Shown here: piece after piece, positions 1 to 64,000 of the stretch
How positions within the stretch are numbered: position 1 is the first letter of the stretch
Layout: each line of letters begins with the position of its first letter
Assembly (NCBI GenBank): GCA_028285145.1
Contig: JANQQC010000047.1
Span: forward strand, 1 to 64,000
DNA length: 64,000 nt
Origin: Hyphomonadaceae bacterium
GTDB lineage: Bacteria > Pseudomonadota > Alphaproteobacteria > Caulobacterales > Hyphomonadaceae
Direction: 5' to 3'
The notes under the pieces: generated by a model
Seen by the model: only the letters and a program-made list of their open reading frames with translations
What the model was told of the DNA's origin: nothing
The model's database searches: none
Translations under genes and position numbers: made by a program

Positions 1-380
1 ATCATAGCTGTGGCACACAGGAGGGGGATAAGTTTCTGCAAGCTGCAATGATTGCGGGCAAAAAGGCGGGGATAGGCTCGATCTTTCCAGCCTGCGTCAC
101 CCTCGACCGCGCAGCGGTCTGAGGGTCCAGCTTCAAGCCGCGCCGCATGCGCCTTGCCGCACACGTCAGCGATGGGCCCTCAGATGAGCTGGCGCTCATC
201 GAGGGTGACGCGGATGGAGAGGGCTGGAATCTCTCTTCGACATTGAAATGCCGCCTCCTTCGTACAGACTTGCCCCCCTCTTACGCCAAAACAGGTCAGT
301 GTTTGTGATGATATAACATTGCGATATCCGCCGCTATTCGCTAGTCGGAACAGGAAACCCAAACAGAGTGAGAGATTGTG
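1..380. other. Leading intergenic region, no convincing gene
   Basis: No reading frame here has a recognisable domain. A plus-strand frame ends with a stop at 120-122 and could be the tail of a gene that begins before the window, but its 39 codons match no family I know. Two minus-strand frames (2-199 and 180-362) have composition expected of noncoding GC-rich DNA. The right end carries the probable control region of the following GTPase gene, including an imperfect dyad at 305-322. Confidence 0.5.
305..322. promoter_or_regulatory. Possible Zur operator
   Basis: The sequence GTGATGATATAACATTGC is an imperfect palindrome (12 of 18 positions agree with its reverse complement) with the core ATG-ATATAACAT. 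Alphaproteobacterial Zur sites are AT-rich dyads built around ATGTTATAACAT, and COG0523 GTPases are classic Zur targets. The site lies about 60 bases before the GTPase start. Sequence and context both fit, but the match is imperfect. Confidence 0.4.
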
Positions 381-1601
381 ATGAGCAACGCCCGCATGCC
401 CCTCGAAGACCGACTGCCCGTGACAGTCCTTTCCGGCTTTCTGGGTGCAGGAAAAACCACCCTCCTCAATCGTGTGCTCAACAATCGAGAGGGTCGCCGT
501 GTTGCTGTCATCGTTAACGACATGTCGGAAGTAAACATCGACGCCGATCTCGTACGCGCGGGGGCCGAGCTGAGCCGTACGGACGAAACTTTGGTCGAAA
601 TGTCGAATGGATGTATTTGCTGCACCTTGCGCGATGACCTGCTCGCCGAAGTGCGCAGACTCGCTGAAGAAGACCGGTTCGATTACCTGCTAATTGAATC
701 GACAGGTATCTCGGAACCCCTGCCAGTTGCAGCAACGTTCGACTTTCGTGACGAGCACGGCACGAGCCTGTCAGATGTCGCCCGCATCGATACGATGGTC
801 ACTGTTGTGGATGCGGTGAACCTCCTCAAAGACTATTCCAGTCATGACTTTCTCAAGGATCGCGGAGAAGTTCTAGGAGAGGATGATCAACGCACACTGG
901 TTCACCTGCTAACTGATCAGATTGAGTTCGCGGATATCGTGGTGCTGAACAAGGTCGATGATGCCACCGCGGAGCAAGTCGATGCGGCGCGGAAGATCAT
1001 CCGCAGCTTGAATGCCGATACGCAGATCATTGAGGCAAACTACTCAGACGTCCCGTCCTCCGAGATTTTCGATACGGGCCTATTCGATTTCGAGAAGGCA
1101 GAAACACATCCTGCGTGGGCCAAGGAGCTTTATGGCTTTGCTGATCACGTTCCAGAAACCGAGGAGTACGGGGTCACTTCTCATGTTTACCGTGCGCGGA
1201 GGCCTTTCCATCCTCAAGCCATTCATGACCTACTGAATAGCGAAATGCCTGGCGTCATTCGAGCCAAGGGCCATTTCTGGATGGCAACCCGCCCGGAATG
1301 GCTTGTTGAGTTTTCGCTGGCTGGAGCACTCTCCAGCATCTCTCCACTGGGAACCTGGTGGGCGTCGGTTCCATCTGAACGCTGGCCGGAGAGTACCGCC
1401 CTTCGTGACTATCTCGATACCCATTGGGAAGAGCCCTGGGGCGACCGTCGGCAGGAAATAGTGTTCATCGGCGCGGATATAGACTGGCCGAAACTGCAAG
1501 CCCGACTCGATGCGGCCCTGCTGCCAGAAGATTTCGATCCCGAGCGTACAGAACTCGACGACCCATTCCCGATCTGGCGCCGGCAGGAACTCCAGCAATA
1601 G
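381..1601 (+). CDS. COG0523 (CobW/ZNG1-type) metal-chaperone GTPase
   Basis: A 406-residue G3E GTPase. It has a Walker A loop (GFLGAGKTT, about residues 19-27), the family metal site GCICC (cysteines near 78, 80 and 81), a Walker B/switch region (IESTG, near 106) and the guanine-specificity motif NKVD (near 190). The C-terminal half is the CobW_C domain. Family members deliver zinc or another metal to target proteins in the cytoplasm under metal limitation. The ATG at 381 is preferred; a GTG sits one codon earlier at 378. A possible Zur site upstream supports a zinc-starvation role. No nitrile hydratase or cobalamin genes are nearby, so zinc is the likelier metal, by inference. Confidence 0.9.
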
Positions 1602-1632
1602 CGCACCCTAAGCAGAGCCAGAAATACGAACC

Positions 1633-2334
1633 ATGCCGGACCAGCCTCAAAACCCGTTCATTGAATTGTTCAACGATCCAGAACGTGCGGCCAGCTATGC
1701 TGACGGGCCGGCCAGGTTCATGCCAGGTTTTGCTGATGTTCACCGCATGGCAACGGTCCTTTTGCGCGAAAGGGTCCCCGAAGACGCGCAAATCCTGGTG
1801 CACGGTGCGGGCGGCGGGCTGGAGCTGGATGCCTTTGCGCGCGCCAATCCAGACTGGAGGTTTGTCGGGGTGGATCCCGCAAAAGCGATGATAGACGAAG
1901 CCCGGAAGCGGCTGGATCATGCGAGCGATCGAGTGGTGTTTCATTGCGGGTTCATTGATGACGCACCGCAAGGGCCTTTTGATGCTGCCACAAGTCTACT
2001 GACGCTACACTTCCTCGATCAGGCCGCGCGTCGCGACACGGTTCGAAACATTGCCCGGCGATTGAAACCCGGAGCCCCGTTCGTCGCAGCCCATTGCAGC
2101 TTTCCTCAATCCGAACCCGAGCGCAAAGCCTGGCTTTCACGCTACGAAGCCTTCGCCGTTATGTCGGGGGCCGAGCCGGAAATGGCGCAGATGGCGCGAA
2201 AGGGCGTGTCCGATACGGTCGCCTTGCTGGATCCGCAACAGGACCTTGCTACCCTCCAGGATGCCGGACTTCGGAATGTTGCGCTCTTTTACGCAGCCTT
2301 CACCTGGCGCGGCTGGGTTGGATACGCGCCGTAA
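1633..2334 (+). CDS. Class I SAM-dependent methyltransferase
   Basis: A 233-residue Rossmann-fold methyltransferase. The SAM-binding glycine loop reads HGAGGGLELDAF (near residue 57) in place of the usual LGxGxG. It is followed by the acidic end of strand 2 (FVGVDPAKAMIDEARKRL) and the post-I region ATSLLTLHFL. The substrate cannot be read from the sequence. It starts 31 bases after the COG0523 GTPase on the same strand with no terminator between, so the two are probably cotranscribed and may share metal control. Confidence 0.8.
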   Translation: MPDQPQNPFIELFNDPERAASYADGPARFMPGFADVHRMATVLLRERVPEDAQILVHGAGGGLELDAFARANPDWRFVGVDPAKAMIDEARKRLDHASDRVVFHCGFIDDAPQGPFDAATSLLTLHFLDQAARRDTVRNIARRLKPGAPFVAAHCSFPQSEPERKAWLSRYEAFAVMSGAEPEMAQMARKGVSDTVALLDPQQDLATLQDAGLRNVALFYAAFTWRGWVGYAP

Positions 2335-2512
2335 GCCATGTCTGCTCAGACTTACCGGATGCGGCGTGAGCCCTTCTTCCTTGATCGGGCGCTGGCCTTC
2401 GGCGGCCTGTACGCTCAGGATGATCTTGAGGCTTGGAGGCGGTGTCCGCCGTCGGCGTCAAAGTAAATGTCGGTGAGTGACAAGAAGCACCTCAAGAGAG
2501 ACGTACAGAAAC

Positions 2513-2540
2513 TAAAAAAGGCCGCCTATCGGCGACCTTT
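2513..2540 (-). terminator. Rho-independent terminator of the SDR-TatA unit
   Basis: On the minus strand the arms AAGGTCGCC and GGCGGCCTT close a GATA loop and run straight into a T tract. It lies 21 bases beyond the stop of the TatA-like gene and ends the leftward unit. Confidence 0.85.
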
Positions 2541-2561
2541 CTGGTTGGTTCGGAGGGTGGA

Positions 2562-2726
2562 TCAAGACTTAGCGTCAAGCAACCCTTCCTCTTCATCCTG
2601 AATGTTTTTCCGAAAGGCCCGGATACCGGAACCCATGTCGGAAAACAGGCGCGGAATGTCTTTGCTCTTGAACAGGATGAGCAGGACGGCGGCAATCAGC
2701 AATAGCTGCGGCAGAGATGGCATCAT
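2562..2726 (-). CDS. Orphan TatA/TatE-like Sec-independent translocase subunit
   Basis: A 54-residue protein with the TatA plan: a very short N-terminus, one hydrophobic helix (about residues 5-19, LPQLLLIAAVLLILF), a proline-containing hinge (SKDIPRL), an amphipathic helix (GSGIRAFRKN) and an acidic tail. The usual FG after the membrane helix is FK here. AGGAGG lies just before the ATG at 2726. The start is 12 bases beyond the stop of a Tat-signal-bearing dehydrogenase on the same strand, so the pair almost certainly forms one unit. No tatB or tatC is in the window. By inference it is a cargo-linked TatA paralogue rather than the main chromosomal one. Confidence 0.8.
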   Translation of the reverse strand: MMPSLPQLLLIAAVLLILFKSKDIPRLFSDMGSGIRAFRKNIQDEEEGLLDAKS

Positions 2727-2738
2727 GGTCTTGTCCTC

Positions 2739-3620
2739 CTAGCGCGTCAGGTAGCCGCCATTGACCCAGAGGGTCTGACCGTTGGTCCACTGGCTGTCAG
2801 GTTTGGCAAGGAACTCAACCAGCGGAACGATGTCTTCCACTTCACCGAGGCGACCTTCGGTAGATAGCCCGGCAGCATAAGCCACAGAGCGCTCATTCTC
2901 TTGGCTGTGGAAAAATGGCGTGTTCACCGGACCAGGCGCGATTGCATTCACTGTGATCCGCTTGTCGCCAAGCTCCTTGGCCAGCATTCGAGTGTATTCC
3001 TCGACCGGGGCCTTGGTGCCGGCATAGATGGCATAGCCCGGGGCTGCGCCGGCCAGGAGCGACGTCCCATTATTGATGATCCGGCCACCCGGGCGCACGC
3101 GGCGCGCCGCTTCGCGCAAGCAATAAAACAGGCCGCGATTGTTGACCGCATCCAAGCGCTCAAACTCTTCATCGGTGAACTCAGCCATGGGCTTCTTGAT
3201 GATTGCGCCGGCATTGTTGACGACGATGTCCACGCCGCCGAATTCGCGCTCAGCTGCATCGAACATGGCCTTAACCACTTTCACATCACCCAGATCACCC
3301 TGGACGAGGGCGGCTCGCTGACCCGCTGCGCGGACGAGGGAGGCGCTTTGCTCCGCCTCATCACGGGTAGAGGCGCGGTGATAGTGGACCACGACGTCGG
3401 CCCCCATCCTGGCCAACGCCGCGGAAAAGGCCCGGCCCATATTGGCCCGCGCACCGGTTACGATGGCGACCTTGCCGGCCAGCGGCCTGGACGTGGCGGC
3501 ACCGGACTGGGCCGTGGCCGAGGCAGCCCCTACCGAGCCTGCTGCGGCGGCTGCGGCGGCGCCCATGCCGATCATGCGCAGAGCACCGCGGCGGTTCAGG
3601 TCTGATGTCTCGTTCGTCAT
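2739..3620 (-). CDS. Tat-exported short-chain dehydrogenase/reductase
   Basis: A 293-residue FabG-like SDR with an N-terminal extension of about 45 residues that is a twin-arginine signal: NRRGALRMIG, then an alanine-rich hydrophobic stretch and ASATAQ as a likely cleavage site. The cofactor loop is TGARANMG (the middle glycine is Asn), followed by NNAGA, a Ser in NNGTSL and the catalytic YAGTK (YxxxK). SDRs are normally cytoplasmic; Tat would export it folded with NAD(P) bound, as for Zymomonas glucose-fructose oxidoreductase. The substrate is unknown. It is followed by an orphan TatA-like gene, and a LysR regulator lies upstream on the same strand. Confidence 0.88.
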   Translation of the reverse strand: MTNETSDLNRRGALRMIGMGAAAAAAAGSVGAASATAQSGAATSRPLAGKVAIVTGARANMGRAFSAALARMGADVVVHYHRASTRDEAEQSASLVRAAGQRAALVQGDLGDVKVVKAMFDAAEREFGGVDIVVNNAGAIIKKPMAEFTDEEFERLDAVNNRGLFYCLREAARRVRPGGRIINNGTSLLAGAAPGYAIYAGTKAPVEEYTRMLAKELGDKRITVNAIAPGPVNTPFFHSQENERSVAYAAGLSTEGRLGEVEDIVPLVEFLAKPDSQWTNGQTLWVNGGYLTR

Positions 3621-3755
3621 ATTCGTACTCCTTCAGGTTGGCGGCGCTTCTGGTCTCTGCGCCGATGACCAAGGAGGTACTTTGAGGATCGCGCTTTCGG
3701 TATTCGCCGATCTTGCAAACCACTCTTGCAATATCCGCACGAAGCCAGCCCACGA

Positions 3756-4652
3756 CTATTGCAGGGAGCCGCTCGCTTTGAAGGTTTCTGCCGCCAGATC
3801 AATGAATCGGCGGATCTTGGCCGGTACGAAAACGCTTGGCGCATAAAGCGCGTGAACAGGATAAGCCGCGATCGACCAGTCCGGCAGGATCGGCACGACG
3901 CTGCCATTCCTGAGTTCATCTTCGAACGCCCAGACCGGCCCCTTGTGGATGCCCCGCCCTGCCACCACCAACGCCCGGATCGCGCTCACGCTATTGGCGC
4001 TGAAGTGCCCATGAGCCGTGATTGTCTCGGGCTTACCGTCTTTCTCCAACGTGATCTCCACCTGGCGGTCGCCCGGCCGGTAATGGATGAAATCGTGCGC
4101 CTCGAGGTCGCGAGCAGTCGTGATCGGATCATGCCGCTCGAGATAGCTGGGCGCTACGACGAGGACGCGTGGCACAAAGGCGAGGCGCTTGGCGATGAGG
4201 CTGGAATCCTCAAGCCGGCCAATGCGTATGGCGACGTCGAGCCCCTGGCCGATAAGGTCCGAAAAAGCGCTACCGAGCCGTAGATCAATCGTCAGATCAG
4301 GCGCTTCATCCTGCAGCCTGGCCAAGATCGGCGCGACGAATTTCGCACCAAAATCGACCGGCGCGGTTACTCTGAGCCGACCAGACGGCTGGTCCACGAG
4401 CCCAGTGACATCAGCCTCCAAGGCGGTCTGCTCATCAACGATCCGCCGCATACCGTCATAATAGTTCTGGCCTGCCTCAGTCGGCGTCGAGCGCTTGGTA
4501 GAGCGCTCCAGCAGCTTCACGCCAAGACGCGCCTCAAGAGCCGATATCCGCCGACTCACCGCCGAAGGATCAGAGCCAATCTGCTCTGCCGCCGCCTTAA
4601 GGCTACCAGCTTCTACGACTCGAAGGAAAAGCTGCTCATTTGTGTCGGCCAT
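3756..4652 (-). CDS. LysR-family transcriptional regulator
   Basis: A 298-residue regulator. The N-terminal winged helix-turn-helix (about residues 1-60) contains AGSLKAAAEQIGSDPSAVSR and LEARLGVKLLERST. The remainder is a periplasmic-binding-protein-like effector domain beginning near GRLRVTAPVDFG, close to the CrgA/DsdC-like subgroup that often governs neighbouring oxidoreductases. It lies 135 bases upstream of the Tat-exported SDR and reads the same way, so it may control that gene and itself. The effector is unknown. Confidence 0.9.
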   Translation of the reverse strand: MADTNEQLFLRVVEAGSLKAAAEQIGSDPSAVSRRISALEARLGVKLLERSTKRSTPTEAGQNYYDGMRRIVDEQTALEADVTGLVDQPSGRLRVTAPVDFGAKFVAPILARLQDEAPDLTIDLRLGSAFSDLIGQGLDVAIRIGRLEDSSLIAKRLAFVPRVLVVAPSYLERHDPITTARDLEAHDFIHYRPGDRQVEITLEKDGKPETITAHGHFSANSVSAIRALVVAGRGIHKGPVWAFEDELRNGSVVPILPDWSIAAYPVHALYAPSVFVPAKIRRFIDLAAETFKASGSLQ

Positions 4653-4760
4653 GCTTCGAGGCTAAGTCGGTGGCTGGGATTAGCAAGGACTGGCCACGGG
4701 GAAGCCCCACCCCTGCCCTCGCACGCGCTAGCTGGGGTGAGGCCGCTATATTAAGACCGG

Positions 4761-6386
4761 TCAGGCGGTTGGTAGCTTGTAGTCCTTGAAGGTCTCGCGA
4801 AGCGCCAGCTTGTTGATCTTGCCAGTGGCTCCGAGCGGGATTTCATCGACAAAGGCGACATCGTCCGGCGTCCACCATTTGGCGATCTTGCCTTCAAGTT
4901 GCTCCAGCACTTCTTCCTTGGTCGGGCTCTGGCCTTCGGCCGCCTGCACGATCAGGAGCGGACGCTCATCCCATTTGGGATGGTAGATGCCGATCGCTGC
5001 GGCATTGGCGACCTTGGGATGCCCAACGGCGATGTTCTCAATGTCGATGGAGGAGATCCACTCCCCGCCCGACTTGATCACATCCTTGGCGCGGTCGGTA
5101 ATCTGCATGGTGCCGTACTGGTCGATATTGGCAACGTCTCCGGTATCGAACCAGCCATCCTCATCAAGCACGTCGCCGCCATCGCCCTTGAAGTAACCGG
5201 CTGCGATGGCCGCGCCGCGCACGAGCAGGCGGCCGGAGGTCTCTCCGTCGCGAGGCAGGTCCTTATGATCATCATCGACGATCTTCAGCTCGACTCCGAA
5301 GGGCGGACGGCCCTGCTTCAGCTTCTGCTCCATCCGCGTATCGACATCGGCATCGACAAGATGCGGTGGCAGCGTGCCGAGCGTGCCGAGCGGCGAGGTC
5401 TCGGTCATACCCCAGGCGTGCACAACATCGACTTCGTAGTCCTGCTCGAAGGCGCGCAGGATGTTCTCCGGAATGGCCGAACCGCCGATGATCACCTTGC
5501 GAAGATGCGGGAGCTTCAGATTGTTCTCCTGCAGATAGGTCAGCAGCATCAGCCAGACGGTCGGCACGGCGGCCGTGATCGTAACTTTCTCGGTGTCGAG
5601 AAGCTCGTAGATGGATGCGCCATCCATCTGCGCGCCCGGCATGACCATATTGGCCCCGGTGGCCGGGCATGAGAGCGCGAGCCCCCAAGCATTGGCATGG
5701 AACATCGGAACGACGGGGAGCACAACATCATCCGCGCCCATGCCCATGGCGTCCTTGCTCATGGTGACGAGCGTGTGGAGCACATTGGAGCGGTGCGAGT
5801 AGAGTACGCCCTTTGGGTTCCCGGTCGTACCGGAGGTGTAGCAGAGGCCGCAGGCCGTTGTTTCCGGAAAATCACCCCAGCGGCATGTCGTGGAGCGCCC
5901 ATCGATCCAGAGATCGAAGGCGACCGCGCCGAGTGAGTTTTCCGGCATCGTGTCCTTGTCGGCGAAGATCACGAAGGTCTTGATCGTTTTCAGCTCGCCC
6001 TTGATGGCCTCAACGATGGGCAGGAAGGTCTTGTCGAAGATCAGGACTTTGTCTTCGGCATGATTGGCGATCCAGGCGATCTGCTCGGGGTGTAGTCGCG
6101 GATTGATCGTGTGGAGCACGGCCCCGATGCCCATCGTGCCGTACCATGCGGCCATGTGGCGGGCGGAGTTCCAGCCGAGCGTCGCGACGCGGTCGCCAAG
6201 GCCAATGCCCTCATCCTTCAGCGCATTCGAGACCTGTTTGGAGACATTGTAGAGCTCTCCATAGGTGGTGCGGACGATATTGCCCTCGACCCGGCGCGTG
6301 ACGATCTCACGGTCGGCGTTCTGAAGCCGTGCATGTTCCAGGATCTTGTCGACCGTTAGCGGCCAATCCTGCATGATTCCTTGCAT
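4761..6386 (-). CDS. Medium/long-chain fatty acyl-CoA ligase (AlkK-like)
   Basis: A 541-residue ANL-superfamily enzyme that activates a fatty acid to its CoA thioester through an acyl-AMP. The AMP-binding P-loop [10 protein letters not shown] is near residues 184-193, a [13 protein letters not shown] motif follows, and [10 protein letters not shown] and the C-terminal GKINKLALR lysine region are present. The N-terminus ([16 protein letters not shown]) is typical of AlkK/FadD3-like ligases. The ATG at 6386 is chosen because GGAGGG precedes it by about 7 bases and homology begins there; the open frame runs further upstream without family resemblance. It is divergent from the GDPD lipoprotein gene. 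Confidence 0.93.
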
Positions 6387-6487
6387 GTATTTCCCTCCAT
6401 CGGCGCTGGCCCGCGCCTTCGCATGATTGTCATTGCGGTTACATCTATTCGGGCTAAGCAGACCCGGCAAGCTGATGGAGGATTCCC

Positions 6488-7438
6488 ATGACACGTGCCC
6501 TGAGCGCTTCCCTGCTGAGCCTTGGCTTTCTCCTGTCCGCCTGTGCCGCCGAGCAGACGGGTGGCGAGACGGCCGCGACCGAGCTGGCAAGCGGGGACTA
6601 CAAGGCCCGCGCGCCGCTGCCCGACTATTTCGACTGCGTGCGCAATGCAGGTGGCGTTCTCATCGCATCGCACAGGGGTGGGCCAGCTCCGGGCTATGCT
6701 GAAAATGCTCTGAAAACGATGCAATACGGTTTCGACAAAGGAATCACCGTATTCGAAATCGACGTTGCAGAGAGCCGCGACGGCGTCCTGTTCCTGATGC
6801 ATGACCGGTCCCTTGGGCGAACAACAACGGGCCGGGGTGCCGTAGCGGACACCGACTGGAGCGAGATTTCCCAGCTGCGTCTCGTAGACAATGATGCGCA
6901 GATGACAGAGGCCGCCCCGCCGCGGCTCAGTGATGTCCTCCTTTGGGCGAAGACGATGGGCGCGATTGTCGAACTCGACCGCAAGCCGACGACGAGCTTC
7001 CGCAATATCATATCGAATGTGCGGGCGGCGGAAGCCGAGGATCATGTCATCATGATCTCCTATAATGACCGCGAAGCCGAAGAGATCGCCCGGCTCGCGC
7101 CGGACCTGATGATGACCGCGTCGGCCCGTGGCGGACGGGACATTGCAGCGCTCGAAGTGGCTGGTGTGGACCCTACGCGGCTGGTCGCGTGGACCGGCAC
7201 CCGGGAGCCGGATGCCGCCGCATGGGACCGCAATGCGCGCGAGGGCGTGGAGTCCGCGTTCGGAACGCTTGGCCGGCGCGGCGAGCGGCTTGACGATGTC
7301 TATATCGCTGACGGCGACCTGTCAGAATATCAGCGCCTTGTTGAAGACGGGCTCGTCCTGCTGGCGACGGACGAGCCTTATCTAGTGGCCGAGGCTCTGG
7401 ACGCCGATGACAGAGCTTTAGAGGTTTGCGGGCGCTAG
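6488..7438 (+). CDS. Glycerophosphodiester phosphodiesterase lipoprotein
   Basis: A 316-residue protein with a lipoprotein signal (LLSACA, Cys19) and a GDPD TIM barrel. Catalytic and metal residues are visible: SHRGG (His62/Arg63), the Glu-Asn of AENALKT, the acidic EIDV, and MHDRSLGRTTTG carrying the second His. It hydrolyses glycerophosphodiesters to glycerol-3-phosphate and an alcohol, here probably in the periplasm. Divergent from the acyl-CoA ligase and convergent with the HWE kinase, from which it is separated by only 6 bases. Confidence 0.92.
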   Translation: MTRALSASLLSLGFLLSACAAEQTGGETAATELASGDYKARAPLPDYFDCVRNAGGVLIASHRGGPAPGYAENALKTMQYGFDKGITVFEIDVAESRDGVLFLMHDRSLGRTTTGRGAVADTDWSEISQLRLVDNDAQMTEAAPPRLSDVLLWAKTMGAIVELDRKPTTSFRNIISNVRAAEAEDHVIMISYNDREAEEIARLAPDLMMTASARGGRDIAALEVAGVDPTRLVAWTGTREPDAAAWDRNAREGVESAFGTLGRRGERLDDVYIADGDLSEYQRLVEDGLVLLATDEPYLVAEALDADDRALEVCGR

Positions 7439-7444
7439 GCCGGC

Positions 7445-8722
7445 TCAGATGCGGACATGGGTGCGCGGCAGGATCATCTTCCATTGCACCCCAGCCGGGT
7501 CGAAGATCAGATCTGCTGATGCGCCCATGAAGGCGGGCGCGATCATGGTCAGCACGTCCGTTCCGAAGCCCTGATGCAGCGGAGCCTCCACGATCGGCCC
7601 CTCGCGTTCCGCCCAGTGGATATACCAGTCCGCCGCATCATTTGGGTTCTGGCCCCAGCTGATCTGGACCTTGCCCTCATCATTGCTGAGCGCACCGTAT
7701 TTGAGCGCGTTGGTGGCCAGCTCGAACACGGCAAGACCGATTCCCTGGACAGCATGGTTAGACACTTGGATGTCAGGGCCTTCGATCAGGATGCGACCGC
7801 TTCGATCCGTCGCGAAAGGTGCCATTTGCTGAGATACGACCTCGCGGATGGAGGCCGAAGAGACTGCATCCGACAGCATCAGGTCATTCGATCGGGCAAT
7901 AGCCTGCATGCGATCAGCCAGGCGTTCGCTGAACTCCTGCACCGAATCCACGGTTGGGACCATCAATTCGGCCACGGACTGGATCACGGTGAGAAGGTTC
8001 TTGGACCGGTGGGCCAGCTCGCGTGACAGGTGTTCGCGAGTTTGCTCGGCAGCTTTTCGCTCCGAGATGTCATTCACGATTGAGATGAAGTGACTGATTT
8101 GGCCGTCGGACTTTCGCTGAGCCGCGACGGTGAGGTTCGCCCAGACAACATGACCGGACTTGTTGATGTAACGCTTGTCCATCGAATAGGAGCGAATATC
8201 GCCAGCCACCAGCGCGTTCAGCAAATCGAGGTCGGCCTCGAGGTCGTCAGGATGGGTGATGTCCTGAAACGTCATCTGCATGAACTCGTCGCGCGTGTAG
8301 CCAAGCGTGGCGCAGATCGCATCATTGACCCGAAGCCAGCTCCCATCTTCACCGACATGGGCGATCCCGACATTGGCGTTTTCGAAGGTTGCCCGAAACA
8401 GGGCTTCATCGGCGCGAAGTTTGGCAATTGAGATCTGCTGGTCATCCTCGCCGGAGAGCCGAACCAGCAGATATCCTGCATCGGGCTCAGCCGGAACAAA
8501 GGTTTCAACTGGAACTTTCCTGCCACCCGGAAGAATGAGCGCGCTGCCATCGGCAATCTCAAGGCTTCGCGGCATTTCCCGAAAGTGCGATTTCAGCCAA
8601 TCCGCGGCCTGGTCGTTGAACTGAATCAAATGAGACGTCTCGGGCGCAATGGCGATGGCCTGCCCCGGCGTCTGAGACAGGATGTTTGCAAGCTTGCGGC
8701 GCAAACCAGCGTTTTCAGGCAT
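7445..8722 (-). CDS. PAS-domain HWE-family sensor histidine kinase
   Basis: A 425-residue soluble kinase. An N-terminal region of about 100 residues is unassigned. A PAS domain spans about 103-222 (FRATFENANVGIAHVGEDG through VNDISERK). The phosphoacceptor is in ELAHRSKNLLTVIQ (His238). The HWE-type ATPase has an N box ELATNALKYGALS and the glycine box EREGPIVEAPLHQGFG. There is no membrane segment, so the signal is probably cytoplasmic. Its position beside ecfG, nepR and phyR suggests that it phosphorylates PhyR (a PhyK/LovK-like role). That is inference from linkage and family. Confidence 0.9.
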   Translation of the reverse strand: MPENAGLRRKLANILSQTPGQAIAIAPETSHLIQFNDQAADWLKSHFREMPRSLEIADGSALILPGGRKVPVETFVPAEPDAGYLLVRLSGEDDQQISIAKLRADEALFRATFENANVGIAHVGEDGSWLRVNDAICATLGYTRDEFMQMTFQDITHPDDLEADLDLLNALVAGDIRSYSMDKRYINKSGHVVWANLTVAAQRKSDGQISHFISIVNDISERKAAEQTREHLSRELAHRSKNLLTVIQSVAELMVPTVDSVQEFSERLADRMQAIARSNDLMLSDAVSSASIREVVSQQMAPFATDRSGRILIEGPDIQVSNHAVQGIGLAVFELATNALKYGALSNDEGKVQISWGQNPNDAADWYIHWAEREGPIVEAPLHQGFGTDVLTMIAPAFMGASADLIFDPAGVQWKMILPRTHVRI

Positions 8723-8771
8723 TCAGCTCAACCCAGACTAACCATCCAGGAGACCGTGATGTGATTCGCGC

Positions 8772-9353
8772 TTAGGCTGCTACGTCTCCACGACCGCAGA
8801 GCTGCTCAATTTCCTGAAGCAGGCCTTCGAAATCTGAGGCTCCTTCGGCTTCAGGCGCGGCTTCCGTGCCTTCCATAGACTCCATAACCCGCTTACGGGC
8901 GCGATTCACGCGGCTCTTGATCGTGCCAGCCGCGCAATTGCAGATCTCACCGGCCTCTTCATAGGTAAAGCCGCCGGCCACGACGAGAACGAAGGCGTCA
9001 CGTTGATCGCGCGACAGGACATCCAGCGCACGAATCGCGATTCCCGCGTCTGCAATATGGTGCTGCACAGCATCGACGAACATACCAGACATCAATGGCT
9101 CAACATCCGTGTCGACGAGACGCCAGTTCTTGCGCTTGTGCTGGTAGAATTCGTTCCGCAGGATCTGGAACAACCAGGGACGAAGCGGCCGGCTCCGATC
9201 ATACTGGTCGATCCGGGCCCACGCCTTCAGGCAGGTATCTTGTACGAGATCGTCTGCCAGTATGTGCTGCTTGCAGAGGCTGCGCGCGAACGCGCGAAGA
9301 TCAGGCACGAGGGCCTCCAGTTCATCAGCAAAGCACCAGTCATCCGCGCTCAT
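8772..9353 (-). CDS. ecfG: EcfG-type general stress response sigma factor
   Basis: A 193-residue ECF sigma factor. Region 2 includes LRAFARSLCKQHILADDLVQD and PLRPWLFQILRNEFY; region 4 has the helix-turn-helix FTYEEAGEICNCAAGTIKSR. The acidic C-terminal tail is typical of the family. The ATG at 9353 overlaps the nepR stop in an ATGA, so the two are translationally coupled. It directs RNA polymerase to stress promoters once NepR is removed by phosphorylated PhyR. Confidence 0.93.
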   Translation of the reverse strand: MSADDWCFADELEALVPDLRAFARSLCKQHILADDLVQDTCLKAWARIDQYDRSRPLRPWLFQILRNEFYQHKRKNWRLVDTDVEPLMSGMFVDAVQHHIADAGIAIRALDVLSRDQRDAFVLVVAGGFTYEEAGEICNCAAGTIKSRVNRARKRVMESMEGTEAAPEAEGASDFEGLLQEIEQLCGRGDVAA

Positions 9354-9535
9354 GACTGCTTCTTCGCTTTCTCCGCCTGTCGAATGCGGTTGATCGTGTC
9401 GAGCAGGCGCTGAGGCACCTCCTCCTCCTTCACGTCCTGATACTTTTCCCTGAGCGCCTTGCCCAGCGGCTTCTCCCGCATCCACTCGGATGGCTTGCGC
9501 ACATTGCTTTTCTTTGGAGGATGGGCGTCTGCCAT
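9350..9535 (-). CDS. nepR: NepR anti-sigma factor
   Basis: A 61-residue protein with the conserved NepR core LGKALREKYQDVKEEEVPQR and then LLDTINRIRQAE, flanked by charged, probably disordered ends. NepR holds EcfG inactive in unstressed cells and moves to the sigma-like domain of phosphorylated PhyR under stress. It is the first gene of the leftward nepR-ecfG unit and is divergent from phyR. Its stop overlaps the ecfG start. Confidence 0.93.
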   Translation of the reverse strand: MADAHPPKKSNVRKPSEWMREKPLGKALREKYQDVKEEEVPQRLLDTINRIRQAEKAKKQS

Positions 9536-9683
9536 CCGCGGTTGCTAACAGAGCAATCTTCTCTTCTTCAAGCACTTTCCCCACCTCGTCTGCAGAGCTG
9601 CAATTCGACTGCATTTGACCTGCAGACGCTCTAATCAACTTTGGGTATACGCCAACTACATTAAGTGATTCATAAGACGTGCC

Positions 9684-9715
9684 GGAAATTGTACAGTCTT
9701 AATGTTCGCTGTTCC
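9684..9715. promoter_or_regulatory. Possible divergent EcfG-dependent promoters
   Basis: The phyR-nepR spacer contains GGAAA at 9684-9688 on the plus strand, followed 15 bases later by GTT. The minus strand has a perfect GGAAC (9715 down to 9711). The EcfG consensus is GGAAC, 16-17 bases, then CGTT, so the elements are suggestive but spacing and -10 boxes are imperfect in both directions. Autoregulation of this locus by EcfG is usual in relatives. Confidence 0.3.
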
Positions 9716-9744
9716 TCTGACGACTGACTAATTTGGAAAACTTC

Positions 9745-10539
9745 ATGAGCATTGCCGACGCAATTGAAAGTCATCTGCCCAAACTGCGTCGCTACGCCCG
9801 CGCCATTACAGGATCCACCAAGGCAGGCGATGACGCCGTCATAACAGCCATTGAAGGACTCGATCTGACGGAGGTGCCAGAGCGCGCCGATCTCGCCCTT
9901 TTCGCTGCCCTAGATAAGACCCTGCAAGACGTCTTCGATGACACGGCCGCCCAAAGCAGCGAGGACGACCCGCTGAGCAGCCTTGGCCTGCCTGAGCGGC
10001 GTGCGCTTCTCCTTTCGGCGGTGGAAGAATTCTCGACGCCGGACGTCGCGACGATCATGGGAACCTATGAGGAGCAGGTAGACGCTTATCTCGCCGACAG
10101 TGAGAACAAGCTGATTCAGGATCTTGCTACGGACGTCCTGATCATTGAGGACGAGCCGCTTATCGCCGCCAATCTGTCGCGCCTTGTACTTGCGCTGGGC
10201 CACACGGTCGTTGGCGTGGCGCAGACCATGGACGAGGCGGTCCAGCTGGGCTCCGAACACCGTCCAGCTCTCATCCTCAGCGATGTGAAGCTCGCCGATG
10301 AGTCTCTCGGCTATGACGCCGTCGCCAAGATCGAAGCGTTTTATTCGCCGACGACGATCTACATCACTGCCTACCCTGAGCAGCTGCTCCAGGGCGCGGA
10401 AACTGAACCGGCCTACCTTATCCCGAAACCCTTCAAACCATCTTACGTCAAAGCCGTCATCGAACAGGCGCTGCTGTCTGTTTCCAAAACCGGCAATGCG
10501 CAAAAAGAAATGCCGGCGGAAGTCCGCCGGCAAAGTTGA
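9745..10539 (+). CDS. phyR: PhyR anti-anti-sigma response regulator
   Basis: A 264-residue regulator. Residues 1-125 form an EcfG-like sigma mimic (IADAIESHLPKLRRYARAIT at the start) and the rest is a receiver domain (VLIIEDEPLIAANLSRL, phospho-acceptor Asp180 in LILSDVKLAD, lysine in YLIPKPF). Phosphorylation exposes the sigma-like part, which then captures NepR and frees EcfG. The ATG at 9745 is chosen over an in-frame TTG at 9733 because family homology starts at MSIADAI. It is divergent from nepR-ecfG. Confidence 0.95.
   Translation: MSIADAIESHLPKLRRYARAITGSTKAGDDAVITAIEGLDLTEVPERADLALFAALDKTLQDVFDDTAAQSSEDDPLSSLGLPERRALLLSAVEEFSTPDVATIMGTYEEQVDAYLADSENKLIQDLATDVLIIEDEPLIAANLSRLVLALGHTVVGVAQTMDEAVQLGSEHRPALILSDVKLADESLGYDAVAKIEAFYSPTTIYITAYPEQLLQGAETEPAYLIPKPFKPSYVKAVIEQALLSVSKTGNAQKEMPAEVRRQS
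10511..10532. terminator. Perfect hairpin at the phyR 3' end
   Basis: TGCCGGCGGA and TCCGCCGGCA are perfect 10-base arms around AG and overlap the last codons of phyR. There is no T tract after it, so it may act in RNA stability or as a rho-assisted stop. A second small inverted repeat (GAAACC/GGTTTC) follows at 10547-10564. Confidence 0.4.
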
Positions 10540-10871
10540 AGATGGAGAAACCGAACATGGTTTCGTAGGAGTTATGCAATCGCCCGAGAAATGGTTCCAA
10601 TAAAAGTTCCGCTGTTTTCCGAAGGCTCGTACGAGGCGTTTGCGACAGGTACGGGCCAGACGTTTCTGACGGTTGAGGGAAAACTATGCCCGCCACCTGC
10701 AAAGCGTTCCAACAATAACGTTTTCACCTGATTTTATTGCAGATGACGCCGAATCTGCGCTGGGCCGGCCCCTTACCTGGATTGCCGGTTCCCCCTCGCT
10801 AAACCCAGAAAATCCGGAACCTTATCGGCTGCCATTTCATAGGAGATGTGAGCTGTTCGCAGGAGACGGGG
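10540..10871. other. Intergenic region after phyR
   Basis: Little can be supported here. It holds the inverted repeat at 10547-10564 and an open frame of 46 codons at 10591-10731 (starts MVPIKVPLFSEGSYEAF) with only a weak ribosome site and no family I recognise. The right end carries AGGAG serving the PilZ gene. A small RNA cannot be excluded. Confidence 0.4.
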
Positions 10872-11150
10872 ATGGTCCAATCGGCCCTGAAGACGGAAAT
10901 TGTTGAGAAACGGCAGCACTCTCGGTTGGATTCGAGACGTGACGCCCATGTGCAGGCAAAGGGCGGGCCGGTGCCGGTGCAGGTCAAAAATTGGTCTCCG
11001 GCCGGCGCGCGGCTCGATTTTGACCGCCTTGTTGAACTGCCGCCTGAATTCAAGCTGCTACTCGGTCCGAAGGAACATGGCGGCGAGCCTAGCATTCGCT
11101 GCCGCCTGCGCTGGCGCGATGGCAGTTCGGCTGGCGTATCGTTCTACTAG
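10872..11150 (+). CDS. PilZ-domain protein
   Basis: A 92-residue single-domain protein. The c-di-GMP binding signature is partly present: RQHSR matches RxxxR, while NWSPAGARL stands where D/NxSxxG is expected. It ends in the strand RWRDGSSAGVSF. Such proteins act as cytoplasmic c-di-GMP effectors, but here the partner is unknown. The ATG at 10872 follows AGGAG at a good distance and is preferred to a GTG at 10848. Confidence 0.8.
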   Translation: MVQSALKTEIVEKRQHSRLDSRRDAHVQAKGGPVPVQVKNWSPAGARLDFDRLVELPPEFKLLLGPKEHGGEPSIRCRLRWRDGSSAGVSFY

Positions 11151-11181
11151 GCGTTCAGCGGCGGCTTTCGCATAGCTGCCC

Positions 11182-11334
11182 TCACCTCTGCTTCGCCTTC
11201 GACCGGCGACGGCAGGCCGCCGAGCAGTACTTCACCTCGTCCCAAACCGCTTCCCAGCGTTTGCGCCACGTAAACGGGCGCTCGCAGACCGGGCAGACCT
11301 TGGTTGGCAGATTGGACGGATTACGCAATGCCAT
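11182..11334 (-). CDS. DUF2256 small zinc-ribbon protein
   Basis: A 50-residue protein with the complete DUF2256 pattern: [17 protein letters not shown], then [15 protein letters not shown]. The four cysteines (CPVC and CSAAC) would bind zinc. The family is widespread, often lies beside photolyase or cryptochrome-like genes and has no established function. No photolyase is in this window. It ends just past the PilZ gene, convergent with it. Confidence 0.85.
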
Positions 11335-11415
11335 CCTGCGGAGATAGCGCCCGGTGGCACGGCGTCCATGGCGGCCCCTGAGCGGGCCAGGCTAGCAACG
11401 CTTGGGAGATTTCGC

Positions 11416-11492
11416 TGGCGGTCCGAGGAGGATTCGAACCCCCGACCCCCTGATTCGTAGTCAGGTACTCTATCCAGCTGAGCTATCGGACC
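11416..11492 (-). tRNA. tRNA-Arg (anticodon ACG)
   Basis: Reading leftward, the acceptor arms GGTCCGA and TCGGACC pair perfectly. The anticodon arm is CCTGA-CTACGAA-TCAGG with ACG in the loop, and the T arm contains GGTTCGAATCC. Discriminator G and an encoded CCA end the gene, 77 bases in total. ACG is read with inosine at the wobble position and decodes CGT, CGC and CGA. No integrase or repeated 3' end is seen nearby. Confidence 0.97.
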
Positions 11493-11544
11493 GCGCGAGC
11501 GAAGGCGGACACATAACGGCGCGCGGCCCGCAGCGCAACCAGCT

Positions 11545-12546
11545 TTATGCTTTGATCTGACGTCCGGCCTCGTAAACGCCGCGCGCAACGGCGCGGGACA
11601 GCGTCGAGGCCGCCAGCTCCCCTATGCGAGCGACCGCCATAGGTGCCGGCCCGGTCAGTGGCTGCTTTGCGCTCGACATGACGAAAATCGCAACGCCATC
11701 GACGGGGGCAAAGACCGGTCGGATAGCGCGGGACAGCCCTGACAGGGCCATTTGCGCCACGCGTTTGGCCTGATCCGGGGAGAGCGCCGCATCAGTGGCG
11801 ATGCAGGCAATGGTCGTGTTCTGGCCAAGCGCCGGATTTGTCTTGGCCGACCCCCAATCGTCAGCGTTCACAGCGTAGTCAGCTGGCGGGCGCGCACCAC
11901 CAAACTCGCCATCGACTTCAAACGGCCAGGCCCAGAACACATCCGTGCCTGGCATGAAGACGGAGCCGAAACAGTTCACCGCTGTGATCGCGCCGACCGT
12001 GATGCCGTTATCGGTAACAATGCTGGCCGAGCCGAGCCCGCCAGCATGTGTTCCTGCTTTCGCCCCTGTCCCTGCCCCCGCGACGCCGAGCGCAAACGAT
12101 CCCGCTGCGGCATCGAAGGCGGCCCGGCCAAGCGTGGGGTAAGGCGAGGGATCGCCCCAGTCCTTGTCCCCGCCATTGGCGAGATCGTAAAGAATGGCCG
12201 CAGGAACAATTGGCGGGAGCGGTACGCCCGGCTGCCTTGGCGCGCCACCAAAACCATATCCACGATCGGCCGCCTTAAGTCCTGAGACAACGCCATCCGC
12301 TGCGGCAAGGCCGAACGCGCTGCCGCCGGACAGCACAATCGCATCGACCGCTTCTACCAGTGTGCCACCGGCCAAAAGATCGGTCTCCCGTGTGCCGGGG
12401 CCGCCACCTGCGACCGCAACAGCGGCAATGGCCGGCTCATCCGCCAGAATAACGGTCGTTCCTGTCCGGACTTTATGATCTTCTGCATTGCCTACCTTGA
12501 AGCCGGCGACGTCTGTGATCAGGTTCTGTGCGCCGGGGCGGGCCAT
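11545..12546 (-). CDS. P1-family (DmpA/NylC-type) self-cleaving hydrolase
   Basis: A 333-residue member of the DmpA/NylC N-terminal nucleophile family (peptidase S58/P1). Family blocks are VLSGGSAFGLAAADGV, GTHAGGLGSAS and ITAVNCFG. The processing site reads GQNTTIACIATDAALS: cleavage is predicted between Asn243 and Thr244, leaving Thr as nucleophile as in the nylon-oligomer hydrolase NylC, rather than Gly-Ser as in DmpA. The substrate is probably a small peptide or amide. The ATG at 12546 follows AAAGAGA. It is divergent from the gamma-glutamyltransferase gene, 74 bases away. Confidence 0.88.
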   Translation of the reverse strand: MARPGAQNLITDVAGFKVGNAEDHKVRTGTTVILADEPAIAAVAVAGGGPGTRETDLLAGGTLVEAVDAIVLSGGSAFGLAAADGVVSGLKAADRGYGFGGAPRQPGVPLPPIVPAAILYDLANGGDKDWGDPSPYPTLGRAAFDAAAGSFALGVAGAGTGAKAGTHAGGLGSASIVTDNGITVGAITAVNCFGSVFMPGTDVFWAWPFEVDGEFGGARPPADYAVNADDWGSAKTNPALGQNTTIACIATDAALSPDQAKRVAQMALSGLSRAIRPVFAPVDGVAIFVMSSAKQPLTGPAPMAVARIGELAASTLSRAVARGVYEAGRQIKA

Positions 12547-12620
12547 GATGTCTCTTTCGTTTTGTCGTGGGGTTTCATAGGCTTGCCGAGATAGCCCGCC
12601 AAGCAAGAAAGCATCCTCCC

Positions 12621-14480
12621 ATGTTCAATGTCCTGACCAGAGCCGCGCCGCTGGCGTTACTTCTTGCCGCATGCGGGGGGGAATCGCTGGAGCCGCCTCT
12701 GCCGGAGGTCGAGGAAACGGAGATCGTCATCGAAGACGATAGCTGGACGAAGGGCGCGATGGTGGCAGCCGCCGATCCACGCGCCGTGGAGGCCGGACTG
12801 GAGATTCTGCGGGCGGGCGGACACGCAGTGGACGCTGCGATTGCCGTTCATGCGGTGCTGGGCCTAGTCGAACCGCAGAGCTCCGGCATTGGCGGCGGGG
12901 CATTCATGATCGTCTATGAGCGCGATAGCGACCAGATCAGCGTATATGACGGGCGCGAAACCGCACCCATGGCGACAACGCCGGAGCATTTCATCGAGGA
13001 TGGGGAGGCGCTTGGTTTTCTCGATGCCTGGCAGGCAGGTCTTGCGACAGGCGTTCCCGGGCAGGTCGCGCTCTACAAGACCGCGCATGATGCCCATGGA
13101 CGGGCGGACTGGGGCGACCTGTTCGAACCGGCCATCGCCCTTGCAACAGATGGATTTGAGGTCTCCCCTCGCCTGGCCAACCTGCTGGCCAATCCACGCC
13201 TGCGCCAGTTTGTGAGACTGGATGATCACCCGGTCTCCGCCGCTTACTTCTATCCTGATGGCGAGCCGCTGGCGGAAGGCTTTGTGCGGACCAATCCGGA
13301 TTATGCCGAGACGCTGAGCACGGTGTCCCTGCTCGGACCGGATGCGTTCTATAAAGGCTCTCTCGCGCAGAAGATCGTGACGACGGCCAATGAAGAGCCG
13401 CGCCCGGCCGGCATGACGCTGGAAGATCTTGCAAACTATGAAGTGAAAACACGCGGCGCGCTCTGCTCGGAGCATGCTACGGTACGTGTTTGTTCCGCCC
13501 CACCGCCAAGCTCGGGCGGGGTCGCTCAGAACATGATCCTTGGCTTGTATGAGCGCCTTGCCCCGACCGGCGAGGATGCCACCAATGATGCAATGGTGAT
13601 GGCGGCCTTTGTCGATGCCCAGCGTCTCGCCTATGCCGACCGCGATCATTATGTCGCCGATGCCGATTTTGTTCAGGTGCCTGCCGCCGATCTGATCAAT
13701 CCGGATTATCTCGATGTACGAGCGACAGAACGGTTCGCCTCTGACGCCCCCTCGACCCCCGGTGATCCGGGTGTGGCGCTTGGCGGCAATCCGATGGTGG
13801 GCATGTGGGGTCAGGACCCGACCGAGGACGCTCCGGGAACAACACACATCTCGATTATTGATGGCGACGGGAACGCCGTTTCCATGACGGCGACGGTCGA
13901 GGCCGCTTTCGGTAATTCCCGGATGGTTGGCGGATTTCTCCTCAATAATGAACTGACCGACTTTGCCCGCCAGCCCCGCGTGGCCAACCTGCCCGTCGCC
14001 AACGCCCCCGGACCGGGCAAACGGCCACGCTCTTCCATGTCGCCCACCCTCGTCTTCGACAAGGAAACCGGTGAGTTGATGATGGTGACCGGATCACCGG
14101 GCGGGAACTCGATTGTTGCCTTTGTCGCGAAGACACTGGTGGGCGTTCTGCACTGGGACATGTCCGCACAAGAAGCGGTGAACTTCCCGAACATCATCGC
14201 ACGCGGCGATGTGGTTGGCGTTGAAACCAGCACAAGCGATGGCGAGCGCGCGGCGGCAACGCTTGAGGAGCTTGGCTACACGGTGGAGCAGGGTCAGGGC
14301 GAAGGCTCCGGCCTGCACGTGATTGTTGTTCGGGAAGATGGCCTTGAAGGCGCGGCCGATCCGCGCCGCGAGGGCATTGCGAAGGCGCTGGATGCCGAAG
14401 AGCCTGAAGCTTCCGGCGAAGCGGCCGAGGAACTTGCCCCTGCCGCGGAGGCGATCCCCGAGCCAGCCGAGTCCGAGTGA
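12621..14480 (+). CDS. ggt: Gamma-glutamyltransferase, lipoprotein form
   Basis: A 619-residue GGT. The signal ends in a lipobox (LLLAACGG, Cys18), so the enzyme is probably tethered in the periplasm. Family blocks are SSGIGGGAFMIVY, the processing site GTTHISIIDGDG (nucleophile Thr407), GGFLLNNELTDF, RPRSSMSPTLVF and GSPGGNSI. It cleaves and transfers the gamma-glutamyl group of glutathione after splitting itself into two chains. An acidic Ala/Glu-rich tail of about 30 residues at the C-terminus is unusual. The ATG at 12621 opens the signal peptide. The stop overlaps the next gene. Confidence 0.93.
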   Translation: MFNVLTRAAPLALLLAACGGESLEPPLPEVEETEIVIEDDSWTKGAMVAAADPRAVEAGLEILRAGGHAVDAAIAVHAVLGLVEPQSSGIGGGAFMIVYERDSDQISVYDGRETAPMATTPEHFIEDGEALGFLDAWQAGLATGVPGQVALYKTAHDAHGRADWGDLFEPAIALATDGFEVSPRLANLLANPRLRQFVRLDDHPVSAAYFYPDGEPLAEGFVRTNPDYAETLSTVSLLGPDAFYKGSLAQKIVTTANEEPRPAGMTLEDLANYEVKTRGALCSEHATVRVCSAPPPSSGGVAQNMILGLYERLAPTGEDATNDAMVMAAFVDAQRLAYADRDHYVADADFVQVPAADLINPDYLDVRATERFASDAPSTPGDPGVALGGNPMVGMWGQDPTEDAPGTTHISIIDGDGNAVSMTATVEAAFGNSRMVGGFLLNNELTDFARQPRVANLPVANAPGPGKRPRSSMSPTLVFDKETGELMMVTGSPGGNSIVAFVAKTLVGVLHWDMSAQEAVNFPNIIARGDVVGVETSTSDGERAAATLEELGYTVEQGQGEGSGLHVIVVREDGLEGAADPRREGIAKALDAEEPEASGEAAEELAPAAEAIPEPAESE

Positions 14481-14941
14481 TCAGGTCCATTCTTGCGGCT
14501 CTGACGGTCATCCTTGGCCCGTTTGCATCGGCCGAGCCAGCCATGAAGGTCCTGAATTATACCGCAGAATGGTGCCCCAAGTGTCAGATTCTCAATCCGC
14601 GCCTGTCGGAGGCGTTGGAGAGTTTCACTGAGACGAGTGTCCGGCGAGTGGATCTGAACATGACATATGCCCGCGGCGAGCGGCGATCAGCGATCATGGC
14701 CGGGATTGAGAGCAAGACCCTTGCCCATCAGGCCGGATATCTGTGGGAGTGGTATGGCGGTGCGACGGGACTGGCCGCCGTGATTGCCAGCGACGATGGC
14801 GAGCTGTTAACTTGCCTCCTACCGGGCAATAGCGTGCAAGAGATGCAGGCACGGCTGACTCAGGCGCTCATACTGGCTGAGAATGGCACGCCCGGAGACC
14901 GGATGCTCGACGCCGCCGATTGCCCGGCTCCGTTCAATTAG
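14477..14941 (+). CDS. Exported thioredoxin-fold protein
   Basis: A 154-residue protein with a Sec signal (ILAALTVILGPFASAE) and a thioredoxin-like active site EWCPKCQIL (Cys33 and Cys36). It starts with GTG overlapping the ggt stop in GTGA, so translation is coupled to ggt. A periplasmic thiol-redox role next to a glutathione-cleaving enzyme is plausible. The partner and direction (oxidase or reductase) are unknown. A cysteine pair occurs only at the CxxC; two further single cysteines lie in the C-terminal half. Confidence 0.75.
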   Translation: MIRSILAALTVILGPFASAEPAMKVLNYTAEWCPKCQILNPRLSEALESFTETSVRRVDLNMTYARGERRSAIMAGIESKTLAHQAGYLWEWYGGATGLAAVIASDDGELLTCLLPGNSVQEMQARLTQALILAENGTPGDRMLDAADCPAPFN

Positions 14942-14952
14942 CAAGCGGCACT

Positions 14953-14967
14953 GCCTGATTATCAGGC
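14953..14967. repeat. Short perfect palindrome
   Basis: GCCTGAT-T-ATCAGGC is a 7+1+7 perfect inverted repeat in the 98-base spacer between the thioredoxin-fold gene and prmA. It has no T tract. It could be a regulator site or a weak RNA hairpin. Confidence 0.35.
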
Positions 14968-15039
14968 GGCAGGGGTGGAGCCGGTGCGCCGTCCGGGTTA
15001 GGCGCTGCATATTGTCGACGCCGACCGTTAGTGAATGTC

Positions 15040-16011
15040 ATGCCAACCTATCAGATCATCGCCAAAGGCCCGCGATCCGTGATCGAGAAAACCGGCAATG
15101 CGCTGGCGGATATGGACCCATCGCCCGCCAGTGCCGTCGATATGAAAGAAGATGGACGCTCAGGCTGGCGGCTCGACGTGTATGCCAACAGTCTGGAGGA
15201 GGCGTTTGGGTGTGCCGGCATCATGGAGCTGGTCGGGCCTGACCTGAATGCGCGCGTTGAGGAGTTGGAAGATCAGGACTGGGTGACGATGTCGCTTGAG
15301 GGCCTGCCACCCGTGCGCGCAGGGCGATTCATCGTGGCCGGCAGCCATGCGCTGGCCACCGCCTCCCCCGGGAAGACAAGCGTGCTGATCGAGGCAGGGC
15401 CCGCTTTTGGCACAGGCCACCATGGGACAACCCTTGGATGCCTGCTCGCCTTCCAGCGTGTGCTGAACAAACGCCGGGCGGGCCGGGTGCTGGATCTGGG
15501 GACAGGCTCAGGTGTGCTGGCGATTGCCGCGCTCAAGGCCGGCGCGGATTTTGCCGTCGGCACCGATATCGACAAGGACAGTGTTCACGTGGCCCGGGAG
15601 AATGCGCTGAAAAACAGCGTCGCTTCGAAGTTCCGGGCGCTTCATGCGAGCGGCGCGCGGCATGCGACTGTGCGCCGGCGCGGGCCGTACGATATTGTGT
15701 TCGCAAACATTCTGGCGCGACCGCTCGTGCGGCTGGCCCCGGACATTGAAGCGCTCACGGCCCCCGGTGGCGTGATCATCCTGTCCGGGCTGCTCGTCCA
15801 TCAGGAACCACAAGTACGCGGGGCATTTGCGGGGCGCGGCCTGACATTGATCGACCGTGTCCGACGGGATGGCTGGTCAACGCTCGTCTTCCGGAAACCG
15901 AAAGTCGTCGACCTGAAAGCCTATCGCGCTGCGCGGCGGGCCCAGCGCGCTTCCCGGCGGGCCAGCATGCGTGGACGCGGTGCGGACTTCGCGTTCAAAC
16001 GGGTCGCCTGA
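15040..16011 (+). CDS. prmA: PrmA-like ribosomal protein L11 methyltransferase
   Basis: A 323-residue methyltransferase. The N-terminal substrate-recognition part (about 1-100) is divergent. The catalytic part has EAGPAFGTGHHGTT (the PrmA-specific loop), the SAM motif VLDLGTGSGVLAIAALKAG, GTDIDKDSV and FANILARPL (the NI/VLA motif). PrmA trimethylates ribosomal protein L11. The C-terminus adds a basic tail of about 35 residues rich in Arg and Ala. The ATG at 15040 fits the family N-terminus; a GTG at 15031 is an alternative. Confidence 0.9.
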   Translation: MPTYQIIAKGPRSVIEKTGNALADMDPSPASAVDMKEDGRSGWRLDVYANSLEEAFGCAGIMELVGPDLNARVEELEDQDWVTMSLEGLPPVRAGRFIVAGSHALATASPGKTSVLIEAGPAFGTGHHGTTLGCLLAFQRVLNKRRAGRVLDLGTGSGVLAIAALKAGADFAVGTDIDKDSVHVARENALKNSVASKFRALHASGARHATVRRRGPYDIVFANILARPLVRLAPDIEALTAPGGVIILSGLLVHQEPQVRGAFAGRGLTLIDRVRRDGWSTLVFRKPKVVDLKAYRAARRAQRASRRASMRGRGADFAFKRVA

Positions 16012-16263
16012 ACCGGGCCGTTTACTTCGTTGACGAAGCCTTCTTCGCGGTACTGCGGCGCAACATGGTCAGCCGAACTGGCGTTGTATTCTACAGTTTT
16101 CATTGTCTTTCCAATCATCTCGCAAGTGCGAAATCTGCGCTTGCAAAGGAGACATAGGGCATGAAGCTTAAAATTGAATGACGCGACCGTCATTTATTCA
16201 ATGCATTATTGCAATGCTATTATGCCGCTTCCACCTGCGGCCCGAGCGGAGTATCCCATCAAT

Positions 16264-18078
16264 ATGAGACAAAGCTTCGATGTACAGGGCGGTCCGTCAG
16301 ACGGTCGCGCCCACCTGCCCCGCCTTCGCGAAACCCTCAAATCAGCGGGACTGGACGGGTTTTACGTGCCGCATGAGGACGAATATCAGAATGAGTATCT
16401 GCCCGATGCGAATGAGCGTCTTGGCTGGGCGACCGGCTTCACGGGCTCGGCGGGCTGCGCATTGATCTTTGCCGATCGAGCCGTCGTTTTTGTTGACGGC
16501 CGCTATACGCTACAGGCCGCTGACCAGCTTGCGCCGGAGCTTTTCGACACTGAAGGCCTGCCCGATCCGGGACCGTTCGGATGGCTGACAAAACAGTCGC
16601 TTAAAGGCCAGACGATCGGCTACGATCCCAAACTGATGAGCCCGAACGATGTTACGGCGTTGTCCCGGGTCGCAGAAAAGGCGGGCGCTGAGCTACGCGC
16701 GGTCGAAGAGAACCCAATCGATCTGGCCTGGGGCAGCGACCGCCCGGATCAGCCCTGCGCCCCGGCTGTCAGCCATGCATTGAAACATGCCGGCCTCTCC
16801 TCTTCGGACAAACGCGCTGATATTGCCGCCGACATCGCCGAAGATGGCGCAGATGCGGCTGTTATCACCGCACCGGCCTCCATTGCGTGGCTTTTCAATA
16901 TTCGTGGCGGGGACGTGTCCCACTCCCCGCTCCCGCTCGGACGGGCCATCCTGCGCGCCGACGGCAAGGCAGATCTTTTCCTCGACGAAGCGAAGGCATC
17001 GCCTGATCTGCTCGATCACCTTGGCAATGATGTATCCCTGCGCCCGTTGACAGAGCTTGAAACCGCGCTCGGCGCGCTTTCAGGACAGACTATCAGCCTC
17101 GATCCCGACGTCGCCTCCGCCTGGTTCTTCGATCAGGTAAAGCAGGCGGGCGCGACGATCCTGCGCCAGCGCGATCCGGTCGCCCTGGCAAAAGCCTGCA
17201 AGAATGCTGCAGAGATCGACGGCACACGGCGAGCTCATGAGCGCGATGGCGTTGCCGTGACACGGTTCCTGCGCTGGCTTGATACTGAAGCGCAGAGCGG
17301 CGAGGTTTCTGAAATTGACGCAGCACTGAAACTGGAAGCCTTCCGGGACGAGTTGGACGGGCTGAAGGATCTTTCCTTTCAGACGATCTCAGGTGCCGGA
17401 CCGAATGGCGCGCTGCCTCACTACCGCGTATCGACGGCGTCCAATCGCAAGCTTGAAAAGGGTACGCTCTATCTCGTTGATTCCGGCGGCCAGTATCTTG
17501 ATGGCACAACCGATGTGACGCGCACGGTTCCCATCGGCGCACCGAGCGCTGACATGCGCCGCCACTACACGCTTGTCCTGAAGGGTCACATTGCGCTGGC
17601 AACCGCGCGGTTCCCAGAAGGCACGACCGGCACCCACCTCGACACGCTCGCGCGGGATGCCTTGTGGCGCGCCGGGCTCGATTTCGATCATGGCACCGGC
17701 CATGGCGTCGGCGTTTATCTCGGTGTCCATGAAGGCCCGCAACGCATCGCCAAGGGCTGGAATGCGACACCGCTCATGCCGGGTATGATCGTGTCTAATG
17801 AGCCGGGCTTCTACAAGGATGGGGCTTACGGCATCCGCATCGAGAATCTGCAGTATGTAACGGGGCCGGCCCCGATTGCCGGGGGCGACCGCGACATGCT
17901 CGGCTTTGAATGTCTGACATTCGCGCCGCTCTCGCGCGACCTGATCGACACCGCCCTGCTCTCACCGGATGAGCACGCCTGGGTCGATGCCTATCATCAG
18001 CGGGTTCAGGAAATCATCGGCCCCGATCTTGAGGGCGAAGATGCCGCGTGGCTGGCGCAGGCCTGCGCGCCGCTCTAG
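16264..18078 (+). CDS. Xaa-Pro aminopeptidase, M24B family
   Basis: A 604-residue enzyme of the long XPNPEP1-like type: two creatinase-like N-terminal domains and a C-terminal pita-bread domain. Metal and catalytic motifs are LVDSGGQYLDGTTDVTRT (two Asp), DHGTGHGVGVYLGVHEG (His), SNEPGFYKDG and YGIRIENLQ (Glu). It removes an N-terminal residue before proline using two metal ions, in the cytoplasm. The ATG at 16264 begins where homology begins. It is convergent with phaR, with 3 bases between them. Confidence 0.93.
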   Translation: MRQSFDVQGGPSDGRAHLPRLRETLKSAGLDGFYVPHEDEYQNEYLPDANERLGWATGFTGSAGCALIFADRAVVFVDGRYTLQAADQLAPELFDTEGLPDPGPFGWLTKQSLKGQTIGYDPKLMSPNDVTALSRVAEKAGAELRAVEENPIDLAWGSDRPDQPCAPAVSHALKHAGLSSSDKRADIAADIAEDGADAAVITAPASIAWLFNIRGGDVSHSPLPLGRAILRADGKADLFLDEAKASPDLLDHLGNDVSLRPLTELETALGALSGQTISLDPDVASAWFFDQVKQAGATILRQRDPVALAKACKNAAEIDGTRRAHERDGVAVTRFLRWLDTEAQSGEVSEIDAALKLEAFRDELDGLKDLSFQTISGAGPNGALPHYRVSTASNRKLEKGTLYLVDSGGQYLDGTTDVTRTVPIGAPSADMRRHYTLVLKGHIALATARFPEGTTGTHLDTLARDALWRAGLDFDHGTGHGVGVYLGVHEGPQRIAKGWNATPLMPGMIVSNEPGFYKDGAYGIRIENLQYVTGPAPIAGGDRDMLGFECLTFAPLSRDLIDTALLSPDEHAWVDAYHQRVQEIIGPDLEGEDAAWLAQACAPL

Positions 18079-18081
18079 CGG

Positions 18082-18687
18082 CTAGCCCTTGCCCTGTTTG
18101 GCAAGGGCTTCGAGCTGACGCTGCATTTCGGCCATCTGGTTCTGCATCGCGCTTAGTGGATCGAGCGCTTCTTCGGATTCTTCCTTGGTGTCGTCGCGCT
18201 CGTGATCTTCCCGGCGCGTGCGCATGGAGTCCGTCGGCGCGAGGCCAGGCATGAACATGCGCAGCGCGTTCTCGAACATCGCCGCGTTGCGCTTGGCCTG
18301 TTTCTCGAACAGCGCCATCGGGCTCGCGCCGCCCAATGCATTGCGCATGCGTTCCTGACTTTCAGCAAACGAGTTCATACTCATGTCGAGCCACGCGGGC
18401 AGCATGGTCTGCGCGCCGCCGCCATAGAAGCCGATCAACTGGCGCAGGAAGTTCAGAGGCAGCGCTCCGTCTCCCTTGGTCTCTTTCTCGAAAATGATCT
18501 GCGTGAGCACGGCCCGCGTCAGGTCTTCGCCGGTCTTTGCATCCCGCACTTCGAACTCAACGCCCTTGCGCACGAGCTCAGACAAATGCTCCAGCGTCAC
18601 ATAGGACGAGGTCGACGTGTCATACAGCCGCCGATTGGCGTACTTCTTGATGATGGTCGGACCGTCAGTTCGCTTCTTTTTCGCCAT
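18082..18687 (-). CDS. phaR: Polyhydroxyalkanoate synthesis repressor PhaR
   Basis: A 201-residue repressor. The N-terminal PHB_acc_N DNA-binding domain reads IIKKYANRRLYDTSTSSYVT, followed by the PHB/PHA accumulation regulator domains (LTQIIFEKE, LRQLIGFYG). The C-terminus is charged and coiled-coil-like. PhaR senses polymer granules: when PHA is absent it represses phasin and synthesis genes. It faces phaB across a 176-base spacer containing GCA/TGC-rich dyads. Confidence 0.95.
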   Translation of the reverse strand: MAKKKRTDGPTIIKKYANRRLYDTSTSSYVTLEHLSELVRKGVEFEVRDAKTGEDLTRAVLTQIIFEKETKGDGALPLNFLRQLIGFYGGGAQTMLPAWLDMSMNSFAESQERMRNALGGASPMALFEKQAKRNAAMFENALRMFMPGLAPTDSMRTRREDHERDDTKEESEEALDPLSAMQNQMAEMQRQLEALAKQGKG

Positions 18688-18712
18688 GTCGCACCCTTGC
18701 GCCGCACAAAAA

Positions 18713-18724
18713 TGCTGCGCAGCA
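18713..18724. promoter_or_regulatory. Candidate PhaR operator 1
   Basis: TGCTGCGCAGCA is a perfect 12-base palindrome 26 bases upstream of the phaR start. Characterised PhaR sites in alphaproteobacteria are TGC/GCA-rich dyads such as CTGC-N3-4-GCAG, so autoregulation is plausible. Confidence 0.45.
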
Positions 18725-18774
18725 ATTTGTATCCTTAGTTATCATTGCACAAGCAGGAAGATTCCTCCAACGCC

Positions 18775-18793
18775 CTTTGCCTTTACTGCAAAG
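18775..18793. promoter_or_regulatory. Candidate PhaR operator 2
   Basis: CTTTGC-N7-GCAAAG is a perfect inverted repeat with the TGC/GCA arms expected of a PhaR site, 70 bases before the phaB start. Together with the palindrome at 18713-18724 it may let PhaR control both directions. Confidence 0.45.
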
Positions 18794-18863
18794 CGTTTAA
18801 GGTCTTATTGAGCACACGCAGCAAATCGAAACTCACAAAAACAACACTTCAGGGGAGATATCC

Positions 18864-19589
18864 ATGGGAAAGACAGCGCTCGTCACCGGCGGAACGCGCG
18901 GCATTGGCGAAGGCATCAGCCAGTTGCTGAAAGCGAAAGGCTATGATGTGGCGGCCAACTATGGCGGCAACGACGAAGCCGCCAAGGCCTTCACCGATGC
19001 AACCGGCGTGAAAGCCTACAAGTTCGATGTCTCAGACTTCGACGCCGTGGGCGAGGGCCTGAAAGCCATCGAGAACGATCTAGGCCCCATCGATATCGTC
19101 GTGAACAATGCCGGCATCACGTGGGACGGTCCCTTCCACAAGATGTCGAAGGAGCAGTGGGACAAGGTGATTGATGTCGACCTGACATCCGCCTTCAATG
19201 TGACCCGTCAGGTCTGGGAAGGCATGCGTGAGCGCGGCTTTGGCCGCGTCATCAACATCTCCTCGATCAACGGACAGAAAGGCCAGTTCGGTCAGGCCAA
19301 CTATTCCGCAGCCAAGGCTGGCCTCATAGGCTTCACCAAGGCGCTCGCCCAGGAAGGGGCCAAGAAAGGCATAACAGTCAACGTGGTCGCACCCGGCTAC
19401 ATCGACACTGAGATGGTCCGCGCGGTTCCTGAAAATGTGCTCGAAGGAATCATCGCAACAATCCCGGTCGGCCGGCTGGGCAAGGCTGAAGAGATCGCCT
19501 CCATGTGCGCCTATCTCGCCTCCGATGAGGCGGCCTTCATCACGGGCGCAACCATGACGGTCAATGGCGCACAATACATCGCCGGTTAG
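18864..19589 (+). CDS. phaB: Acetoacetyl-CoA reductase
   Basis: A 241-residue SDR that reduces acetoacetyl-CoA to (R)-3-hydroxybutyryl-CoA with NADPH for PHB synthesis. It has TGGTRGIGEGI, NNAGIT, a catalytic Ser in INISSING and YSAAKAG (YxxxK), and the PhaB-like stretch FGQANYSAAKAGLIGFTKAL. GGGGAG precedes the ATG. PhaR is divergent next door; phaA and phaC are not in the window. Confidence 0.94.
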   Translation: MGKTALVTGGTRGIGEGISQLLKAKGYDVAANYGGNDEAAKAFTDATGVKAYKFDVSDFDAVGEGLKAIENDLGPIDIVVNNAGITWDGPFHKMSKEQWDKVIDVDLTSAFNVTRQVWEGMRERGFGRVINISSINGQKGQFGQANYSAAKAGLIGFTKALAQEGAKKGITVNVVAPGYIDTEMVRAVPENVLEGIIATIPVGRLGKAEEIASMCAYLASDEAAFITGATMTVNGAQYIAG

Positions 19590-19599
19590 GATGAGTTGA

Positions 19600-20070
19600 T
19601 CAGCCGCCCCTGCCCCGACAGGAGCGGTTATTGACTTCCACATCGACCAGCCGATCACCGTCAGGATACTGATGGCTCACAATGTAGGTGAGGCCATGCT
19701 TTGAGGAGGGCGTCCTCAGAAACCGCTGGCAATACTCGTCGAGAAACTGACGCTGGAAGCGACCCACTGGTTCATCCAGCGTCACAGCCTCTTCGTAGCG
19801 GAGCACGATGGTCATCCTGGCTGCGGCTGTTTCCACGCGCTCGCCAATCCGGCTTAGATCGCCGTCGTGAATGCTGGCTCTTGCGGCTGCGATCAGCCGA
19901 CGCTCCTCGGCTTGTGCAACTTTCTGCATCCATGCCGCGCGTTCCGCGTTCGACGCATTCGGGAAATCGATATTACCGGCATACCCGCCGGTGACACCGC
20001 CCATGACTTCACGAATCCCGAGCACGGCGAGCACGCATGCAATCGCGATGAGCAGGATCAGTTTGCGCAT
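19600..20070 (-). CDS. Membrane-anchored hypothetical protein
   Basis: A 156-residue protein with an uncleaved-looking N-terminal membrane segment (LILLIAIACVLAVLGI) and an exported soluble part. Two cysteines (DEYCQRF and NRSCRG) could pair. I recognise no family. It is the last gene of a tight unit gloB-cupin-this gene: its ATG directly abuts the cupin stop. Confidence 0.7.
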   Translation of the reverse strand: MRKLILLIAIACVLAVLGIREVMGGVTGGYAGNIDFPNASNAERAAWMQKVAQAEERRLIAAARASIHDGDLSRIGERVETAAARMTIVLRYEEAVTLDEPVGRFQRQFLDEYCQRFLRTPSSKHGLTYIVSHQYPDGDRLVDVEVNNRSCRGRGG

Positions 20071-20517
20071 TCAGACCTCCGGACGCCAGTTTACAGGCGC
20101 TAACTCGAATCGGCCAAAGTCAAAAGCAGGTGCGACAATACAAGACACAAACGTCCATGCGCCCAGGGTCTCCGCCGTCTGCCAGTGGTTGGCGGGGACA
20201 ACACATTGCGGGCGTTGGCCGGCACGCAGATCCGGACCGATCTGGTAGGGTTTGGCCCCCTTTCCATCCGGCGGCGAAAGCGTCAGGGCGAGCGGCCCGC
20301 CAGCATGCCAAAGCCATGTCTCGTCTGCATCGACACGATGCCACCTGGAGACTTCATCGGCCTGCAACAGGTAGTAGATCGCGCTTGCCGCAGGGCGTGC
20401 ATCGCCCGCCTCTTCGCTGCGAAAGGTTTCTACGTAGTGCCCGCCTTCGGGATGTGGGCTCATGCCGAGCAACCGGATGATCTCTCCGGCCCCCAGATCA
20501 CCAGAAACAGATCGCAC
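20071..20517 (-). CDS. DUF985 cupin-fold protein
   Basis: A 148-residue protein of the DUF985 (cupin_5) family. Family features are the N-terminal LGMSPHPEGGHYVETFRS, YYLLQADEVSRWHRVDADE and a C-terminal FDFGRFEL. Family structures are single-domain cupins with unsettled function. The GTG start overlaps the gloB stop by one base, so coupling is likely. Confidence 0.88.
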   Translation of the reverse strand: MRSVSGDLGAGEIIRLLGMSPHPEGGHYVETFRSEEAGDARPAASAIYYLLQADEVSRWHRVDADETWLWHAGGPLALTLSPPDGKGAKPYQIGPDLRAGQRPQCVVPANHWQTAETLGAWTFVSCIVAPAFDFGRFELAPVNWRPEV

Positions 20518-21278
20518 TAGAAGCGGTCTTTCCGGCCACGAATTTCTGCAAACGTCGCAACCGGGTCGCCCGCATGTCCCATAGCGATCTGAAGGCCGGT
20601 ATCATCTGCCCGCAGGAACGGATTGGCATCCCGCTCACGGCGCAGGATCGTTGGCACCGTCCACTCGCCTTTTGCCCGCTTCTCCTCGACCTCGTTGACA
20701 TAAGCCTGCAGCGCGGTGTTGTCGGGATCGATCGTGATCGCAAATCGCGCATTGGCCTGCGTGTATTCGTGTGCGCAGTAGATGGTCGTGTCGCCGGGCA
20801 GCGCCTTCAGGCGGGACAGGCTGTCCCACATCATCGCCGGATCGCCTTCGAATACGCGCCCGCAGCCAAGCGCGAAGAGCGCATCGCCAACGAAAGCGGT
20901 GCTCTGCGATGGCATGTGATAAGCAACATGGCCGAGTGTATGGCCCGGCACATCGATCACCGTGGCTTCCAGATTTCCCAACTTTACGACGTCTCCGCCG
21001 CCAACCGCTCTGTCGATTCCGGGGATTTTCTCAGACTCACCTTTCGGGCCGACAATATGGCAGCCCGTCACGTCCTTGATACGCTGATTGCCACCCGCAT
21101 GGTCGGGATGCCAGTGCGTGTTCCAGATCTGCGTAATTGTCCAACCCTGCGCCTGCGCCTCCGACAGGTACTTTTCGGCATCGGGCGTATCGATTGCTGT
21201 GGTTTCGCCAGTGGCTTCATCATGGGCGAGAAAGCCGTAATTATCGGAAAGGCAAGGGAATTGGTGGACGGTCAACAT
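20517..21278 (-). CDS. gloB: Hydroxyacylglutathione hydrolase (glyoxalase II)
   Basis: A 253-residue metallo-beta-lactamase-fold enzyme that hydrolyses S-D-lactoylglutathione in methylglyoxal detoxification. The metal motif THWHPDH, further ligands in DVPGHTLGH and FVGDALFALGCGR, and the C-terminal HEYTQANARFA (glutathione side) are all present. The ATG at 21278 matches the family start MLTVHQFPCLSDNYGF. It is divergent from a methyltransferase gene, a pairing common in alphaproteobacteria. Confidence 0.95.
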   Translation of the reverse strand: MLTVHQFPCLSDNYGFLAHDEATGETTAIDTPDAEKYLSEAQAQGWTITQIWNTHWHPDHAGGNQRIKDVTGCHIVGPKGESEKIPGIDRAVGGGDVVKLGNLEATVIDVPGHTLGHVAYHMPSQSTAFVGDALFALGCGRVFEGDPAMMWDSLSRLKALPGDTTIYCAHEYTQANARFAITIDPDNTALQAYVNEVEEKRAKGEWTVPTILRRERDANPFLRADDTGLQIAMGHAGDPVATFAEIRGRKDRF

Positions 21279-21327
21279 TATGTAAGCCTCATCAGCAGGT
21301 TCTACCTCGCCTAGCACAGGAGCGTTC

Positions 21328-22101
21328 ATGCGTCAGGACGCCGTCAAACTGCAACGATTTTACGCTGGCCGCCTCGGGCAGGCTGCCTCCGGTGTGATCG
21401 CCGGAAAGATCGATGCGCTTTGGGGCGGCGCGGAGGGCCTGTCCGTGCTGGGGCTCGGCTATGCGCCGCCGCTGCTGGGCAGCCTGACCGGTGCGAAGCG
21501 CTGCATTGCGGCCATGCCCGTTGGACAGGGTGTCTGCGAATGGAGAGCCACCGATCGCGGCGGGGCGAGCGTCAAGACAGACGAGGCCCGCCTTCCCTTC
21601 GGAGACGGACTTTTTGACCGTGCAATTGTCTTTCACGGCTTTGAAGAGGCGGACTCTCCCCGCTCCATGGCGCGGGAGTTGTGGCGGGTCATGGCCCCGG
21701 AAGGGCGAATTGTCGTTGCCGCGTCGAACCGGCGAGGCCTCTGGGCGCGAGCGGAATCGACCCCCTTCGGGCATGGCAGGCCGTGGACGAAAACCCAGCT
21801 GGTTGCCCTACTGTCGGATGCCTCATTCCAGGTCACCGCAAGTGCCCATGCCCTGCATATGCCGCCGGTGTCATGGTCTCTGGTGACATCGGCCGCTGAT
21901 GCGTGGGAGCGGGCGGGAGAGCTTGTTTATCCCGGATTCGGCGGCGTCGTGCTCGTTGAAGCGGTGAAACGACTCTACATAAATCCCCGCGGATCGGCCG
22001 CCGCACCGGCGCTTTCAGCCGTCAAAGCGCGCAAGGGCGCGGCAGCGCTGCCCAGAAATGAGGCACCGAAAGCGCGCGATAAGCCCTCCGGTGGCACGTG
22101 A
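21328..22101 (+). CDS. SAM-dependent methyltransferase-like protein
   Basis: A 257-residue protein of the methyltransferase type 11 fold often found divergent from gloB. The glycine loop is reduced (LGLGYAPPLL). The acidic residue region TDEARLPFGDGLFDRAIVFH and MAPEGRIVVAASNRRGLW are typical. A basic low-complexity tail of about 45 residues follows. The substrate is unknown, and the reduced SAM loop leaves activity uncertain. Confidence 0.78.
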   Translation: MRQDAVKLQRFYAGRLGQAASGVIAGKIDALWGGAEGLSVLGLGYAPPLLGSLTGAKRCIAAMPVGQGVCEWRATDRGGASVKTDEARLPFGDGLFDRAIVFHGFEEADSPRSMARELWRVMAPEGRIVVAASNRRGLWARAESTPFGHGRPWTKTQLVALLSDASFQVTASAHALHMPPVSWSLVTSAADAWERAGELVYPGFGGVVLVEAVKRLYINPRGSAAAPALSAVKARKGAAALPRNEAPKARDKPSGGT

Positions 22102-22160
22102 TTGACGGCGACAAGCCGACGCAGCTTAGGTAAGACGAGACATTACAAGGGTGTGCTGAC

Positions 22161-22505
22161 ATGAAACTGGTAACAGCGATTTTCAAACCGAGCCGGCTCG
22201 ATGCCGTGATCGATGCGTTGTCCGAAGCAGGTGTTTCGGGCCTGACGGTCTCTGAAGTGCGCGGCTACGGCCGCCAGCAAGGCAAGACAGAGGTCTATCG
22301 CGGCGCGGAGTATGAAGTGCGCCTGCTGCCAAAGGTAAAAATCGAGGTGGCCTGCGCCGACGAAGAAGCTGAACGCGCGGCCGAAGCCATCATCGGTGCC
22401 GCCAATACCGGCACGATTGGCGACGGCAAGATCTTCATCCGCGCGCTTGACACCGTCATCCGCATCCGGACTGGCGAACGGGATGAGAAGGCGCTGCTCA
22501 GCTAG
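22161..22505 (+). CDS. PII signalling protein, standalone
   Basis: A 114-residue PII protein. The T loop reads GKTEVYRGAEYEV with Tyr46 and the uridylylation target Tyr51; the B loop is NTGTIGDGKIF and the C loop RIRTGERDEKAL. It senses 2-oxoglutarate and ATP/ADP and normally acts with GlnD, NtrB or AmtB. Neither glnA nor amtB is next to it, so glnB or glnK cannot be assigned. Confidence 0.92.
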   Translation: MKLVTAIFKPSRLDAVIDALSEAGVSGLTVSEVRGYGRQQGKTEVYRGAEYEVRLLPKVKIEVACADEEAERAAEAIIGAANTGTIGDGKIFIRALDTVIRIRTGERDEKALLS

Positions 22506-22512
22506 CGTTATT

Positions 22513-22890
22513 CTAGGGCGACCCAATGTCTTCGAACTTGGCCTCTTCGGCCTTGTGCCGGATCTGCAGGTTGAACAGCATCCCCTTCAGCGGCGGCAGC
22601 ATGGCCAGGCACAGGCCAAATGTCGCCGCGATGATCATGAGATAGCCGAGAATGGTTTGCCAGAGCGGCAGCTCCATCATTGGCAGCATGAAGTAGAACG
22701 GGGCCAGCAGAATCAGCGTGGCGAACCCGGCAAAGAAGGCTGGTCCGTCCGCTGTGTCAGCGACGGAAAAGTCCTGTCCGCAAACATCGCAATTGTCCTT
22801 GAACACCAGATAGCGCGAGAAGAGCTTCCCTTCTCCGCAGGTGCCGCATCGAGATCTCAAACCGGCGAGAACGGGATTTGGATTGGCCAT
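22513..22890 (-). CDS. DUF983 membrane protein with zinc ribbon
   Basis: A 125-residue protein. An N-terminal four-cysteine zinc ribbon (RCGTCGEG and CDVCGQDF) precedes two membrane helices (about residues 52-72 and 80-102). DUF983 genes often lie near cytochrome oxidase assembly genes, but not here. The ATG at 22890 matches the family start. It is convergent with the PII gene, 7 bases apart. Confidence 0.87.
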   Translation of the reverse strand: MANPNPVLAGLRSRCGTCGEGKLFSRYLVFKDNCDVCGQDFSVADTADGPAFFAGFATLILLAPFYFMLPMMELPLWQTILGYLMIIAATFGLCLAMLPPLKGMLFNLQIRHKAEEAKFEDIGSP

Positions 22891-23061
22891 GGTCGGCTCC
22901 CTTCGCCTTGCATTTGGAGAGAGATCGCGCCCGCCGCCATGTGCGATATTGACGCTTTGGCCGCCTTCCAATCTTCGCGCGGCTGCCTTGGTTCTGCCTT
23001 TGGAGGTATGGCAGTTTCCTGAAAACGCTGCGGAATTCCCAGCGATCTGGAGGATTTGAGC

Positions 23062-23976
23062 ATGAAGTATCTCGGCATTGCGATGGCCACGCTTGCGCTG
23101 ACGGCCTGTGGCGGCGGAGGCGACAGTTATGAACGCGACGAGGGCATCCTTGGCTCAGCCAATATGTATTCAAAGGAAGCTGCGGCACCGGCATCCCCGC
23201 CACCGCCGACCCTGAATGCGAGCCCCCAGCTTGAGCCATCTCCGGACGGCGCGCCCGCGCCTGAGGCCGGCGAGCAATACATCGCCTATCGCCATGCGCT
23301 GAGCCTTCGCCTGCCGGCTCGGGAAGTCGCGGCGATGATGGAACGCCAGGCGGAAGCCTGCCGTACCGCCGGTGTCGAGACCTGCATCATCACCAATTCA
23401 ACCGTGAACAACTCCTCGGAAGACTGGGTTTACGCCTCGCTGAACCTGCGGGCGCAGCCAGACTGGATCGAAACATTTCTTGCCGGCGTCGATGCCGAGG
23501 CTGAGGGCGCAGGCGGGGAGGTATCCTCCCGTTCGACGAGTTCGGAGGATCTGACTCGCCAGATCATCGACACAGATGCGCGCCTGCGCGCGAAGATCGA
23601 GTTGCGCCAGCGGCTGGAAGACCTACTCGGGACGGAGGAAGCCGAGCTGTCTGACCTGCTCAACATTGAACGCGAACTGTCGCGGGTGAACAGCGAGATT
23701 GAAGCTTCCACCTCTTACCTGAAAGCGCTGCGCCTTCGCGTGTCGATGTCGGAGCTCAATATCAGCTACGAAACCAAGCCGGCCGTGGTGTCGAGCTCTA
23801 CTTTCGATCCGCTGTCCCGCGCCTTTGGCGGCTTCTTCCGGACGCTGTTTGAGGCGGTCGGCGCGGTGGTGACCGCCTTTGCGATCGGCCTGCCCTGGCT
23901 GCTGCTCATCGGGGCCCTGCTCTGGGTGTGGCTGCGCCTCATCTGGCCGCGCATCCGGCGCAAGAAAAAGGCCTAG
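23062..23976 (+). CDS. DUF4349 lipoprotein
   Basis: A 304-residue protein with a lipobox (ALTACGGG, Cys15), a Pro/Ala-rich linker and the DUF4349 domain. The domain has a beta part (DWVYASLNLRAQPDWIETF), then a long coiled coil (about 165-225) and a C-terminal membrane helix (about 265-292) with a basic end. The topology suggests a periplasmic coiled coil tethered at both ends. Function is unknown for the family. The ATG at 23062 is preferred to a TTG two codons earlier. Its end overlaps the GNAT gene by 4 bases. Confidence 0.85.
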   Translation: MKYLGIAMATLALTACGGGGDSYERDEGILGSANMYSKEAAAPASPPPPTLNASPQLEPSPDGAPAPEAGEQYIAYRHALSLRLPAREVAAMMERQAEACRTAGVETCIITNSTVNNSSEDWVYASLNLRAQPDWIETFLAGVDAEAEGAGGEVSSRSTSSEDLTRQIIDTDARLRAKIELRQRLEDLLGTEEAELSDLLNIERELSRVNSEIEASTSYLKALRLRVSMSELNISYETKPAVVSSSTFDPLSRAFGGFFRTLFEAVGAVVTAFAIGLPWLLLIGALLWVWLRLIWPRIRRKKKA

Positions 23977-24452
23977 AGCGAGCGTTCCAGAAAGGCGACT
24001 TCATAGACGCCCGGATCATGAGCGGCATGGCCAACCACGCGAAAGCCGAGCCGCTCATGGAACCGCATCGAGCCTGGATTGGGCGGGAGCGTGTTGATCT
24101 CGCAGACCATGACCGAGCGCCGGCCTGCAAACCGCTCGAAGGCTTTTTCGTATAACTTCGGGCCAAGCCCCTGCCCGCGCGTTTCAGGCGAGAACGCGAT
24201 GCGATCGACATAGACATAGTCGCCACCCCGCGCCTCGAACCAGGCATAGTTAGGGCTCCGATAATCTGCGCCGGGCTCAACCAGTGAGAGGAAGCCTATG
24301 GGGGAGTCATCGGCATCGACCGCGACGAGGCAGATGCCCGCTGCGAAACACGCGGCGAGGCTCCGCTCGGTCTCCTTGGACACGTTGGGAGTCGAGGCCT
24401 CATTGATGGCGTGGAGCCGAGCAAGGTCAGAGGGTGTGTAGGTGCGGATCAT
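23973..24452 (-). CDS. GNAT-family N-acetyltransferase
   Basis: A 159-residue acetyltransferase. The acetyl-CoA pyrophosphate loop is RGQGLGPKLYEKA, and the C-terminal motif B region NPGSMRFHERLGF is complete. The acceptor is unknown. It is convergent with the DUF4349 gene with a 4-base overlap of the stops. Confidence 0.88.
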   Translation of the reverse strand: MIRTYTPSDLARLHAINEASTPNVSKETERSLAACFAAGICLVAVDADDSPIGFLSLVEPGADYRSPNYAWFEARGGDYVYVDRIAFSPETRGQGLGPKLYEKAFERFAGRRSVMVCEINTLPPNPGSMRFHERLGFRVVGHAAHDPGVYEVAFLERSL

Positions 24453-24588
24453 GGGCGAAGTAATCGTCTTGCGGAAACAATTTCAACCGGCGGCAACTCG
24501 AGAGCCGCACCAGCATTCGAGTTGTCATACCGACGTGATGCCGCGCTGCTAGCCCCGAAACACGCATAACCGATTCAGGAGTCCCTTG

Positions 24589-25290
24589 ATGCGCATCGCA
24601 TCCATGATCATCGCGGCGTTTACCGTAGCAATTATCGCCCCGCTTGCCAGCGGGGAAACTGATCTCGCTCATCATGACACCGTTCGCCACAACGCAGACA
24701 TGGAGCAAACCGATCCCTACACGATCACTGGCGCCACGAACCTGATGGAGATGTCCCCGCGTACGCCCGGCGGTACACTCAAAGCCATTGTCGAAATCCC
24801 GACCGGCACGTCAGCCAAGTGGGAGTTGGACAAGCACAACCCGCATTCCGTGAACTGGGAGTTTCGGAACAACGAACCAAGAGTTGTCGATTATCTGGGC
24901 TATCCCGGAAATTACGGGTTCATTCCCGGCACCGCCCTGCCGAAAGAGCTCGGCGGCGATGGAGACCCGCTGGACGTTCTTGTACTGGGCCAGGCAGCAC
25001 CACGAGGGGCGATCCTCGATGTCCGGCTGATCGGCGTAATGAAGATGCTCGATGACGGAGAGCAGGACGACAAGCTGATCGCTGTGATGACCGAGCGCTC
25101 CCCCTTCTCCGGGATCGAAAACATGGCTCAGCTCGACGCTGAATATCCCGGCGTTCGAGACATCGTCTCGATCTGGTTCAGCAACTACAAGGGACAGGAT
25201 GGCGACATGGTCAGCTCAGGCTTTGGGGATGTTGATGACGCACAAGCCATTCTAGATCAGGCCGTTGATAGCTTCACGCCGATCGACTAA
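24589..25290 (+). CDS. Exported family I inorganic pyrophosphatase
   Basis: A 233-residue protein. Residues 1-22 form a Sec signal (MIIAAFTVAIIAPLASG), followed by a linker and a family I pyrophosphatase. The active-site signature DGDPLDVLVL (124-133) is intact, with IEIPTGTSAKWELDK and VGVMKM-type blocks around it. The enzyme hydrolyses pyrophosphate to phosphate with Mg2+. Cytoplasmic versions have no signal, so this copy is predicted to be periplasmic. The ATG at 24589 is chosen over the adjacent TTG. Confidence 0.9.
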   Translation: MRIASMIIAAFTVAIIAPLASGETDLAHHDTVRHNADMEQTDPYTITGATNLMEMSPRTPGGTLKAIVEIPTGTSAKWELDKHNPHSVNWEFRNNEPRVVDYLGYPGNYGFIPGTALPKELGGDGDPLDVLVLGQAAPRGAILDVRLIGVMKMLDDGEQDDKLIAVMTERSPFSGIENMAQLDAEYPGVRDIVSIWFSNYKGQDGDMVSSGFGDVDDAQAILDQAVDSFTPID

Positions 25291-25326
25291 AGCGGCAGCC
25301 CTCACCTTGTCCATTTTTGATCGGCC

Positions 25327-26025
25327 TCAGTTTGGCTGAACCGTGCCTTTGCCAGAGCGCGTTGGCGATGAGAAGAAAATTGTCCGTACAAGGTAAAACA
25401 CCATCAGGAGCATGATCAGGAGTTCCGGGGCGGACAGGATCCCCGACTGTTGAGCCCACTCAGGAAAAGCCTTTGCGCCCGGGCCGGTGAAGGCCGATCC
25501 GGCGGCGATGAAAAAGCCGAGCAGCATTCGCCATAGGTGACGGGCTGTTCTATGTTTCGCTGACAGGCGGTTGCGGAAGACGAGACTGGCATCCAGCAGC
25601 AAGGCGATGCCCGACATACCAGCCAGGAACAGATAGTCCTCCCCAGCGAAACCCAACATCTCGCCCTCGCTGCTGGACAGCGCGCGAAGACCGATGAGGA
25701 TGAGAGCTGCGCAGTTCGCGGCGTTGACGAGACCGAGGCCCCACGGGACCGCACGTGTGCCGGAGCCGTGCCGGTTGGCCGCGAACCAGCCCGACAGGAC
25801 GAGGTAGGTTCCGAGAATTCCGGCGAAGAAGGTGATGAAGAACTGGTCGATCCTGATCAGTCCGAGGACGGCTCCGAGGATGGACGACGCCGACATCAGA
25901 AGGACGAATAGCCGTCCTGCCGAGATGTGAGCGGTTTTTCCCTTTCGGCTTGTCGCCGCCACGGCCCCGGCCAGAACCGCGACAGCCCCGGTTGCGACAT
26001 GAAAGAAAACAATGATGGGTAACAT
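25327..26025 (-). CDS. Multi-span membrane protein (DUF2306-like), copy 1
   Basis: A 232-residue protein with about seven predicted membrane helices. Conserved features are HVATGAVAVLAG, HISAGRLFVLLM and ARHLWRMLLGF, which recur in the gene at 55358-56158 (IHRAAGKVFLVSM, ARHLWRMCASMF), so the two are paralogues. Histidines in helices 1, 2 and 6 might bind haem or metal, but that is speculation. A strong dyad lies 28 bases upstream, and a methyltransferase gene is divergent. Confidence 0.75.
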   Translation of the reverse strand: MLPIIVFFHVATGAVAVLAGAVAATSRKGKTAHISAGRLFVLLMSASSILGAVLGLIRIDQFFITFFAGILGTYLVLSGWFAANRHGSGTRAVPWGLGLVNAANCAALILIGLRALSSSEGEMLGFAGEDYLFLAGMSGIALLLDASLVFRNRLSAKHRTARHLWRMLLGFFIAAGSAFTGPGAKAFPEWAQQSGILSAPELLIMLLMVFYLVRTIFFSSPTRSGKGTVQPN

Positions 26026-26052
26026 AAACCTTCCTCACCAGCCCGATGTGAT

Positions 26053-26085
26053 TTATCGACTATCAATATTATTGATTTTCGATAA
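26053..26085. promoter_or_regulatory. Nested AT-rich operator-like dyad
   Basis: Outer arms TTATCGA and TCGATAA enclose inner arms ATCAATA and TATTGAT around a single T. All 28 arm positions pair and only the two-base joints differ. It lies in the divergent spacer, 28 bases from the start of the membrane-protein gene. This is the form of a regulator operator; the regulator is not identified. Confidence 0.6.
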
Positions 26086-26183
26086 CGGCAAGTAGGTATT
26101 TGTCCGCTGGCAGGCATCGGAGAAAGCTGGTGTCTCTTATGCGCTCACGGCGGTTCAAGACCACTTCGAAGGAGGCGCGCTGA

Positions 26184-26939
26184 ATGGATTATCTCTCGCT
26201 CATGAGCGACCTGCATGGGGATGGCACGCGTCAGGGGCCCGGCGGCGATGATGAAACACTGCTGGCGATCACCCTGTCAGGTCTTGATCGGTCAGAGCCG
26301 CTGAAGATCGCCGATATTGGATGCGGGACGGGAGCCTCGACCTTCGTGCTCGCCAACGAACTGAATGCTGACATCACCGCCATCGACCTTGCCGCGCCCA
26401 TGCTGGAGACGTTCCGGCAGCGCGCGGAAAGCCTTGGCATCATGGAGCGTATCAATCTGCTACATGCCTCCATGGACGACTTGCCGTTCGAGGATGGTGC
26501 GCTGGACGTGATCTGGTCTGAAGGGGCGATCTACAATATCGGCTTCGAAAACGGCATTCAGGCCTGGCGGCGGTTTCTGAAGCCGGGCGGGATTCTCGCC
26601 GTCTCTGAACTGATCTGGCTGACCACGGACCGGCCAGACGAACTCACCGCGCATTGGGACCGAGAGTATCCGGAAGTCGCCATCGCTTCGACGAAGCTGA
26701 AACAGCTCGAAACGCATGGCTACCTGCCCGTCGGCTACTTCCCGCTCGGCAAGCATTGCTGGCTCGACAACTATTATCATCCGTTGGAGAGCCGCTTCGA
26801 TGCCTTCCTAGAGCGGCAGAAGCATTCGGCGGACGCCAAGGCGATTGTCGAGGCGGAGGCGGAAGAGATCGCGCTTTACAGACGCTTCTCGGACTATGTG
26901 AGCTATGGCTTCTACATCGCGCGCAAATTCGGCGACTGA
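26184..26939 (+). CDS. Class I SAM-dependent methyltransferase
   Basis: A 251-residue methyltransferase with a standard SAM loop (IADIGCGTGASTFVLAN, near residue 44), ITAIDLAAPML, ASMDDLPFEDGALDVIW and FLKPGGILAVSE. It resembles small-molecule methyltransferases of the UbiE/type 11 group. GAAGGAGG lies about 8 bases before the ATG. It is divergent from the multi-span membrane gene and shares its dyad-containing spacer. Confidence 0.87.
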   Translation: MDYLSLMSDLHGDGTRQGPGGDDETLLAITLSGLDRSEPLKIADIGCGTGASTFVLANELNADITAIDLAAPMLETFRQRAESLGIMERINLLHASMDDLPFEDGALDVIWSEGAIYNIGFENGIQAWRRFLKPGGILAVSELIWLTTDRPDELTAHWDREYPEVAIASTKLKQLETHGYLPVGYFPLGKHCWLDNYYHPLESRFDAFLERQKHSADAKAIVEAEAEEIALYRRFSDYVSYGFYIARKFGD

Positions 26940-26985
26940 GCGGTACGCTCGGTGCGACGCCAGAGCCGAAAACCAGACTCTGACC

Positions 26986-27321
26986 TCAGGCAGAACGAAG
27001 ATGTTCGAGCTCAGCCAGCATAGCCGCTTCGAGCAGGGGCGCAGTTTCATGAACCCATGCAGGCTCGCGATGGCGGATCATCAGCCACAGGAGAGACTTC
27101 ACATCCCAGAAGGTTGCATCGATCAAGCCGGGCTCGGACTTGTCTCGTTTGAAGTGCCAATGAATCGAGTTCGGGAACTTAGTTCGGGAGTAGCCGCCGA
27201 TATGCGAGATATACAGGCCTGCCGCCTCCGCAGCGCGCTCGACCACGCGCATGATCTGCTCTTTTGAGATGCCGTCGGGCACAGGGATATGGACGTCATC
27301 TGATTTCTTTTCCTTGGGCAT
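26986..27321 (-). CDS. Conserved hypothetical protein
   Basis: A 111-residue protein starting MPKEKKSDD, with a central ISHIGGYSRTKFPNSIHWHF and a C-terminal helical part (LLEAAMLAELEHL). No signal or membrane segment. I do not recognise the family. The ATG at 27321 is preferred; an in-frame TTG lies 60 bases upstream. Confidence 0.65.
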   Translation of the reverse strand: MPKEKKSDDVHIPVPDGISKEQIMRVVERAAEAAGLYISHIGGYSRTKFPNSIHWHFKRDKSEPGLIDATFWDVKSLLWLMIRHREPAWVHETAPLLEAAMLAELEHLRSA

Positions 27322-27400
27322 TTTCCTAGCCTCGCTCTGATTGCGTCCAATTTGGGTAGAGATACTTTTATGGCCCTGCAACAGCCCGCCCTTCCCCCCA

Positions 27401-27432
27401 AATGAAACGGCCCCGGCGCAAAGTCCGGGGCC
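27401..27432 (-). terminator. Terminator of the fasciclin gene
   Basis: Arms GGCCCCGG and CCGGGGCC with an 8-base loop. On the minus strand they are followed by GTTTCATTT, 26 bases beyond the fasciclin stop. Confidence 0.75.
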
Positions 27433-27457
27433 ATCGTCGCACTGGAGGTCAGCCGAT

Positions 27458-28030
27458 TTAGCCCGGCATGACGACCGTATCGATCAAGTGGACGACGCCG
27501 TTCGAGGCATCGACATCCGTCGCGATGATGTTGGAGGTGTTACCCGCCGCATCGGTGAGGATCGGCGCGCCGTCCACGATGGACGCGGTCAGGATTGCGC
27601 CGTTGACGGTGGTTATTTCGAATGTGCCGTCTTCCTCGCCCTGAATGGCGGCGACGAGATCTGCGGCCATCACTTCACCGGCGACGACGTGATAGGTGAG
27701 AATGCCGGTCAGCGTTTCCTTGTTCTCAGGCTGCACCAGCGTTTCGACCGTGCCTTCAGGCAACTTGTCGAAGGCGCTGTTTGGCGGCGCAAAGACCGTG
27801 AACGGGCCGTCGCTGTTCAGCGTGTCGACCAAGTCAGCCGCGGTGACCGCGGCGACCAGCGTGGAGAGGTCTTCATTGCCGGCGGCGATGGTCACGATGG
27901 TTTCACCGGCTGGCGCTTCAGCGGCCATCTCAGCCTTGCCGTGTCCGTCGGCCATGGCGTGACCGCAAGCGGTCAGCGCGGCGGCGGAAAGCATGGCGGC
28001 GGCCAGCGTGGTCTTGAGCGTAAACGTCAT
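27458..28030 (-). CDS. Secreted fasciclin-domain protein
   Basis: A 190-residue protein with a signal peptide that may be a lipoprotein signal (AALTACGHA) and one FAS1 domain (about 42-188). FAS1 hallmarks are DLVDTLNSDGPFTVFAPPNSAF (H1/motif 1 region), LTYHVVAGEV and a final NGVVHLIDTVVMP (the YH/H2 region). FAS1 domains mediate adhesion or matrix contact. A terminator follows. Confidence 0.92.
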   Translation of the reverse strand: MTFTLKTTLAAAMLSAAALTACGHAMADGHGKAEMAAEAPAGETIVTIAAGNEDLSTLVAAVTAADLVDTLNSDGPFTVFAPPNSAFDKLPEGTVETLVQPENKETLTGILTYHVVAGEVMAADLVAAIQGEEDGTFEITTVNGAILTASIVDGAPILTDAAGNTSNIIATDVDASNGVVHLIDTVVMPG

Positions 28031-28142
28031 TGGGAGGTCTCTTCTTTGCTGCTGTGTTCAACCAACACGCCCCCTATACGAAGGGCTTGAAGAGCCGGAT
28101 CATATCTTATCGCATTTTGTTTAAGATATTTTTGTGACAGGT

Positions 28143-28994
28143 CTATTTGGGTGAAGCTTTGAAGCTCATCGCCGTCAACTCAACACGCTCTTCTAGAGGA
28201 GGCCTCAGCTCGAAGGCTTTGGGGTTCTTCGCAAACTCATAGATTCGGAACAGCACCCAATTCTGTCGATTGGAATCGGCAACGTCCAGCTCGTTTTTTG
28301 AGATATGAAATGGTGTTCGATGCCAGCCGTTGGTGGTTTTCACCTCTAGCAACCGAGGCGCTCCATCAGCTTCAAAACTGGAGATGTCAAAACCAGCACC
28401 GTCTCCCTCAAACTTCGACGTCCAAACAACTCTATCAGCAAGATCAATCCGACCGTCTTTGCGAAGTCGGAACTTCTCATAGTCGAAAGCATATTCTTCG
28501 CCGTCGTCACCGAGTTTCCGGTTCCGCTGATCGCGAGCAGCAACATCATACTTCTTCGCAATGATCGCCATGCGTTCTGCATCAACCGGGGGAGGCTCAT
28601 TCGATTGCGTAGGTGGCGGCCCGACCCAAAGGGTCGACGGATCGCGGACGCCCGGCTTTAGCTTCGACCGCCCAAGTCGATCGCCCGACACAGCTTCCAC
28701 CCATGTTTCGCCGTCCGGCAATTCCCGCAGAACCGCATCAACCAATGATGCCTGAAACTGAGAGGCCGGTTTGTATCCATCGATCCATGGCTGACCCAGC
28801 CCTAGCATAACGGCGCTAATGTTTTGATGCTTGAACTCGATCGAACCACGAGATCTCGACCTTAAGACCTTCTGCAACTCTCTATTGTGTTCGGCCTTGT
28901 TATAGCCCTTCCCCACCAGTTCGGAGCGGAGCATGTCGAAGTAATCACGAACGATGAGATTGTTTTCTTCGTCGGTCCAATCTCCGCCGGACAT
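28143..28994 (-). CDS. DUF3883 PD-(D/E)XK nuclease-like protein
   Basis: A 283-residue protein. An N-terminal domain (about 1-90: DWTDEENNLIVRDYFDML, SIEFKHQNISAVMLGLG) occurs in front of several restriction-like nucleases. The C-terminal domain (about 165-270) is DUF3883: GAGFDISSFEADG then RLLEVKTTNGW gives the D-X(n)-ExK core of a PD-(D/E)XK nuclease, and NWVLFRIYEF follows. It starts 3 bases after the argG stop. Composition is more AT-rich than its neighbours, suggesting acquisition. A standalone restriction or antiviral role is inference. Confidence 0.78.
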   Translation of the reverse strand: MSGGDWTDEENNLIVRDYFDMLRSELVGKGYNKAEHNRELQKVLRSRSRGSIEFKHQNISAVMLGLGQPWIDGYKPASQFQASLVDAVLRELPDGETWVEAVSGDRLGRSKLKPGVRDPSTLWVGPPPTQSNEPPPVDAERMAIIAKKYDVAARDQRNRKLGDDGEEYAFDYEKFRLRKDGRIDLADRVVWTSKFEGDGAGFDISSFEADGAPRLLEVKTTNGWHRTPFHISKNELDVADSNRQNWVLFRIYEFAKNPKAFELRPPLEERVELTAMSFKASPK

Positions 28995-28997
28995 CCC

Positions 28998-30236
28998 CTA
29001 ATTCCGCCCTGCCCGCTTGTCCCGTCCGGCCAGCAAACGCAGACGTAGCGCATTCAGCTTGATGAAGCCTTCAGCGTCTTTCTGGTCGTAGGCGCCGTGA
29101 TCGTCTTCAAAGGTGACGATGTCTTCTGAGTAGAGCGAGTAAGGCGAGGTGCGCCCGACAAGGTGAGCGCCGCCCTTATAGAGTTTCAGGGTGACTTCGC
29201 CGGTGACGTAGAGCTGGGAATGGTCGATGGCGGCCTGCAGCATCTCGCGCTCCGGGCTCCACCAGAAGCCATTGTAGATGAGCTCGGCATAGCGCGGCAT
29301 CAGCTCGTCCTTGAGGTGGCCTGCGCCGCGGTCGAGCGTGATCTGCTCGATGCCGCGATGGGCAGTGAGCAGGATGGTGCCGCCGGGCGTCTCGTAGATG
29401 CCGCGCGACTTCATGCCAACAAAGCGGTTCTCCAACAGGTCCAGCCGGCCAATGCCGTGCTTGCGGCCATACTCGTTCAGCTCTGTCAGAAGCGCGGCCG
29501 GGGACAGCACCTTGCCATTGATTGAGACGGCATCGCCTTTCTCAAAGCCGATGGTGATGGTCTCCGGCGTGTCGGGCGCGTCTTCCAGATGGGCGGTGCG
29601 CTGATAGACGAAGTCAGGCGCTTCAACGCCCGGATCTTCCAGCGCTTTGCCTTCCGAACTTGTGTGGAGGAGGTTGGCGTCAACGGAGAACGGAGCCTCC
29701 CCACGCTTGTCGGTCGGCACCGGGATGCCGTGGGCTTCGGCGAAATTGATCAGGTCTGTGCGGGAGTTGAACTCCCAGTCGCGCCAGGGGGCGATGACCT
29801 TGATGTCCGGGTCGAGGCCGTAATAACCGAGCTCGAAGCGGACCTGATCATTCCCCTTCCCTGTCGCGCCATGACAGACCGCATCCGCGCCGACGGCCTG
29901 CGCGATTTCGATCTGCCGCTTGGCAATCAGCGGGCGGGCGATGGAGGTGCCGAGCAGGTAGACGCCCTCATAGACGGCATTGGCCCGGAACATGGGGAAG
30001 ACATATTCGGCCACGAATTCCTCGCGCAGATCCTCGATGAAGATATGCTCGGGCGGCACGCCCATTTGCAGCGCCTTCTGACGGGCGGGCTCCAGCTCCT
30101 CGCCCTGGCCAAGATCGGCGGTGAAGGTGACCACTTCGCAGCCGAACTCGACCTCAAGCCATTTCAGGATGATGGAGGTATCGAGGCCGCCGGAATAGGC
30201 GAGGACGACTTTCTTGGGGGCGGCTGACATGGACAT
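28998..30236 (-). CDS. argG: Argininosuccinate synthase
   Basis: A 412-residue enzyme joining citrulline and aspartate with ATP to argininosuccinate in arginine synthesis. The N-type PP-loop [14 protein letters not shown] is at about 13-26, with [15 protein letters not shown] and the aspartate/citrulline-binding regions intact and length normal. An alternative ATG lies two codons downstream. The nuclease-like gene follows 3 bases after the stop. Confidence 0.97.
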
Positions 30237-30384
30237 GACCTCAGAATGAACGAAACGCGGCGCACACTAGGCACCCGGACGGCGCTGGCAAGCCGCAGGC
30301 AGGGCGAAATCGGCGCCCTTGGACCATTACCGCGCCGTAATGGGGTGTGACATTGGGGTCATCGCCAACCGGGAGGACGCCCAG

Positions 30385-31152
30385 ATGAAGACACTCGCTT
30401 TCGCACTCGCCGCCGCCACAGCCATCCCGCTCATGGCCTGCGCGAGCCCCGCCAAACCTGCCCCACCTGTCAATGAGGTCTCCATCGTGCCGTCCGACCA
30501 AGCCGTCCATTCCTATATCCTGCTCGACCGTACCGGTTCCATGTCGTCCATCTGGGACGAGGCGCTGGGATCTGTGAACGCCTATGCCGGCTCCGTCGGC
30601 ACGCCTGAAGAAGGCGAGGCCGATGATCTTGAGACAGCCGTGACGCTGGCCGTGTTCGACTATCAGGAGAGCCTGCAATTCGATGTGCTGCGCAAGGATG
30701 TCGAGCCTGAGACGTGGGCTCCGGTGACATCCGATGAAGCCTCACCGCGCGGGATGACGCCGCTGTTCGATGCCATCGGCCGCATGGTGGCGCTGGCTGA
30801 AACCGATGCGCCGGAGAAAGCGGTGATCGTGATCATGACCGACGGGATGGAGAACTCCTCCCGTGAGATCACCAAGGACGGCGCGAACGCCGCGCTCGAC
30901 CGGGCCCGCGCGCGCGGCTGGGAAGTCGTGTTCCTCGGGGCCGAGTTTGCAAACTTTGACGATGCCGAGGCCGTCGGTGTCTCGGGTGCCAAGTCGATGG
31001 CCGTTGGCGCGGGCCAGCTGAGCCAGTCCATGGAAACCCTCGCCCGGAAATCGCGTGACTATGGCAAGGGCGAAGATGAAGAGATCATCTTCAATGAAGC
31101 CGACCGCGCCGAAGCCGGCGAAGCGGATGTAAAACAACGCAAGGGCCAGTAG
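30385..31152 (+). CDS. VWA-domain lipoprotein
   Basis: A 255-residue protein with a lipobox (IPLMACAS) and one von Willebrand A domain. The metal-site loop is DRTGSMSS (usually DxSxS), with GMTPLFDAI and MTDGMENSS completing the site. A charged tail follows. It probably mediates protein contact in the periplasm. GGGAGG precedes the ATG at 30385, which excludes the longer upstream frame. A terminator follows. Confidence 0.88.
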   Translation: MKTLAFALAAATAIPLMACASPAKPAPPVNEVSIVPSDQAVHSYILLDRTGSMSSIWDEALGSVNAYAGSVGTPEEGEADDLETAVTLAVFDYQESLQFDVLRKDVEPETWAPVTSDEASPRGMTPLFDAIGRMVALAETDAPEKAVIVIMTDGMENSSREITKDGANAALDRARARGWEVVFLGAEFANFDDAEAVGVSGAKSMAVGAGQLSQSMETLARKSRDYGKGEDEEIIFNEADRAEAGEADVKQRKGQ

Positions 31153-31222
31153 CGGCAGTTTTCCTGCCGAAGCGCGGCCTGCGATGTGAGTAGAGTGGTG
31201 TTGCGTACCGCGTAGAGTGTGG

Positions 31223-31250
31223 AGACCCGGCCTCATTGGCCGGGTCTTTT
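31223..31250 (+). terminator. Terminator of the VWA gene
   Basis: AGACCCGGCC and GGCCGGGTCT form a perfect 10-base stem with a TCATT loop and a T tract. The right edge overlaps the stop codon of the convergent MarR gene. Confidence 0.9.
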
Positions 31251-31689
31251 ACATGTCAGAGGCCGCATGAGCGGCGATGATTTCAAAGTAGCCCGGCAGG
31301 AGCGCGTCAAGTTTACCGGACGCCTTGCGGGTCAGGCTGAGCCGTCTCGATCGCTTGTCATCGGCGTCGGGCCGCTCGGTGAGGAAGCCGTCTTCGACCA
31401 GCGACCGCACGGTTCGCGAAACAACCGGCCGGGACACGTCGAGCCGGGAGGCGACTTCGGAAAAGGAGAGCCAGTCGCGGACAGGCTCGCGATCAATCAC
31501 GATCAGGGTCAAAAAGCGCAATTGAGAGAAGCCGTGCCCGGCGAAGTAGGTGTCGAGCTGCCTGATCAGAGCGCTGGCGCGCCGCAGCAGAAGCAGCGTG
31601 TCTTCGATGGCCTGTCCCTGCCCCGGAGCGTGGCGGCCAGCATAGCCATCGATCATGTCGCGCGTGGGAAGCTCCGCCAGGAAAAACAT
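31249..31689 (-). CDS. MarR-family transcriptional regulator
   Basis: A 146-residue winged helix regulator. The recognition helix region SFSEVASRLDVSRPVVSRTVRSL and the wing ERPDADDKRSRRLSLT are typical. It follows a monooxygenase gene after 6 bases on the same strand, so the pair is one unit; a palindrome upstream of that gene is the likely operator. Confidence 0.9.
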   Translation of the reverse strand: MFFLAELPTRDMIDGYAGRHAPGQGQAIEDTLLLLRRASALIRQLDTYFAGHGFSQLRFLTLIVIDREPVRDWLSFSEVASRLDVSRPVVSRTVRSLVEDGFLTERPDADDKRSRRLSLTRKASGKLDALLPGYFEIIAAHAASDM

Positions 31690-31695
31690 GGCAGA

Positions 31696-31983
31696 TCAGG
31701 CCACCCACATTCTGTGGATCTCGGGGTCTTCGGCGAGCCAGTCCTGATACTGCTCGAAAACACGCATTGTGTAGGCTTGGGCGTAATGGGCTTCGAGCGC
31801 GGATGGGCCCGCCCACTCCTCGATGAGGTAGAGATGACCTTCATCTTCATTCTCAAAGAGATCGAATGACCGGCACCCCTCCTCTGCGCGGGTCTCAGCA
31901 AGGATGCCGCGGATGGCCGCACGCGCAGCCTCGAAGTGTTCCGGCTTCGGGGTGATTTTCGCGAAAACATGCAGCGGGGTCAT
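31696..31983 (-). CDS. Antibiotic biosynthesis monooxygenase (ABM) family protein
   Basis: A 95-residue ferredoxin-like-fold protein of the ABM/YgiN type: HVFAKITPKPEHFEAAR at the start, TRAEEGCRSFDLFENED and LYLIEEWAG in the core. Relatives oxidise quinols or similar small molecules without cofactor. It is cotranscribed with a MarR regulator. The ATG at 31983 lies just before the palindrome at 32000-32011. Confidence 0.88.
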   Translation of the reverse strand: MTPLHVFAKITPKPEHFEAARAAIRGILAETRAEEGCRSFDLFENEDEGHLYLIEEWAGPSALEAHYAQAYTMRVFEQYQDWLAEDPEIHRMWVA

Positions 31984-31999
31984 GACGGGCCTTAATTGA

Positions 32000-32011
32000 T
32001 TATCATGATAA
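32000..32011. promoter_or_regulatory. Candidate MarR operator
   Basis: TTATCATGATAA is a perfect 12-base palindrome 17 bases upstream of the ABM gene, inside an AT-rich stretch. Position and form suit a MarR autoregulatory site. Confidence 0.5.
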
Positions 32012-32071
32012 CTAATTGATTGAAGCTGGTAAGGCAATGGGTTGTGGCCCGCTCGCATGCAGCAGGCTTCT

Positions 32072-32533
32072 CTAAGAAGCCTTCGGGGCGTCGAAGGGCT
32101 CCGGAGGCTCGCCAGTGCCTTGAGCAGCTACCGCTCCGCTACGGGCGCTTTCAAGGGCCTGCGCAAATTCGTCCGGCTTGGCCATGGAGGGATAATCGAT
32201 GTGTAGCTCCCCCTTCCCGCTGATCATCACGCGGCCATAGCCCAGGATCCGGCCAAGCAGGCTCTCTTTCATCTTGATGCTTTCGACGGCTTCGAGCGTG
32301 AGGCTGTCGACATCCACGCTGAGCCAGCCGCGCTTCAGGACCACGCGCTGATTGGTGACGACCATTTCCGTGGTCAAACGGATCAGCATCATTCGCGCGA
32401 AGATGTAGATGCCCACGAGAAGGATGCCGAGAAAGAGCAGTGCGAGCCATGCCTGCGCATAGCCGAGCCAGTGAAAGCGGCCGCGATGAATGATGTGCTC
32501 GCCCCCGCCGAGGCGCTTCTCTAGATAGGCCAT
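32072..32533 (-). CDS. PH-domain (bPH2/DUF304) membrane protein
   Basis: A 153-residue protein with one or two close membrane helices (about 27-50, WLALLFLGILLVGIYIF) and a bacterial PH-like domain (TTEMVVTNQRVVLKRGWLS, VESIKMKESLLGRILGYG). YdbT/YdbS relatives are of unclear function, with some linked to envelope stress. An unusual Pro/Ala/Glu tail closes the protein. Confidence 0.87.
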   Translation of the reverse strand: MAYLEKRLGGGEHIIHRGRFHWLGYAQAWLALLFLGILLVGIYIFARMMLIRLTTEMVVTNQRVVLKRGWLSVDVDSLTLEAVESIKMKESLLGRILGYGRVMISGKGELHIDYPSMAKPDEFAQALESARSGAVAAQGTGEPPEPFDAPKAS

Positions 32534-32609
32534 GTTTCGTCTATACGATGCGCGCGTTGCCCTATGCTACAGAAAACCGGGCACGGGCCAGTGCTCAACT
32601 CGCGCTGGA

Positions 32610-32996
32610 TCAACGCCCGGCGCGGCGCTTCCGGCGTTCCAGGTGCTTGGCGATGATCGCGTAATTCTTCGCATGGGCGTGGAAGGCGAAGTCGAAGATA
32701 TCGCCGACCAGCGGGATCGCGCCGATCAGCATATCCACGCCGATATTCCAGACCATTTTCAGGCGTGCGCCCCATGGCAGCTTCAGCCTGTGCGCCGTGG
32801 ACAATGCATAGAGGCCGAGCGCGCCTGTCATGGTGTCACCAACGACCGGAATGAGACCGAGCAGGCCATCCAGGCCAATGCGCATGCCAAGCCCGGGCAG
32901 TTTGAATTGCGTGTCGAGCAAGTCCGCTATGCGGCGAAAGTTCTCCGCTTCTTCCGGGCCGGGCGTATGGGCGGCGCGATCTTCTTCATCTGTCAT
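32610..32996 (-). CDS. DUF4112 protein
   Basis: A 128-residue protein with the family core FKLPGLGMRIGLDGLLGLIPVVGD and a repeat of that kind, GVDMLIGAIPLVGDIFDF: two hydrophobic hairpins each ending in IPxVGD. It is probably membrane-associated and of unknown function. ATG at 32996 is preferred to the GTG immediately upstream. Confidence 0.88.
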   Translation of the reverse strand: MTDEEDRAAHTPGPEEAENFRRIADLLDTQFKLPGLGMRIGLDGLLGLIPVVGDTMTGALGLYALSTAHRLKLPWGARLKMVWNIGVDMLIGAIPLVGDIFDFAFHAHAKNYAIIAKHLERRKRRAGR

Positions 32997-33119
32997 CACC
33001 GGATCTCCCAGCTTCCATTACGCAACGCACCCGTGCGCCGACTGTTCCGCTGAACGCTAAGCGTAGCCAAGCCTCGCGGCCCCGTGTATGTGCGCCGCAG
33101 CAATTACGGGAATTCCGCC

Positions 33120-34949
33120 ATGGCCGAGACGCAGCCCATGCGCAATATCGCGATCATCGCCCACGTTGACCACGGCAAAACCACGCTGGTCGACAAGCTG
33201 CTGGCCCAATCCGGCACGTTCCGCGAGAACGAACAGGTGGCAGAACGGGCCATGGACTCTAATGATCTGGAGCGCGAGCGCGGTATCACCATCCTCGCCA
33301 AGACGACTTCGGTCGACTGGAATGGCGTGCGCATCAATATCGTCGACACGCCCGGACACGCCGACTTTGGCGGGGAAGTCGAGCGGATCCTGCATATGGT
33401 GGACGGAGCCATCGTGCTGGTGGACGCCGCCGAAGGGCCGATGCCGCAGACGAAATTCGTCGTCGGCAAAGCGCTGAAAGTCGGGCTGCGCCCCATCGTG
33501 GCGGTCAACAAGATCGACAAGCCGGAGAGCCGCCCGGACGAAGTGATCGACGAGGTGTTCGACCTGTTCGCCAATCTTGGCGCGACCGATGAGCAGCTTG
33601 ATTTTCCAATGCTCTATGGCTCGGCCAAGAATGGCTGGATGGCGACCGATTATGACGCGCCAACCACGGATATGGACGCGCTGTTCCAGATGGTGGTGGA
33701 CCATGTCCCTGCCCCGGCGACCGAGGATGGCCCGTTCCGCCTGCTGGCGACGACCATCTCCGCCGATCCGTTCCTCGGCCGTATCCTGACCGGGCGCGTG
33801 GCGTCCGGCTCCGTGAAGCCGAACCAGACGATCAAGGCACTGGCGCGCGACGGATCGCTGGTTGAGCAGGGCCGCGTCTCCAAGGTGCTGGCGTTTCGCG
33901 GGCTTGAGCGCGTGCCGATCGAGGAAGCGGTGGCCGGCGACATCGTCTCGCTTGCCGGCCTGACCAAGGCGAACGTTGCCGATACGCTCTGCGCGCCGGA
34001 CGTTTCCGAGCCAATCGAAGCCCAGCCGATTGATCCGCCGACGATCTCCATGACCTTCCGCGTCAATGATTCCCCGCTGGCCGGGACCGAAGGCAAGCAT
34101 GTCACCTCCCGCGTGATCTGGGGTCGCCTCGTGAAAGAGGCTGAGGGCAATGTCGCGCTGAAAGTCGAACGCTCCGCCGAGGCCGAGGCCTTTGTCGTCT
34201 CCGGCCGGGGCGAGCTTCAGCTTGCGGTGCTGATCGAGACGATGCGGCGGGAAGGGTTTGAACTCGGCGTATCGCGCCCGCAGGTCGTCTATCAGACCGG
34301 CGAGAATGGCGAGCGGCTGGAGCCGGTCGAGGAAGTCGTCATCGATGTGGATGATGAGCATTCCGGCGCGGTCGTGCAGAAGCTGTCCGAGCGCAAGGCC
34401 GAGATGCTGGAGATGAAACCCTCCGGGGCGGGTCGCACGCGCATGGTGTTCCACGCGCCGACGCGCGGCCTGATCGGCTATCAGGGCGAGCTGCTGACCG
34501 ATACGCGCGGCACCGCGATCATGAACCGCGTGTTCCACGCCTATGAGCCGCACAAGGGCAAGATCCAGGGCCGCCATACCGGCGTGCTGATCGCTATGGA
34601 CAAGGGCGAGGCTGTCGCCTTCGCGCTGTGGAATCTGGAAGATCGCGGGCCGATGATGATCCATCCCGGAGACAAGGTGTATCAGGGCATGATCATTGGT
34701 GAGCATACGCGCGATAATGATCTGGAAGTGAATGTGCTGAAGGGCAAGAAGCTCACCAATGTCCGCGCGAGCGGCTCAGACGAAGCGGTACGCCTGACCC
34801 CTCCCCTGCAGATGACGCTGGAACGGAGCCTCGCCTATATCTCTGATGACGAGCTGGTCGAGGTCACACCGGAGAATATCCGTCTACGGAAGATTTATCT
34901 CGATCCGCATGAACGCAAGAAAGCGGCGAAGGCCGCGGCGAACGCCTGA
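33120..34949 (+). CDS. typA: Ribosome-associated GTPase BipA/TypA
   Basis: A 609-residue translational GTPase. G1 is [16 protein letters not shown]2 ERERGITI, G3 [14 protein letters not shown] and G4 NKIDK, followed by EF-G-like domains and the BipA-specific C-terminus. It helps assembly of the large ribosomal subunit and stress growth. The ATG at 33120 is chosen at the start of homology ([18 protein letters not shown]); a longer frame begins at 33084. Confidence 0.96.
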
Positions 34950-34980
34950 GCCCGACTCCGACCGTAAGGCCTTCGCACCG

Positions 34981-35418
34981 TTAGTCCTCAACCGGCGGAA
35001 ACCAGGTCAGCGAGGAGTGGTGCAGTGAAATCAGCACGCGCCCATCCAGCTTGTGATAGGCGAAGGTGTAATCGGCGCGGGTCGCATTCCCATCGCCATC
35101 GATGAAGGTGTAGTGGCCCATATCTTTGTAACCGAGGCCGCCCGCCTTCAGAATCGGGCCGACGGCGCTCTGGAATTCAACATGTTTCCAGCCCCGGTTC
35201 AGGAAACCATGATCGTGTGGATAATCTGGATCGCCGCCAACAAAATAGGATCGAGCGCCGGCACGATCCAAACGAATAACGTCTGCAAGCGTCGGCTTGA
35301 ACAGGAGCGGCTCATCCGGGGAACCGAAATCATACAGGTCCAGAAGCTGGTCGACATCCTGGTCGGTGACGTACTTAGCCCAGGCGCGCTGAGCGGCGAC
35401 AACTTCAGCCTTGGTCAT
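34981..35418 (-). CDS. SnoaL/NTF2-like protein
   Basis: A 145-residue protein that looks like an NTF2-fold (SnoaL/DUF4440-like) domain: an N-terminal helix (EVVAAQRAWAKYVTDQDVDQ), LLDLYDFGS, and later strands MGHYTFIDGDGN, ADYTFAYHKLDGRVLISLHHSS. This fold serves as an enzyme or association domain; its role here is unknown. The ATG at 35418 is the best start. Confidence 0.72.
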   Translation of the reverse strand: MTKAEVVAAQRAWAKYVTDQDVDQLLDLYDFGSPDEPLLFKPTLADVIRLDRAGARSYFVGGDPDYPHDHGFLNRGWKHVEFQSAVGPILKAGGLGYKDMGHYTFIDGDGNATRADYTFAYHKLDGRVLISLHHSSLTWFPPVED

Positions 35419-35531
35419 AGGCTCGTAATTGCGATCCGTAGTAATTCTTCCAACTCCCCTGTTTAGAAGCGCAGGATGGTGCAGGACGTGTTCAGCGATG
35501 TCCAGAACACAGCCATCGCCATCAGTCGCGC

Positions 35532-39319
<3,788 letters not shown>

Positions 39320-39408
39320 GAGTGGACAGATAGCACAAGAACAAAATAGGAACAACTGCTTGACTTCGGCATCGCGCACCCCTTGGATGGAGACGATCGG
39401 AGGGCGTC

Positions 39409-39894
39409 ATGGAACCGGGGCAGTCATACTATGCAGAAGGTGGTTGCGCTTGTGGCCAGGTGCGTTACGCGTTGGTGCGAGCCCCGCTGTTCGTTCATTG
39501 CTGTCATTGCAGCTGGTGCCAGCGGGAAACCGGATCGGCCTTCGCGATGAACGCGATCATTGAGTCCGCATCCGTAAAAGTCCTGAGCGCGTCACCCAAG
39601 CTGACGAAGATCCCTTCGGCGAGCGGACGCGGACAGATCATTGCACGCTGCCCGTCCTGCCTGACTGCGGTCTGGAGCCACTATTCCGGCGCAGGAAAAG
39701 CCGTGAGCTTTGTCAGCGCGGGTACGCTGGATGATCCCTCGCTTGCACCGCCCGACATTCACATCTTCACATCCACCAAGCAGGACTGGGTTGTAGTGCC
39801 GGACGGGGTGCCTGCGATGACGGGTTATTACGACCGCGCCCATCACTGGCCCGCGAGAAGCCTTGCGCGTTACCGCCGGGCAATCACGCCTTAG
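39409..39894 (+). CDS. GFA-family zinc protein
   Basis: A 161-residue protein of the GFA (glutathione-dependent formaldehyde-activating enzyme-like) family. Zinc cysteines are in GGCACGQVRY, CCHCSWCQRETGSAF and RCPSCLTAVWS. Many members are not formaldehyde-related, so the substrate is open. It is convergent with bamD with a 4-base overlap. Confidence 0.88.
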   Translation: MEPGQSYYAEGGCACGQVRYALVRAPLFVHCCHCSWCQRETGSAFAMNAIIESASVKVLSASPKLTKIPSASGRGQIIARCPSCLTAVWSHYSGAGKAVSFVSAGTLDDPSLAPPDIHIFTSTKQDWVVVPDGVPAMTGYYDRAHHWPARSLARYRRAITP

Positions 39895-40709
39895 AAAATG
39901 CGGGACAGCCAGCCTTCGCGGGGCGGCTCGGCATCGGGATTGAGACCCTGCCGCGTCAGCAGGCGATAGGTATCGCGGTACCAGTCGGTTTCAGGGTAAT
40001 TGTAGCCAAGCACCGCGCCGGCGGCTTGGGCTTCTCCCTGAAGGCCAACGGAAAGATAGCTCTCTACGAGCCGGTGGAGAGCTTCAGGCGCGTGGGACGT
40101 CGTCTGATAGTCAGTCACCACAGTGCGGAAGCGGTTGATCGCGGCCAGATGCTGGTCCCGGCGAAGATACCAGCGGCCCACTTCCATCTCCTTGCCAGCC
40201 AATTGGTCGTTGACCATGTCGATCTTCAGGCGGGCGTCCTTGGCATATTCGCTTTCCGGAAAGCGGCGCGTGACATCTTCGAGCGAAGCTTTGGCAAGCT
40301 CCGTCGTGCCCTGATCGCGGCCGACATCGACGATCTGCTCGAAATGGCTGATGGCGACGAGATAGTAGGCATAGGCTGCGCCATCGGTTCCGGGATGAAG
40401 ACCGATATATCTTTGCGCTGTTTCGATGGCCTCGTCATAGCGGCGGGAGCGATAGGCGGCGAAAGCCGACATCAGCGTTGAGCGGCGCGCCCACTCTGAG
40501 TAGGGGTGCTGGCGTTCCACCTCGTTGAAGAGGGAAATCGCCGCCGTGTAGTCACGCTTGTCGAGTTCCTCGCTGGCGAGGTTGTAGATCTGCTCGACAG
40601 GGCGCTCAATATAAGCTGCTTCGCGGGACCGCGTGCCAGATTGGCAGGCCGTTAGGACCAGTGCGCCCAGCACCAAGCCCAGCAGTGTTCGGCTCGAAGA
40701 CATGTTCAT
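39891..40709 (-). CDS. bamD: Outer-membrane assembly lipoprotein BamD
   Basis: A 272-residue lipoprotein (LVLTACQSG lipobox) with TPR-like repeats: EQIYNLASEELDKRDYTAAISLFNEVE, QHPYSEWARRSTLM, AYRSRRYDEAIETAQRYI and further units. It works with BamA in folding outer-membrane proteins. The position next to lpxC and the fts genes is usual in alphaproteobacteria, although an XRE regulator lies between. Confidence 0.93.
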   Translation of the reverse strand: MNMSSSRTLLGLVLGALVLTACQSGTRSREAAYIERPVEQIYNLASEELDKRDYTAAISLFNEVERQHPYSEWARRSTLMSAFAAYRSRRYDEAIETAQRYIGLHPGTDGAAYAYYLVAISHFEQIVDVGRDQGTTELAKASLEDVTRRFPESEYAKDARLKIDMVNDQLAGKEMEVGRWYLRRDQHLAAINRFRTVVTDYQTTSHAPEALHRLVESYLSVGLQGEAQAAGAVLGYNYPETDWYRDTYRLLTRQGLNPDAEPPREGWLSRIF

Positions 40710-40829
40710 GCAGCGTCGTTCCTTAATGCGGTCAACGACGAATATCGCGAACCCCGGGCGAAACCAAGGCCGCGCGGCAGGGTCAGCGGAAAATACCCCG
40801 CCCTTGCCTGCGGGCTGTCGTGATCTATT

Positions 40830-40847
40830 TGAATTAATTCAGGTTAA
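40830..40847. promoter_or_regulatory. Palindrome upstream of the XRE regulator
   Basis: TGAATTAATTCA (40830-40841) is a perfect palindrome, and the overlapping TTAA-N6-TTAA (40834-40847) resembles a CtrA site, whose spacing is normally 7. Either an autoregulatory site of the next gene or a degenerate CtrA box. Confidence 0.35.
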
Positions 40848-40889
40848 ACTGCACATTTCAGACGCCCTCAGGGGCAGACAGGACGCCCA

Positions 40890-41348
40890 ATGCCAAGCGC
40901 CGTGAATGCCGCATCAGATATTGACCGACGCGTTGGCGAAAGAATTCGTCGTCGTCGCATCCTGCTTGGCTTTACACAGGATCAGCTCGGTGACGCACTG
41001 AACATATCCTATCAGCAGGTCCAGAAGTACGAGACCGGCGCAAACCGGGTCAGCGCCGGACGCCTGCATCAGATCGCCCAGACCCTACAGACCAATGTTA
41101 GCTGGTTCTTCGACGCCCTCGGCGAAGATGAGCAGGCCAGTCAGACATCATCGCGACACGTCATCGATCTCGTCCGGAATTTCTCGCGGATTGAAGACGA
41201 ACAAGTGCGCGGGGCCGTGTTGTCGTTGGTCCGCTCACTCGCAGACGGCGACGATGATGGGGATGATGCGGGCCTTACTGCAAGCCAGAACGGCAATGGT
41301 GACGCGTCTGCCAGCAATGGTAACGGCTTGTCGGCAAGAGATATCTGA
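40890..41348 (+). CDS. XRE-family transcriptional regulator (PraR/PhrR-like)
   Basis: A 152-residue regulator. The helix-turn-helix (about 12-70) reads IRRRRILLGFTQDQLGDAL, NISYQQVQKYETGANRV and SAGRLHQIAQTL, very like alphaproteobacterial PraR/PhrR proteins. The C-terminus is a low-complexity Gly/Asn/Asp-rich tail. It is convergent with lpxC. Confidence 0.88.
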   Translation: MPSAVNAASDIDRRVGERIRRRRILLGFTQDQLGDALNISYQQVQKYETGANRVSAGRLHQIAQTLQTNVSWFFDALGEDEQASQTSSRHVIDLVRNFSRIEDEQVRGAVLSLVRSLADGDDDGDDAGLTASQNGNGDASASNGNGLSARDI

Positions 41349-41367
41349 CGTTTCGAGCGGGTATCGC

Positions 41368-42276
41368 TCAGGCGATTGCAACCTGCATTTGTCCGGCCAG
41401 GACATCGGCCTCATCGCCTTCCCAGCACCAGGCCTGCGGATTTTCCAGCAGTTTACGGACAAGCGCATTGTTGAGCGCATGGCCCGGCTGATTGGCCTCA
41501 TAGGCTCCTGCAATCGGTCCGCCGGCGAGCATCAGATCGCCAACCGCGTCTAGAATCTTGTGGCGGATGAACTCATCGCCAGAGCGCAGGCCTTCCGGGT
41601 TCACCACCTCATCGCCATCTAGAACGACCGCATTGTCGAGCGAACCGCCACGGGCGAGTCCCATGGATTGAAGCTTCTCGACATCGCGCGCGAAGCCAAA
41701 GGTTCGGGCAAAGGCGAGATCACGTGCAAACATGCCGGGTGACAGGCGCAGGGCCATTTGCTGAACGCCGATAGCGCGGCTCTTGAAATCGATACGGGCG
41801 CGAACCGTCAGCCAGTCATCATTGGACGGCGAGAGACGCGCCCACTTCACGCCGTCCTCGATCTCAATGGTTTCGAGAATACGGATGCGGCGGCGTGGCG
41901 CGCCAAGGGTGCGCAGACCAGCGGTGCGGATCAATTCACAGAAAACAGATGCAGACCCGTCCATGATGGGGGTTTCTTCAGCATCCATCTCGATGATGAG
42001 ATTGTCGACGCCCATGCCGGCGCAGGCTGCCAGAAGGTGCTCAACGACAGCAACTTTCACGCCCGCTTCGTTTTCCAGCGTCGTGCCGAGCATAACATCG
42101 CACACCGCATCGCCAATCGCCGGAACGCGGTTATCACGGTCGGTCACATCGGTGCGGATGAAGACAATACCCTCGCCGGCCTTGGCAGGTTTCAATGTCA
42201 AACGGGACTTCAGCCCGCTATGAACGCCAACGCCTGAACACCGGGCGATCTTGTTGATGGTTTGCTGAAACTGCAC
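41368..42276 (-). CDS. lpxC: UDP-3-O-acyl-GlcNAc deacetylase
   Basis: A 302-residue enzyme for the committed step of lipid A synthesis. Zinc-site motifs are EHLLAACAGMG and IRHKILDAVGDLML; PIMDGSASVF and GHALNNALVRKL are also typical. A GTG start at 42276 gives the family N-terminus (QFQQTINKIARCSGVGVHSG) and normal length. The 153-base spacer to ftsZ includes an AT-rich tract (about 42385-42411), so lpxC may have its own promoter. Confidence 0.94.
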   Translation of the reverse strand: MQFQQTINKIARCSGVGVHSGLKSRLTLKPAKAGEGIVFIRTDVTDRDNRVPAIGDAVCDVMLGTTLENEAGVKVAVVEHLLAACAGMGVDNLIIEMDAEETPIMDGSASVFCELIRTAGLRTLGAPRRRIRILETIEIEDGVKWARLSPSNDDWLTVRARIDFKSRAIGVQQMALRLSPGMFARDLAFARTFGFARDVEKLQSMGLARGGSLDNAVVLDGDEVVNPEGLRSGDEFIRHKILDAVGDLMLAGGPIAGAYEANQPGHALNNALVRKLLENPQAWCWEGDEADVLAGQMQVAIA

Positions 42277-42429
42277 GCTACAACCCCATTTCACGCTCCC
42301 TAGATGGCGGATGGAGCATGATAACGCAAAACAAGGAATGTTTCGTTCTGTTGCAACCGGTGCCGGAGCATGTACCAAATTGATTTCTATATATTTATTC
42401 TGAAATCCAAGAAGGTGAATCTCGCGGCC

Positions 42430-43869
42430 CTAATTGTTCGCTGACCGGCGCAGAAAGGCAGGGATTTCCAGATCCTCATCGTCGAAGGGCGCAGCCTCCG
42501 GATGATCGTCCGGCGAAGACACGATGGATTCGCGCGCAGGCGGAGCCTGCTCGGGCGTATCGTCATTCTCCCCTTCCGGCGCGCGCCGCCAGCCAAACAG
42601 GCTGGCAAAGCCCGGCGAGCCGTCGGCAGGACGCGGTGCCTCCGCAGGAGTGGCGGGCTCAGCCTCTTCAGTCAGAACGGCATCGGCGGATACTTGGTCC
42701 TCACCCGGGCTCGCTTCGATATGCGCAGCTGGCAGCGGGCGGCCAGCAAAATCGGGGCGCGGATCGGCCTGAACCTCAGGTGTGGGCTCAGGCTCTGAAG
42801 GCCCGGGACGTGTCACTACGATCGGGCCGTCAGCATCCGCATCGGCGCTCGGAGCTGGGGCCTCCGGTTTAGCTTCCGGTGCGGGCGTGGCGGCAGCGAG
42901 AGGTGCGACGGGCTGTTCAACGACGTATTCCGCATCGATCCCTGCCGCGACGACGGAGACACGGATCTTGCCATCAAGCTCAGGATCGAAGGCCGATCCG
43001 AGAATGATCGTGGCGTTCGGATCGACTTCAGCGCGCACTTCATTCGCCGCTTCATCAACTTCGAACAGGGTCATGTCATACCCGCCGGTGATATTGATCA
43101 GCACGCCGCGCGCGCCTTTCATCGAGACATCATCAAGCAGTGGATTGTCGATGGCGGCCTTGGCTGCCTCAAGCGCACGGTTTTCACCCTCAGCCTCGGC
43201 CATACCCATCATGGCAGAGCCCATGCCCTTCATGATCGACTGAACGTCAGCAAAATCGAGATTGATCAGGCCAGGCATGACCATCAGGTCGGTGATGCCG
43301 CGCACACCGGAATAGAGCACATCATCTGCCAGGCGGAAGGCCTCGGCAAAGGTCGTGCGCTCATTGGCGATGCGGAAAAGATTCTGGTTTGGAACGACGA
43401 TCAGCGTGTCGACGTGGGCGCGAATCCTGTCGAGCCCTTCTTCGGCAAGCTCCATGCGGCGATTGCCCTCGAAGCCAAAGGGCTTGGTGACGACACCGAC
43501 AGTCAGGATGCCCTTGTCGTGGGCAGCCTTAGCGATGATCGGGGCTGCGCCGGTTCCGGTGCCACCGCCCATGCCGGCCGCAATGAAGACCATGTGTGCG
43601 CCTTCAAGGTGTTCCTCAATGTCAGCAATGGACTCCTCAGCCGAAGCCGCGCCGATATCCGGGCGTGCACCAGCACCAAGCCCGCCAGTGGTTTCAGGGC
43701 CGAGTTGGATGCGGTTTTCAGTCTTGGACCGCCCCAGCGCCTGCGCATCTGTATTGGCGACGACAAACTCGACCCCTTGCAGGTTTGCATCGATCATATT
43801 GTCGACGGCATTGCCGCCAGCGCCGCCAACGCCAAAGACCATGATCCGGGGTTTAAGTTCTCTCGCCAT
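42430..43869 (-). CDS. ftsZ: Cell division protein FtsZ
   Basis: A 479-residue tubulin homologue. GTP-binding motifs are [11 protein letters not shown] and [14 protein letters not shown]. The globular part ends near residue 325. A Pro/Ala/Glu-rich linker of about 140 residues is followed by the conserved tail [14 protein letters not shown] that binds FtsA. FtsZ forms the division ring. The long linker is usual for Caulobacterales-type FtsZ. Confidence 0.97.
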
Positions 43870-43965
43870 AAGCGTCCGCCTTTAAATCCTACATCTCGAA
43901 GGAGTGTGTCGAAGTTGAGACTGACGCGGCGACGCTAAAAGACGGTTAAGTGTGTGCGAAATTTC

Positions 43966-45258
43966 TCAGAAATTTTCGCGTAACCAACTAAACGCCCGGT
44001 TCAGGCCCGAAAACCTTGACAATAGTCCTTCGTCTGCCGCGCCGCGCCCAGCCCGCGCAGCGTCGGCGAAACCCGCCATCTCGTATGTTAACAGACCAGA
44101 CACCGTTGAAAAACAAGGGGCTGAATGATCTTCCCCGAGACGTTCTGCAGCGGCAGGACGGCCCAGACGGACCGGCATATTAAGAACTCGCGTTGCCACA
44201 TCGCGCACACCGCTGAGCTGACTGGCCCCTCCGGTGAGCACGACGCGGCGCGGCAACACGCTCGAAATCTTGCTGGCAGCCAGTCTTTGCTGGATCAATT
44301 CAAAGGTTTCTTCCACGCGCGGCGTGATGAAAGCGGCAAGTTCGCCGCGCTTGATGCGCGAGGCATTCAGCCGTCCATCATCGCCAAGCACGGGGCATTC
44401 GATACGCTCAGCGGCTCCGGGGCCATCCATGTCTGCAGTGCCATAAACAGTTTTCAGGCGCTCAGCAGCGGCGAAGGTCGTGCCGACGCCCTGAGCAATG
44501 TCGGCAGTAACATGCGCGCCGCCGGTTTTCGCAAGGCCAACCCATGCCGGGGCAGCGTTCAGGAAGACCGAGGCTGTCGTGACGCCCGCCCCCATATCGA
44601 TGCAGATCGCGCCGTGTTCCTTCTCATCGTCGATCAGCGTCCCTGCCCCGCTGGCCACAGCGGACGGCACGAGACCATCAACGCGCAAATGGGCGCGGCC
44701 AACGCATTCGACGAGGTTCGCCACAAGCGAGCGCGGAGCGGTGACTACATTCAGGAAGACGCCGAGGCGCACGGCCAGCATGCCAACGGGCTCGCGCACG
44801 CCAGGCTGGTCATCAACCATATATGCGACCGGATAGGCGCTGAGAATCTGGCGTTCCCGCGTCTCAGCCGTGGCGAGCGCTATGGACAGAACACGCCGAA
44901 CATCGCGCGACGTGATTTCCCGCCCGCTTGTATCCGTTGTCGCCGAGACGAGCTGCGACGCGACACGTGGACCCGTGATGCCAAGCGTGACCGCGTCGAT
45001 CTGTTCACCGGCCTGACGCTCGGCATCTTCGACAGCGAGACGTATAGAGCGTTCCAGCCCTTCCATGTCTGTAATTGCGCCACCAGTGAAACCACGACTC
45101 TGCTGACGTCCGCCGCCAGCGAGTTCAAAGCCATGCATGCCCTGACCCTTGCGCCCGATAAGGCAGCTCACCTTGGAGCAGCCAATGTCCAGCGCGGCCA
45201 GACGCCCTCCCGAAGAGAAAGCTGACAGTGGGCGGGTGCGTTGAGCGACATTGGCCAT
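43966..45258 (-). CDS. ftsA: Cell division protein FtsA
   Basis: A 430-residue actin-fold protein: phosphate 1 region AALDIGCSKVSCLIG, the SHS2/1C domain, ICIDMGAGVTTASVF, VVLTGGASQLSGV, and a C-terminal amphipathic helix (NRAFSWLRENF) for membrane binding. It tethers FtsZ to the membrane. The start abuts the ftsQ stop; ftsZ follows after 96 bases. Confidence 0.96.
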   Translation of the reverse strand: MANVAQRTRPLSAFSSGGRLAALDIGCSKVSCLIGRKGQGMHGFELAGGGRQQSRGFTGGAITDMEGLERSIRLAVEDAERQAGEQIDAVTLGITGPRVASQLVSATTDTSGREITSRDVRRVLSIALATAETRERQILSAYPVAYMVDDQPGVREPVGMLAVRLGVFLNVVTAPRSLVANLVECVGRAHLRVDGLVPSAVASGAGTLIDDEKEHGAICIDMGAGVTTASVFLNAAPAWVGLAKTGGAHVTADIAQGVGTTFAAAERLKTVYGTADMDGPGAAERIECPVLGDDGRLNASRIKRGELAAFITPRVEETFELIQQRLAASKISSVLPRRVVLTGGASQLSGVRDVATRVLNMPVRLGRPAAAERLGEDHSAPCFSTVSGLLTYEMAGFADAARAGRGAADEGLLSRFSGLNRAFSWLRENF

Positions 45259-46107
45259 TTAAGCGGCGCCTCCTTTTTGGGCCGACGAGCCCGGGGTTAC
45301 AAAGACTGATCCCGGCGCGCGCAGATCGATCGAGGCAACTGCGCGATGGGTCAGTGCGGTCCGGCGATCAAGATCCTCAAGACGCGCGACCGCGTTCTTC
45401 AGATGCTCATCTCCGGGCAGTTCGGCGGTGACGCCGGTATCAAGGCGCAGCGTCCAGCGGCGCTCCGCAATTCTGGTCGCAAGCGCGATTCGCGGCGCAA
45501 GCTCGGCATCCGGCTCGAATGCGTCCAGCAGGACGGGCAGAGCTTCAGGTGCGCCGTCGCCCGCAATGGAGATCAGGCGGCGGCCCCGGTCTGCCTGGCG
45601 GGCAGGAATCTCGCGGCCCATCCGGTCGATCACGGCAAGGCGATCACCATCGCGCCAAAGAGCAGCAGCCTCTGCCTTGTCGGCCATGATCACAACCTGG
45701 CCAGGCCAGAGGCGGTGGACACGGACATTGAGTACGCGCTGGGTGCTCTCAACACGTGCACGGATCTGATAAGGATCAGCGCGGAACATGTTCTCGCCTG
45801 GCTCGATCATCGCCGCGCCGCGCACAAGACTTTCAAGCTCAGGCTCTGTCTCAAGTCCATAGACTTTGACGTCCGCCACAGCGAGGCCTGCTGTCCGCGC
45901 GACACCGTCAGTTGCATTCGCGATCCGGCTCTCCACCTGCGACAGGGAGCCACCCATCCAGGCAGCGGCCGCCACGACGAGCGCCACCAACATTGTCAGC
46001 CCAAAGAGGATAGAAGATACGCGCACTTCTTCGCGCGGCTCATAGGCCGGCTGCTTTGCAGCGCGTCGTCCCCTGCCCTTGGCCGGGGCTGGCTTCACCT
46101 TTGGCAT
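45259..46107 (-). CDS. ftsQ: Cell division protein FtsQ
   Basis: A 282-residue bitopic protein: basic cytoplasmic N-terminus, a membrane helix (about 31-50, [18 protein letters not shown]), a POTRA domain ([19 protein letters not shown]) and the FtsQ beta domain ([18 protein letters not shown]). It links early and late divisome proteins. It overlaps ddl by 13 bases upstream and abuts ftsA. Confidence 0.94.
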
Positions 46108-47003
46108 GACGCGTCCTCAATCATCCAGGAGACCAGCGCCTCGAAAGACATGCCCACATGGGCGGCCTGTTCAGGCACCAAGGATGTCGGCGTCATGCCG
46201 GGTTGCGTATTCGTCTCCAAAATCACCACTCTATCCCTCACCTCGTCGTATCTAAAGTCAGACCGCGTCACCCCCCGACAGCCGAGCGCATGATGCGCCT
46301 TGATGGCTCCCTCCAATGCCGCCTCTTCGACGTGCTTTGGAATGTCAGCAGGGATCGTATGTTGCGATCCGCCTTGCGCATATTTTGCCTGAAAGTCGTA
46401 ATACTCGTTTAATGTGGTGATCTCTGTTACGCCCAAAGGGTTAGCGCCGAGCACCGATACCGTTAACTCTCTGCCGGGGATAAACTCCTCCGCCATCAGA
46501 TTATCTCCATACGACCAATCGGCAGACATCAGGAGTTTTGAAGGACCATTAGCGCTCTCCGGAACGATGAGCACACCAAAGCTGGATCCCTCCGCAACTG
46601 GCTTCACAACATAGGGGGGATCCATGGGATGCGCGCGGGCCGCTTCTTCGCGCGTCACGGCCACGTCCGTGGCAATGTCCAGCCCTTCCCTGGCGAAGAT
46701 CGCCTTTGACATGCGCTTGTCCATGGCGATGGCTGACGAAGCCACACCGGAGTGCGTGTAGGGAATGCCAAGAACTTCGAAGAGCCCCTGCACACATCCA
46801 TCCTCGCCCCATGGTCCGTGGAGCCCATTCAGGATGACATCGGGTTTCACTTCGCGAAGCTGGGCGGCCAGGTCGCGTGTGGCATCAACTTCGACAACAT
46901 CATAGCCAGCACCGCGCGCGGCCTCCGCCATTTGCGTTCCGGAAGAAATCGAGACATCCCGCTCAGACGACCATCCGCCATAGACAACTGCCACACGCTT
47001 CAT
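46095..47003 (-). CDS. ddl: D-alanine--D-alanine ligase
   Basis: A 302-residue ATP-grasp ligase making the D-Ala-D-Ala of peptidoglycan. Motifs are [57 protein letters not shown] and [19 protein letters not shown]. It is the first gene of the leftward ddl-ftsQ-ftsA-ftsZ group in this genome; murB lies beyond an inserted receptor gene. Confidence 0.96.
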
Positions 47004-47191
47004 AAGGGTCTCCTGTCACCGCACTCATCTGGCCACATCTCAGAGAAACACGGCAGGCTTTAGGCTGAATGAAAGCCATGCGCTGACAAGATTACAAAAG
47101 CGTCACCCCTCGCAACATACTCGATCTACACTACACTTGTAACGCGATGGTTATTCGTGTAGGCCAATTCGGGTTCAGCGGAGGGAACACA

Positions 47192-49231
47192 GTGCTTCGA
47201 TTCATGGCGGCGTCCAGTTTAGTCTTGTCTTGTCAGCTATTGGCGCACGCGGACGTACAGGCTCCAAACAGCCAATCGATATACACGGCAACTGACTTCG
47301 AACGCTTCGCGCCGCGGACGGCATTGGACATGGTCGAGCAGATTCCCGGCTTCAGCATCGAAGAAGAAGATGACGACGCTCGGGGCTTCGGGCAGGCAAG
47401 CGGGAACGTCCTCATCAACGGTCAGCGCCTCTCGGGAAAATCGAATACGCCGACCGACGCTCTCGGACGCATTGCTGCCAGCAATGTCGAACGCATTGAG
47501 GTTCTGGATGGCGCGACGCTCGATATACCGGGTCTGTCCGGTCAAGTCGTCAACGTGGTCGCCGCCACCGACGGTATTTCCGGCACATGGTCCTGGCGCA
47601 TGCGGTTTCGCGACAGCCTGCCGCCAGCCTATGCCTGGGTTGAGACATCGGCCACAGGACAACGCGGCGATCTGACATGGACGCTAGGCTTCACCAACGA
47701 GCTCTACAGGGGCGGTTCCGAAGGGCTGGAGAATGTTTTCGATGGTCAGGGCGTCATCACCGAGCGCCGCGAAGAAGCAGCTCGCTTCATTGCGAATGAG
47801 CCGATTGTGACGGGCAGCCTCGAATGGACGCCGGACAACGGGCAGATCGCGAATTTGAATGCGCGCTATGAGAACTTCAATTCCAATGAGCGCGAAGTTT
47901 CCAAGGCTTTCCCCGTAAGCGATTCGCCCGACCGCATCCGGCAGTTCCAGTTCGCAGAGGACTATTGGGAAGCCGAGTTGGGGGCAGATTACGAATTCGG
48001 GCTTGGGCCAGGCCGGCTGAAGACAATTGGTCTCTATCGAACAGAGCATTTTCCAGAAGTCAGCAGCGTATTCGAAACAGACGTCGACGGAAGCTCTGCA
48101 AAGCGCCGCTTCTTCGACCAGGTGCGTGACTCAGAAGAAATCATCCTTCGGACTGAGTATGGCTGGTCAGCTGGTGCCGGACGTGATTGGCAAATCTCCC
48201 TTGAAGGCGCACTCAACTCGCTAGAGGCCGAAAGCATTGGCGGACGAAACGATGATGGCGCGCCGATTGACCCGGCCACCCTCCCCGTCTCCTTTGCGGA
48301 GGTTGAAGAGAAGCGTGGCGAAACCTTCATCACACACACCCGCGCGCTTTCGGCGAAGTGGACGCTACAAGGTTCGCTTGGCGTAGAGTACTCCGAACTC
48401 ATGGCGGGCGGCGATAGCGAGACGCGGACCTTCACCCGTCCAAAGGGCTTTGTGTCAGCAACCTATGCGGCGAGCGACACTCTAACGGTCAACGCCCGCT
48501 TTGAAAGACTGGTTGGACAGCTCGACTTTTTCGATTTCGTCAGTTCACAGAACCTGTCCGTGGAGACCGAAAGTGAAGGCAACCCTGATATCGTGCCAGA
48601 GCAAAGCTGGCGCAGCGAGATCGAGATTGAGAAGAATTTCGGACAGACAGGTGCAGGAACACTTACTCTGTATCATGAGGATATTGAGGATGTCTTTGAC
48701 AGAGTTCCTTTCGGAGCAGACTCTGAAGGCCCCGGCAACCTGGACAGCGCGACACGGTTTGGCGCGGAAATCGATGCCACGGTGCGTTTCGATCCGATCG
48801 GGCTGAACGGACTGCAACTAACCGTGAATGGCGACATCCGGGAGTCCAGCGTCGAGGACCCGGTCACCGGCGAAACCCGGCGGATCAATGAGGACCTGAT
48901 CATGGAAATCGAAGCCGCCCTTCGTCATGACATTCCGAATACGGATTGGGCCTGGGGCGTTACGTTCGAGCGCGAAGATGAGGCGGCGAACTTCCGGCTG
49001 GATGAAATCCGGTATCGCGAGCAGCGGCCCGGTTTCATCTTCGGCTTCGTCGAGCACAAGGATCTCTGGGGGATGACGGGAACTGTTTTCGTCGCGAACC
49101 TGATCGATCAGGATGACCAGTTCACGCGTCAGGTCTTCACGCCGCGCCGAGATGGGCAGTTGGATTTCGTCGAGGACCGGAACCGTAACTTCGGCCCCAT
49201 TCTCACGCTTCGTCTGCGGGGAACTTTCTAG
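47192..49231 (+). CDS. TonB-dependent-receptor-like outer membrane protein
   Basis: A 679-residue protein with a signal peptide ([17 protein letters not shown]), a plug domain ([45 protein letters not shown]) and a long barrel region of alternating strands with a C-terminal Phe. No clear TonB box is visible after the signal. The GTG at 47192 is preferred because GGAGGG sits 7 bases upstream; an ATG at 47147 is less likely. It lies on the plus strand between ddl and murB and overlaps the murB 3' end by 4 bases. The ligand is unknown. Confidence 0.85.
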
Positions 49232-50151
49232 GCCCTGATCCGTCCGATCCGGCGGATTTCCCAGCGCAGGTCGACATCGCTTGTCTCCCGCACGCGGGCA
49301 CGGACAAGTTCGCCAAGAGCTTCCAGATCTGATGCCGTCGCCTCGCCGGTATTGATCAGGAAATTGCAATGCAGCTCGGAGACCTGCGCGCCGCCGACTC
49401 GCAAGCCCCGGCAGTCGGCCGCGTCAATCAGTTTCCAGGAGGAGCGCTGATCGGGTGTTCCTGGCGGGTCCGGATTCGCGAAGGTCGATCCCCCGGTCTT
49501 TTCGCGAATAGGCTGGGTGTCGCCGCGGCGCGCCTGAAGCGCTTCGATTGCAGCGCTGATCTCATCCGGGTCCCCTGCTTCGCCTTCGAAGACGGCCGAG
49601 GTGAAGATCATGTCGGTCGGCGCTTCGGAATGACGATAGCTGTAGCCCATCTGCGCGTTTGTCAGCGTCACACGCTCGCCGACTCGCGTCACGGCGCGGA
49701 TTTCGGTGACGACGTCTTTTGTCTCCGCACCATAGCAGCCAGCATTCATGCGCAATGCCCCGCCGATTGCACCCGGCACGCCAGAGAAGAATTCGAGCCC
49801 TACAATGCCGGCTTCCGCCGCCTTGCGGGCGACCATGGCATCGGGCACCGCCGCGCCTGCCATGATCTGTGTGCCCTTGACTTCGACGGCCCCGAAGCCG
49901 CGCCCGGCCAGACGGATGACAACACCCTCAATCCCGCCATCGCGTACGATCACGTTGGAACCGATCCCCAGCACCGTGACCGGGATCGACAGATCAAGCT
50001 GGCTGAGAAACGAAGCAAGATCGTCTTCATCGGTCGGAAGGAAGAGCGCGTCGGCTGGCCCACCCACACGAAACCATGTGTAGGGCGCGAGCGGCGCGCC
50101 GAAGGACAGCTTGCCCCGGACGCGCGGAAGATCGGCTTCGGTCAATGTCAT
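49228..50151 (-). CDS. murB: UDP-N-acetylenolpyruvoylglucosamine reductase
   Basis: A 307-residue FAD enzyme completing UDP-MurNAc synthesis. FAD motifs are [32 protein letters not shown] and [20 protein letters not shown]; the catalytic Ser lies in [10 protein letters not shown] and the final [17 protein letters not shown] is present. It is cut off from ddl by the receptor gene, and murC/murG are not adjacent on the other side. Confidence 0.96.
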
Positions 50152-50230
50152 GCCATGGGCCTAGTCCGAACTGCGGCGCACGAAAAGAGGCACCGGTTTT
50201 TTGCGAGCGGACATAATCGGGGCTATATTA

Positions 50231-50244
50231 GTTTCAAATGAAAC
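50231..50244. promoter_or_regulatory. Inverted repeat before phhA
   Basis: GTTTCA-AA-TGAAAC is a perfect inverted repeat 15 bases before the phhA start, next to an AT-rich element (CTATATTA). Possible operator; the regulator is unknown. Confidence 0.45.
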
Positions 50245-50259
50245 CAATTGGAGCGACCG

Positions 50260-51132
50260 ATGACCGAGACGTCAACGGGTAAGAACCGATACGCCAATGC
50301 TGCACGGGCGGCAGACTGGACGATCGATCAAGACTGGGCCTCTTACTCCGCCGAAGAACATGACCGCTGGGATCGGCTGTTCAAGCGGCAAAGCGACGTC
50401 CTCGAAGGCCGCGCCTGTGACGCTGCTCTGGAGGCGATGCATACGCTGAAACTCTCAGAAGACGGCATCCCGGACATGGGCCGACTCTCCGACCGGCTCG
50501 AGCCGCTGACAGGCTGGCGCGTCGTACCGGTGACCGATCTCGTGCCGGATGATGTGTTCTTCAATCACCTCGCCAATCGCCGCTTTCCGGCAGGTGCCTT
50601 CATCCGGCCGGAAGAAGAATTTGACTATCTGGAAGAGCCGGACGTCTTTCACGATGTGTTCGGTCATGTGCCGCTTCTGGCCAACCCCGTCTTCGCAGAC
50701 TTCATGCAAGCCTATGGCAAGGGCGGGCAACGAGCGATGGCGCTCGGTCAGCTGCACAACCTTGCGCGGCTTTATTGGTATACGGTGGAGTTCGGGCTGA
50801 TCCAGTCGCCCGAGGGCCTGCGGATTTTCGGGGCAGGGATCCTCTCCTCTCCAAAGGAAAGCGTATTCTCGCTGGATGCCCCCTCCCCCAACCGGGTGGC
50901 GTTCGATCTCGCCCGGGTGATGCGCACCAAATACGTGATCGACGACTTCCAACAGACCTACTTCGTCATCGAAAGCTTCGAGACGCTGCTGGACACCTGC
51001 TATGATGATTTCGGCGGTATCTACGCCGCCGTGAAAGACGCACCAGATATCGAAGCGCATGCGCTGGACCCGGGCGACGATGTGATCACACGCGGCACGC
51101 TTGAGTACTTCAAGCAAAAGGGCGCAGCGTGA
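50260..51132 (+). CDS. phhA: Phenylalanine 4-hydroxylase
   Basis: A 290-residue iron and pterin-dependent monooxygenase converting phenylalanine to tyrosine. The iron ligands are the two His of EPDVFHDVFGHVPLL and a Glu in YWYTVEFGLI; GAGILSSPKES is typical of the bacterial enzyme. The ATG at 50260 follows GGAG; a TTG four codons upstream is unlikely. No pterin-recycling gene is nearby. Confidence 0.95.
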   Translation: MTETSTGKNRYANAARAADWTIDQDWASYSAEEHDRWDRLFKRQSDVLEGRACDAALEAMHTLKLSEDGIPDMGRLSDRLEPLTGWRVVPVTDLVPDDVFFNHLANRRFPAGAFIRPEEEFDYLEEPDVFHDVFGHVPLLANPVFADFMQAYGKGGQRAMALGQLHNLARLYWYTVEFGLIQSPEGLRIFGAGILSSPKESVFSLDAPSPNRVAFDLARVMRTKYVIDDFQQTYFVIESFETLLDTCYDDFGGIYAAVKDAPDIEAHALDPGDDVITRGTLEYFKQKGAA

Positions 51133-51162
51133 GCCGCACTCTCTCGAAAATCGGACCAGCGC

Positions 51163-52167
51163 CTAGATCGATAGCGTGATCTTGCCGAAGTGCTTCTGCG
51201 ATGCCTGATGCGCGAAGGCCTTGGCGATATCGTCCAGCGGGAAATCGGAGTCGATCACCGGCTTGATACCGTTTGCTTCAATGGCGGCGACCATGTCTTC
51301 CTGATGTGCGCGAGAACCAACGGTGATCCCGGACACGGTGATGTTCTTTGAGAACAGCGCTGCGGTCGGCACCTCGCCGGTCACGCCGGTTAGCACGCCG
51401 ATCAGGGAGATGTGCCCGCCAATGCGGCACGCCGCAATGGACTCAGCCATCGTACCGGGCCCGCCGATCTCGACCACTTCATCGACGCCGCGTCCGCCGG
51501 TGAGTTCAAGCGCTTTCTTCCCCCACTCCGGGGTCTCCTTGTAATTGATCAGGTGATCCGCGCCGAGAGCCTTGAGTTTTTCGAGCTTCTCATCCGACGA
51601 AGAGGTCGCAATCACCCGAGCGCCGGCTGCTTTCGCGAATTGAAGGGCGAAGATCGATACACCCCCGGTGCCCTGGGTCAGCACCCAATCGCCGGGCTTC
51701 ACATTGTTTTCGACGAACATGCCGCGCCATGCGGTCAGCGCTGCGCAAGGGAGTGTGGCGGCCTCCTGAAAGGAGTAGCCCTCAGGCACTCTAGTGAAGG
51801 CGTGTTCCGACATGGCGACTTGCTCGGCCGCGAAGCCATCCGCGCCATCACCGGGCACACTGAAGAAACCTGCCATTTGCGGGCCGCCCGACAGCCAGTC
51901 GGGGAAGAAGGTAGAGAGCACGCGGTCACCCGGCTTGAAGCGGGTCACGCCATCGCCCACAGCTGTGACTTCCCCTGCACCATCGGACATCGGGATACGG
52001 CCATCATCGGTGGGGATGCCGCCCATGACGACGACGAAGTCGTGATAGTTGAGTGAACTCGCCTGAATCCGGACTTGGACTTGGCCGGGCCCGGGCTGGG
52101 GATCCGGGCGATCCTCAATCACGAGGTTATCGAGCCCGCCGGGCTTCTTGACTGCTGCAACTTTCAT
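51163..52167 (-). CDS. MDR-family NAD(P)-dependent oxidoreductase
   Basis: A 334-residue medium-chain dehydrogenase/reductase. The N-terminal GroES-like part has IPMSDGAGEVTAVGDGVTRFKPGDRV; the cofactor fold has TQGTGGVSIFALQFAKAAG and later VVEIGGPGTMAESIA. The catalytic zinc cysteine set is not seen, which fits the zinc-free quinone-oxidoreductase-like side of the family. A YafY regulator lies 72 bases upstream on the same strand. Confidence 0.9.
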   Translation of the reverse strand: MKVAAVKKPGGLDNLVIEDRPDPQPGPGQVQVRIQASSLNYHDFVVVMGGIPTDDGRIPMSDGAGEVTAVGDGVTRFKPGDRVLSTFFPDWLSGGPQMAGFFSVPGDGADGFAAEQVAMSEHAFTRVPEGYSFQEAATLPCAALTAWRGMFVENNVKPGDWVLTQGTGGVSIFALQFAKAAGARVIATSSSDEKLEKLKALGADHLINYKETPEWGKKALELTGGRGVDEVVEIGGPGTMAESIAACRIGGHISLIGVLTGVTGEVPTAALFSKNITVSGITVGSRAHQEDMVAAIEANGIKPVIDSDFPLDDIAKAFAHQASQKHFGKITLSI

Positions 52168-52239
52168 GGCTGTGTCCTCTCATCTTTTTATAAGAAAACC
52201 TTGGCGGGACGTTGGGTAAGTCAACCGCCAAACCAAGAA

Positions 52240-52929
52240 TCACTCCGATTCCTCTGACAGGCGGGTCAGGTAGGCCCGCAGCATCGGCACACGCTCCGGC
52301 CGGAAGGAGGTGCCGGTCAGAGTCATGTGCTGAATGCGGTCGATCCTAAACATGCGGAAATCAGACCTGAGATCGCACCAGGCAAGGACCACGAGCGACT
52401 TCTCAAAATAGACAATGGCAAGCGGGCGAATATCGCGTTGCGTCGCGGCCTGGTGCTCGTCGACATAGTCGATCGTGATGATCCGCTCCTCACGCGTTTC
52501 CTCTCGAAGCGCCGGAATATCGATCTGGACACTCGGTCTCTGAATGTAGCGCTTGGCATAGAGCACCGCATGTTCGAACTCGGCCTGCATACGCGGCGGC
52601 AGGCTGGCCTTCAGCTTGGAGAGTGCATTCTCCGCCGCTTCGGACAGAACGGGGTCGCCCACTTCCCGCACCTCGCGCAGGCCAAGAACAAGAGCTTCCA
52701 TCTCATCCCGGCTGAACAGCATAGGCGGAAGCGCCGGGTCCTCCTGCAAGGTGTAGCCGACCCCCGCCTCGCCATCGATCAGGGCCCCCGACCGCCGGAG
52801 CGCTTCAATGTCGCGATAGAGGGTGCGGACAGACACATCTAATTCATCCGCGAGATAGTCTGCCGTTACCGGCGGTCTCGCGGTTCGCAGACATTGCATG
52901 AGGCGAAGGAGGCGGTCGCTACGGGCCAT
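52240..52929 (-). CDS. YafY-type WYL-domain transcriptional regulator
   Basis: A 229-residue regulator: an N-terminal HTH_11 domain (RLLRLMQCLRTARPPVTADYLADEL, SVRTLYRDIEALR) and a WYL domain (LVVLAWCDLRSDFRMFRIDRI). In the WYL core the usual WYL triplet reads VLAWC. It is divergent from a GST gene; the spacer holds repeated TGACA. Confidence 0.92.
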   Translation of the reverse strand: MARSDRLLRLMQCLRTARPPVTADYLADELDVSVRTLYRDIEALRRSGALIDGEAGVGYTLQEDPALPPMLFSRDEMEALVLGLREVREVGDPVLSEAAENALSKLKASLPPRMQAEFEHAVLYAKRYIQRPSVQIDIPALREETREERIITIDYVDEHQAATQRDIRPLAIVYFEKSLVVLAWCDLRSDFRMFRIDRIQHMTLTGTSFRPERVPMLRAYLTRLSEESE

Positions 52930-52944
52930 AGCGCACCTTAGTAC

Positions 52945-52970
52945 GACATACTGACAAAAAGTGACAGGAG
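52945..52970. promoter_or_regulatory. TGACA direct repeats in the yafY-GST spacer
   Basis: ACTGACA and GTGACA are spaced about 10 bases apart in the 80-base divergent spacer. They may be a YafY site controlling both directions; the match rests on position only. Confidence 0.3.
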
Positions 52971-53009
52971 AGCGAGCTTAGACAAAGGGCAACCGAAAAG
53001 GAGCTCTTC

Positions 53010-53720
53010 ATGAATACGCTTGTCATCTACCCGGCCGTCTTTGGCGAACCGAGCGCCAGCCCCTTCTGCGTCAAGGCACTCTGTATGCTGAAGGCTGCCG
53101 GGATCGAGTATGAGGTGGAGGAAACGGCCGATCCCAGAAAAGCTCCGAAGGCCAAGCTCCCTATAATGGCGACAGATGATGGGGTCATCGCCGATAGCGA
53201 CCAGATCCGTGATTATCTGGAGCACAATGCCGGGATCGACTTCGATGAGGGATTAGACCGCGGGGATCGCGCCGCGTCGCGCGCCATGATCCGCATGGTC
53301 GAGGAACACATCTACTTTGCCATTGTCTGCGACCGATGGGGTAATGACGAGAACTGGGCGCATGTCCGGGAAGCATTCTTCTCCAACATCCCGTTTCCGG
53401 TCCGGGGGCTGATCAGTGGTCACATCCGAAAACAGGCGCTCGCCAGCCTCAACGGTCAGGGCATGGGCCGGCACAGTGATACCGAACGGTTCGAGCGGGT
53501 ACAGAAGGACATTGTCGCCATCAGAGACACGATCGGCAACAAGCCGTTCCTGTTTGGCGATCATCCGAGCGCCGCGGATATGAGCGTTGTCGCGATGCTA
53601 TCGGCTGCGGTGGCTACGCCGGTCGAGACCGATACAAGCCGCTTCATCCGAAATGACAGCGCGCTGGCAGCTTACATGAAGCGCGGACGGGAGCGGCTCT
53701 ATCCAGAAGCCGCTCCCTAA
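53010..53720 (+). CDS. Glutathione S-transferase family protein
   Basis: A 236-residue protein. The N-terminal thioredoxin-like half begins LVIYPAVFGEPSASPFCVKA with cis-Pro in KAKLPIM and Asp-Ser in IADSDQIRDYL, placing it near metaxin/Fax-like GSTs. The C-terminal helical half has LFGDHPSAADMSVVAML. The substrate is unknown. Divergent from the YafY-type regulator. Confidence 0.88.
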   Translation: MNTLVIYPAVFGEPSASPFCVKALCMLKAAGIEYEVEETADPRKAPKAKLPIMATDDGVIADSDQIRDYLEHNAGIDFDEGLDRGDRAASRAMIRMVEEHIYFAIVCDRWGNDENWAHVREAFFSNIPFPVRGLISGHIRKQALASLNGQGMGRHSDTERFERVQKDIVAIRDTIGNKPFLFGDHPSAADMSVVAMLSAAVATPVETDTSRFIRNDSALAAYMKRGRERLYPEAAP

Positions 53721-53730
53721 GGCGCACTCC

Positions 53731-54201
53731 CTAACTCTTGCAGGTCTGTGTCTCAGCCTGCACGCCGATTACAGTGACCTTGCCGCTTGCATCATCGACC
53801 TCGAAGTAGAGATCGCCGTAATCGTAAACTGTGGTGCTTTCGCGAGAAGCGACGCAGACGGGCTGACCGAGCGCGCCCCGTGCCGCAATCTGCTCAGCGC
53901 CCGGCGCAATGCCGGTCGCTGTTCGAAAGCGGGGATCTTTCGCGATAATCCAGTAAACCTCGTCATGGGCACCGACGGTAAGGCCGTCGAAGACATAGGT
54001 CGTGGCCGCGGTGCCTTTGATCGGGATTGTCTGGCGCGGGGTGCCTTTCAGCGCCAGCAGACTGCTCAGCGGCATGCCGATTTCGACATCGCCAACGCGC
54101 TCGCCGCGCACGATCTGATTGTCATTGAGGGTGAGTGGGGCCGTGGCACAGCCGGCGGCGAGAAACGCCGAAGCCAGCACGGACAGAATGGCGGCTTTCA
54201 T
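53731..54201 (-). CDS. Hypothetical lipoprotein
   Basis: A 156-residue lipoprotein (FLAAGCATA lipobox). The mature part, with VGDVEIGMPLSSLLALKGTP and TTYVFDGLTVGAHDEVYWI, resembles small BamE/SmpA-like folds, but I cannot assign a family. Two cysteines (QPVCVAS and ETQTCKS) could pair. It is convergent with the GST gene. Confidence 0.7.
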   Translation of the reverse strand: MKAAILSVLASAFLAAGCATAPLTLNDNQIVRGERVGDVEIGMPLSSLLALKGTPRQTIPIKGTAATTYVFDGLTVGAHDEVYWIIAKDPRFRTATGIAPGAEQIAARGALGQPVCVASRESTTVYDYGDLYFEVDDASGKVTVIGVQAETQTCKS

Positions 54202-54422
54202 GAACGCTACCTTGCCTCTTCAAACGCCCCACCCAAGCGCAGGCGGCAGAACAGCGGAAAAACTACCTGCTGTCGAGCGTCTGACGATGAAATGCTGCAG
54301 TCACGGGTTCACAAACGCTGCGGCGTCTGCCATTTCCGCGCGCTTCAGAAGAGACATTTTCGTCCGCATAGCGCGGCAGCCGTTCGATCCGGCCTGCCCC
54401 GCATACCACAGGCAAGACCCAC

Positions 54423-55361
54423 ATGGCGCGACAACGTAAACGCAAGGGCGATCCGGTTCATGGCTGGCTCGGACTCGATAAACCACTCGACATGACCTCC
54501 ACCCAGTGCGTCGGCGCGCTGAAACGCTTGCTGAACGCCCAGAAGGTCGGCCATGGCGGCACGCTGGATCCGCTGGCGGACGGCATTCTCCCCATCGCCT
54601 TCGGCGAAGCGACCAAGACCGTCCAGTGGGCGATGGATGGCGAGAAAGAATATGTCTTCACCATTCAGTGGGGAAAAAGCACGGCGACACAGGACCGCGA
54701 GGGCGAGGTGATCGTGACCAGCGATGCCCGCCCAGCACGCGAGGCCGTCGAGGGAGCGCTCGCCACGTTCGTTGGAGAAATCGAACAGGTGCCGCCAAAG
54801 TACTCCGCGATAAAGGTGGGTGGGGAGCGCGCCTATGATCTTGCGCGGGAAGGCGAAAATTTCGAACTCGAGAAGCGACCCGTCACTGTTTATGAGGCGT
54901 CCGTCACCGACGCGCCCGATGCTGATCATGTAACGATCCATGTCGTCACCGGCAAAGGCTTCTATGTGCGCGCGCTTGCCCGGGACCTTGCCGCAGACCT
55001 TAATGCCGAGGGCCATATCGTTAAGCTGCGCCGCACGCGCGTGGGTCCATTCGACGAGTCGAGCGCTGTCTCGCTTGCAGAGATCGAAGCCATGGAAGAT
55101 GCGGCTGCGCGTCGGGCCGTGCTTGATCCGATCGAGACGCCCCTTTCAGACACGCCTGCCCTCGATATCGGGCCGGACGGTGCAGCCCAGCTGCGTCAGG
55201 GCCGCACCATAGTTCTGCTCCCGCATCTGGTGGAACAGTGGCGCGCCGAGACGCCAGACCCGGAAAACCGGATCGCACTCGCGATGGACAGCGACACGGC
55301 GGTCGCACTCGGCGAGGTTCGCGCAGGCCGCTTCCAGCCAACGCGGGTGTTTCAGCTCTAG
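54423..55361 (+). CDS. truB: tRNA pseudouridine-55 synthase
   Basis: A 312-residue enzyme that makes pseudouridine 55 in the T arm of tRNA. The catalytic Asp is in GHGGTLDPLADGILPI; WLGLDKPLDMTSTQ, KYSAIKVGGERAYDLAR and GFYVRALARDLA are typical. Its end overlaps the membrane-protein gene by 4 bases. In many relatives truB stands directly before rpsO; here two genes intervene. Confidence 0.95.
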   Translation: MARQRKRKGDPVHGWLGLDKPLDMTSTQCVGALKRLLNAQKVGHGGTLDPLADGILPIAFGEATKTVQWAMDGEKEYVFTIQWGKSTATQDREGEVIVTSDARPAREAVEGALATFVGEIEQVPPKYSAIKVGGERAYDLAREGENFELEKRPVTVYEASVTDAPDADHVTIHVVTGKGFYVRALARDLAADLNAEGHIVKLRRTRVGPFDESSAVSLAEIEAMEDAAARRAVLDPIETPLSDTPALDIGPDGAAQLRQGRTIVLLPHLVEQWRAETPDPENRIALAMDSDTAVALGEVRAGRFQPTRVFQL

Positions 55362-56158
55362 GCGCGTACGCGCTGCCTTGCCGGACGGACACGCACGAGG
55401 ACGATCCAAATCAGCATGGCGATGAGCGGGGCGAAGGAGAGTACAGCCGGGAGCAAGGACCGATTGAACGCATCGGAGAAAACTTGCGGCTGCCCGAAGA
55501 AAAGCGAGGCGGACGCAAAGAACATCGACGCACACATCCGCCAGAGATGACGCGCAAGCCGCGCAGGGCCGATAAGAGCGCGGCGGAGGATCATGTTGAT
55601 CTCTCCAAGAAAAGCCAATGACCCAGCTACCATGAAGATGACGAAGGCCTGCGGTGGAGAGCCATCTATCGTCCCCGTTGGACTATTGAGGCCCATGATC
55701 ATGAAGGCGATCCCAAGCCCGGTAATGATCAAAGCGAGCGCGGCCCCGATATAATTCGCGAGGCCGGCGCGATTGCTGGAGCCACGCCGAACGGTGAGCC
55801 AGGCGGTGATCAGAAGGTATAGCGCCAGCACACCCGCAACGAAGTTGGGCCGTTGACCTTCATCCAGGAAGGGCGCAACGCCAGCGCCGATCAGATAGGC
55901 GACGAACATCGAAACCAGAAAGACCTTGCCAGCCGCACGATGGATTGATCCGCCCTTCGGAGAGGCGATCGCAACAGTTCCTGACAGGAGCCCCATCGTC
56001 CCACCGCCAATGTGGGCATAAAGCAGCGCCCCGGCCCCAAGATGCGCGATCAATGGCGCATCGGCAGCCACCTGAAGCGTGTTGGCGTGTGCCAACCCCG
56101 CGCAGATGAAGACAATGGCCAGCAGGCAGGTCAGACTATTAGCGGCAACTCTCGGCAT
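55358..56158 (-). CDS. Multi-span membrane protein (DUF2306-like), copy 2
   Basis: A 266-residue protein with about eight hydrophobic segments. It shares the blocks YAHIGGGTMGLLSGTVA, IHRAAGKVFLVSM and ARHLWRMCASMF with the gene at 25327-26025, so the two are paralogues. Function is unknown. The upstream spacer carries TTTAT-TG-ATAAA and ATCAAT/ATTGAT half-sites. Confidence 0.75.
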   Translation of the reverse strand: MPRVAANSLTCLLAIVFICAGLAHANTLQVAADAPLIAHLGAGALLYAHIGGGTMGLLSGTVAIASPKGGSIHRAAGKVFLVSMFVAYLIGAGVAPFLDEGQRPNFVAGVLALYLLITAWLTVRRGSSNRAGLANYIGAALALIITGLGIAFMIMGLNSPTGTIDGSPPQAFVIFMVAGSLAFLGEINMILRRALIGPARLARHLWRMCASMFFASASLFFGQPQVFSDAFNRSLLPAVLSFAPLIAMLIWIVLVRVRPARQRVRA

Positions 56159-56186
56159 GTCCCATCAATCTTCAGTCTCGACATGA

Positions 56187-56198
56187 TTTATTGATAAA
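56187..56198. promoter_or_regulatory. AT-rich dyad upstream of membrane protein copy 2
   Basis: TTTATTGATAAA has 5-base inverted arms and contains ATTGAT; an inverted ATCAAT lies at 56164-56169. The same half-site occurs in the larger dyad before copy 1 (26053-26085), suggesting a common regulator. Confidence 0.4.
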
Positions 56199-56230
56199 CG
56201 GAAAATCCGGATTTGACAATGTAAGTTGGC

Positions 56231-57511
56231 TCACTCCGCCGCACGAGCACCGAACATGGCGGAAACCACGGGATGAGGTTCTAGCTTTTCTGCATCGGCC
56301 TGCACTTGCGCAAAACAGACCCGCGCCGCCTCGACTGTCATGTCGATGTCGGCTTCGGTCATTGCCGCGCAGATGAACATGTTGTGCCAGGGGTGCATGT
56401 AGACGCCATGATCGAGCATGGCCGAGGTCCAAGCAAAACCCTTGCGGAAGTCTTGGTCATCCTCGAACAAGATTTGCGGCATCTGCGCCGGGCCCGTCTG
56501 GCGTAGCGATACGCCTTCCGCTTCGGCAACTGTCTCAAGCCCGGCGCGCAAGTGCTCTCCGAGAGCGATTTGATGCTCAAGATAGTCTGTCTCGCGAATA
56601 ATCCTCAGCGTCTCAAGCGCGGCGGCCATCGGCACGCCTGCGAACCAGAAAGACCCGGTCGCGTAGATTGCGCCGGCCCCTTCCCGGCAGCGTTCTGATC
56701 CGAGCACAGCGGAAATCGGGTGGCCGTTGGCAAAGCACTTGCCCCATGTACTGAGATCCGGACGCACGCCGACAAGCTCCCAGCTGCAATCGCGGGTGAG
56801 CCGGAAGCCGGCGCGGATATCGTCAACAATGAGCATGGCACCTGTCTCATCACAGAGCTCACGTGCGCGTTTGGCATAGGCCGGATCCGGTAGTGCTTGA
56901 TCGATGAAAGCGTCATGCTTGAAGGGCGCGGCGAAGATACCGGCGAGGTCATCACCAGCCTCAGCAACAGCGGCTTCCAGGCTGGCAACGTCGTTGTAGG
57001 TGCAGGTCTGAATGAAGGCCCGGTCTTCCGGAAGGGTGCCGGCACGAACCGGCGTGCACCATGGGGCAGCGCCGTGATATGCACCTTCCGCCACAAGGAT
57101 GACGCGCTTGCCGGTTTCAGCCCGCGCAATCGTCCGCGCCATGGTGGTGGCGTCCGTGCCATTCTTACAGAACATGGCCCAATCGGCATGGCTGATCATG
57201 TCGATGAAGGCTTCAGCCAGATCGATCATTAGCGGTGGCGGGCCGGTCATGGCATTACCGAGCGCAAGCTGGGCGGTCGCGGCCTCATCTACGCGCTTGT
57301 CGCCATAGCCCAGAAGGTTGGGGCCGTAGGCGCACATGAAGTCGAGATATTTGTTGTCGTCGGCATCCCAGAGATAGGCTCCTTCGGCCCGCTTGAAGAA
57401 TTGCGGATAGGTGTCCGGCAACAGGGCGGTGGACTCGTGGCCATAGACCCCGTTTGGCAGCGCCTTGCTCGCACGTTCGCGCAGGGCCCGATCCTGTGTT
57501 CTCTGACGCAT
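56231..57511 (-). CDS. Class III (GSA-type) aminotransferase
   Basis: A 426-residue PLP enzyme of the aminotransferase class III group, close to glutamate-1-semialdehyde aminomutase-like sequences. It has GYGDKRVDEAATAQL, FCKNGTDATTMARTIAR, AYHGAAPWC and the PLP lysine in STWGKCFANGHPISAV; the Asp of IVDDIRAGFR completes the site. It is not the haem-pathway HemL by overall wording of the motifs, and the substrate is unknown. Confidence 0.88.
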   Translation of the reverse strand: MRQRTQDRALRERASKALPNGVYGHESTALLPDTYPQFFKRAEGAYLWDADDNKYLDFMCAYGPNLLGYGDKRVDEAATAQLALGNAMTGPPPLMIDLAEAFIDMISHADWAMFCKNGTDATTMARTIARAETGKRVILVAEGAYHGAAPWCTPVRAGTLPEDRAFIQTCTYNDVASLEAAVAEAGDDLAGIFAAPFKHDAFIDQALPDPAYAKRARELCDETGAMLIVDDIRAGFRLTRDCSWELVGVRPDLSTWGKCFANGHPISAVLGSERCREGAGAIYATGSFWFAGVPMAAALETLRIIRETDYLEHQIALGEHLRAGLETVAEAEGVSLRQTGPAQMPQILFEDDQDFRKGFAWTSAMLDHGVYMHPWHNMFICAAMTEADIDMTVEAARVCFAQVQADAEKLEPHPVVSAMFGARAAE

Positions 57512-57786
57512 GCCTAACCTCCTCCTACATTTCGTTCTTCGCAGGCAGGTTAGCGGCTCGATGGCGTTTCAGGAACGCCTTTCTCGCCTGCCATTCTGGC
57601 CGCAAAACCCCTTCCCTTCTTTCCCTAAAGGCGCCATAAGCCGCGACTTGAGGCGAGCGGCGCTCTCCTTAGCCCGGCTGGACGACATCCCGGCCGGCGC
57701 TGGACGACCCGCCGACCCGCCCAAAACCCAAACGCAAAGAGCGTTCAATCCACCGCGCCCGCGGGCGCAGAATAGAAAGTGTATCG

Positions 57787-58056
57787 ATGTCGATTACTGC
57801 CGAAAAGAAATCGGAACTGATCAAGAAGTTCGCCCGTTCCGAGGGCGACACCGGAAGCCCTGAAGTCCAGGTCGCAATCCTCACGGAGCGCATCAACAAT
57901 CTGACCGGTCACTTCCAGAATAATCATAAAGATCATCATTCCCGCCGCGGCCTCCTGACCATGGTCGCCACGCGCCGGAAACTCCTCGACTATGTGAAGA
58001 GGAAAGACGAGGGCCGCTACTCGGCGCTCATCAAGGAGCTTGGCATCCGCCGCTAG
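57787..58056 (+). CDS. rpsO: 30S ribosomal protein S15
   Basis: An 89-residue protein that binds 16S r[40 protein letters not shown] and [15 protein letters not shown] are the usual blocks. The 275-base leader holds no gene; relatives autoregulate rpsO there. A hairpin separates it from pnp. Confidence 0.98.
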
Positions 58057-58064
58057 CTCCCGAC

Positions 58065-58098
58065 AGCCCGCCCGGTCATGGGGACCCGGCGGGCTTTT
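58065..58098 (+). terminator. rpsO terminator
   Basis: A GC-rich stem (arms from 58066 and 58094, one internal mismatch) followed by TTTT, between rpsO and pnp. Read-through to pnp is common, and cleavage in this area takes part in pnp autocontrol in E. coli. Confidence 0.8.
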
Positions 58099-58121
58099 CG
58101 TACGCAAAGAAAGACAATCAC

Positions 58122-60248
58122 ATGTTTGACAAGCAAACCGTGTCGCTGGAATGGGCCGGCCGCACGCTCACACTCGAAACTGGACGCGTCGCGCGCCAGG
58201 CCGATGGCTCCGTCCTCGTCACCTATGGCGACACGACAGTTCTCGCCAATGCGACCTTCCGGAAGGAAGCCAAGCCCGGCCAGGATTTCTTCCCGCTGAC
58301 GGTGAACTATCAGGAGAAATACTACGCATCGGGACGCATTCCCGGCGGCTTCTTCAAGCGCGAAGGCCGCCCGACCGAGAAAGAGACGCTGACGTCTCGC
58401 CTCATCGACCGCCCGATCCGCCCGCTTTTCGTCAAAGGCTTCAAGAACGAAGTCCAGGTCGTCCTCACCGCGATTTCCTATGATCTGGAAAACGATCCGG
58501 ACATTCTGGGCATGATCGGCGCATCTGCCGCGCTCGTCCTGTCCGGCGCGCCCTTCATGGGCCCGATCGGCGGCGCGCGCGTCGGCTACAAGGATGGCGA
58601 GTATATCATCAACCCAACCATCGAAGAGCTCGAAGACAGCGAGCTTGATCTCGTCGTCGCCGGAACCAACGATGCCGTGATGATGGTGGAGTCGGAAGCC
58701 TATGAGCTTTCCGAGGACGTCATGCTCGGCGCGGTTATGGCCGGCCACGAAGCCATGCAGCCTGTGATCAATGCTATCATCGAGCTGGCCGAAAAAGCTG
58801 CCAAGGATCCGTTCGAGTTCGAGCCGGAAGACTATTCCAGCGAACTGAGAGCCATTCAGGACCTTGTTGGCGCGGACCTGTCTGACGCCTACAAGATCAC
58901 CGAGAAGCTTGAGCGTCAGGAAGCAGTCGGCGCGGCACGCGAGAAGGCTGCGGCTGAACTCGTCGCGACTGAAGACGCGCCTGATGGCATGGACGCGCAA
59001 GTATTCAAGACCGCTTTCAAGGAAGCCGAAGCTTCTGTCGTTCGCGGCGACATCATCAAGACCGGTAAACGGATTGACGGACGCTCTCTCGATCAGGTTC
59101 GCCCGATCGTGGCTGAAGCCGGCCTGCTGCCGCGCACGCATGGCTCCTCGCTGTTCACCCGCGGTGAAACGCAGGCGCTTTGCGTGGCAACGCTCGGCAC
59201 GGCCGATGATGAGCAGTTCATTGACGGCCTGGACGGCACCTCAAAGTCCAAATTCATGCTGCACTACAACTTCCCGCCCTACTCCGTCGGTGAGACGGGC
59301 CGGATGGGAGGCGCAGGCCGCCGGGAGATCGGTCACGGCAAACTCGCCTGGCGCGCGCTTCAAGCCGTCCTGCCCGAGCATGAAGAGTTCCCGTACACGG
59401 TTCGCCTTGTGTCCGAGATCACCGAGTCCAACGGGTCCTCGTCCATGGCAACAGTTTGTGGCTGCTCGCTGGCCATGATGGATGCGGGCGTCCCTGTGAA
59501 GCGGGCTGTGTCCGGCATTGCTATGGGCCTTATCAAGGAAGATGATGGCGTGGCGGTTCTCTCCGATATTCTCGGGGACGAAGACCACCTCGGCGACATG
59601 GACTTCAAGGTGGCTGGCACCACTGAGGGCATCACGTCCCTACAGATGGACATCAAGATTGCCGGCATCACCAAGGAGATCATGGCCACTGCGCTCGAGC
59701 AGGCCAAGGGCGGCCGTGCGCACATTCTCGGCGAGATGGCGAAAGCGCTCGACTCCAACCGGACAGAGCTGTCTGAAAACGCCCCGCAAATGGAAATGAT
59801 GAAAGTCCCGGTCGACAAGATCCGAGACGTTATCGGCTCCGGCGGCAAGACGATCCGCGGCATCGTGGAAGAGTCCGGCGCTAAGGTGAACATCGATGAT
59901 GATGGCACCGTGCAAATCTCTGCATTGGATCGTCCGTCCATCGAGAAAGCCATGCAGATGATCAAGGAACTCACAGCCGAAGCTGAAGTCGGCGAGATCT
60001 ACGAAGGCACAGTTGTGTCGATTAAGGATTTCGGTGCCTTCGTGAACTTCTTCGGACCGAAGGATGGCCTTGTGCACGTGTCGCAAATGGCGAACGAACG
60101 CGTCGGTCATCCGAAGGATGTGGTCAAGGAAGGCGACAAGGTCTTCGTGAAGCTGATGGGCTTCGACGACCGCGGAAAAGTCCGTCTCTCGATGAAAGTT
60201 GTCGACCAGGAAACCGGCAAGGAACTGGAAACCGACAACGCGGAATAA
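58122..60248 (+). CDS. pnp: Polynucleotide phosphorylase
   Basis: A 708-residue 3'-5' exoribonuclease. Two RNase PH domains (first near [20 protein letters not shown]-type residues 85-105, second near [13 protein letters not shown]), then a KH domain ([18 protein letters not shown]) and an S1 domain ([18 protein letters not shown]). It degrades mRNA with phosphate and joins the degradosome. A terminator follows. Confidence 0.98.
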
Positions 60249-60282
60249 AAATTCCGAAGACGGACGATTATTGAATATCGAT

Positions 60283-60310
60283 AAAGGCCGCTATCATAGC
60301 GGCCTTTTTT
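60283..60310 (+). terminator. pnp terminator
   Basis: AAAGGCCGCTA and TAGCGGCCTTT form a perfect 11-base stem with a TCA loop, running into a T tract. It ends the rpsO-pnp unit. Confidence 0.95.
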
Positions 60311-60424
60311 CGTGCTTGGCGCGAAAAATATTCTCCGGGCCCAGTATACCCGGAAACACTACAGACATGCGGATTTTCCGGGCCAGAAGCACCGTCTACG
60401 GACGGAAAAATGCACCAAATCGAG

Positions 60425-60446
60425 TTGACACATAACTGTCATATAA
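60425..60446 (+). promoter_or_regulatory. Possible Pho box before the first CAP gene
   Basis: TTGACACATAA and CTGTCATATAA are adjacent 11-base repeats (8 of 11 positions identical) 16 bases before the start codon. The second copy is a close match to a PhoB half-site (CTGTCATA-A), and PhoB sites are 11-base direct repeats. A TTGACA also begins the first copy. Confidence 0.4.
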
Positions 60447-60461
60447 CTCAATTTCGGTGTT

Positions 60462-61298
60462 ATGTTACAGAAATATGACAAACTCCTCGCAACAACAGCG
60501 CTGGCCGTAGCGGCGCTAGCGGGATCAGCAATGGCTGACGCTGTCGGCGACTTGCCTGCATGTGATCTATCGGAAGGCTACGCCAACAACACTGCTGCCT
60601 TTAGCGCGCAACTGGAAAGCTGCCTGGCAGATCAAAGCACGACGGTCCATCGCGGCGATGTCGAAGCCAACGTACTTGCCCTGACCCAGCGCCATAGAAG
60701 CCGGCTTGGTCTGGACGAACTCGAAACCCGTTCTTCACTCGATATGGCGGCGCAGGCTCATGCGCTCGACATGGCTGCCCGCAGCTATGCTGCGCACAAG
60801 GACCTTGAAGGTCGAGGCCACCTGCATCGCGTGCGCACCCTCGACCGATCCGTGCTGATCGGGTCGGCTGGCGCGAACATCGCGGCTGGCGGACTGGGCA
60901 CCGGCGTGGACGCGTTCAATGCGCTGACGGCTGATCCGGTGAACCGGGACAACCTCTCCCGGGATGCCTTCTCGCATGTCGGTGTCGGTGCCGCTGAAGC
61001 CGCCGATGGAACGATCTACGTGGTGCAGTTGTTTGCCCAGATCGATGGCGAACTGGAAACCCCCATTCCCGCCGCCCTCAGCTCAAGCGCCAAGCTTGAT
61101 GCGTCTTTTGTGGATGCGGGCTTTGAGCATGTCGGCTGGTCGCTGACAGATGAAGCCGGCCGCCTGCTTGATCGCGGCTATGGAGAGCGCGTCACCGCGA
61201 CGCTCGACGCGGCGCAGTCGGCCTTCATCAATGTAGATGTCGCCCGGCATGGTGGCGACACCTATTCGCTGAAGGGACCACGCGTCACCGGCCAATAG
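60462..61298 (+). CDS. Secreted CAP-domain protein with degenerate site
   Basis: A 278-residue protein with a Sec signal (LLATTALAVAALAGSAMADA) and a CAP/SCP fold (about 60-185). The first CAP histidine remains (AQAHALDMAA) but the usual Glu region is GSAGANIAAG and the second His region is DPVNRDNL, so the tetrad is incomplete. A C-terminal beta region (about 190-278) follows. A related complete CAP gene lies at 62134-62967. Function is unknown. Confidence 0.78.
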   Translation: MLQKYDKLLATTALAVAALAGSAMADAVGDLPACDLSEGYANNTAAFSAQLESCLADQSTTVHRGDVEANVLALTQRHRSRLGLDELETRSSLDMAAQAHALDMAARSYAAHKDLEGRGHLHRVRTLDRSVLIGSAGANIAAGGLGTGVDAFNALTADPVNRDNLSRDAFSHVGVGAAEAADGTIYVVQLFAQIDGELETPIPAALSSSAKLDASFVDAGFEHVGWSLTDEAGRLLDRGYGERVTATLDAAQSAFINVDVARHGGDTYSLKGPRVTGQ

Positions 61299-61347
61299 GC
61301 AAACGAGACATTCGAAAAACGCATCGCCGGGAGACCAGCGGCGCGTC

Positions 61348-61392
61348 GGGCACCCGGACATCCTCGAACCCTGTCCGGGTGCCCTTCTTTTT
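61348..61392 (+). terminator. Terminator of the first CAP gene
   Basis: GGGCACCCGGACA and TGTCCGGGTGCCC form a perfect 13-base stem with an 11-base loop, followed by TTCTTTTT. Confidence 0.93.
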
Positions 61393-61419
61393 GCCGGCGG
61401 CCCGGGATAAACGGGAGCC

Positions 61420-62124
61420 ATGGCTAAACGCTCATCTTCATTCGTCATTGGCTTGTCCGGCGGTTCCGGCTCCGGCAAGTCGACCGTCGCCACCGCGCTG
61501 ATGGAACAACTCAGCCCCGGTGAGGCCGTTCAATTTCATGAAGACGGCTACTATTGGCCGATGTCGGAATACGGCGCACACGACACCGAAGAGCAGCGCG
61601 CCGCCATCATTGCGCGCGTGAACTATGATGATCCGAGTTCCAAGGACACAGCTTACATGGCGCGCGATCTCGCCACCCTGAAGGCAGGCGACGTCATCGA
61701 GCAGCCCGTTTACGATTATGCGGCCCACGACCGGGCCAGCGAGACCGAAACAATCAAGCCGGCCAAAGTGATCATCCTTGAAGGCATCCATGTGCTCTCG
61801 ATCCCGGAGATTGCTCCCCTGATCGACCTGTCGGTTTATGTCGACACACCGGTTGACCTGCGCCTCGCGCGTCGGATTCGGCGCGACGTGGTCGAGCGCG
61901 GTCGGGATGTGGACAGCGTGCTGCGTCAGTATGTCGGCACCGTCCGGCCCGCACATTACCGCTTCACGCACCCGTCCAAGTACCAGTCCGATCTCGTTAT
62001 CGCCGATGAGGGCCTGCCCGCTTATGGCAATGTTCGGCCCACCAAGGATGCTGTTGAGCGGATGCTGGCACCGATTCTTGAGCGGCTGCGCCGGCAGGGT
62101 GTTATCGAGGATGTCGTTCGCTAG
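61420..62124 (+). CDS. udk: Uridine kinase
   Basis: A 234-residue kinase phosphorylating uridine or cytidine for pyrimidine salvage. The P-loop GLSGGSGSGKSTVA is at about 12-25; EDGYYWPM, NYDDPSS and ILEGIHVLSIPE are the uridine-kinase features, and RRIRRDVVERGRD the lid. It lies between two CAP-domain genes and runs into the second after 9 bases. Confidence 0.94.
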   Translation: MAKRSSSFVIGLSGGSGSGKSTVATALMEQLSPGEAVQFHEDGYYWPMSEYGAHDTEEQRAAIIARVNYDDPSSKDTAYMARDLATLKAGDVIEQPVYDYAAHDRASETETIKPAKVIILEGIHVLSIPEIAPLIDLSVYVDTPVDLRLARRIRRDVVERGRDVDSVLRQYVGTVRPAHYRFTHPSKYQSDLVIADEGLPAYGNVRPTKDAVERMLAPILERLRRQGVIEDVVR

Positions 62125-62133
62125 AGTGCGTTC

Positions 62134-62967
62134 ATGCGCGCGCTTCTATTTCTGGCCGCCCTGCTCTGGTCCGGAGCAGCGCATGCCTGCCTCCTGAACC
62201 CCGATGCCCGGCCAGACCGAGTCGCGGACTTTGCGGCCGGCGCCTTTGACTGCCTCAACACGCCGCCACGCGGATATGCGTTCGAGGCGCGCATCGAGGC
62301 CGACTTCATCGCCCGGGTGAACGAGACGCGCCGGCGCGCAGGATTGCCTTCGCTCGAACATCGCCCGGAGCTGACGCTTGCGGCGCGTTATCACAGCCTC
62401 GACATGGCGGCGAATGACTATTTTGCCCATAACGGCCCGAACGGGCGCACACATGCCGACCGGATCGCCGCGCTCGACCGGCGTTTGCTCTGGCAAGCTG
62501 CGCGGGAAAACCTCGCCAAGATCGGCGGGCGCACGGACAAGGTCGCCGAACTGCTTCACGAGAGCCTGATGGACAGCCCCGGTCACCGCGCCAATATTCT
62601 CGCCCGGAATGTCGATCATATCGCCGTCGGCGTGGTGCGGCGGGACAATGAAGTGCTGGTGACGCAGCTCTTCGTCGCCGAAGCGGGCGCGCTGAGCGCA
62701 AACGCCCCGCTCAGCCTCTCTCCCGGTGAACGCTTCTGGCCCTTTGCCATCATGAACGGGTTGAGCTTCAGCCGCTTCCGCGCAGATGCAGGCGGGGACA
62801 CCCTTGTGCCCTTTACGGCAACTGCGGACGGGCGGTGGCTGGCACCAGACGAGGCGCTCGGCGATGCCATTATCGAGGCGCGCGGCGAAACCCGCGGCGA
62901 GCGCGAGGGTGTGACAAGCTACATCTATCTGCGCGGCCCGGCCGTGAGCCTGGACGAATCCCCATAG
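62134..62967 (+). CDS. Secreted CAP-domain protein
   Basis: A 277-residue protein with a Sec signal (LLFLAALLWSGAAHA) and a complete CAP domain: AARYHSLDMAANDYFAH, ARENLAKIG and SPGHRANILARN carry the His-Glu-Glu-His set, and HIAVGVVRRDN follows. A C-terminal beta domain is shared with the paralogue upstream. It starts 9 bases after udk, so they are probably cotranscribed. Confidence 0.85.
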   Translation: MRALLFLAALLWSGAAHACLLNPDARPDRVADFAAGAFDCLNTPPRGYAFEARIEADFIARVNETRRRAGLPSLEHRPELTLAARYHSLDMAANDYFAHNGPNGRTHADRIAALDRRLLWQAARENLAKIGGRTDKVAELLHESLMDSPGHRANILARNVDHIAVGVVRRDNEVLVTQLFVAEAGALSANAPLSLSPGERFWPFAIMNGLSFSRFRADAGGDTLVPFTATADGRWLAPDEALGDAIIEARGETRGEREGVTSYIYLRGPAVSLDESP

Positions 62968-63136
62968 AAACCCCGCATTGACGGAGCCTCTCGCCCGCGA
63001 TACGCGGCTGCCATGTGCAAGCGGACGCAATACCAGCAACAGACCCAAACCATCTACTCTGGTGGTCTGCGCTTGTGCACGCCGAAGCGACCCGCTCTTT
63101 AGACCGGTCCTTCCTCTCTCAAGCCTCGCCGCCTCG

Positions 63137-63165
63137 GGCGGGCTTGTGCGCATGTAAAGCCCGCC
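63137..63165. repeat. Perfect stem-loop before the next gene
   Basis: GGCGGGCTT and AAGCCCGCC form a 9-base stem with an 11-base loop, 29 bases before the next start codon. It has no T tract, so it may be a leader structure or a remnant terminator of the CAP gene. Confidence 0.4.
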
Positions 63166-63194
63166 GGGCGTCTTCACACTAGGAGACAACCGAT

Positions 63195-63659
63195 ATGGTT
63201 TTTCACTCAGACGCAGACCTTGAATACATCGCCCACGGGATCATCACCCGCACGCTGCCCAAGGCGGACTGGACCCACCCTGCCCATTGGGCCGCCGCAG
63301 CATGGCTCCTTGCGGTGCCTGAGATCGATGCGCACGCGGAGATGCCGGGACTTATTCGCGCCTACAATGAAGCGTGCGGCGTCCCGAACACCGATCACGA
63401 CGGCTATCATGAGACCATCACACTGGCCTCACTGCACATGATGGCGCTCGCTATGGGCGGTGCCTCGCCCGGCAAGCCTTTGTACGACAGGGTGAACAGC
63501 CTCGTCGCATCCGCTCTTGGACGGCCGGACTGGATTTCGTCCTATTGGTCGAGCGCCACTCTCTTCTCGCCACGCGCGCGCCGGGCATGGGTTACGCCAG
63601 ACCTCGCGCCGCTGCCAGCAAGCAAAGCGGCGTTTCAAGCGGCTTATTGCGTCGACTGA
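63195..63659 (+). CDS. Conserved hypothetical protein
   Basis: A 154-residue soluble protein with conserved-looking charged blocks: DADLEYIAHGIITRTLPKADW, THPAHWAAAAWLL, DGYHETITLAS and SYWSSATLFSPRARR. The His/Glu positions resemble a small metal or catalytic site. The family occurs in many proteobacteria without known function. AGGAGA precedes the ATG. Confidence 0.75.
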   Translation: MVFHSDADLEYIAHGIITRTLPKADWTHPAHWAAAAWLLAVPEIDAHAEMPGLIRAYNEACGVPNTDHDGYHETITLASLHMMALAMGGASPGKPLYDRVNSLVASALGRPDWISSYWSSATLFSPRARRAWVTPDLAPLPASKAAFQAAYCVD

Positions 63660-63662
63660 GCG

Positions 63663-64000
63663 CTACAGAAAGGACGCGATGTCGCCGAGCGGTTTCTTGA
63701 TCAGCGCATGTTTGGGCGTCATGGCGTCGGCTGCGGGATAGCCCGCCACGAGAATGAGAAACGGCTTCTCGGTTGGCGGACGCCCGCAGGCCTCGTTCAG
63801 GAATTTCATCGGGTTGGGTGTGTGCACGAGTGTGGCAAGGCCCGCATTATGGCAGGCGGCGATGAGCATGCCCGTTGCGATGCCGACGCTCTCATGGATG
63901 TAGTAGTTCTTGTTGTCATCACCGGCGCGGACACCGCCGCGCCTTTGAGCAAAGATGCAGATCAGCCATGGCGCGATTTCCATGTAGGGCTTGTCGGCAT
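63663..64000 (-). CDS. Nitroreductase-family protein, partial
   Basis: The C-terminal part of a protein that begins beyond the window; the open frame continues to base 64000. [38 protein letters not shown] and [14 protein letters not shown] are the FMN-binding nitroreductase C-terminal blocks. Substrate and full length cannot be judged. It is convergent with the preceding gene, 3 bases apart. Confidence 0.85.

Follow-up and report, generated by a model that had tools for sequence, protein, structure and literature searches.

Additional TatA-type genes beside a Tat cargo are already known, and in this respect the finding described here is a modest one. The nap operon of Campylobacter jejuni ends with tatA2 (cj0786), which encodes a protein of 57 amino acids and occurs in few species only. 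A tatA2 deletion still left half of the NapA activity and had effects on FdhA and TorA as well; in C. lari and C. upsaliensis, TatA2 has no hinge glycine (PMC4148689). A tatE gene in the nos cluster of Pseudomonas stutzeri was reported to be essential for denitrification (Heikkila 2001, cited in PMC4148689). Furthermore, E. coli possesses TatE, a short TatA paralogue which is encoded away from tatABC (PMC5777986). With regard to the cargo, GFOR of Zymomonas is described as a NADP-loaded oxidoreductase which is exported by the Tat system (Halbig 1999, cited in PMC7317946).

The locus compared here with these systems is located in a stretch of 64,000 nucleotides from a Hyphomonadaceae bacterium (contig JANQQC010000047.1; hereafter the window). 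It comprises a gene for a short-chain dehydrogenase (SDR) with a predicted Tat signal, followed by a small gene of the TatA/E type. SDRs are cytoplasmic as a rule. Like tatA2 of Campylobacter, the small gene encodes a short extra TatA (54 in comparison to 57 amino acids), is located distal to a Tat cargo and lies apart from the main tatA. In Campylobacter, however, NapA is the cargo and is accompanied by the chaperone NapD; Q8 and F39, which the small protein retains, are both missing from TatA2 of C. jejuni; and tatA2 is conserved in several species, whereas the pair of the window was found in one genome. The E. coli TatE, which shares its short length and its position away from tatABC with the small protein, possesses the motif E3xxxxK8 (or E2/K8), whereas the window protein has no N-terminal charge and a Q at position 7 (PMC5777986). 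According to its description, tatE of P. stutzeri is likewise an additional gene of the TatA type in the gene cluster of a single Tat cargo, but this cargo is a metalloenzyme and not an SDR. As proposed for the SDR, GFOR as described in the citing paper is a NAD(P)-dependent oxidoreductase exported in folded form with its cofactor; it belongs, however, to the Gfo/Idh/MocA family. We know of no extra TatA for GFOR.

Organization of the locus

The elements reported by the earlier note, namely an SDR with a twin-arginine signal, a gap of 12 bases, a TatA-type protein of 54 residues behind AGGAGG and a terminator, were all confirmed (Table 1). The SDR and the small tatA would be co-transcribed in one unit. 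The frame of the small tatA is intact, with a strong Shine-Dalgarno sequence and a coding-like GC3, and its GC content is 0.52 in comparison to 0.64 for the SDR gene.

Table 1. Features of the SDR-tatA locus (positions in the window).
Feature	Positions	Strand	Remarks
Intrinsic-terminator-like hairpin with T-run	2515..2542	-	stem of 12 pairs; closes the unit
Orphan TatA/E-type gene	2562..2726	-	54 aa; PF02416 match; hinge FG changed to FK
SDR stop TAG (2739-2741) overlapping the Shine-Dalgarno sequence AGGAGG (TAGGAGG)	2727..2741	-	gap of exactly 12 bases to the tatA ATG
SDR gene	2739..3620	-	293 aa; N-terminal twin-arginine signal; classical SDR (adh_short_C2)
Region coding for Tat signal peptide and linker (MTNETSDLNRRGALRMIGMGAAAAAAAGSVGAASATAQSGAATSR)	3486..3620	-	direct reading
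LysR-type regulator gene	3756..4652	-	same direction as SDR; conserved neighbour of the SDR family

LysR proteins with 45-63% identity to that of the window adjoin the SDR at six related loci (L110, L039, L045, L042, L037 and L035), weaker LysR matches were found in L043 and L111, and annotated LysR genes adjoin the SDR of the plasmid relatives H1 and H2. The orientation of LysR and SDR is usually divergent in these relatives and co-directional in the window. Since LysR is conserved beside the SDR, control of the window SDR by this regulator, which had been suggested before, is a reasonable inference. In addition, SnoaL_4-type proteins come after the SDR in L039, where the SDR carries a Tat signal, and in L145, a cytoplasmic sister, which suggests that the association of LysR, SDR and SnoaL predates the Tat signal. 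Elsewhere in the window (7445-10539), a cluster resembling the alphaproteobacterial general stress response was observed, with a sensor kinase, an ECF sigma factor, a NepR-like small ORF (9350-9535) and a PhyR-like regulator.

The SDR and its predicted Tat signal

The N-terminus of the SDR (MTNETSDLNRRGALRMIGMGAAAAAAAGSVGAASATAQ), as read directly, shows RR, then an Ala-rich hydrophobic segment and, between ATA and Q, a plausible cleavage site. The catalytic domain starts near residue 45. The protein matched adh_short_C2 in Pfam (PF13561, 8e-51), and with the motifs TGARANMG, NNAG and YAGTK all present it is a classical SDR, in which Asn replaces the second Gly of TGxxxGxG. The best family model was of the PRK12744 type (NF009385; 254 bits, under the cut-off of 296), and among solved structures the catalytic domain was most closely related to PDB 3ksu and 5thk; these matches start at residues 44-46 of the SDR, past the signal region.

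The background of Tat cargoes was estimated within the window, where the SDR was the sole protein with a convincing Tat signal among 65 crudely called genes. From this number, the chance that a TatA gene lies directly behind a Tat cargo is about 1-3%, which is a mild argument for a link and leaves room for a cargo-linked role. An orphan TatA beside one cargo, which the earlier note had called uncommon, is not without precedent, as the nap genes of Campylobacter and, as cited in the same paper, the nos genes of P. stutzeri illustrate (PMC4148689).

A clade of SDRs with Tat signals

Twelve close orthologs of the SDR were detected in genome contigs, and a thirteenth (L142) came from the family to which the Litoreibacter genome belongs. 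RR and a hydrophobic region occur at the equivalent place in all 13, and hence in 14/14 members if the window SDR is included, while the rest of the N-terminus diverges. One ortholog (L038) had been labelled 'cyto' by the pattern, yet its sequence reads PSRRHAIATLGRAGLGAAALAATSA, so that RR is present there too. In a maximum-likelihood tree of the catalytic domain the 14 proteins form one clade with a support of 100/99, which extends over Alpha-, Beta- and Gammaproteobacteria and one Bdellovibrionota genome. The neighbouring SDRs at 44-53% identity (L110, L111, L145, L146 and L147) lack a signal of this kind in front of the catalytic domain, and these sister proteins are predicted to be cytoplasmic. 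One Litoreibacter genome (G427) contains two Tat-signal SDRs of the clade (L039 and L045) together with a cytoplasmic sister (L145).

The proposal that the SDR is a Tat cargo is well supported by these sequence comparisons, as RR is present throughout the clade and absent from the sister clades. A single gain of the Tat signal and its subsequent spread by transfer would fit this distribution best. It is very improbable that the RR segment is a non-working signal and that the SDR remains in the cytoplasm. The motif does read NRRGALR and not SRRxFLK, and no experiment on any member of the clade was found in the literature searched; however, RR and the hydrophobic region have been kept over two phyla in an otherwise diverging N-terminus, and tatABC is present. 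In comparison to the pairing with TatA, this putative clade of Tat-exported SDRs is the sturdier finding.

The tatABC locus and further TatA genes

An ordinary and intact scpA-scpB-tatA-tatB-tatC locus was detected on another contig of the same genome (tatABC, G000:C67:111965-113299). The small protein is therefore an additional, orphan TatA, as the earlier note had assumed, and cannot be the sole TatA of this genome. Across 61 genomes from the family to which the window belongs, all PF02416 matches were close to TatC but three: the small tatA of the window, a fragment at a contig edge in G706 and one match in G708, an incomplete genome in which TatC was not found. The fragment in G706 (L128, G706:C203, near position 390; MFGLSFWHLLIIGVVVFLLFGGRIFNLMGAAGKSLRTGEG...) is a truncated TatA-like ORF apart from tatC and stands upstream of a TonB-dependent-receptor-like ORF. 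When orphan TatAs of the same kind were sought elsewhere in the family, only this fragment came up.

PF02416 was searched in 11 genomes that bear an ortholog of the SDR. Ten of them gave two matches, taken to be tatA and tatB, and the remaining one, the MAG of L033, gave none; a third match was never found.

The small TatA/E-type protein

The small protein matched PF02416 with E=3.1e-8 and 33.2 bits (cut-off 21). The best NCBIfam model was TIGR01411 (tatAE), with 43 bits under the cut-off of 53.9. When aligned with ten canonical TatA proteins, the small protein retains F19, D30, G34, F38 and the polar Q7; Q7 and F38 correspond to the functional residues Q8 and F39 in E. coli numbering. At the hinge, the small protein has FK, whereas the other ten rows have G, and it departs at two further nearly invariant positions. 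The FG hinge is no absolute feature of TatA proteins, since the tatA2 products of both C. lari and C. upsaliensis lack it too (PMC4148689).

In an AlphaFold2 model (mean pLDDT 79), a membrane helix of 15 residues (5-19) is followed by a break and a second helix (23-52), and the predicted protein would thus have the transmembrane helix, hinge and amphipathic helix of TatA/E. The profile of the alignment, whose rows are mostly homologs and not the small protein, matched the TatA structures 2lzr and 2mn7, and a Foldseek search with the very small model itself gave no match. The N-terminus MMPSLPQLLL carries no charge and lacks the TatE motif E3xxxxK8 or E2xxxxxK8, which rules out the enterobacterial TatE type (motif: PMC5777986).

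The small protein is up to 49-53% identical over about 45 residues to alphaproteobacterial TatAs of the tatABC type, in comparison to 36% to the TatA of its own genome. This hints at acquisition rather than recent duplication, and 54 residues are too few for a proof. Its closest TatA relatives in the class are nearly all encoded within tatABC, and no plasmid copies were found.

Occurrence of the SDR-TatA pair

The earlier note had proposed to search genomes for the pair and had regarded a lack of conservation in relatives as its refutation. No TatA was found behind the SDR orthologs, neither in six frames within 600 bases of 12 of them nor in three frames within 400 bases of the thirteenth, and blastp of every ORF in 12 of the orthologous loci (flanks up to 4 kb) against the small protein gave no match there. 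Further pairs were also absent from samples of 385 genomes at the class, 299 at the order and 388 at the phylum level and from 296 genomes of the Litoreibacter family. The adjacency is thus kept in 0/13 orthologs, and the pair is known from the window genome alone. On the note's own terms, the claim of a conserved unit is refuted.

The nearest ortholog (L033) is 88% identical in the mature protein, and the DNA similarity in blastn stops at the SDR stop codon. A TatA remnant behind this SDR (MTPSGTQLVLLG) was considered and rejected, as the alignment showed no convincing similarity past the stop codon. The gene downstream in L033 (from about 5030 on) encodes an S-Me-THD (DUF917) protein with an RR signal of its own, whose start, MLGRRQFLGGAAISLGALG, is Tat-signal-like. 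In an empty-site comparison, the flanks of the locus were not syntenic in three relatives.

Since the pair is absent at 13 orthologs and no further TatA copy was found in the 11 genomes searched, a dedicated TatA is not needed for an SDR cargo of this type, and the view that the small protein is the SDR's own subunit could not be upheld.

Putative function of the small protein

It is probable that the housekeeping TatABC exports the SDR and that the small protein, co-expressed with it, is a TatE-like addition specific to this lineage, which would at most supplement the pool of TatA. The SDR clade, which is small and widely scattered, would have acquired its twin-arginine signal once, and the ordinary TatABC would send the enzyme to the periplasm in folded form, presumably with NAD(P) bound. 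In the window genome alone, a diverged TatA/E-type gene would have come to lie behind the SDR in the same transcription unit; its product would most likely act as an auxiliary, entering or enlarging the housekeeping pool of TatA upon expression of the SDR. For the export of cargoes of the SDR type this product would not be required, and it is probably not exclusive to the SDR.

This reading is supported by the Tat signals in all 14 members, the TatA-free neighbourhoods of the 13 orthologs, the intact tatABC of the genome, the at most two PF02416 matches per searched genome, the end of similarity at the SDR stop, the residues kept in the small protein (F19, D30, G34, F38 and Q7) and the precedents of Campylobacter tatA2 (PMC4148689) and of GFOR as cited in PMC7317946. 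The restriction of the pair to one genome, which leaves the functioning of the small protein without comparative backing, and the loss of the hinge glycine and of two other near-invariant positions speak against it.

The same features could indicate a TatA gene which, after transfer or an old duplication, landed behind the SDR and is now drifting with little or no function. The single occurrence, the similarity ending at the SDR stop codon, the three changed columns and the lower GC content would agree with this, and the truncated gene in G706 indicates that such fragments occur. It is nevertheless unlikely in view of the intact frame, the strong Shine-Dalgarno sequence, the coding-like GC3 and the retention of F38, D30 and G34; moreover, TatA2 is without the hinge glycine in some Campylobacter species as well (PMC4148689).

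Conversely, the small TatA might be a dedicated adaptor which fits the pore or the membrane-thinning step to the SDR, with the FK hinge and an altered amphipathic helix as adaptations. The tight translational layout (12-bp gap, overlapping stop and Shine-Dalgarno sequence, shared terminator) and the low chance of an adjacency to a Tat cargo point in this direction, and the reported essentiality of tatE for denitrification in P. stutzeri (Heikkila 2001, cited in PMC4148689) leaves room for a dedicated role. Such an adaptor is nonetheless doubtful, as 13 orthologous Tat-SDRs manage without it and TatA2 of Campylobacter, the closest analogue to have been studied, is not specific for one cargo (PMC4148689). 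A young, cargo-specialised Tat system, in which a TatA paralogue with a Lys hinge was captured into the SDR operon and tuned to the SDR while the other clade members use the general TatA, appears rather improbable.

Implications

The comparison defines a clade of SDRs whose export together with the nucleotide cofactor is probable; the literature searched yielded no study of such enzymes. This raises the testable question from which source a periplasmic SDR would obtain NAD(P)H, or whether the bound cofactor would be recycled in the manner of GFOR. Furthermore, as a TatA gene is linked to this cargo in one member of the clade and not in the others, a natural comparison is available for the question whether TatA paralogues are ever cargo-specific.

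Follow-up and report, generated by a model that had tools for sequence, protein, structure and literature searches.

Related nuclease families

The closest described relatives of the gene analyzed here belong to PDC-S36, a family catalogued in PADLOC as a candidate defence system. PDC families are described as unvalidated or pending in a section of PMC12988326, and a literature search by name recovered no published test of any PDC-S36 protein. PD-T4-1, which a table of PMC10952713 credits to Vassallo et al. (2022) as a PD(D/E)XK system, shares the C-terminal nuclease region. The corresponding domain, DUF3883, is termed 'a novel REase domain' in a passage of PMC3710099, and the DefensePredictor paper (PMC13092281) reports PD-(D/E)XK domains in 13 further validated systems. 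The domain is also common to DUF3883/NOV_C proteins that include SNF2-helicase fusions and TmtA, which are large proteins with a helicase or several domains (the profiles of TmtA span 1,302-1,655 positions).

The window (the whole 64,000-nucleotide stretch analyzed) holds a gene that, judged by its profile match, is a new member of the already catalogued PDC-S36. The match to PDLC05008 is full-length (4.6e-114, positions 1-279 of the 280-position profile) and the protein differs from the family only in the place of its gene behind argG. It also differs from PD-T4-1: only profile positions 237-355 of 383 are matched, and the 236 unmatched N-terminal positions point to a different recognition part. 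Unlike the SNF2 fusions and TmtA, it is a protein of 283 aa that stands alone.

The gene and its surroundings

The features of the locus are as follows.

28143 to 28994, minus strand: PDC-S36 family gene, encoding a DUF3883/NOV_C nuclease-like protein of 283 aa (ORF reading, Pfam, PADLOC).
28995 to 28997, minus strand: 3-nt gap between the argG stop and the ATG, the insertion point behind argG (sequence and comparison of argG loci).
28998 to 30236, minus strand: argG, 412 aa, the conserved upstream partner (ORF and search for argG in relatives).
23973 to 24452, minus strand: GNAT gene, far border of the variable interval behind argG (19 of 71 genomes have an orthologue on the downstream side of argG).

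The gene begins with ATG three bases after the argG stop, as the earlier note had placed it, and is the only copy of the family in its genome. At 52.8%, where the mean is 60.8% (sd 2.5%), its GC content is the lowest of 65 window ORFs picked by a simple script, which confirms the AT-richness described in that note; its codon usage score is only the fourth lowest of 62. A small ORF of the same argG-GNAT interval (26986-27381) comes next to last among them in GC (54.8%).

No promoter-like site was found between 27300 and 30700, where shuffled sequences averaged 1.1. The 3-nt gap fits coupling to argG, although a distance of this kind proves nothing. Also, no att-like direct repeats surround the gene, only short G+C-rich matches. 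A tRNA was discarded as insertion target, the sole tRNA of the window lying at 11416-11492, as was a tail-duplication scar, with no convincing second argG 3' end within 8 kb downstream.

Domains and predicted active site

The protein is divided into the following parts.

28707 to 28994, minus strand: N-terminal domain, residues 1-96, four helices, holding I52-A61 (alignment and model; Myb/SANT-like by weak structural match).
28206 to 28544, minus strand: C-terminal PD-(D/E)XK nuclease fold, residues 151-263 (Pfam, AlphaFold, structural alignment).
28338 to 28499, minus strand: predicted active site from invariant columns, E166 (28497-28499), D203 (28386-28388), E217 (28344-28346) and K219 (28338-28340).

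Pfam NOV_C (PF13020), which we take to be the domain formerly called DUF3883, matches residues 165-261 (1.7e-19; 70.1 bits, the cut-off being 22.1). Two further PADLOC profiles match the C-terminal part only, PD-T4-1 (residues 148-264, 4.5e-14) and TmtA (2.5e-14). Across an alignment of 49 homologues with 55-63% identity to the window protein, no sequence departs from E166, D203, E217 or K219, and the ten consecutive columns I52-A61 are equally invariant. The DUF3883 domain with an intact D-ExK core that had been read from the sequence beforehand is thus recovered, as a NOV_C match with an invariant D203...E217-x-K219.

Searched as a single protein, the sequence has no solved relative at E 1, and the two matches of a profile search were both implausible and were rejected. 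The AlphaFold model of the whole protein is moderate (pLDDT 74, pTM 0.58) and shows a helical domain at the N-terminus and, in the C-terminal part, an alpha-beta core formed by helix 151-179, strands 204-207 and 213-220, helix 233-241, and strands 246-252 and 259-263. Both the alpha-beta core fold and the conserved D...(D/E)-x-K of PD-(D/E)XK nucleases are therefore present in the predicted protein. Structural alignment of residues 151-283 with VIA-align retrieved a SPARDA subunit (Z 8.6), I-Ssp6803I (Z 7.9) and Hjc (Z 7.8), with PD-(D/E)XK enzymes spanning Z 8.6-7.5, middling values in a range for which the tool cautions about chance arrangements. Foldseek gave a best E of 0.027 and nothing below 0.001; its top match, human Rep15, is unrelated and not a nuclease, and was set aside.

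SPARDA kills the cell, and the structure of the matched subunit is titled an activated filament with bound dsDNA. Together with the stand-alone character of the gene, this would suit an abortive-infection effector, a nuclease held off until infection that then degrades the DNA or RNA of the cell. We regard such a role as unlikely: the similarity is that of the PD-(D/E)XK fold in general, and no partner, sensor or ligand-binding domain was seen in a protein of only 283 aa. Also, of 29 PADLOC families matched by the window ORFs, the 25 listed include no Argonaute, the partner in SPARDA.

Modelled alone, the N-terminal domain is confident (pLDDT 89, pTM 0.83). Its best matches are the Myb domains of the telomere-binding proteins Tbf1 and NgTRF, at weak scores (Z at most 5.5, Foldseek E at least 1.8), so that a Myb-like identity is suggestive only. 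The third helix is the recognition helix in Myb domains, and it is in the third helix of this domain that I52-A61 lies. Its near-total conservation suggests a fixed target of recognition.

Methylases of the window and the genome

PADLOC matched 29 families across 61 window ORFs, and the 25 listed include no DNA methylase; the methyltransferase encoded at 26184-26939 appears from its sequence to act on small molecules. The rest of the genome encodes one N6/N4 methyltransferase, apparently CcrM-like from its sequence, and one C5 methyltransferase. The absence of a methylase nearby, as earlier described, consequently stands for the window; it does not stand as a rule of the family, since methylase families occur among the neighbours of other PDC-S36 members and a putative C5 methylase gene adjoins one of them. 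In this relative (G039, L149:1731-5114) the gene lies between a tyrosine integrase gene and the putative C5 DNA methylase gene.

Type IV restriction enzymes likewise lack a cognate methylase, a trait that is unspecific and is shared by orphan nucleases of other types. Type IV restriction proper, in which only DNA with modified bases (e.g. hydroxymethylated or glucosylated cytosine) would be cut, accords with a lone nuclease in a window devoid of methylases and with a ten-residue invariant stretch in the putative recognition helix, which fits one fixed target over variable sequence. T4 DNA is modified, and the nearest tested relative, PD-T4-1, is by name a T4 defence. Against it stand the two DNA methylase genes of the host and the Dam and Dcm methylases that the E. 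coli hosts of relatives presumably carry as a rule, with which common marks could not act as trigger. Overall we find this explanation possible but rather doubtful.

A lone nuclease tolerates the DNA of its own host, and a rule of recognition is therefore needed. Given the CcrM-like and C5 methylases of this host and Dam and Dcm in enteric hosts, those marks are not expected to be the trigger. The simplest rule would be a fixed foreign mark or structure, followed by activated abortive cutting.

Distribution, mobility and selection

The family is patchy. A match was obtained in 14 of 150 genomes, its own included, so that fewer than one in ten relatives carry the gene, and the N-terminal domain is likewise patchy (37/299). 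The best 80 of 279 relatives in the genome collection are nearly all alphaproteobacteria by name. Copies from Palleronia/Tritonibacter and Roseibium share 99.3% amino acid identity at a dS of 0.04, and copies so nearly identical (about 99%) in these three genera indicate that the gene moves between genera. The gain of the gene postulated in the earlier note is supported, as a horizontal one. A phage origin was rejected, as only 6 of 50,697 phage records match and none across 80% of the protein; 45 IMG/VR loci encode relatives.

By tblastn, 29 of 80 named PDC-S36 loci and 0 of 20 argG control loci have a serine recombinase no more than 5 kb away, a count that favours the former group because the queries came from these same loci; the corresponding figures for a DUF2924 gene are 31/80 and 0/20. 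A serine recombinase or tyrosine integrase was also found in 4 of 12 relatives' loci. Among 439 neighbour proteins (ORFs of up to 1,600 aa and uncut by a contig end) Pfam recognised 7 tyrosine integrases, the parts of the scan contributing 5, 2 and none among the families listed. Neighbours also include type I restriction, DISARM-like, Mokosh-like, McrBC and other PDC families; the PADLOC tallies comprise many families with few members each, from which no defence enrichment is claimed, and recombinases are commoner than any single defence family. In two loci of one genus (L150 and L157, genomes G147 and G139) the gene adjoins an ORF that reads as uvrB, and it is broken in G139.

Proximity to recombinases and integrases in a part of these loci, together with the fold match to the homing enzyme I-Ssp6803I, would be compatible with a role in the biology of mobile elements (homing or element maintenance) rather than in defence. 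The copies, however, occupy many unrelated sites and interrupt no gene, some of them, including that of the window, have no recombinase nearby, and PADLOC lists PDC-S36 as a defence candidate; this role appears improbable.

Interrupted or split copies do occur in the family (L062, L204, G139, G123), as would be expected if the gene were a decaying passenger devoid of function behind argG. The window copy, in contrast, is intact with every catalytic residue present, and the median dN/dS of intact members is 0.08 (1,844 pairs from 119 intact sequences, pairs that share ancestry and are thus not independent). Although 0.08 is a family value, the window copy having no close relative for an estimate of its own, it suggests that intact PDC-S36 copies are under purifying selection, and mere decay seems very improbable.

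The site behind argG

An argG match was obtained in 144 of 150 genomes, some of them distant. The PDC-S36 gene is not universal at this position: it lies behind argG in none of 70 other family genomes, and a comparison of coordinates places it away from argG in all 13 other carriers. What follows argG differs between genomes. In 26 of 71 family genomes (own included), an ORF of 80 aa or more begins on the same strand within 60 nt of the argG stop. These ORFs form 16 clusters, and some of them (e.g. G044, G065 and G067) are probably spurious, a noise that the control loci meet equally.

For each gene the best loci, 30 at most, were scored under one fixed protocol. An ORF beginning no more than 10 nt past the stop was present at 10 of 30 argG loci, with five unrelated families represented, and at 1/30 loci of typA, 2/27 of pnp, 0/30 of ftsZ and 1/22 of hemL. 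The last is a poor control, true orthologues being missing from some genomes, and only its 22 loci at least 55% identical were used (8 of 30 dropped). The difference between argG (10/30) and the controls (4/109) gives a Fisher p of 3e-5, to be read with the fact that the ten loci include one four-member and one three-member cluster, which brings the number of independent cases closer to five. The family has a variable slot immediately after the argG stop.

Two of ten slot proteins scanned in Pfam have an accepted domain, an HNH protein (Pfam 1.2e-8, PADLOC HNH 1.2e-15) and a DUF4145 protein (Pfam 1e-10); scanning of the other eight yielded none. One slot family of 170 aa with an RNxLxH motif reads as HEPN-like, with no profile match. 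Unrelated single genes starting a few nt behind argG were seen in L134, L230, L121, L141, L228 and others (unknown membrane proteins, HNH, HEPN-like, DUF4145).

A GNAT orthologue closes the interval behind argG in 19 of the 71 genomes, many of which are covered for only 2.7 kb or less in this direction; the interval measures 4.5 kb here and 1.3 kb at its shortest. In G016 (L129) a 101-bp copy of the argG 3' end, 87% identical and including the stop codon, is found 400-500 nt behind the stop, following two small ORFs apparently shared with G008 and G023. This duplicate looks like the scar of an exchange in the argG tail.

More tentatively, and at slightly less than even odds, we propose that in this bacterial family single accessory genes of unrelated kinds land repeatedly within a few bases of the argG stop, to be read from a housekeeping transcript, and that the site is a promoter-capturing cargo slot that operates with neither integrase nor tRNA and is loaded by recombination in the argG tail. 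A narrow literature search found no report of argG as an integration hotspot, which does not prove absence.

Proposed function

The explanation we favour, with a probability of roughly 0.6, is that the window protein is a horizontally gained, single-gene defence nuclease whose N-terminal domain recognises a foreign feature and whose C-terminal domain cuts, encoded in the argG cargo slot. A restriction-like defence role is likely. Family membership, the predicted fold, the conserved active site, purifying selection across the family, mobility and the slot are observed; DNA cutting, its target, an antiphage effect and co-transcription with argG are what we infer. The N-terminal helical domain, probably a Myb-like DNA-binding domain, would recognise foreign nucleic acid by some fixed feature, and the PD-(D/E)XK domain would then cut it, with E166, D203, E217 and K219 presumably holding the metal. 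No methylase partner would be required if the recognised mark or structure is absent from host DNA. The gene would have landed in the slot directly behind the argG stop and is probably translated from the argG transcript. The interpretation of the earlier note, a recently gained type IV-like restriction or antiviral protein using that transcript, was right in direction and is supported in part, the protein being nuclease-like, horizontally gained, specific in its place (0/70) and a member of a listed defence candidate family.

Relatives on resistance plasmids

By tblastn, relatives occur in 1,205 of 72,556 plasmid records (1,117 at a query coverage of at least 80%); 882 of the 1,205 are conjugative. 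In three plasmid records inspected, the ORF follows aac(3)-IId and an ATPase in the tmrB position or a remnant of this block; in one of the three, ISCfr1 comes after it. The plasmid ORF at L205:5710-6846, next to aac(3)-IId/tmrB (annotated DUF3883, WP_000080860), matches PDC-S36 at 6.1e-107, with 42% identity to the window protein and the catalytic residues kept. It differs from the window protein by a 97-residue N-terminal extension and in that it travels with gentamicin resistance on conjugative plasmids, whereas the window gene lies behind argG. Searched alone, the aac(3)-IId-linked ORF was found in 599 of 5,426 complete E. coli genomes, of which 582 reach 80% coverage, and the resistance block (at least 80%) in 1,026 plasmids. 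A section of PMC7096625 names a module aacC2-tmrB-orf192-orf228-orf1182-ISCfr1, giving no function for orf1182 there; gene order and neighbours of 192 and 228 bp suggest that orf1182 corresponds to the plasmid PDC-S36 ORF, annotated here at 1,137 bp.

A Sphingobium conjugative plasmid (L208:7293-8822) carries a closer relative, with a HEPN gene 3 nt before the PDC-S36 gene, then genes for a WYL regulator and for RecB-like, exonuclease and ATPase proteins.

In WP_150345605, from a Pseudomonas luteola plasmid (L209:4001-5128), the N-terminal domain is shared (PDC-S36 positions 5-95, 3.2e-22), and an HNH nuclease replaces the PD-(D/E)XK domain; the fusion to HNH is seen at 3.2e-22 and 1.2e-16. 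I52-A61 is kept in part both in the plasmid relative and in the HNH fusion. The N-terminal domain is modular, as expected of a recognition module.

The argG slot as a hotspot for small cargo and the linkage to aac(3)-IId are the parts of this analysis worth following. If the plasmid relative blocks phages, gentamicin-resistance plasmids would carry a phage shield, which would bear on phage therapy and on the commonness of the resistance block.
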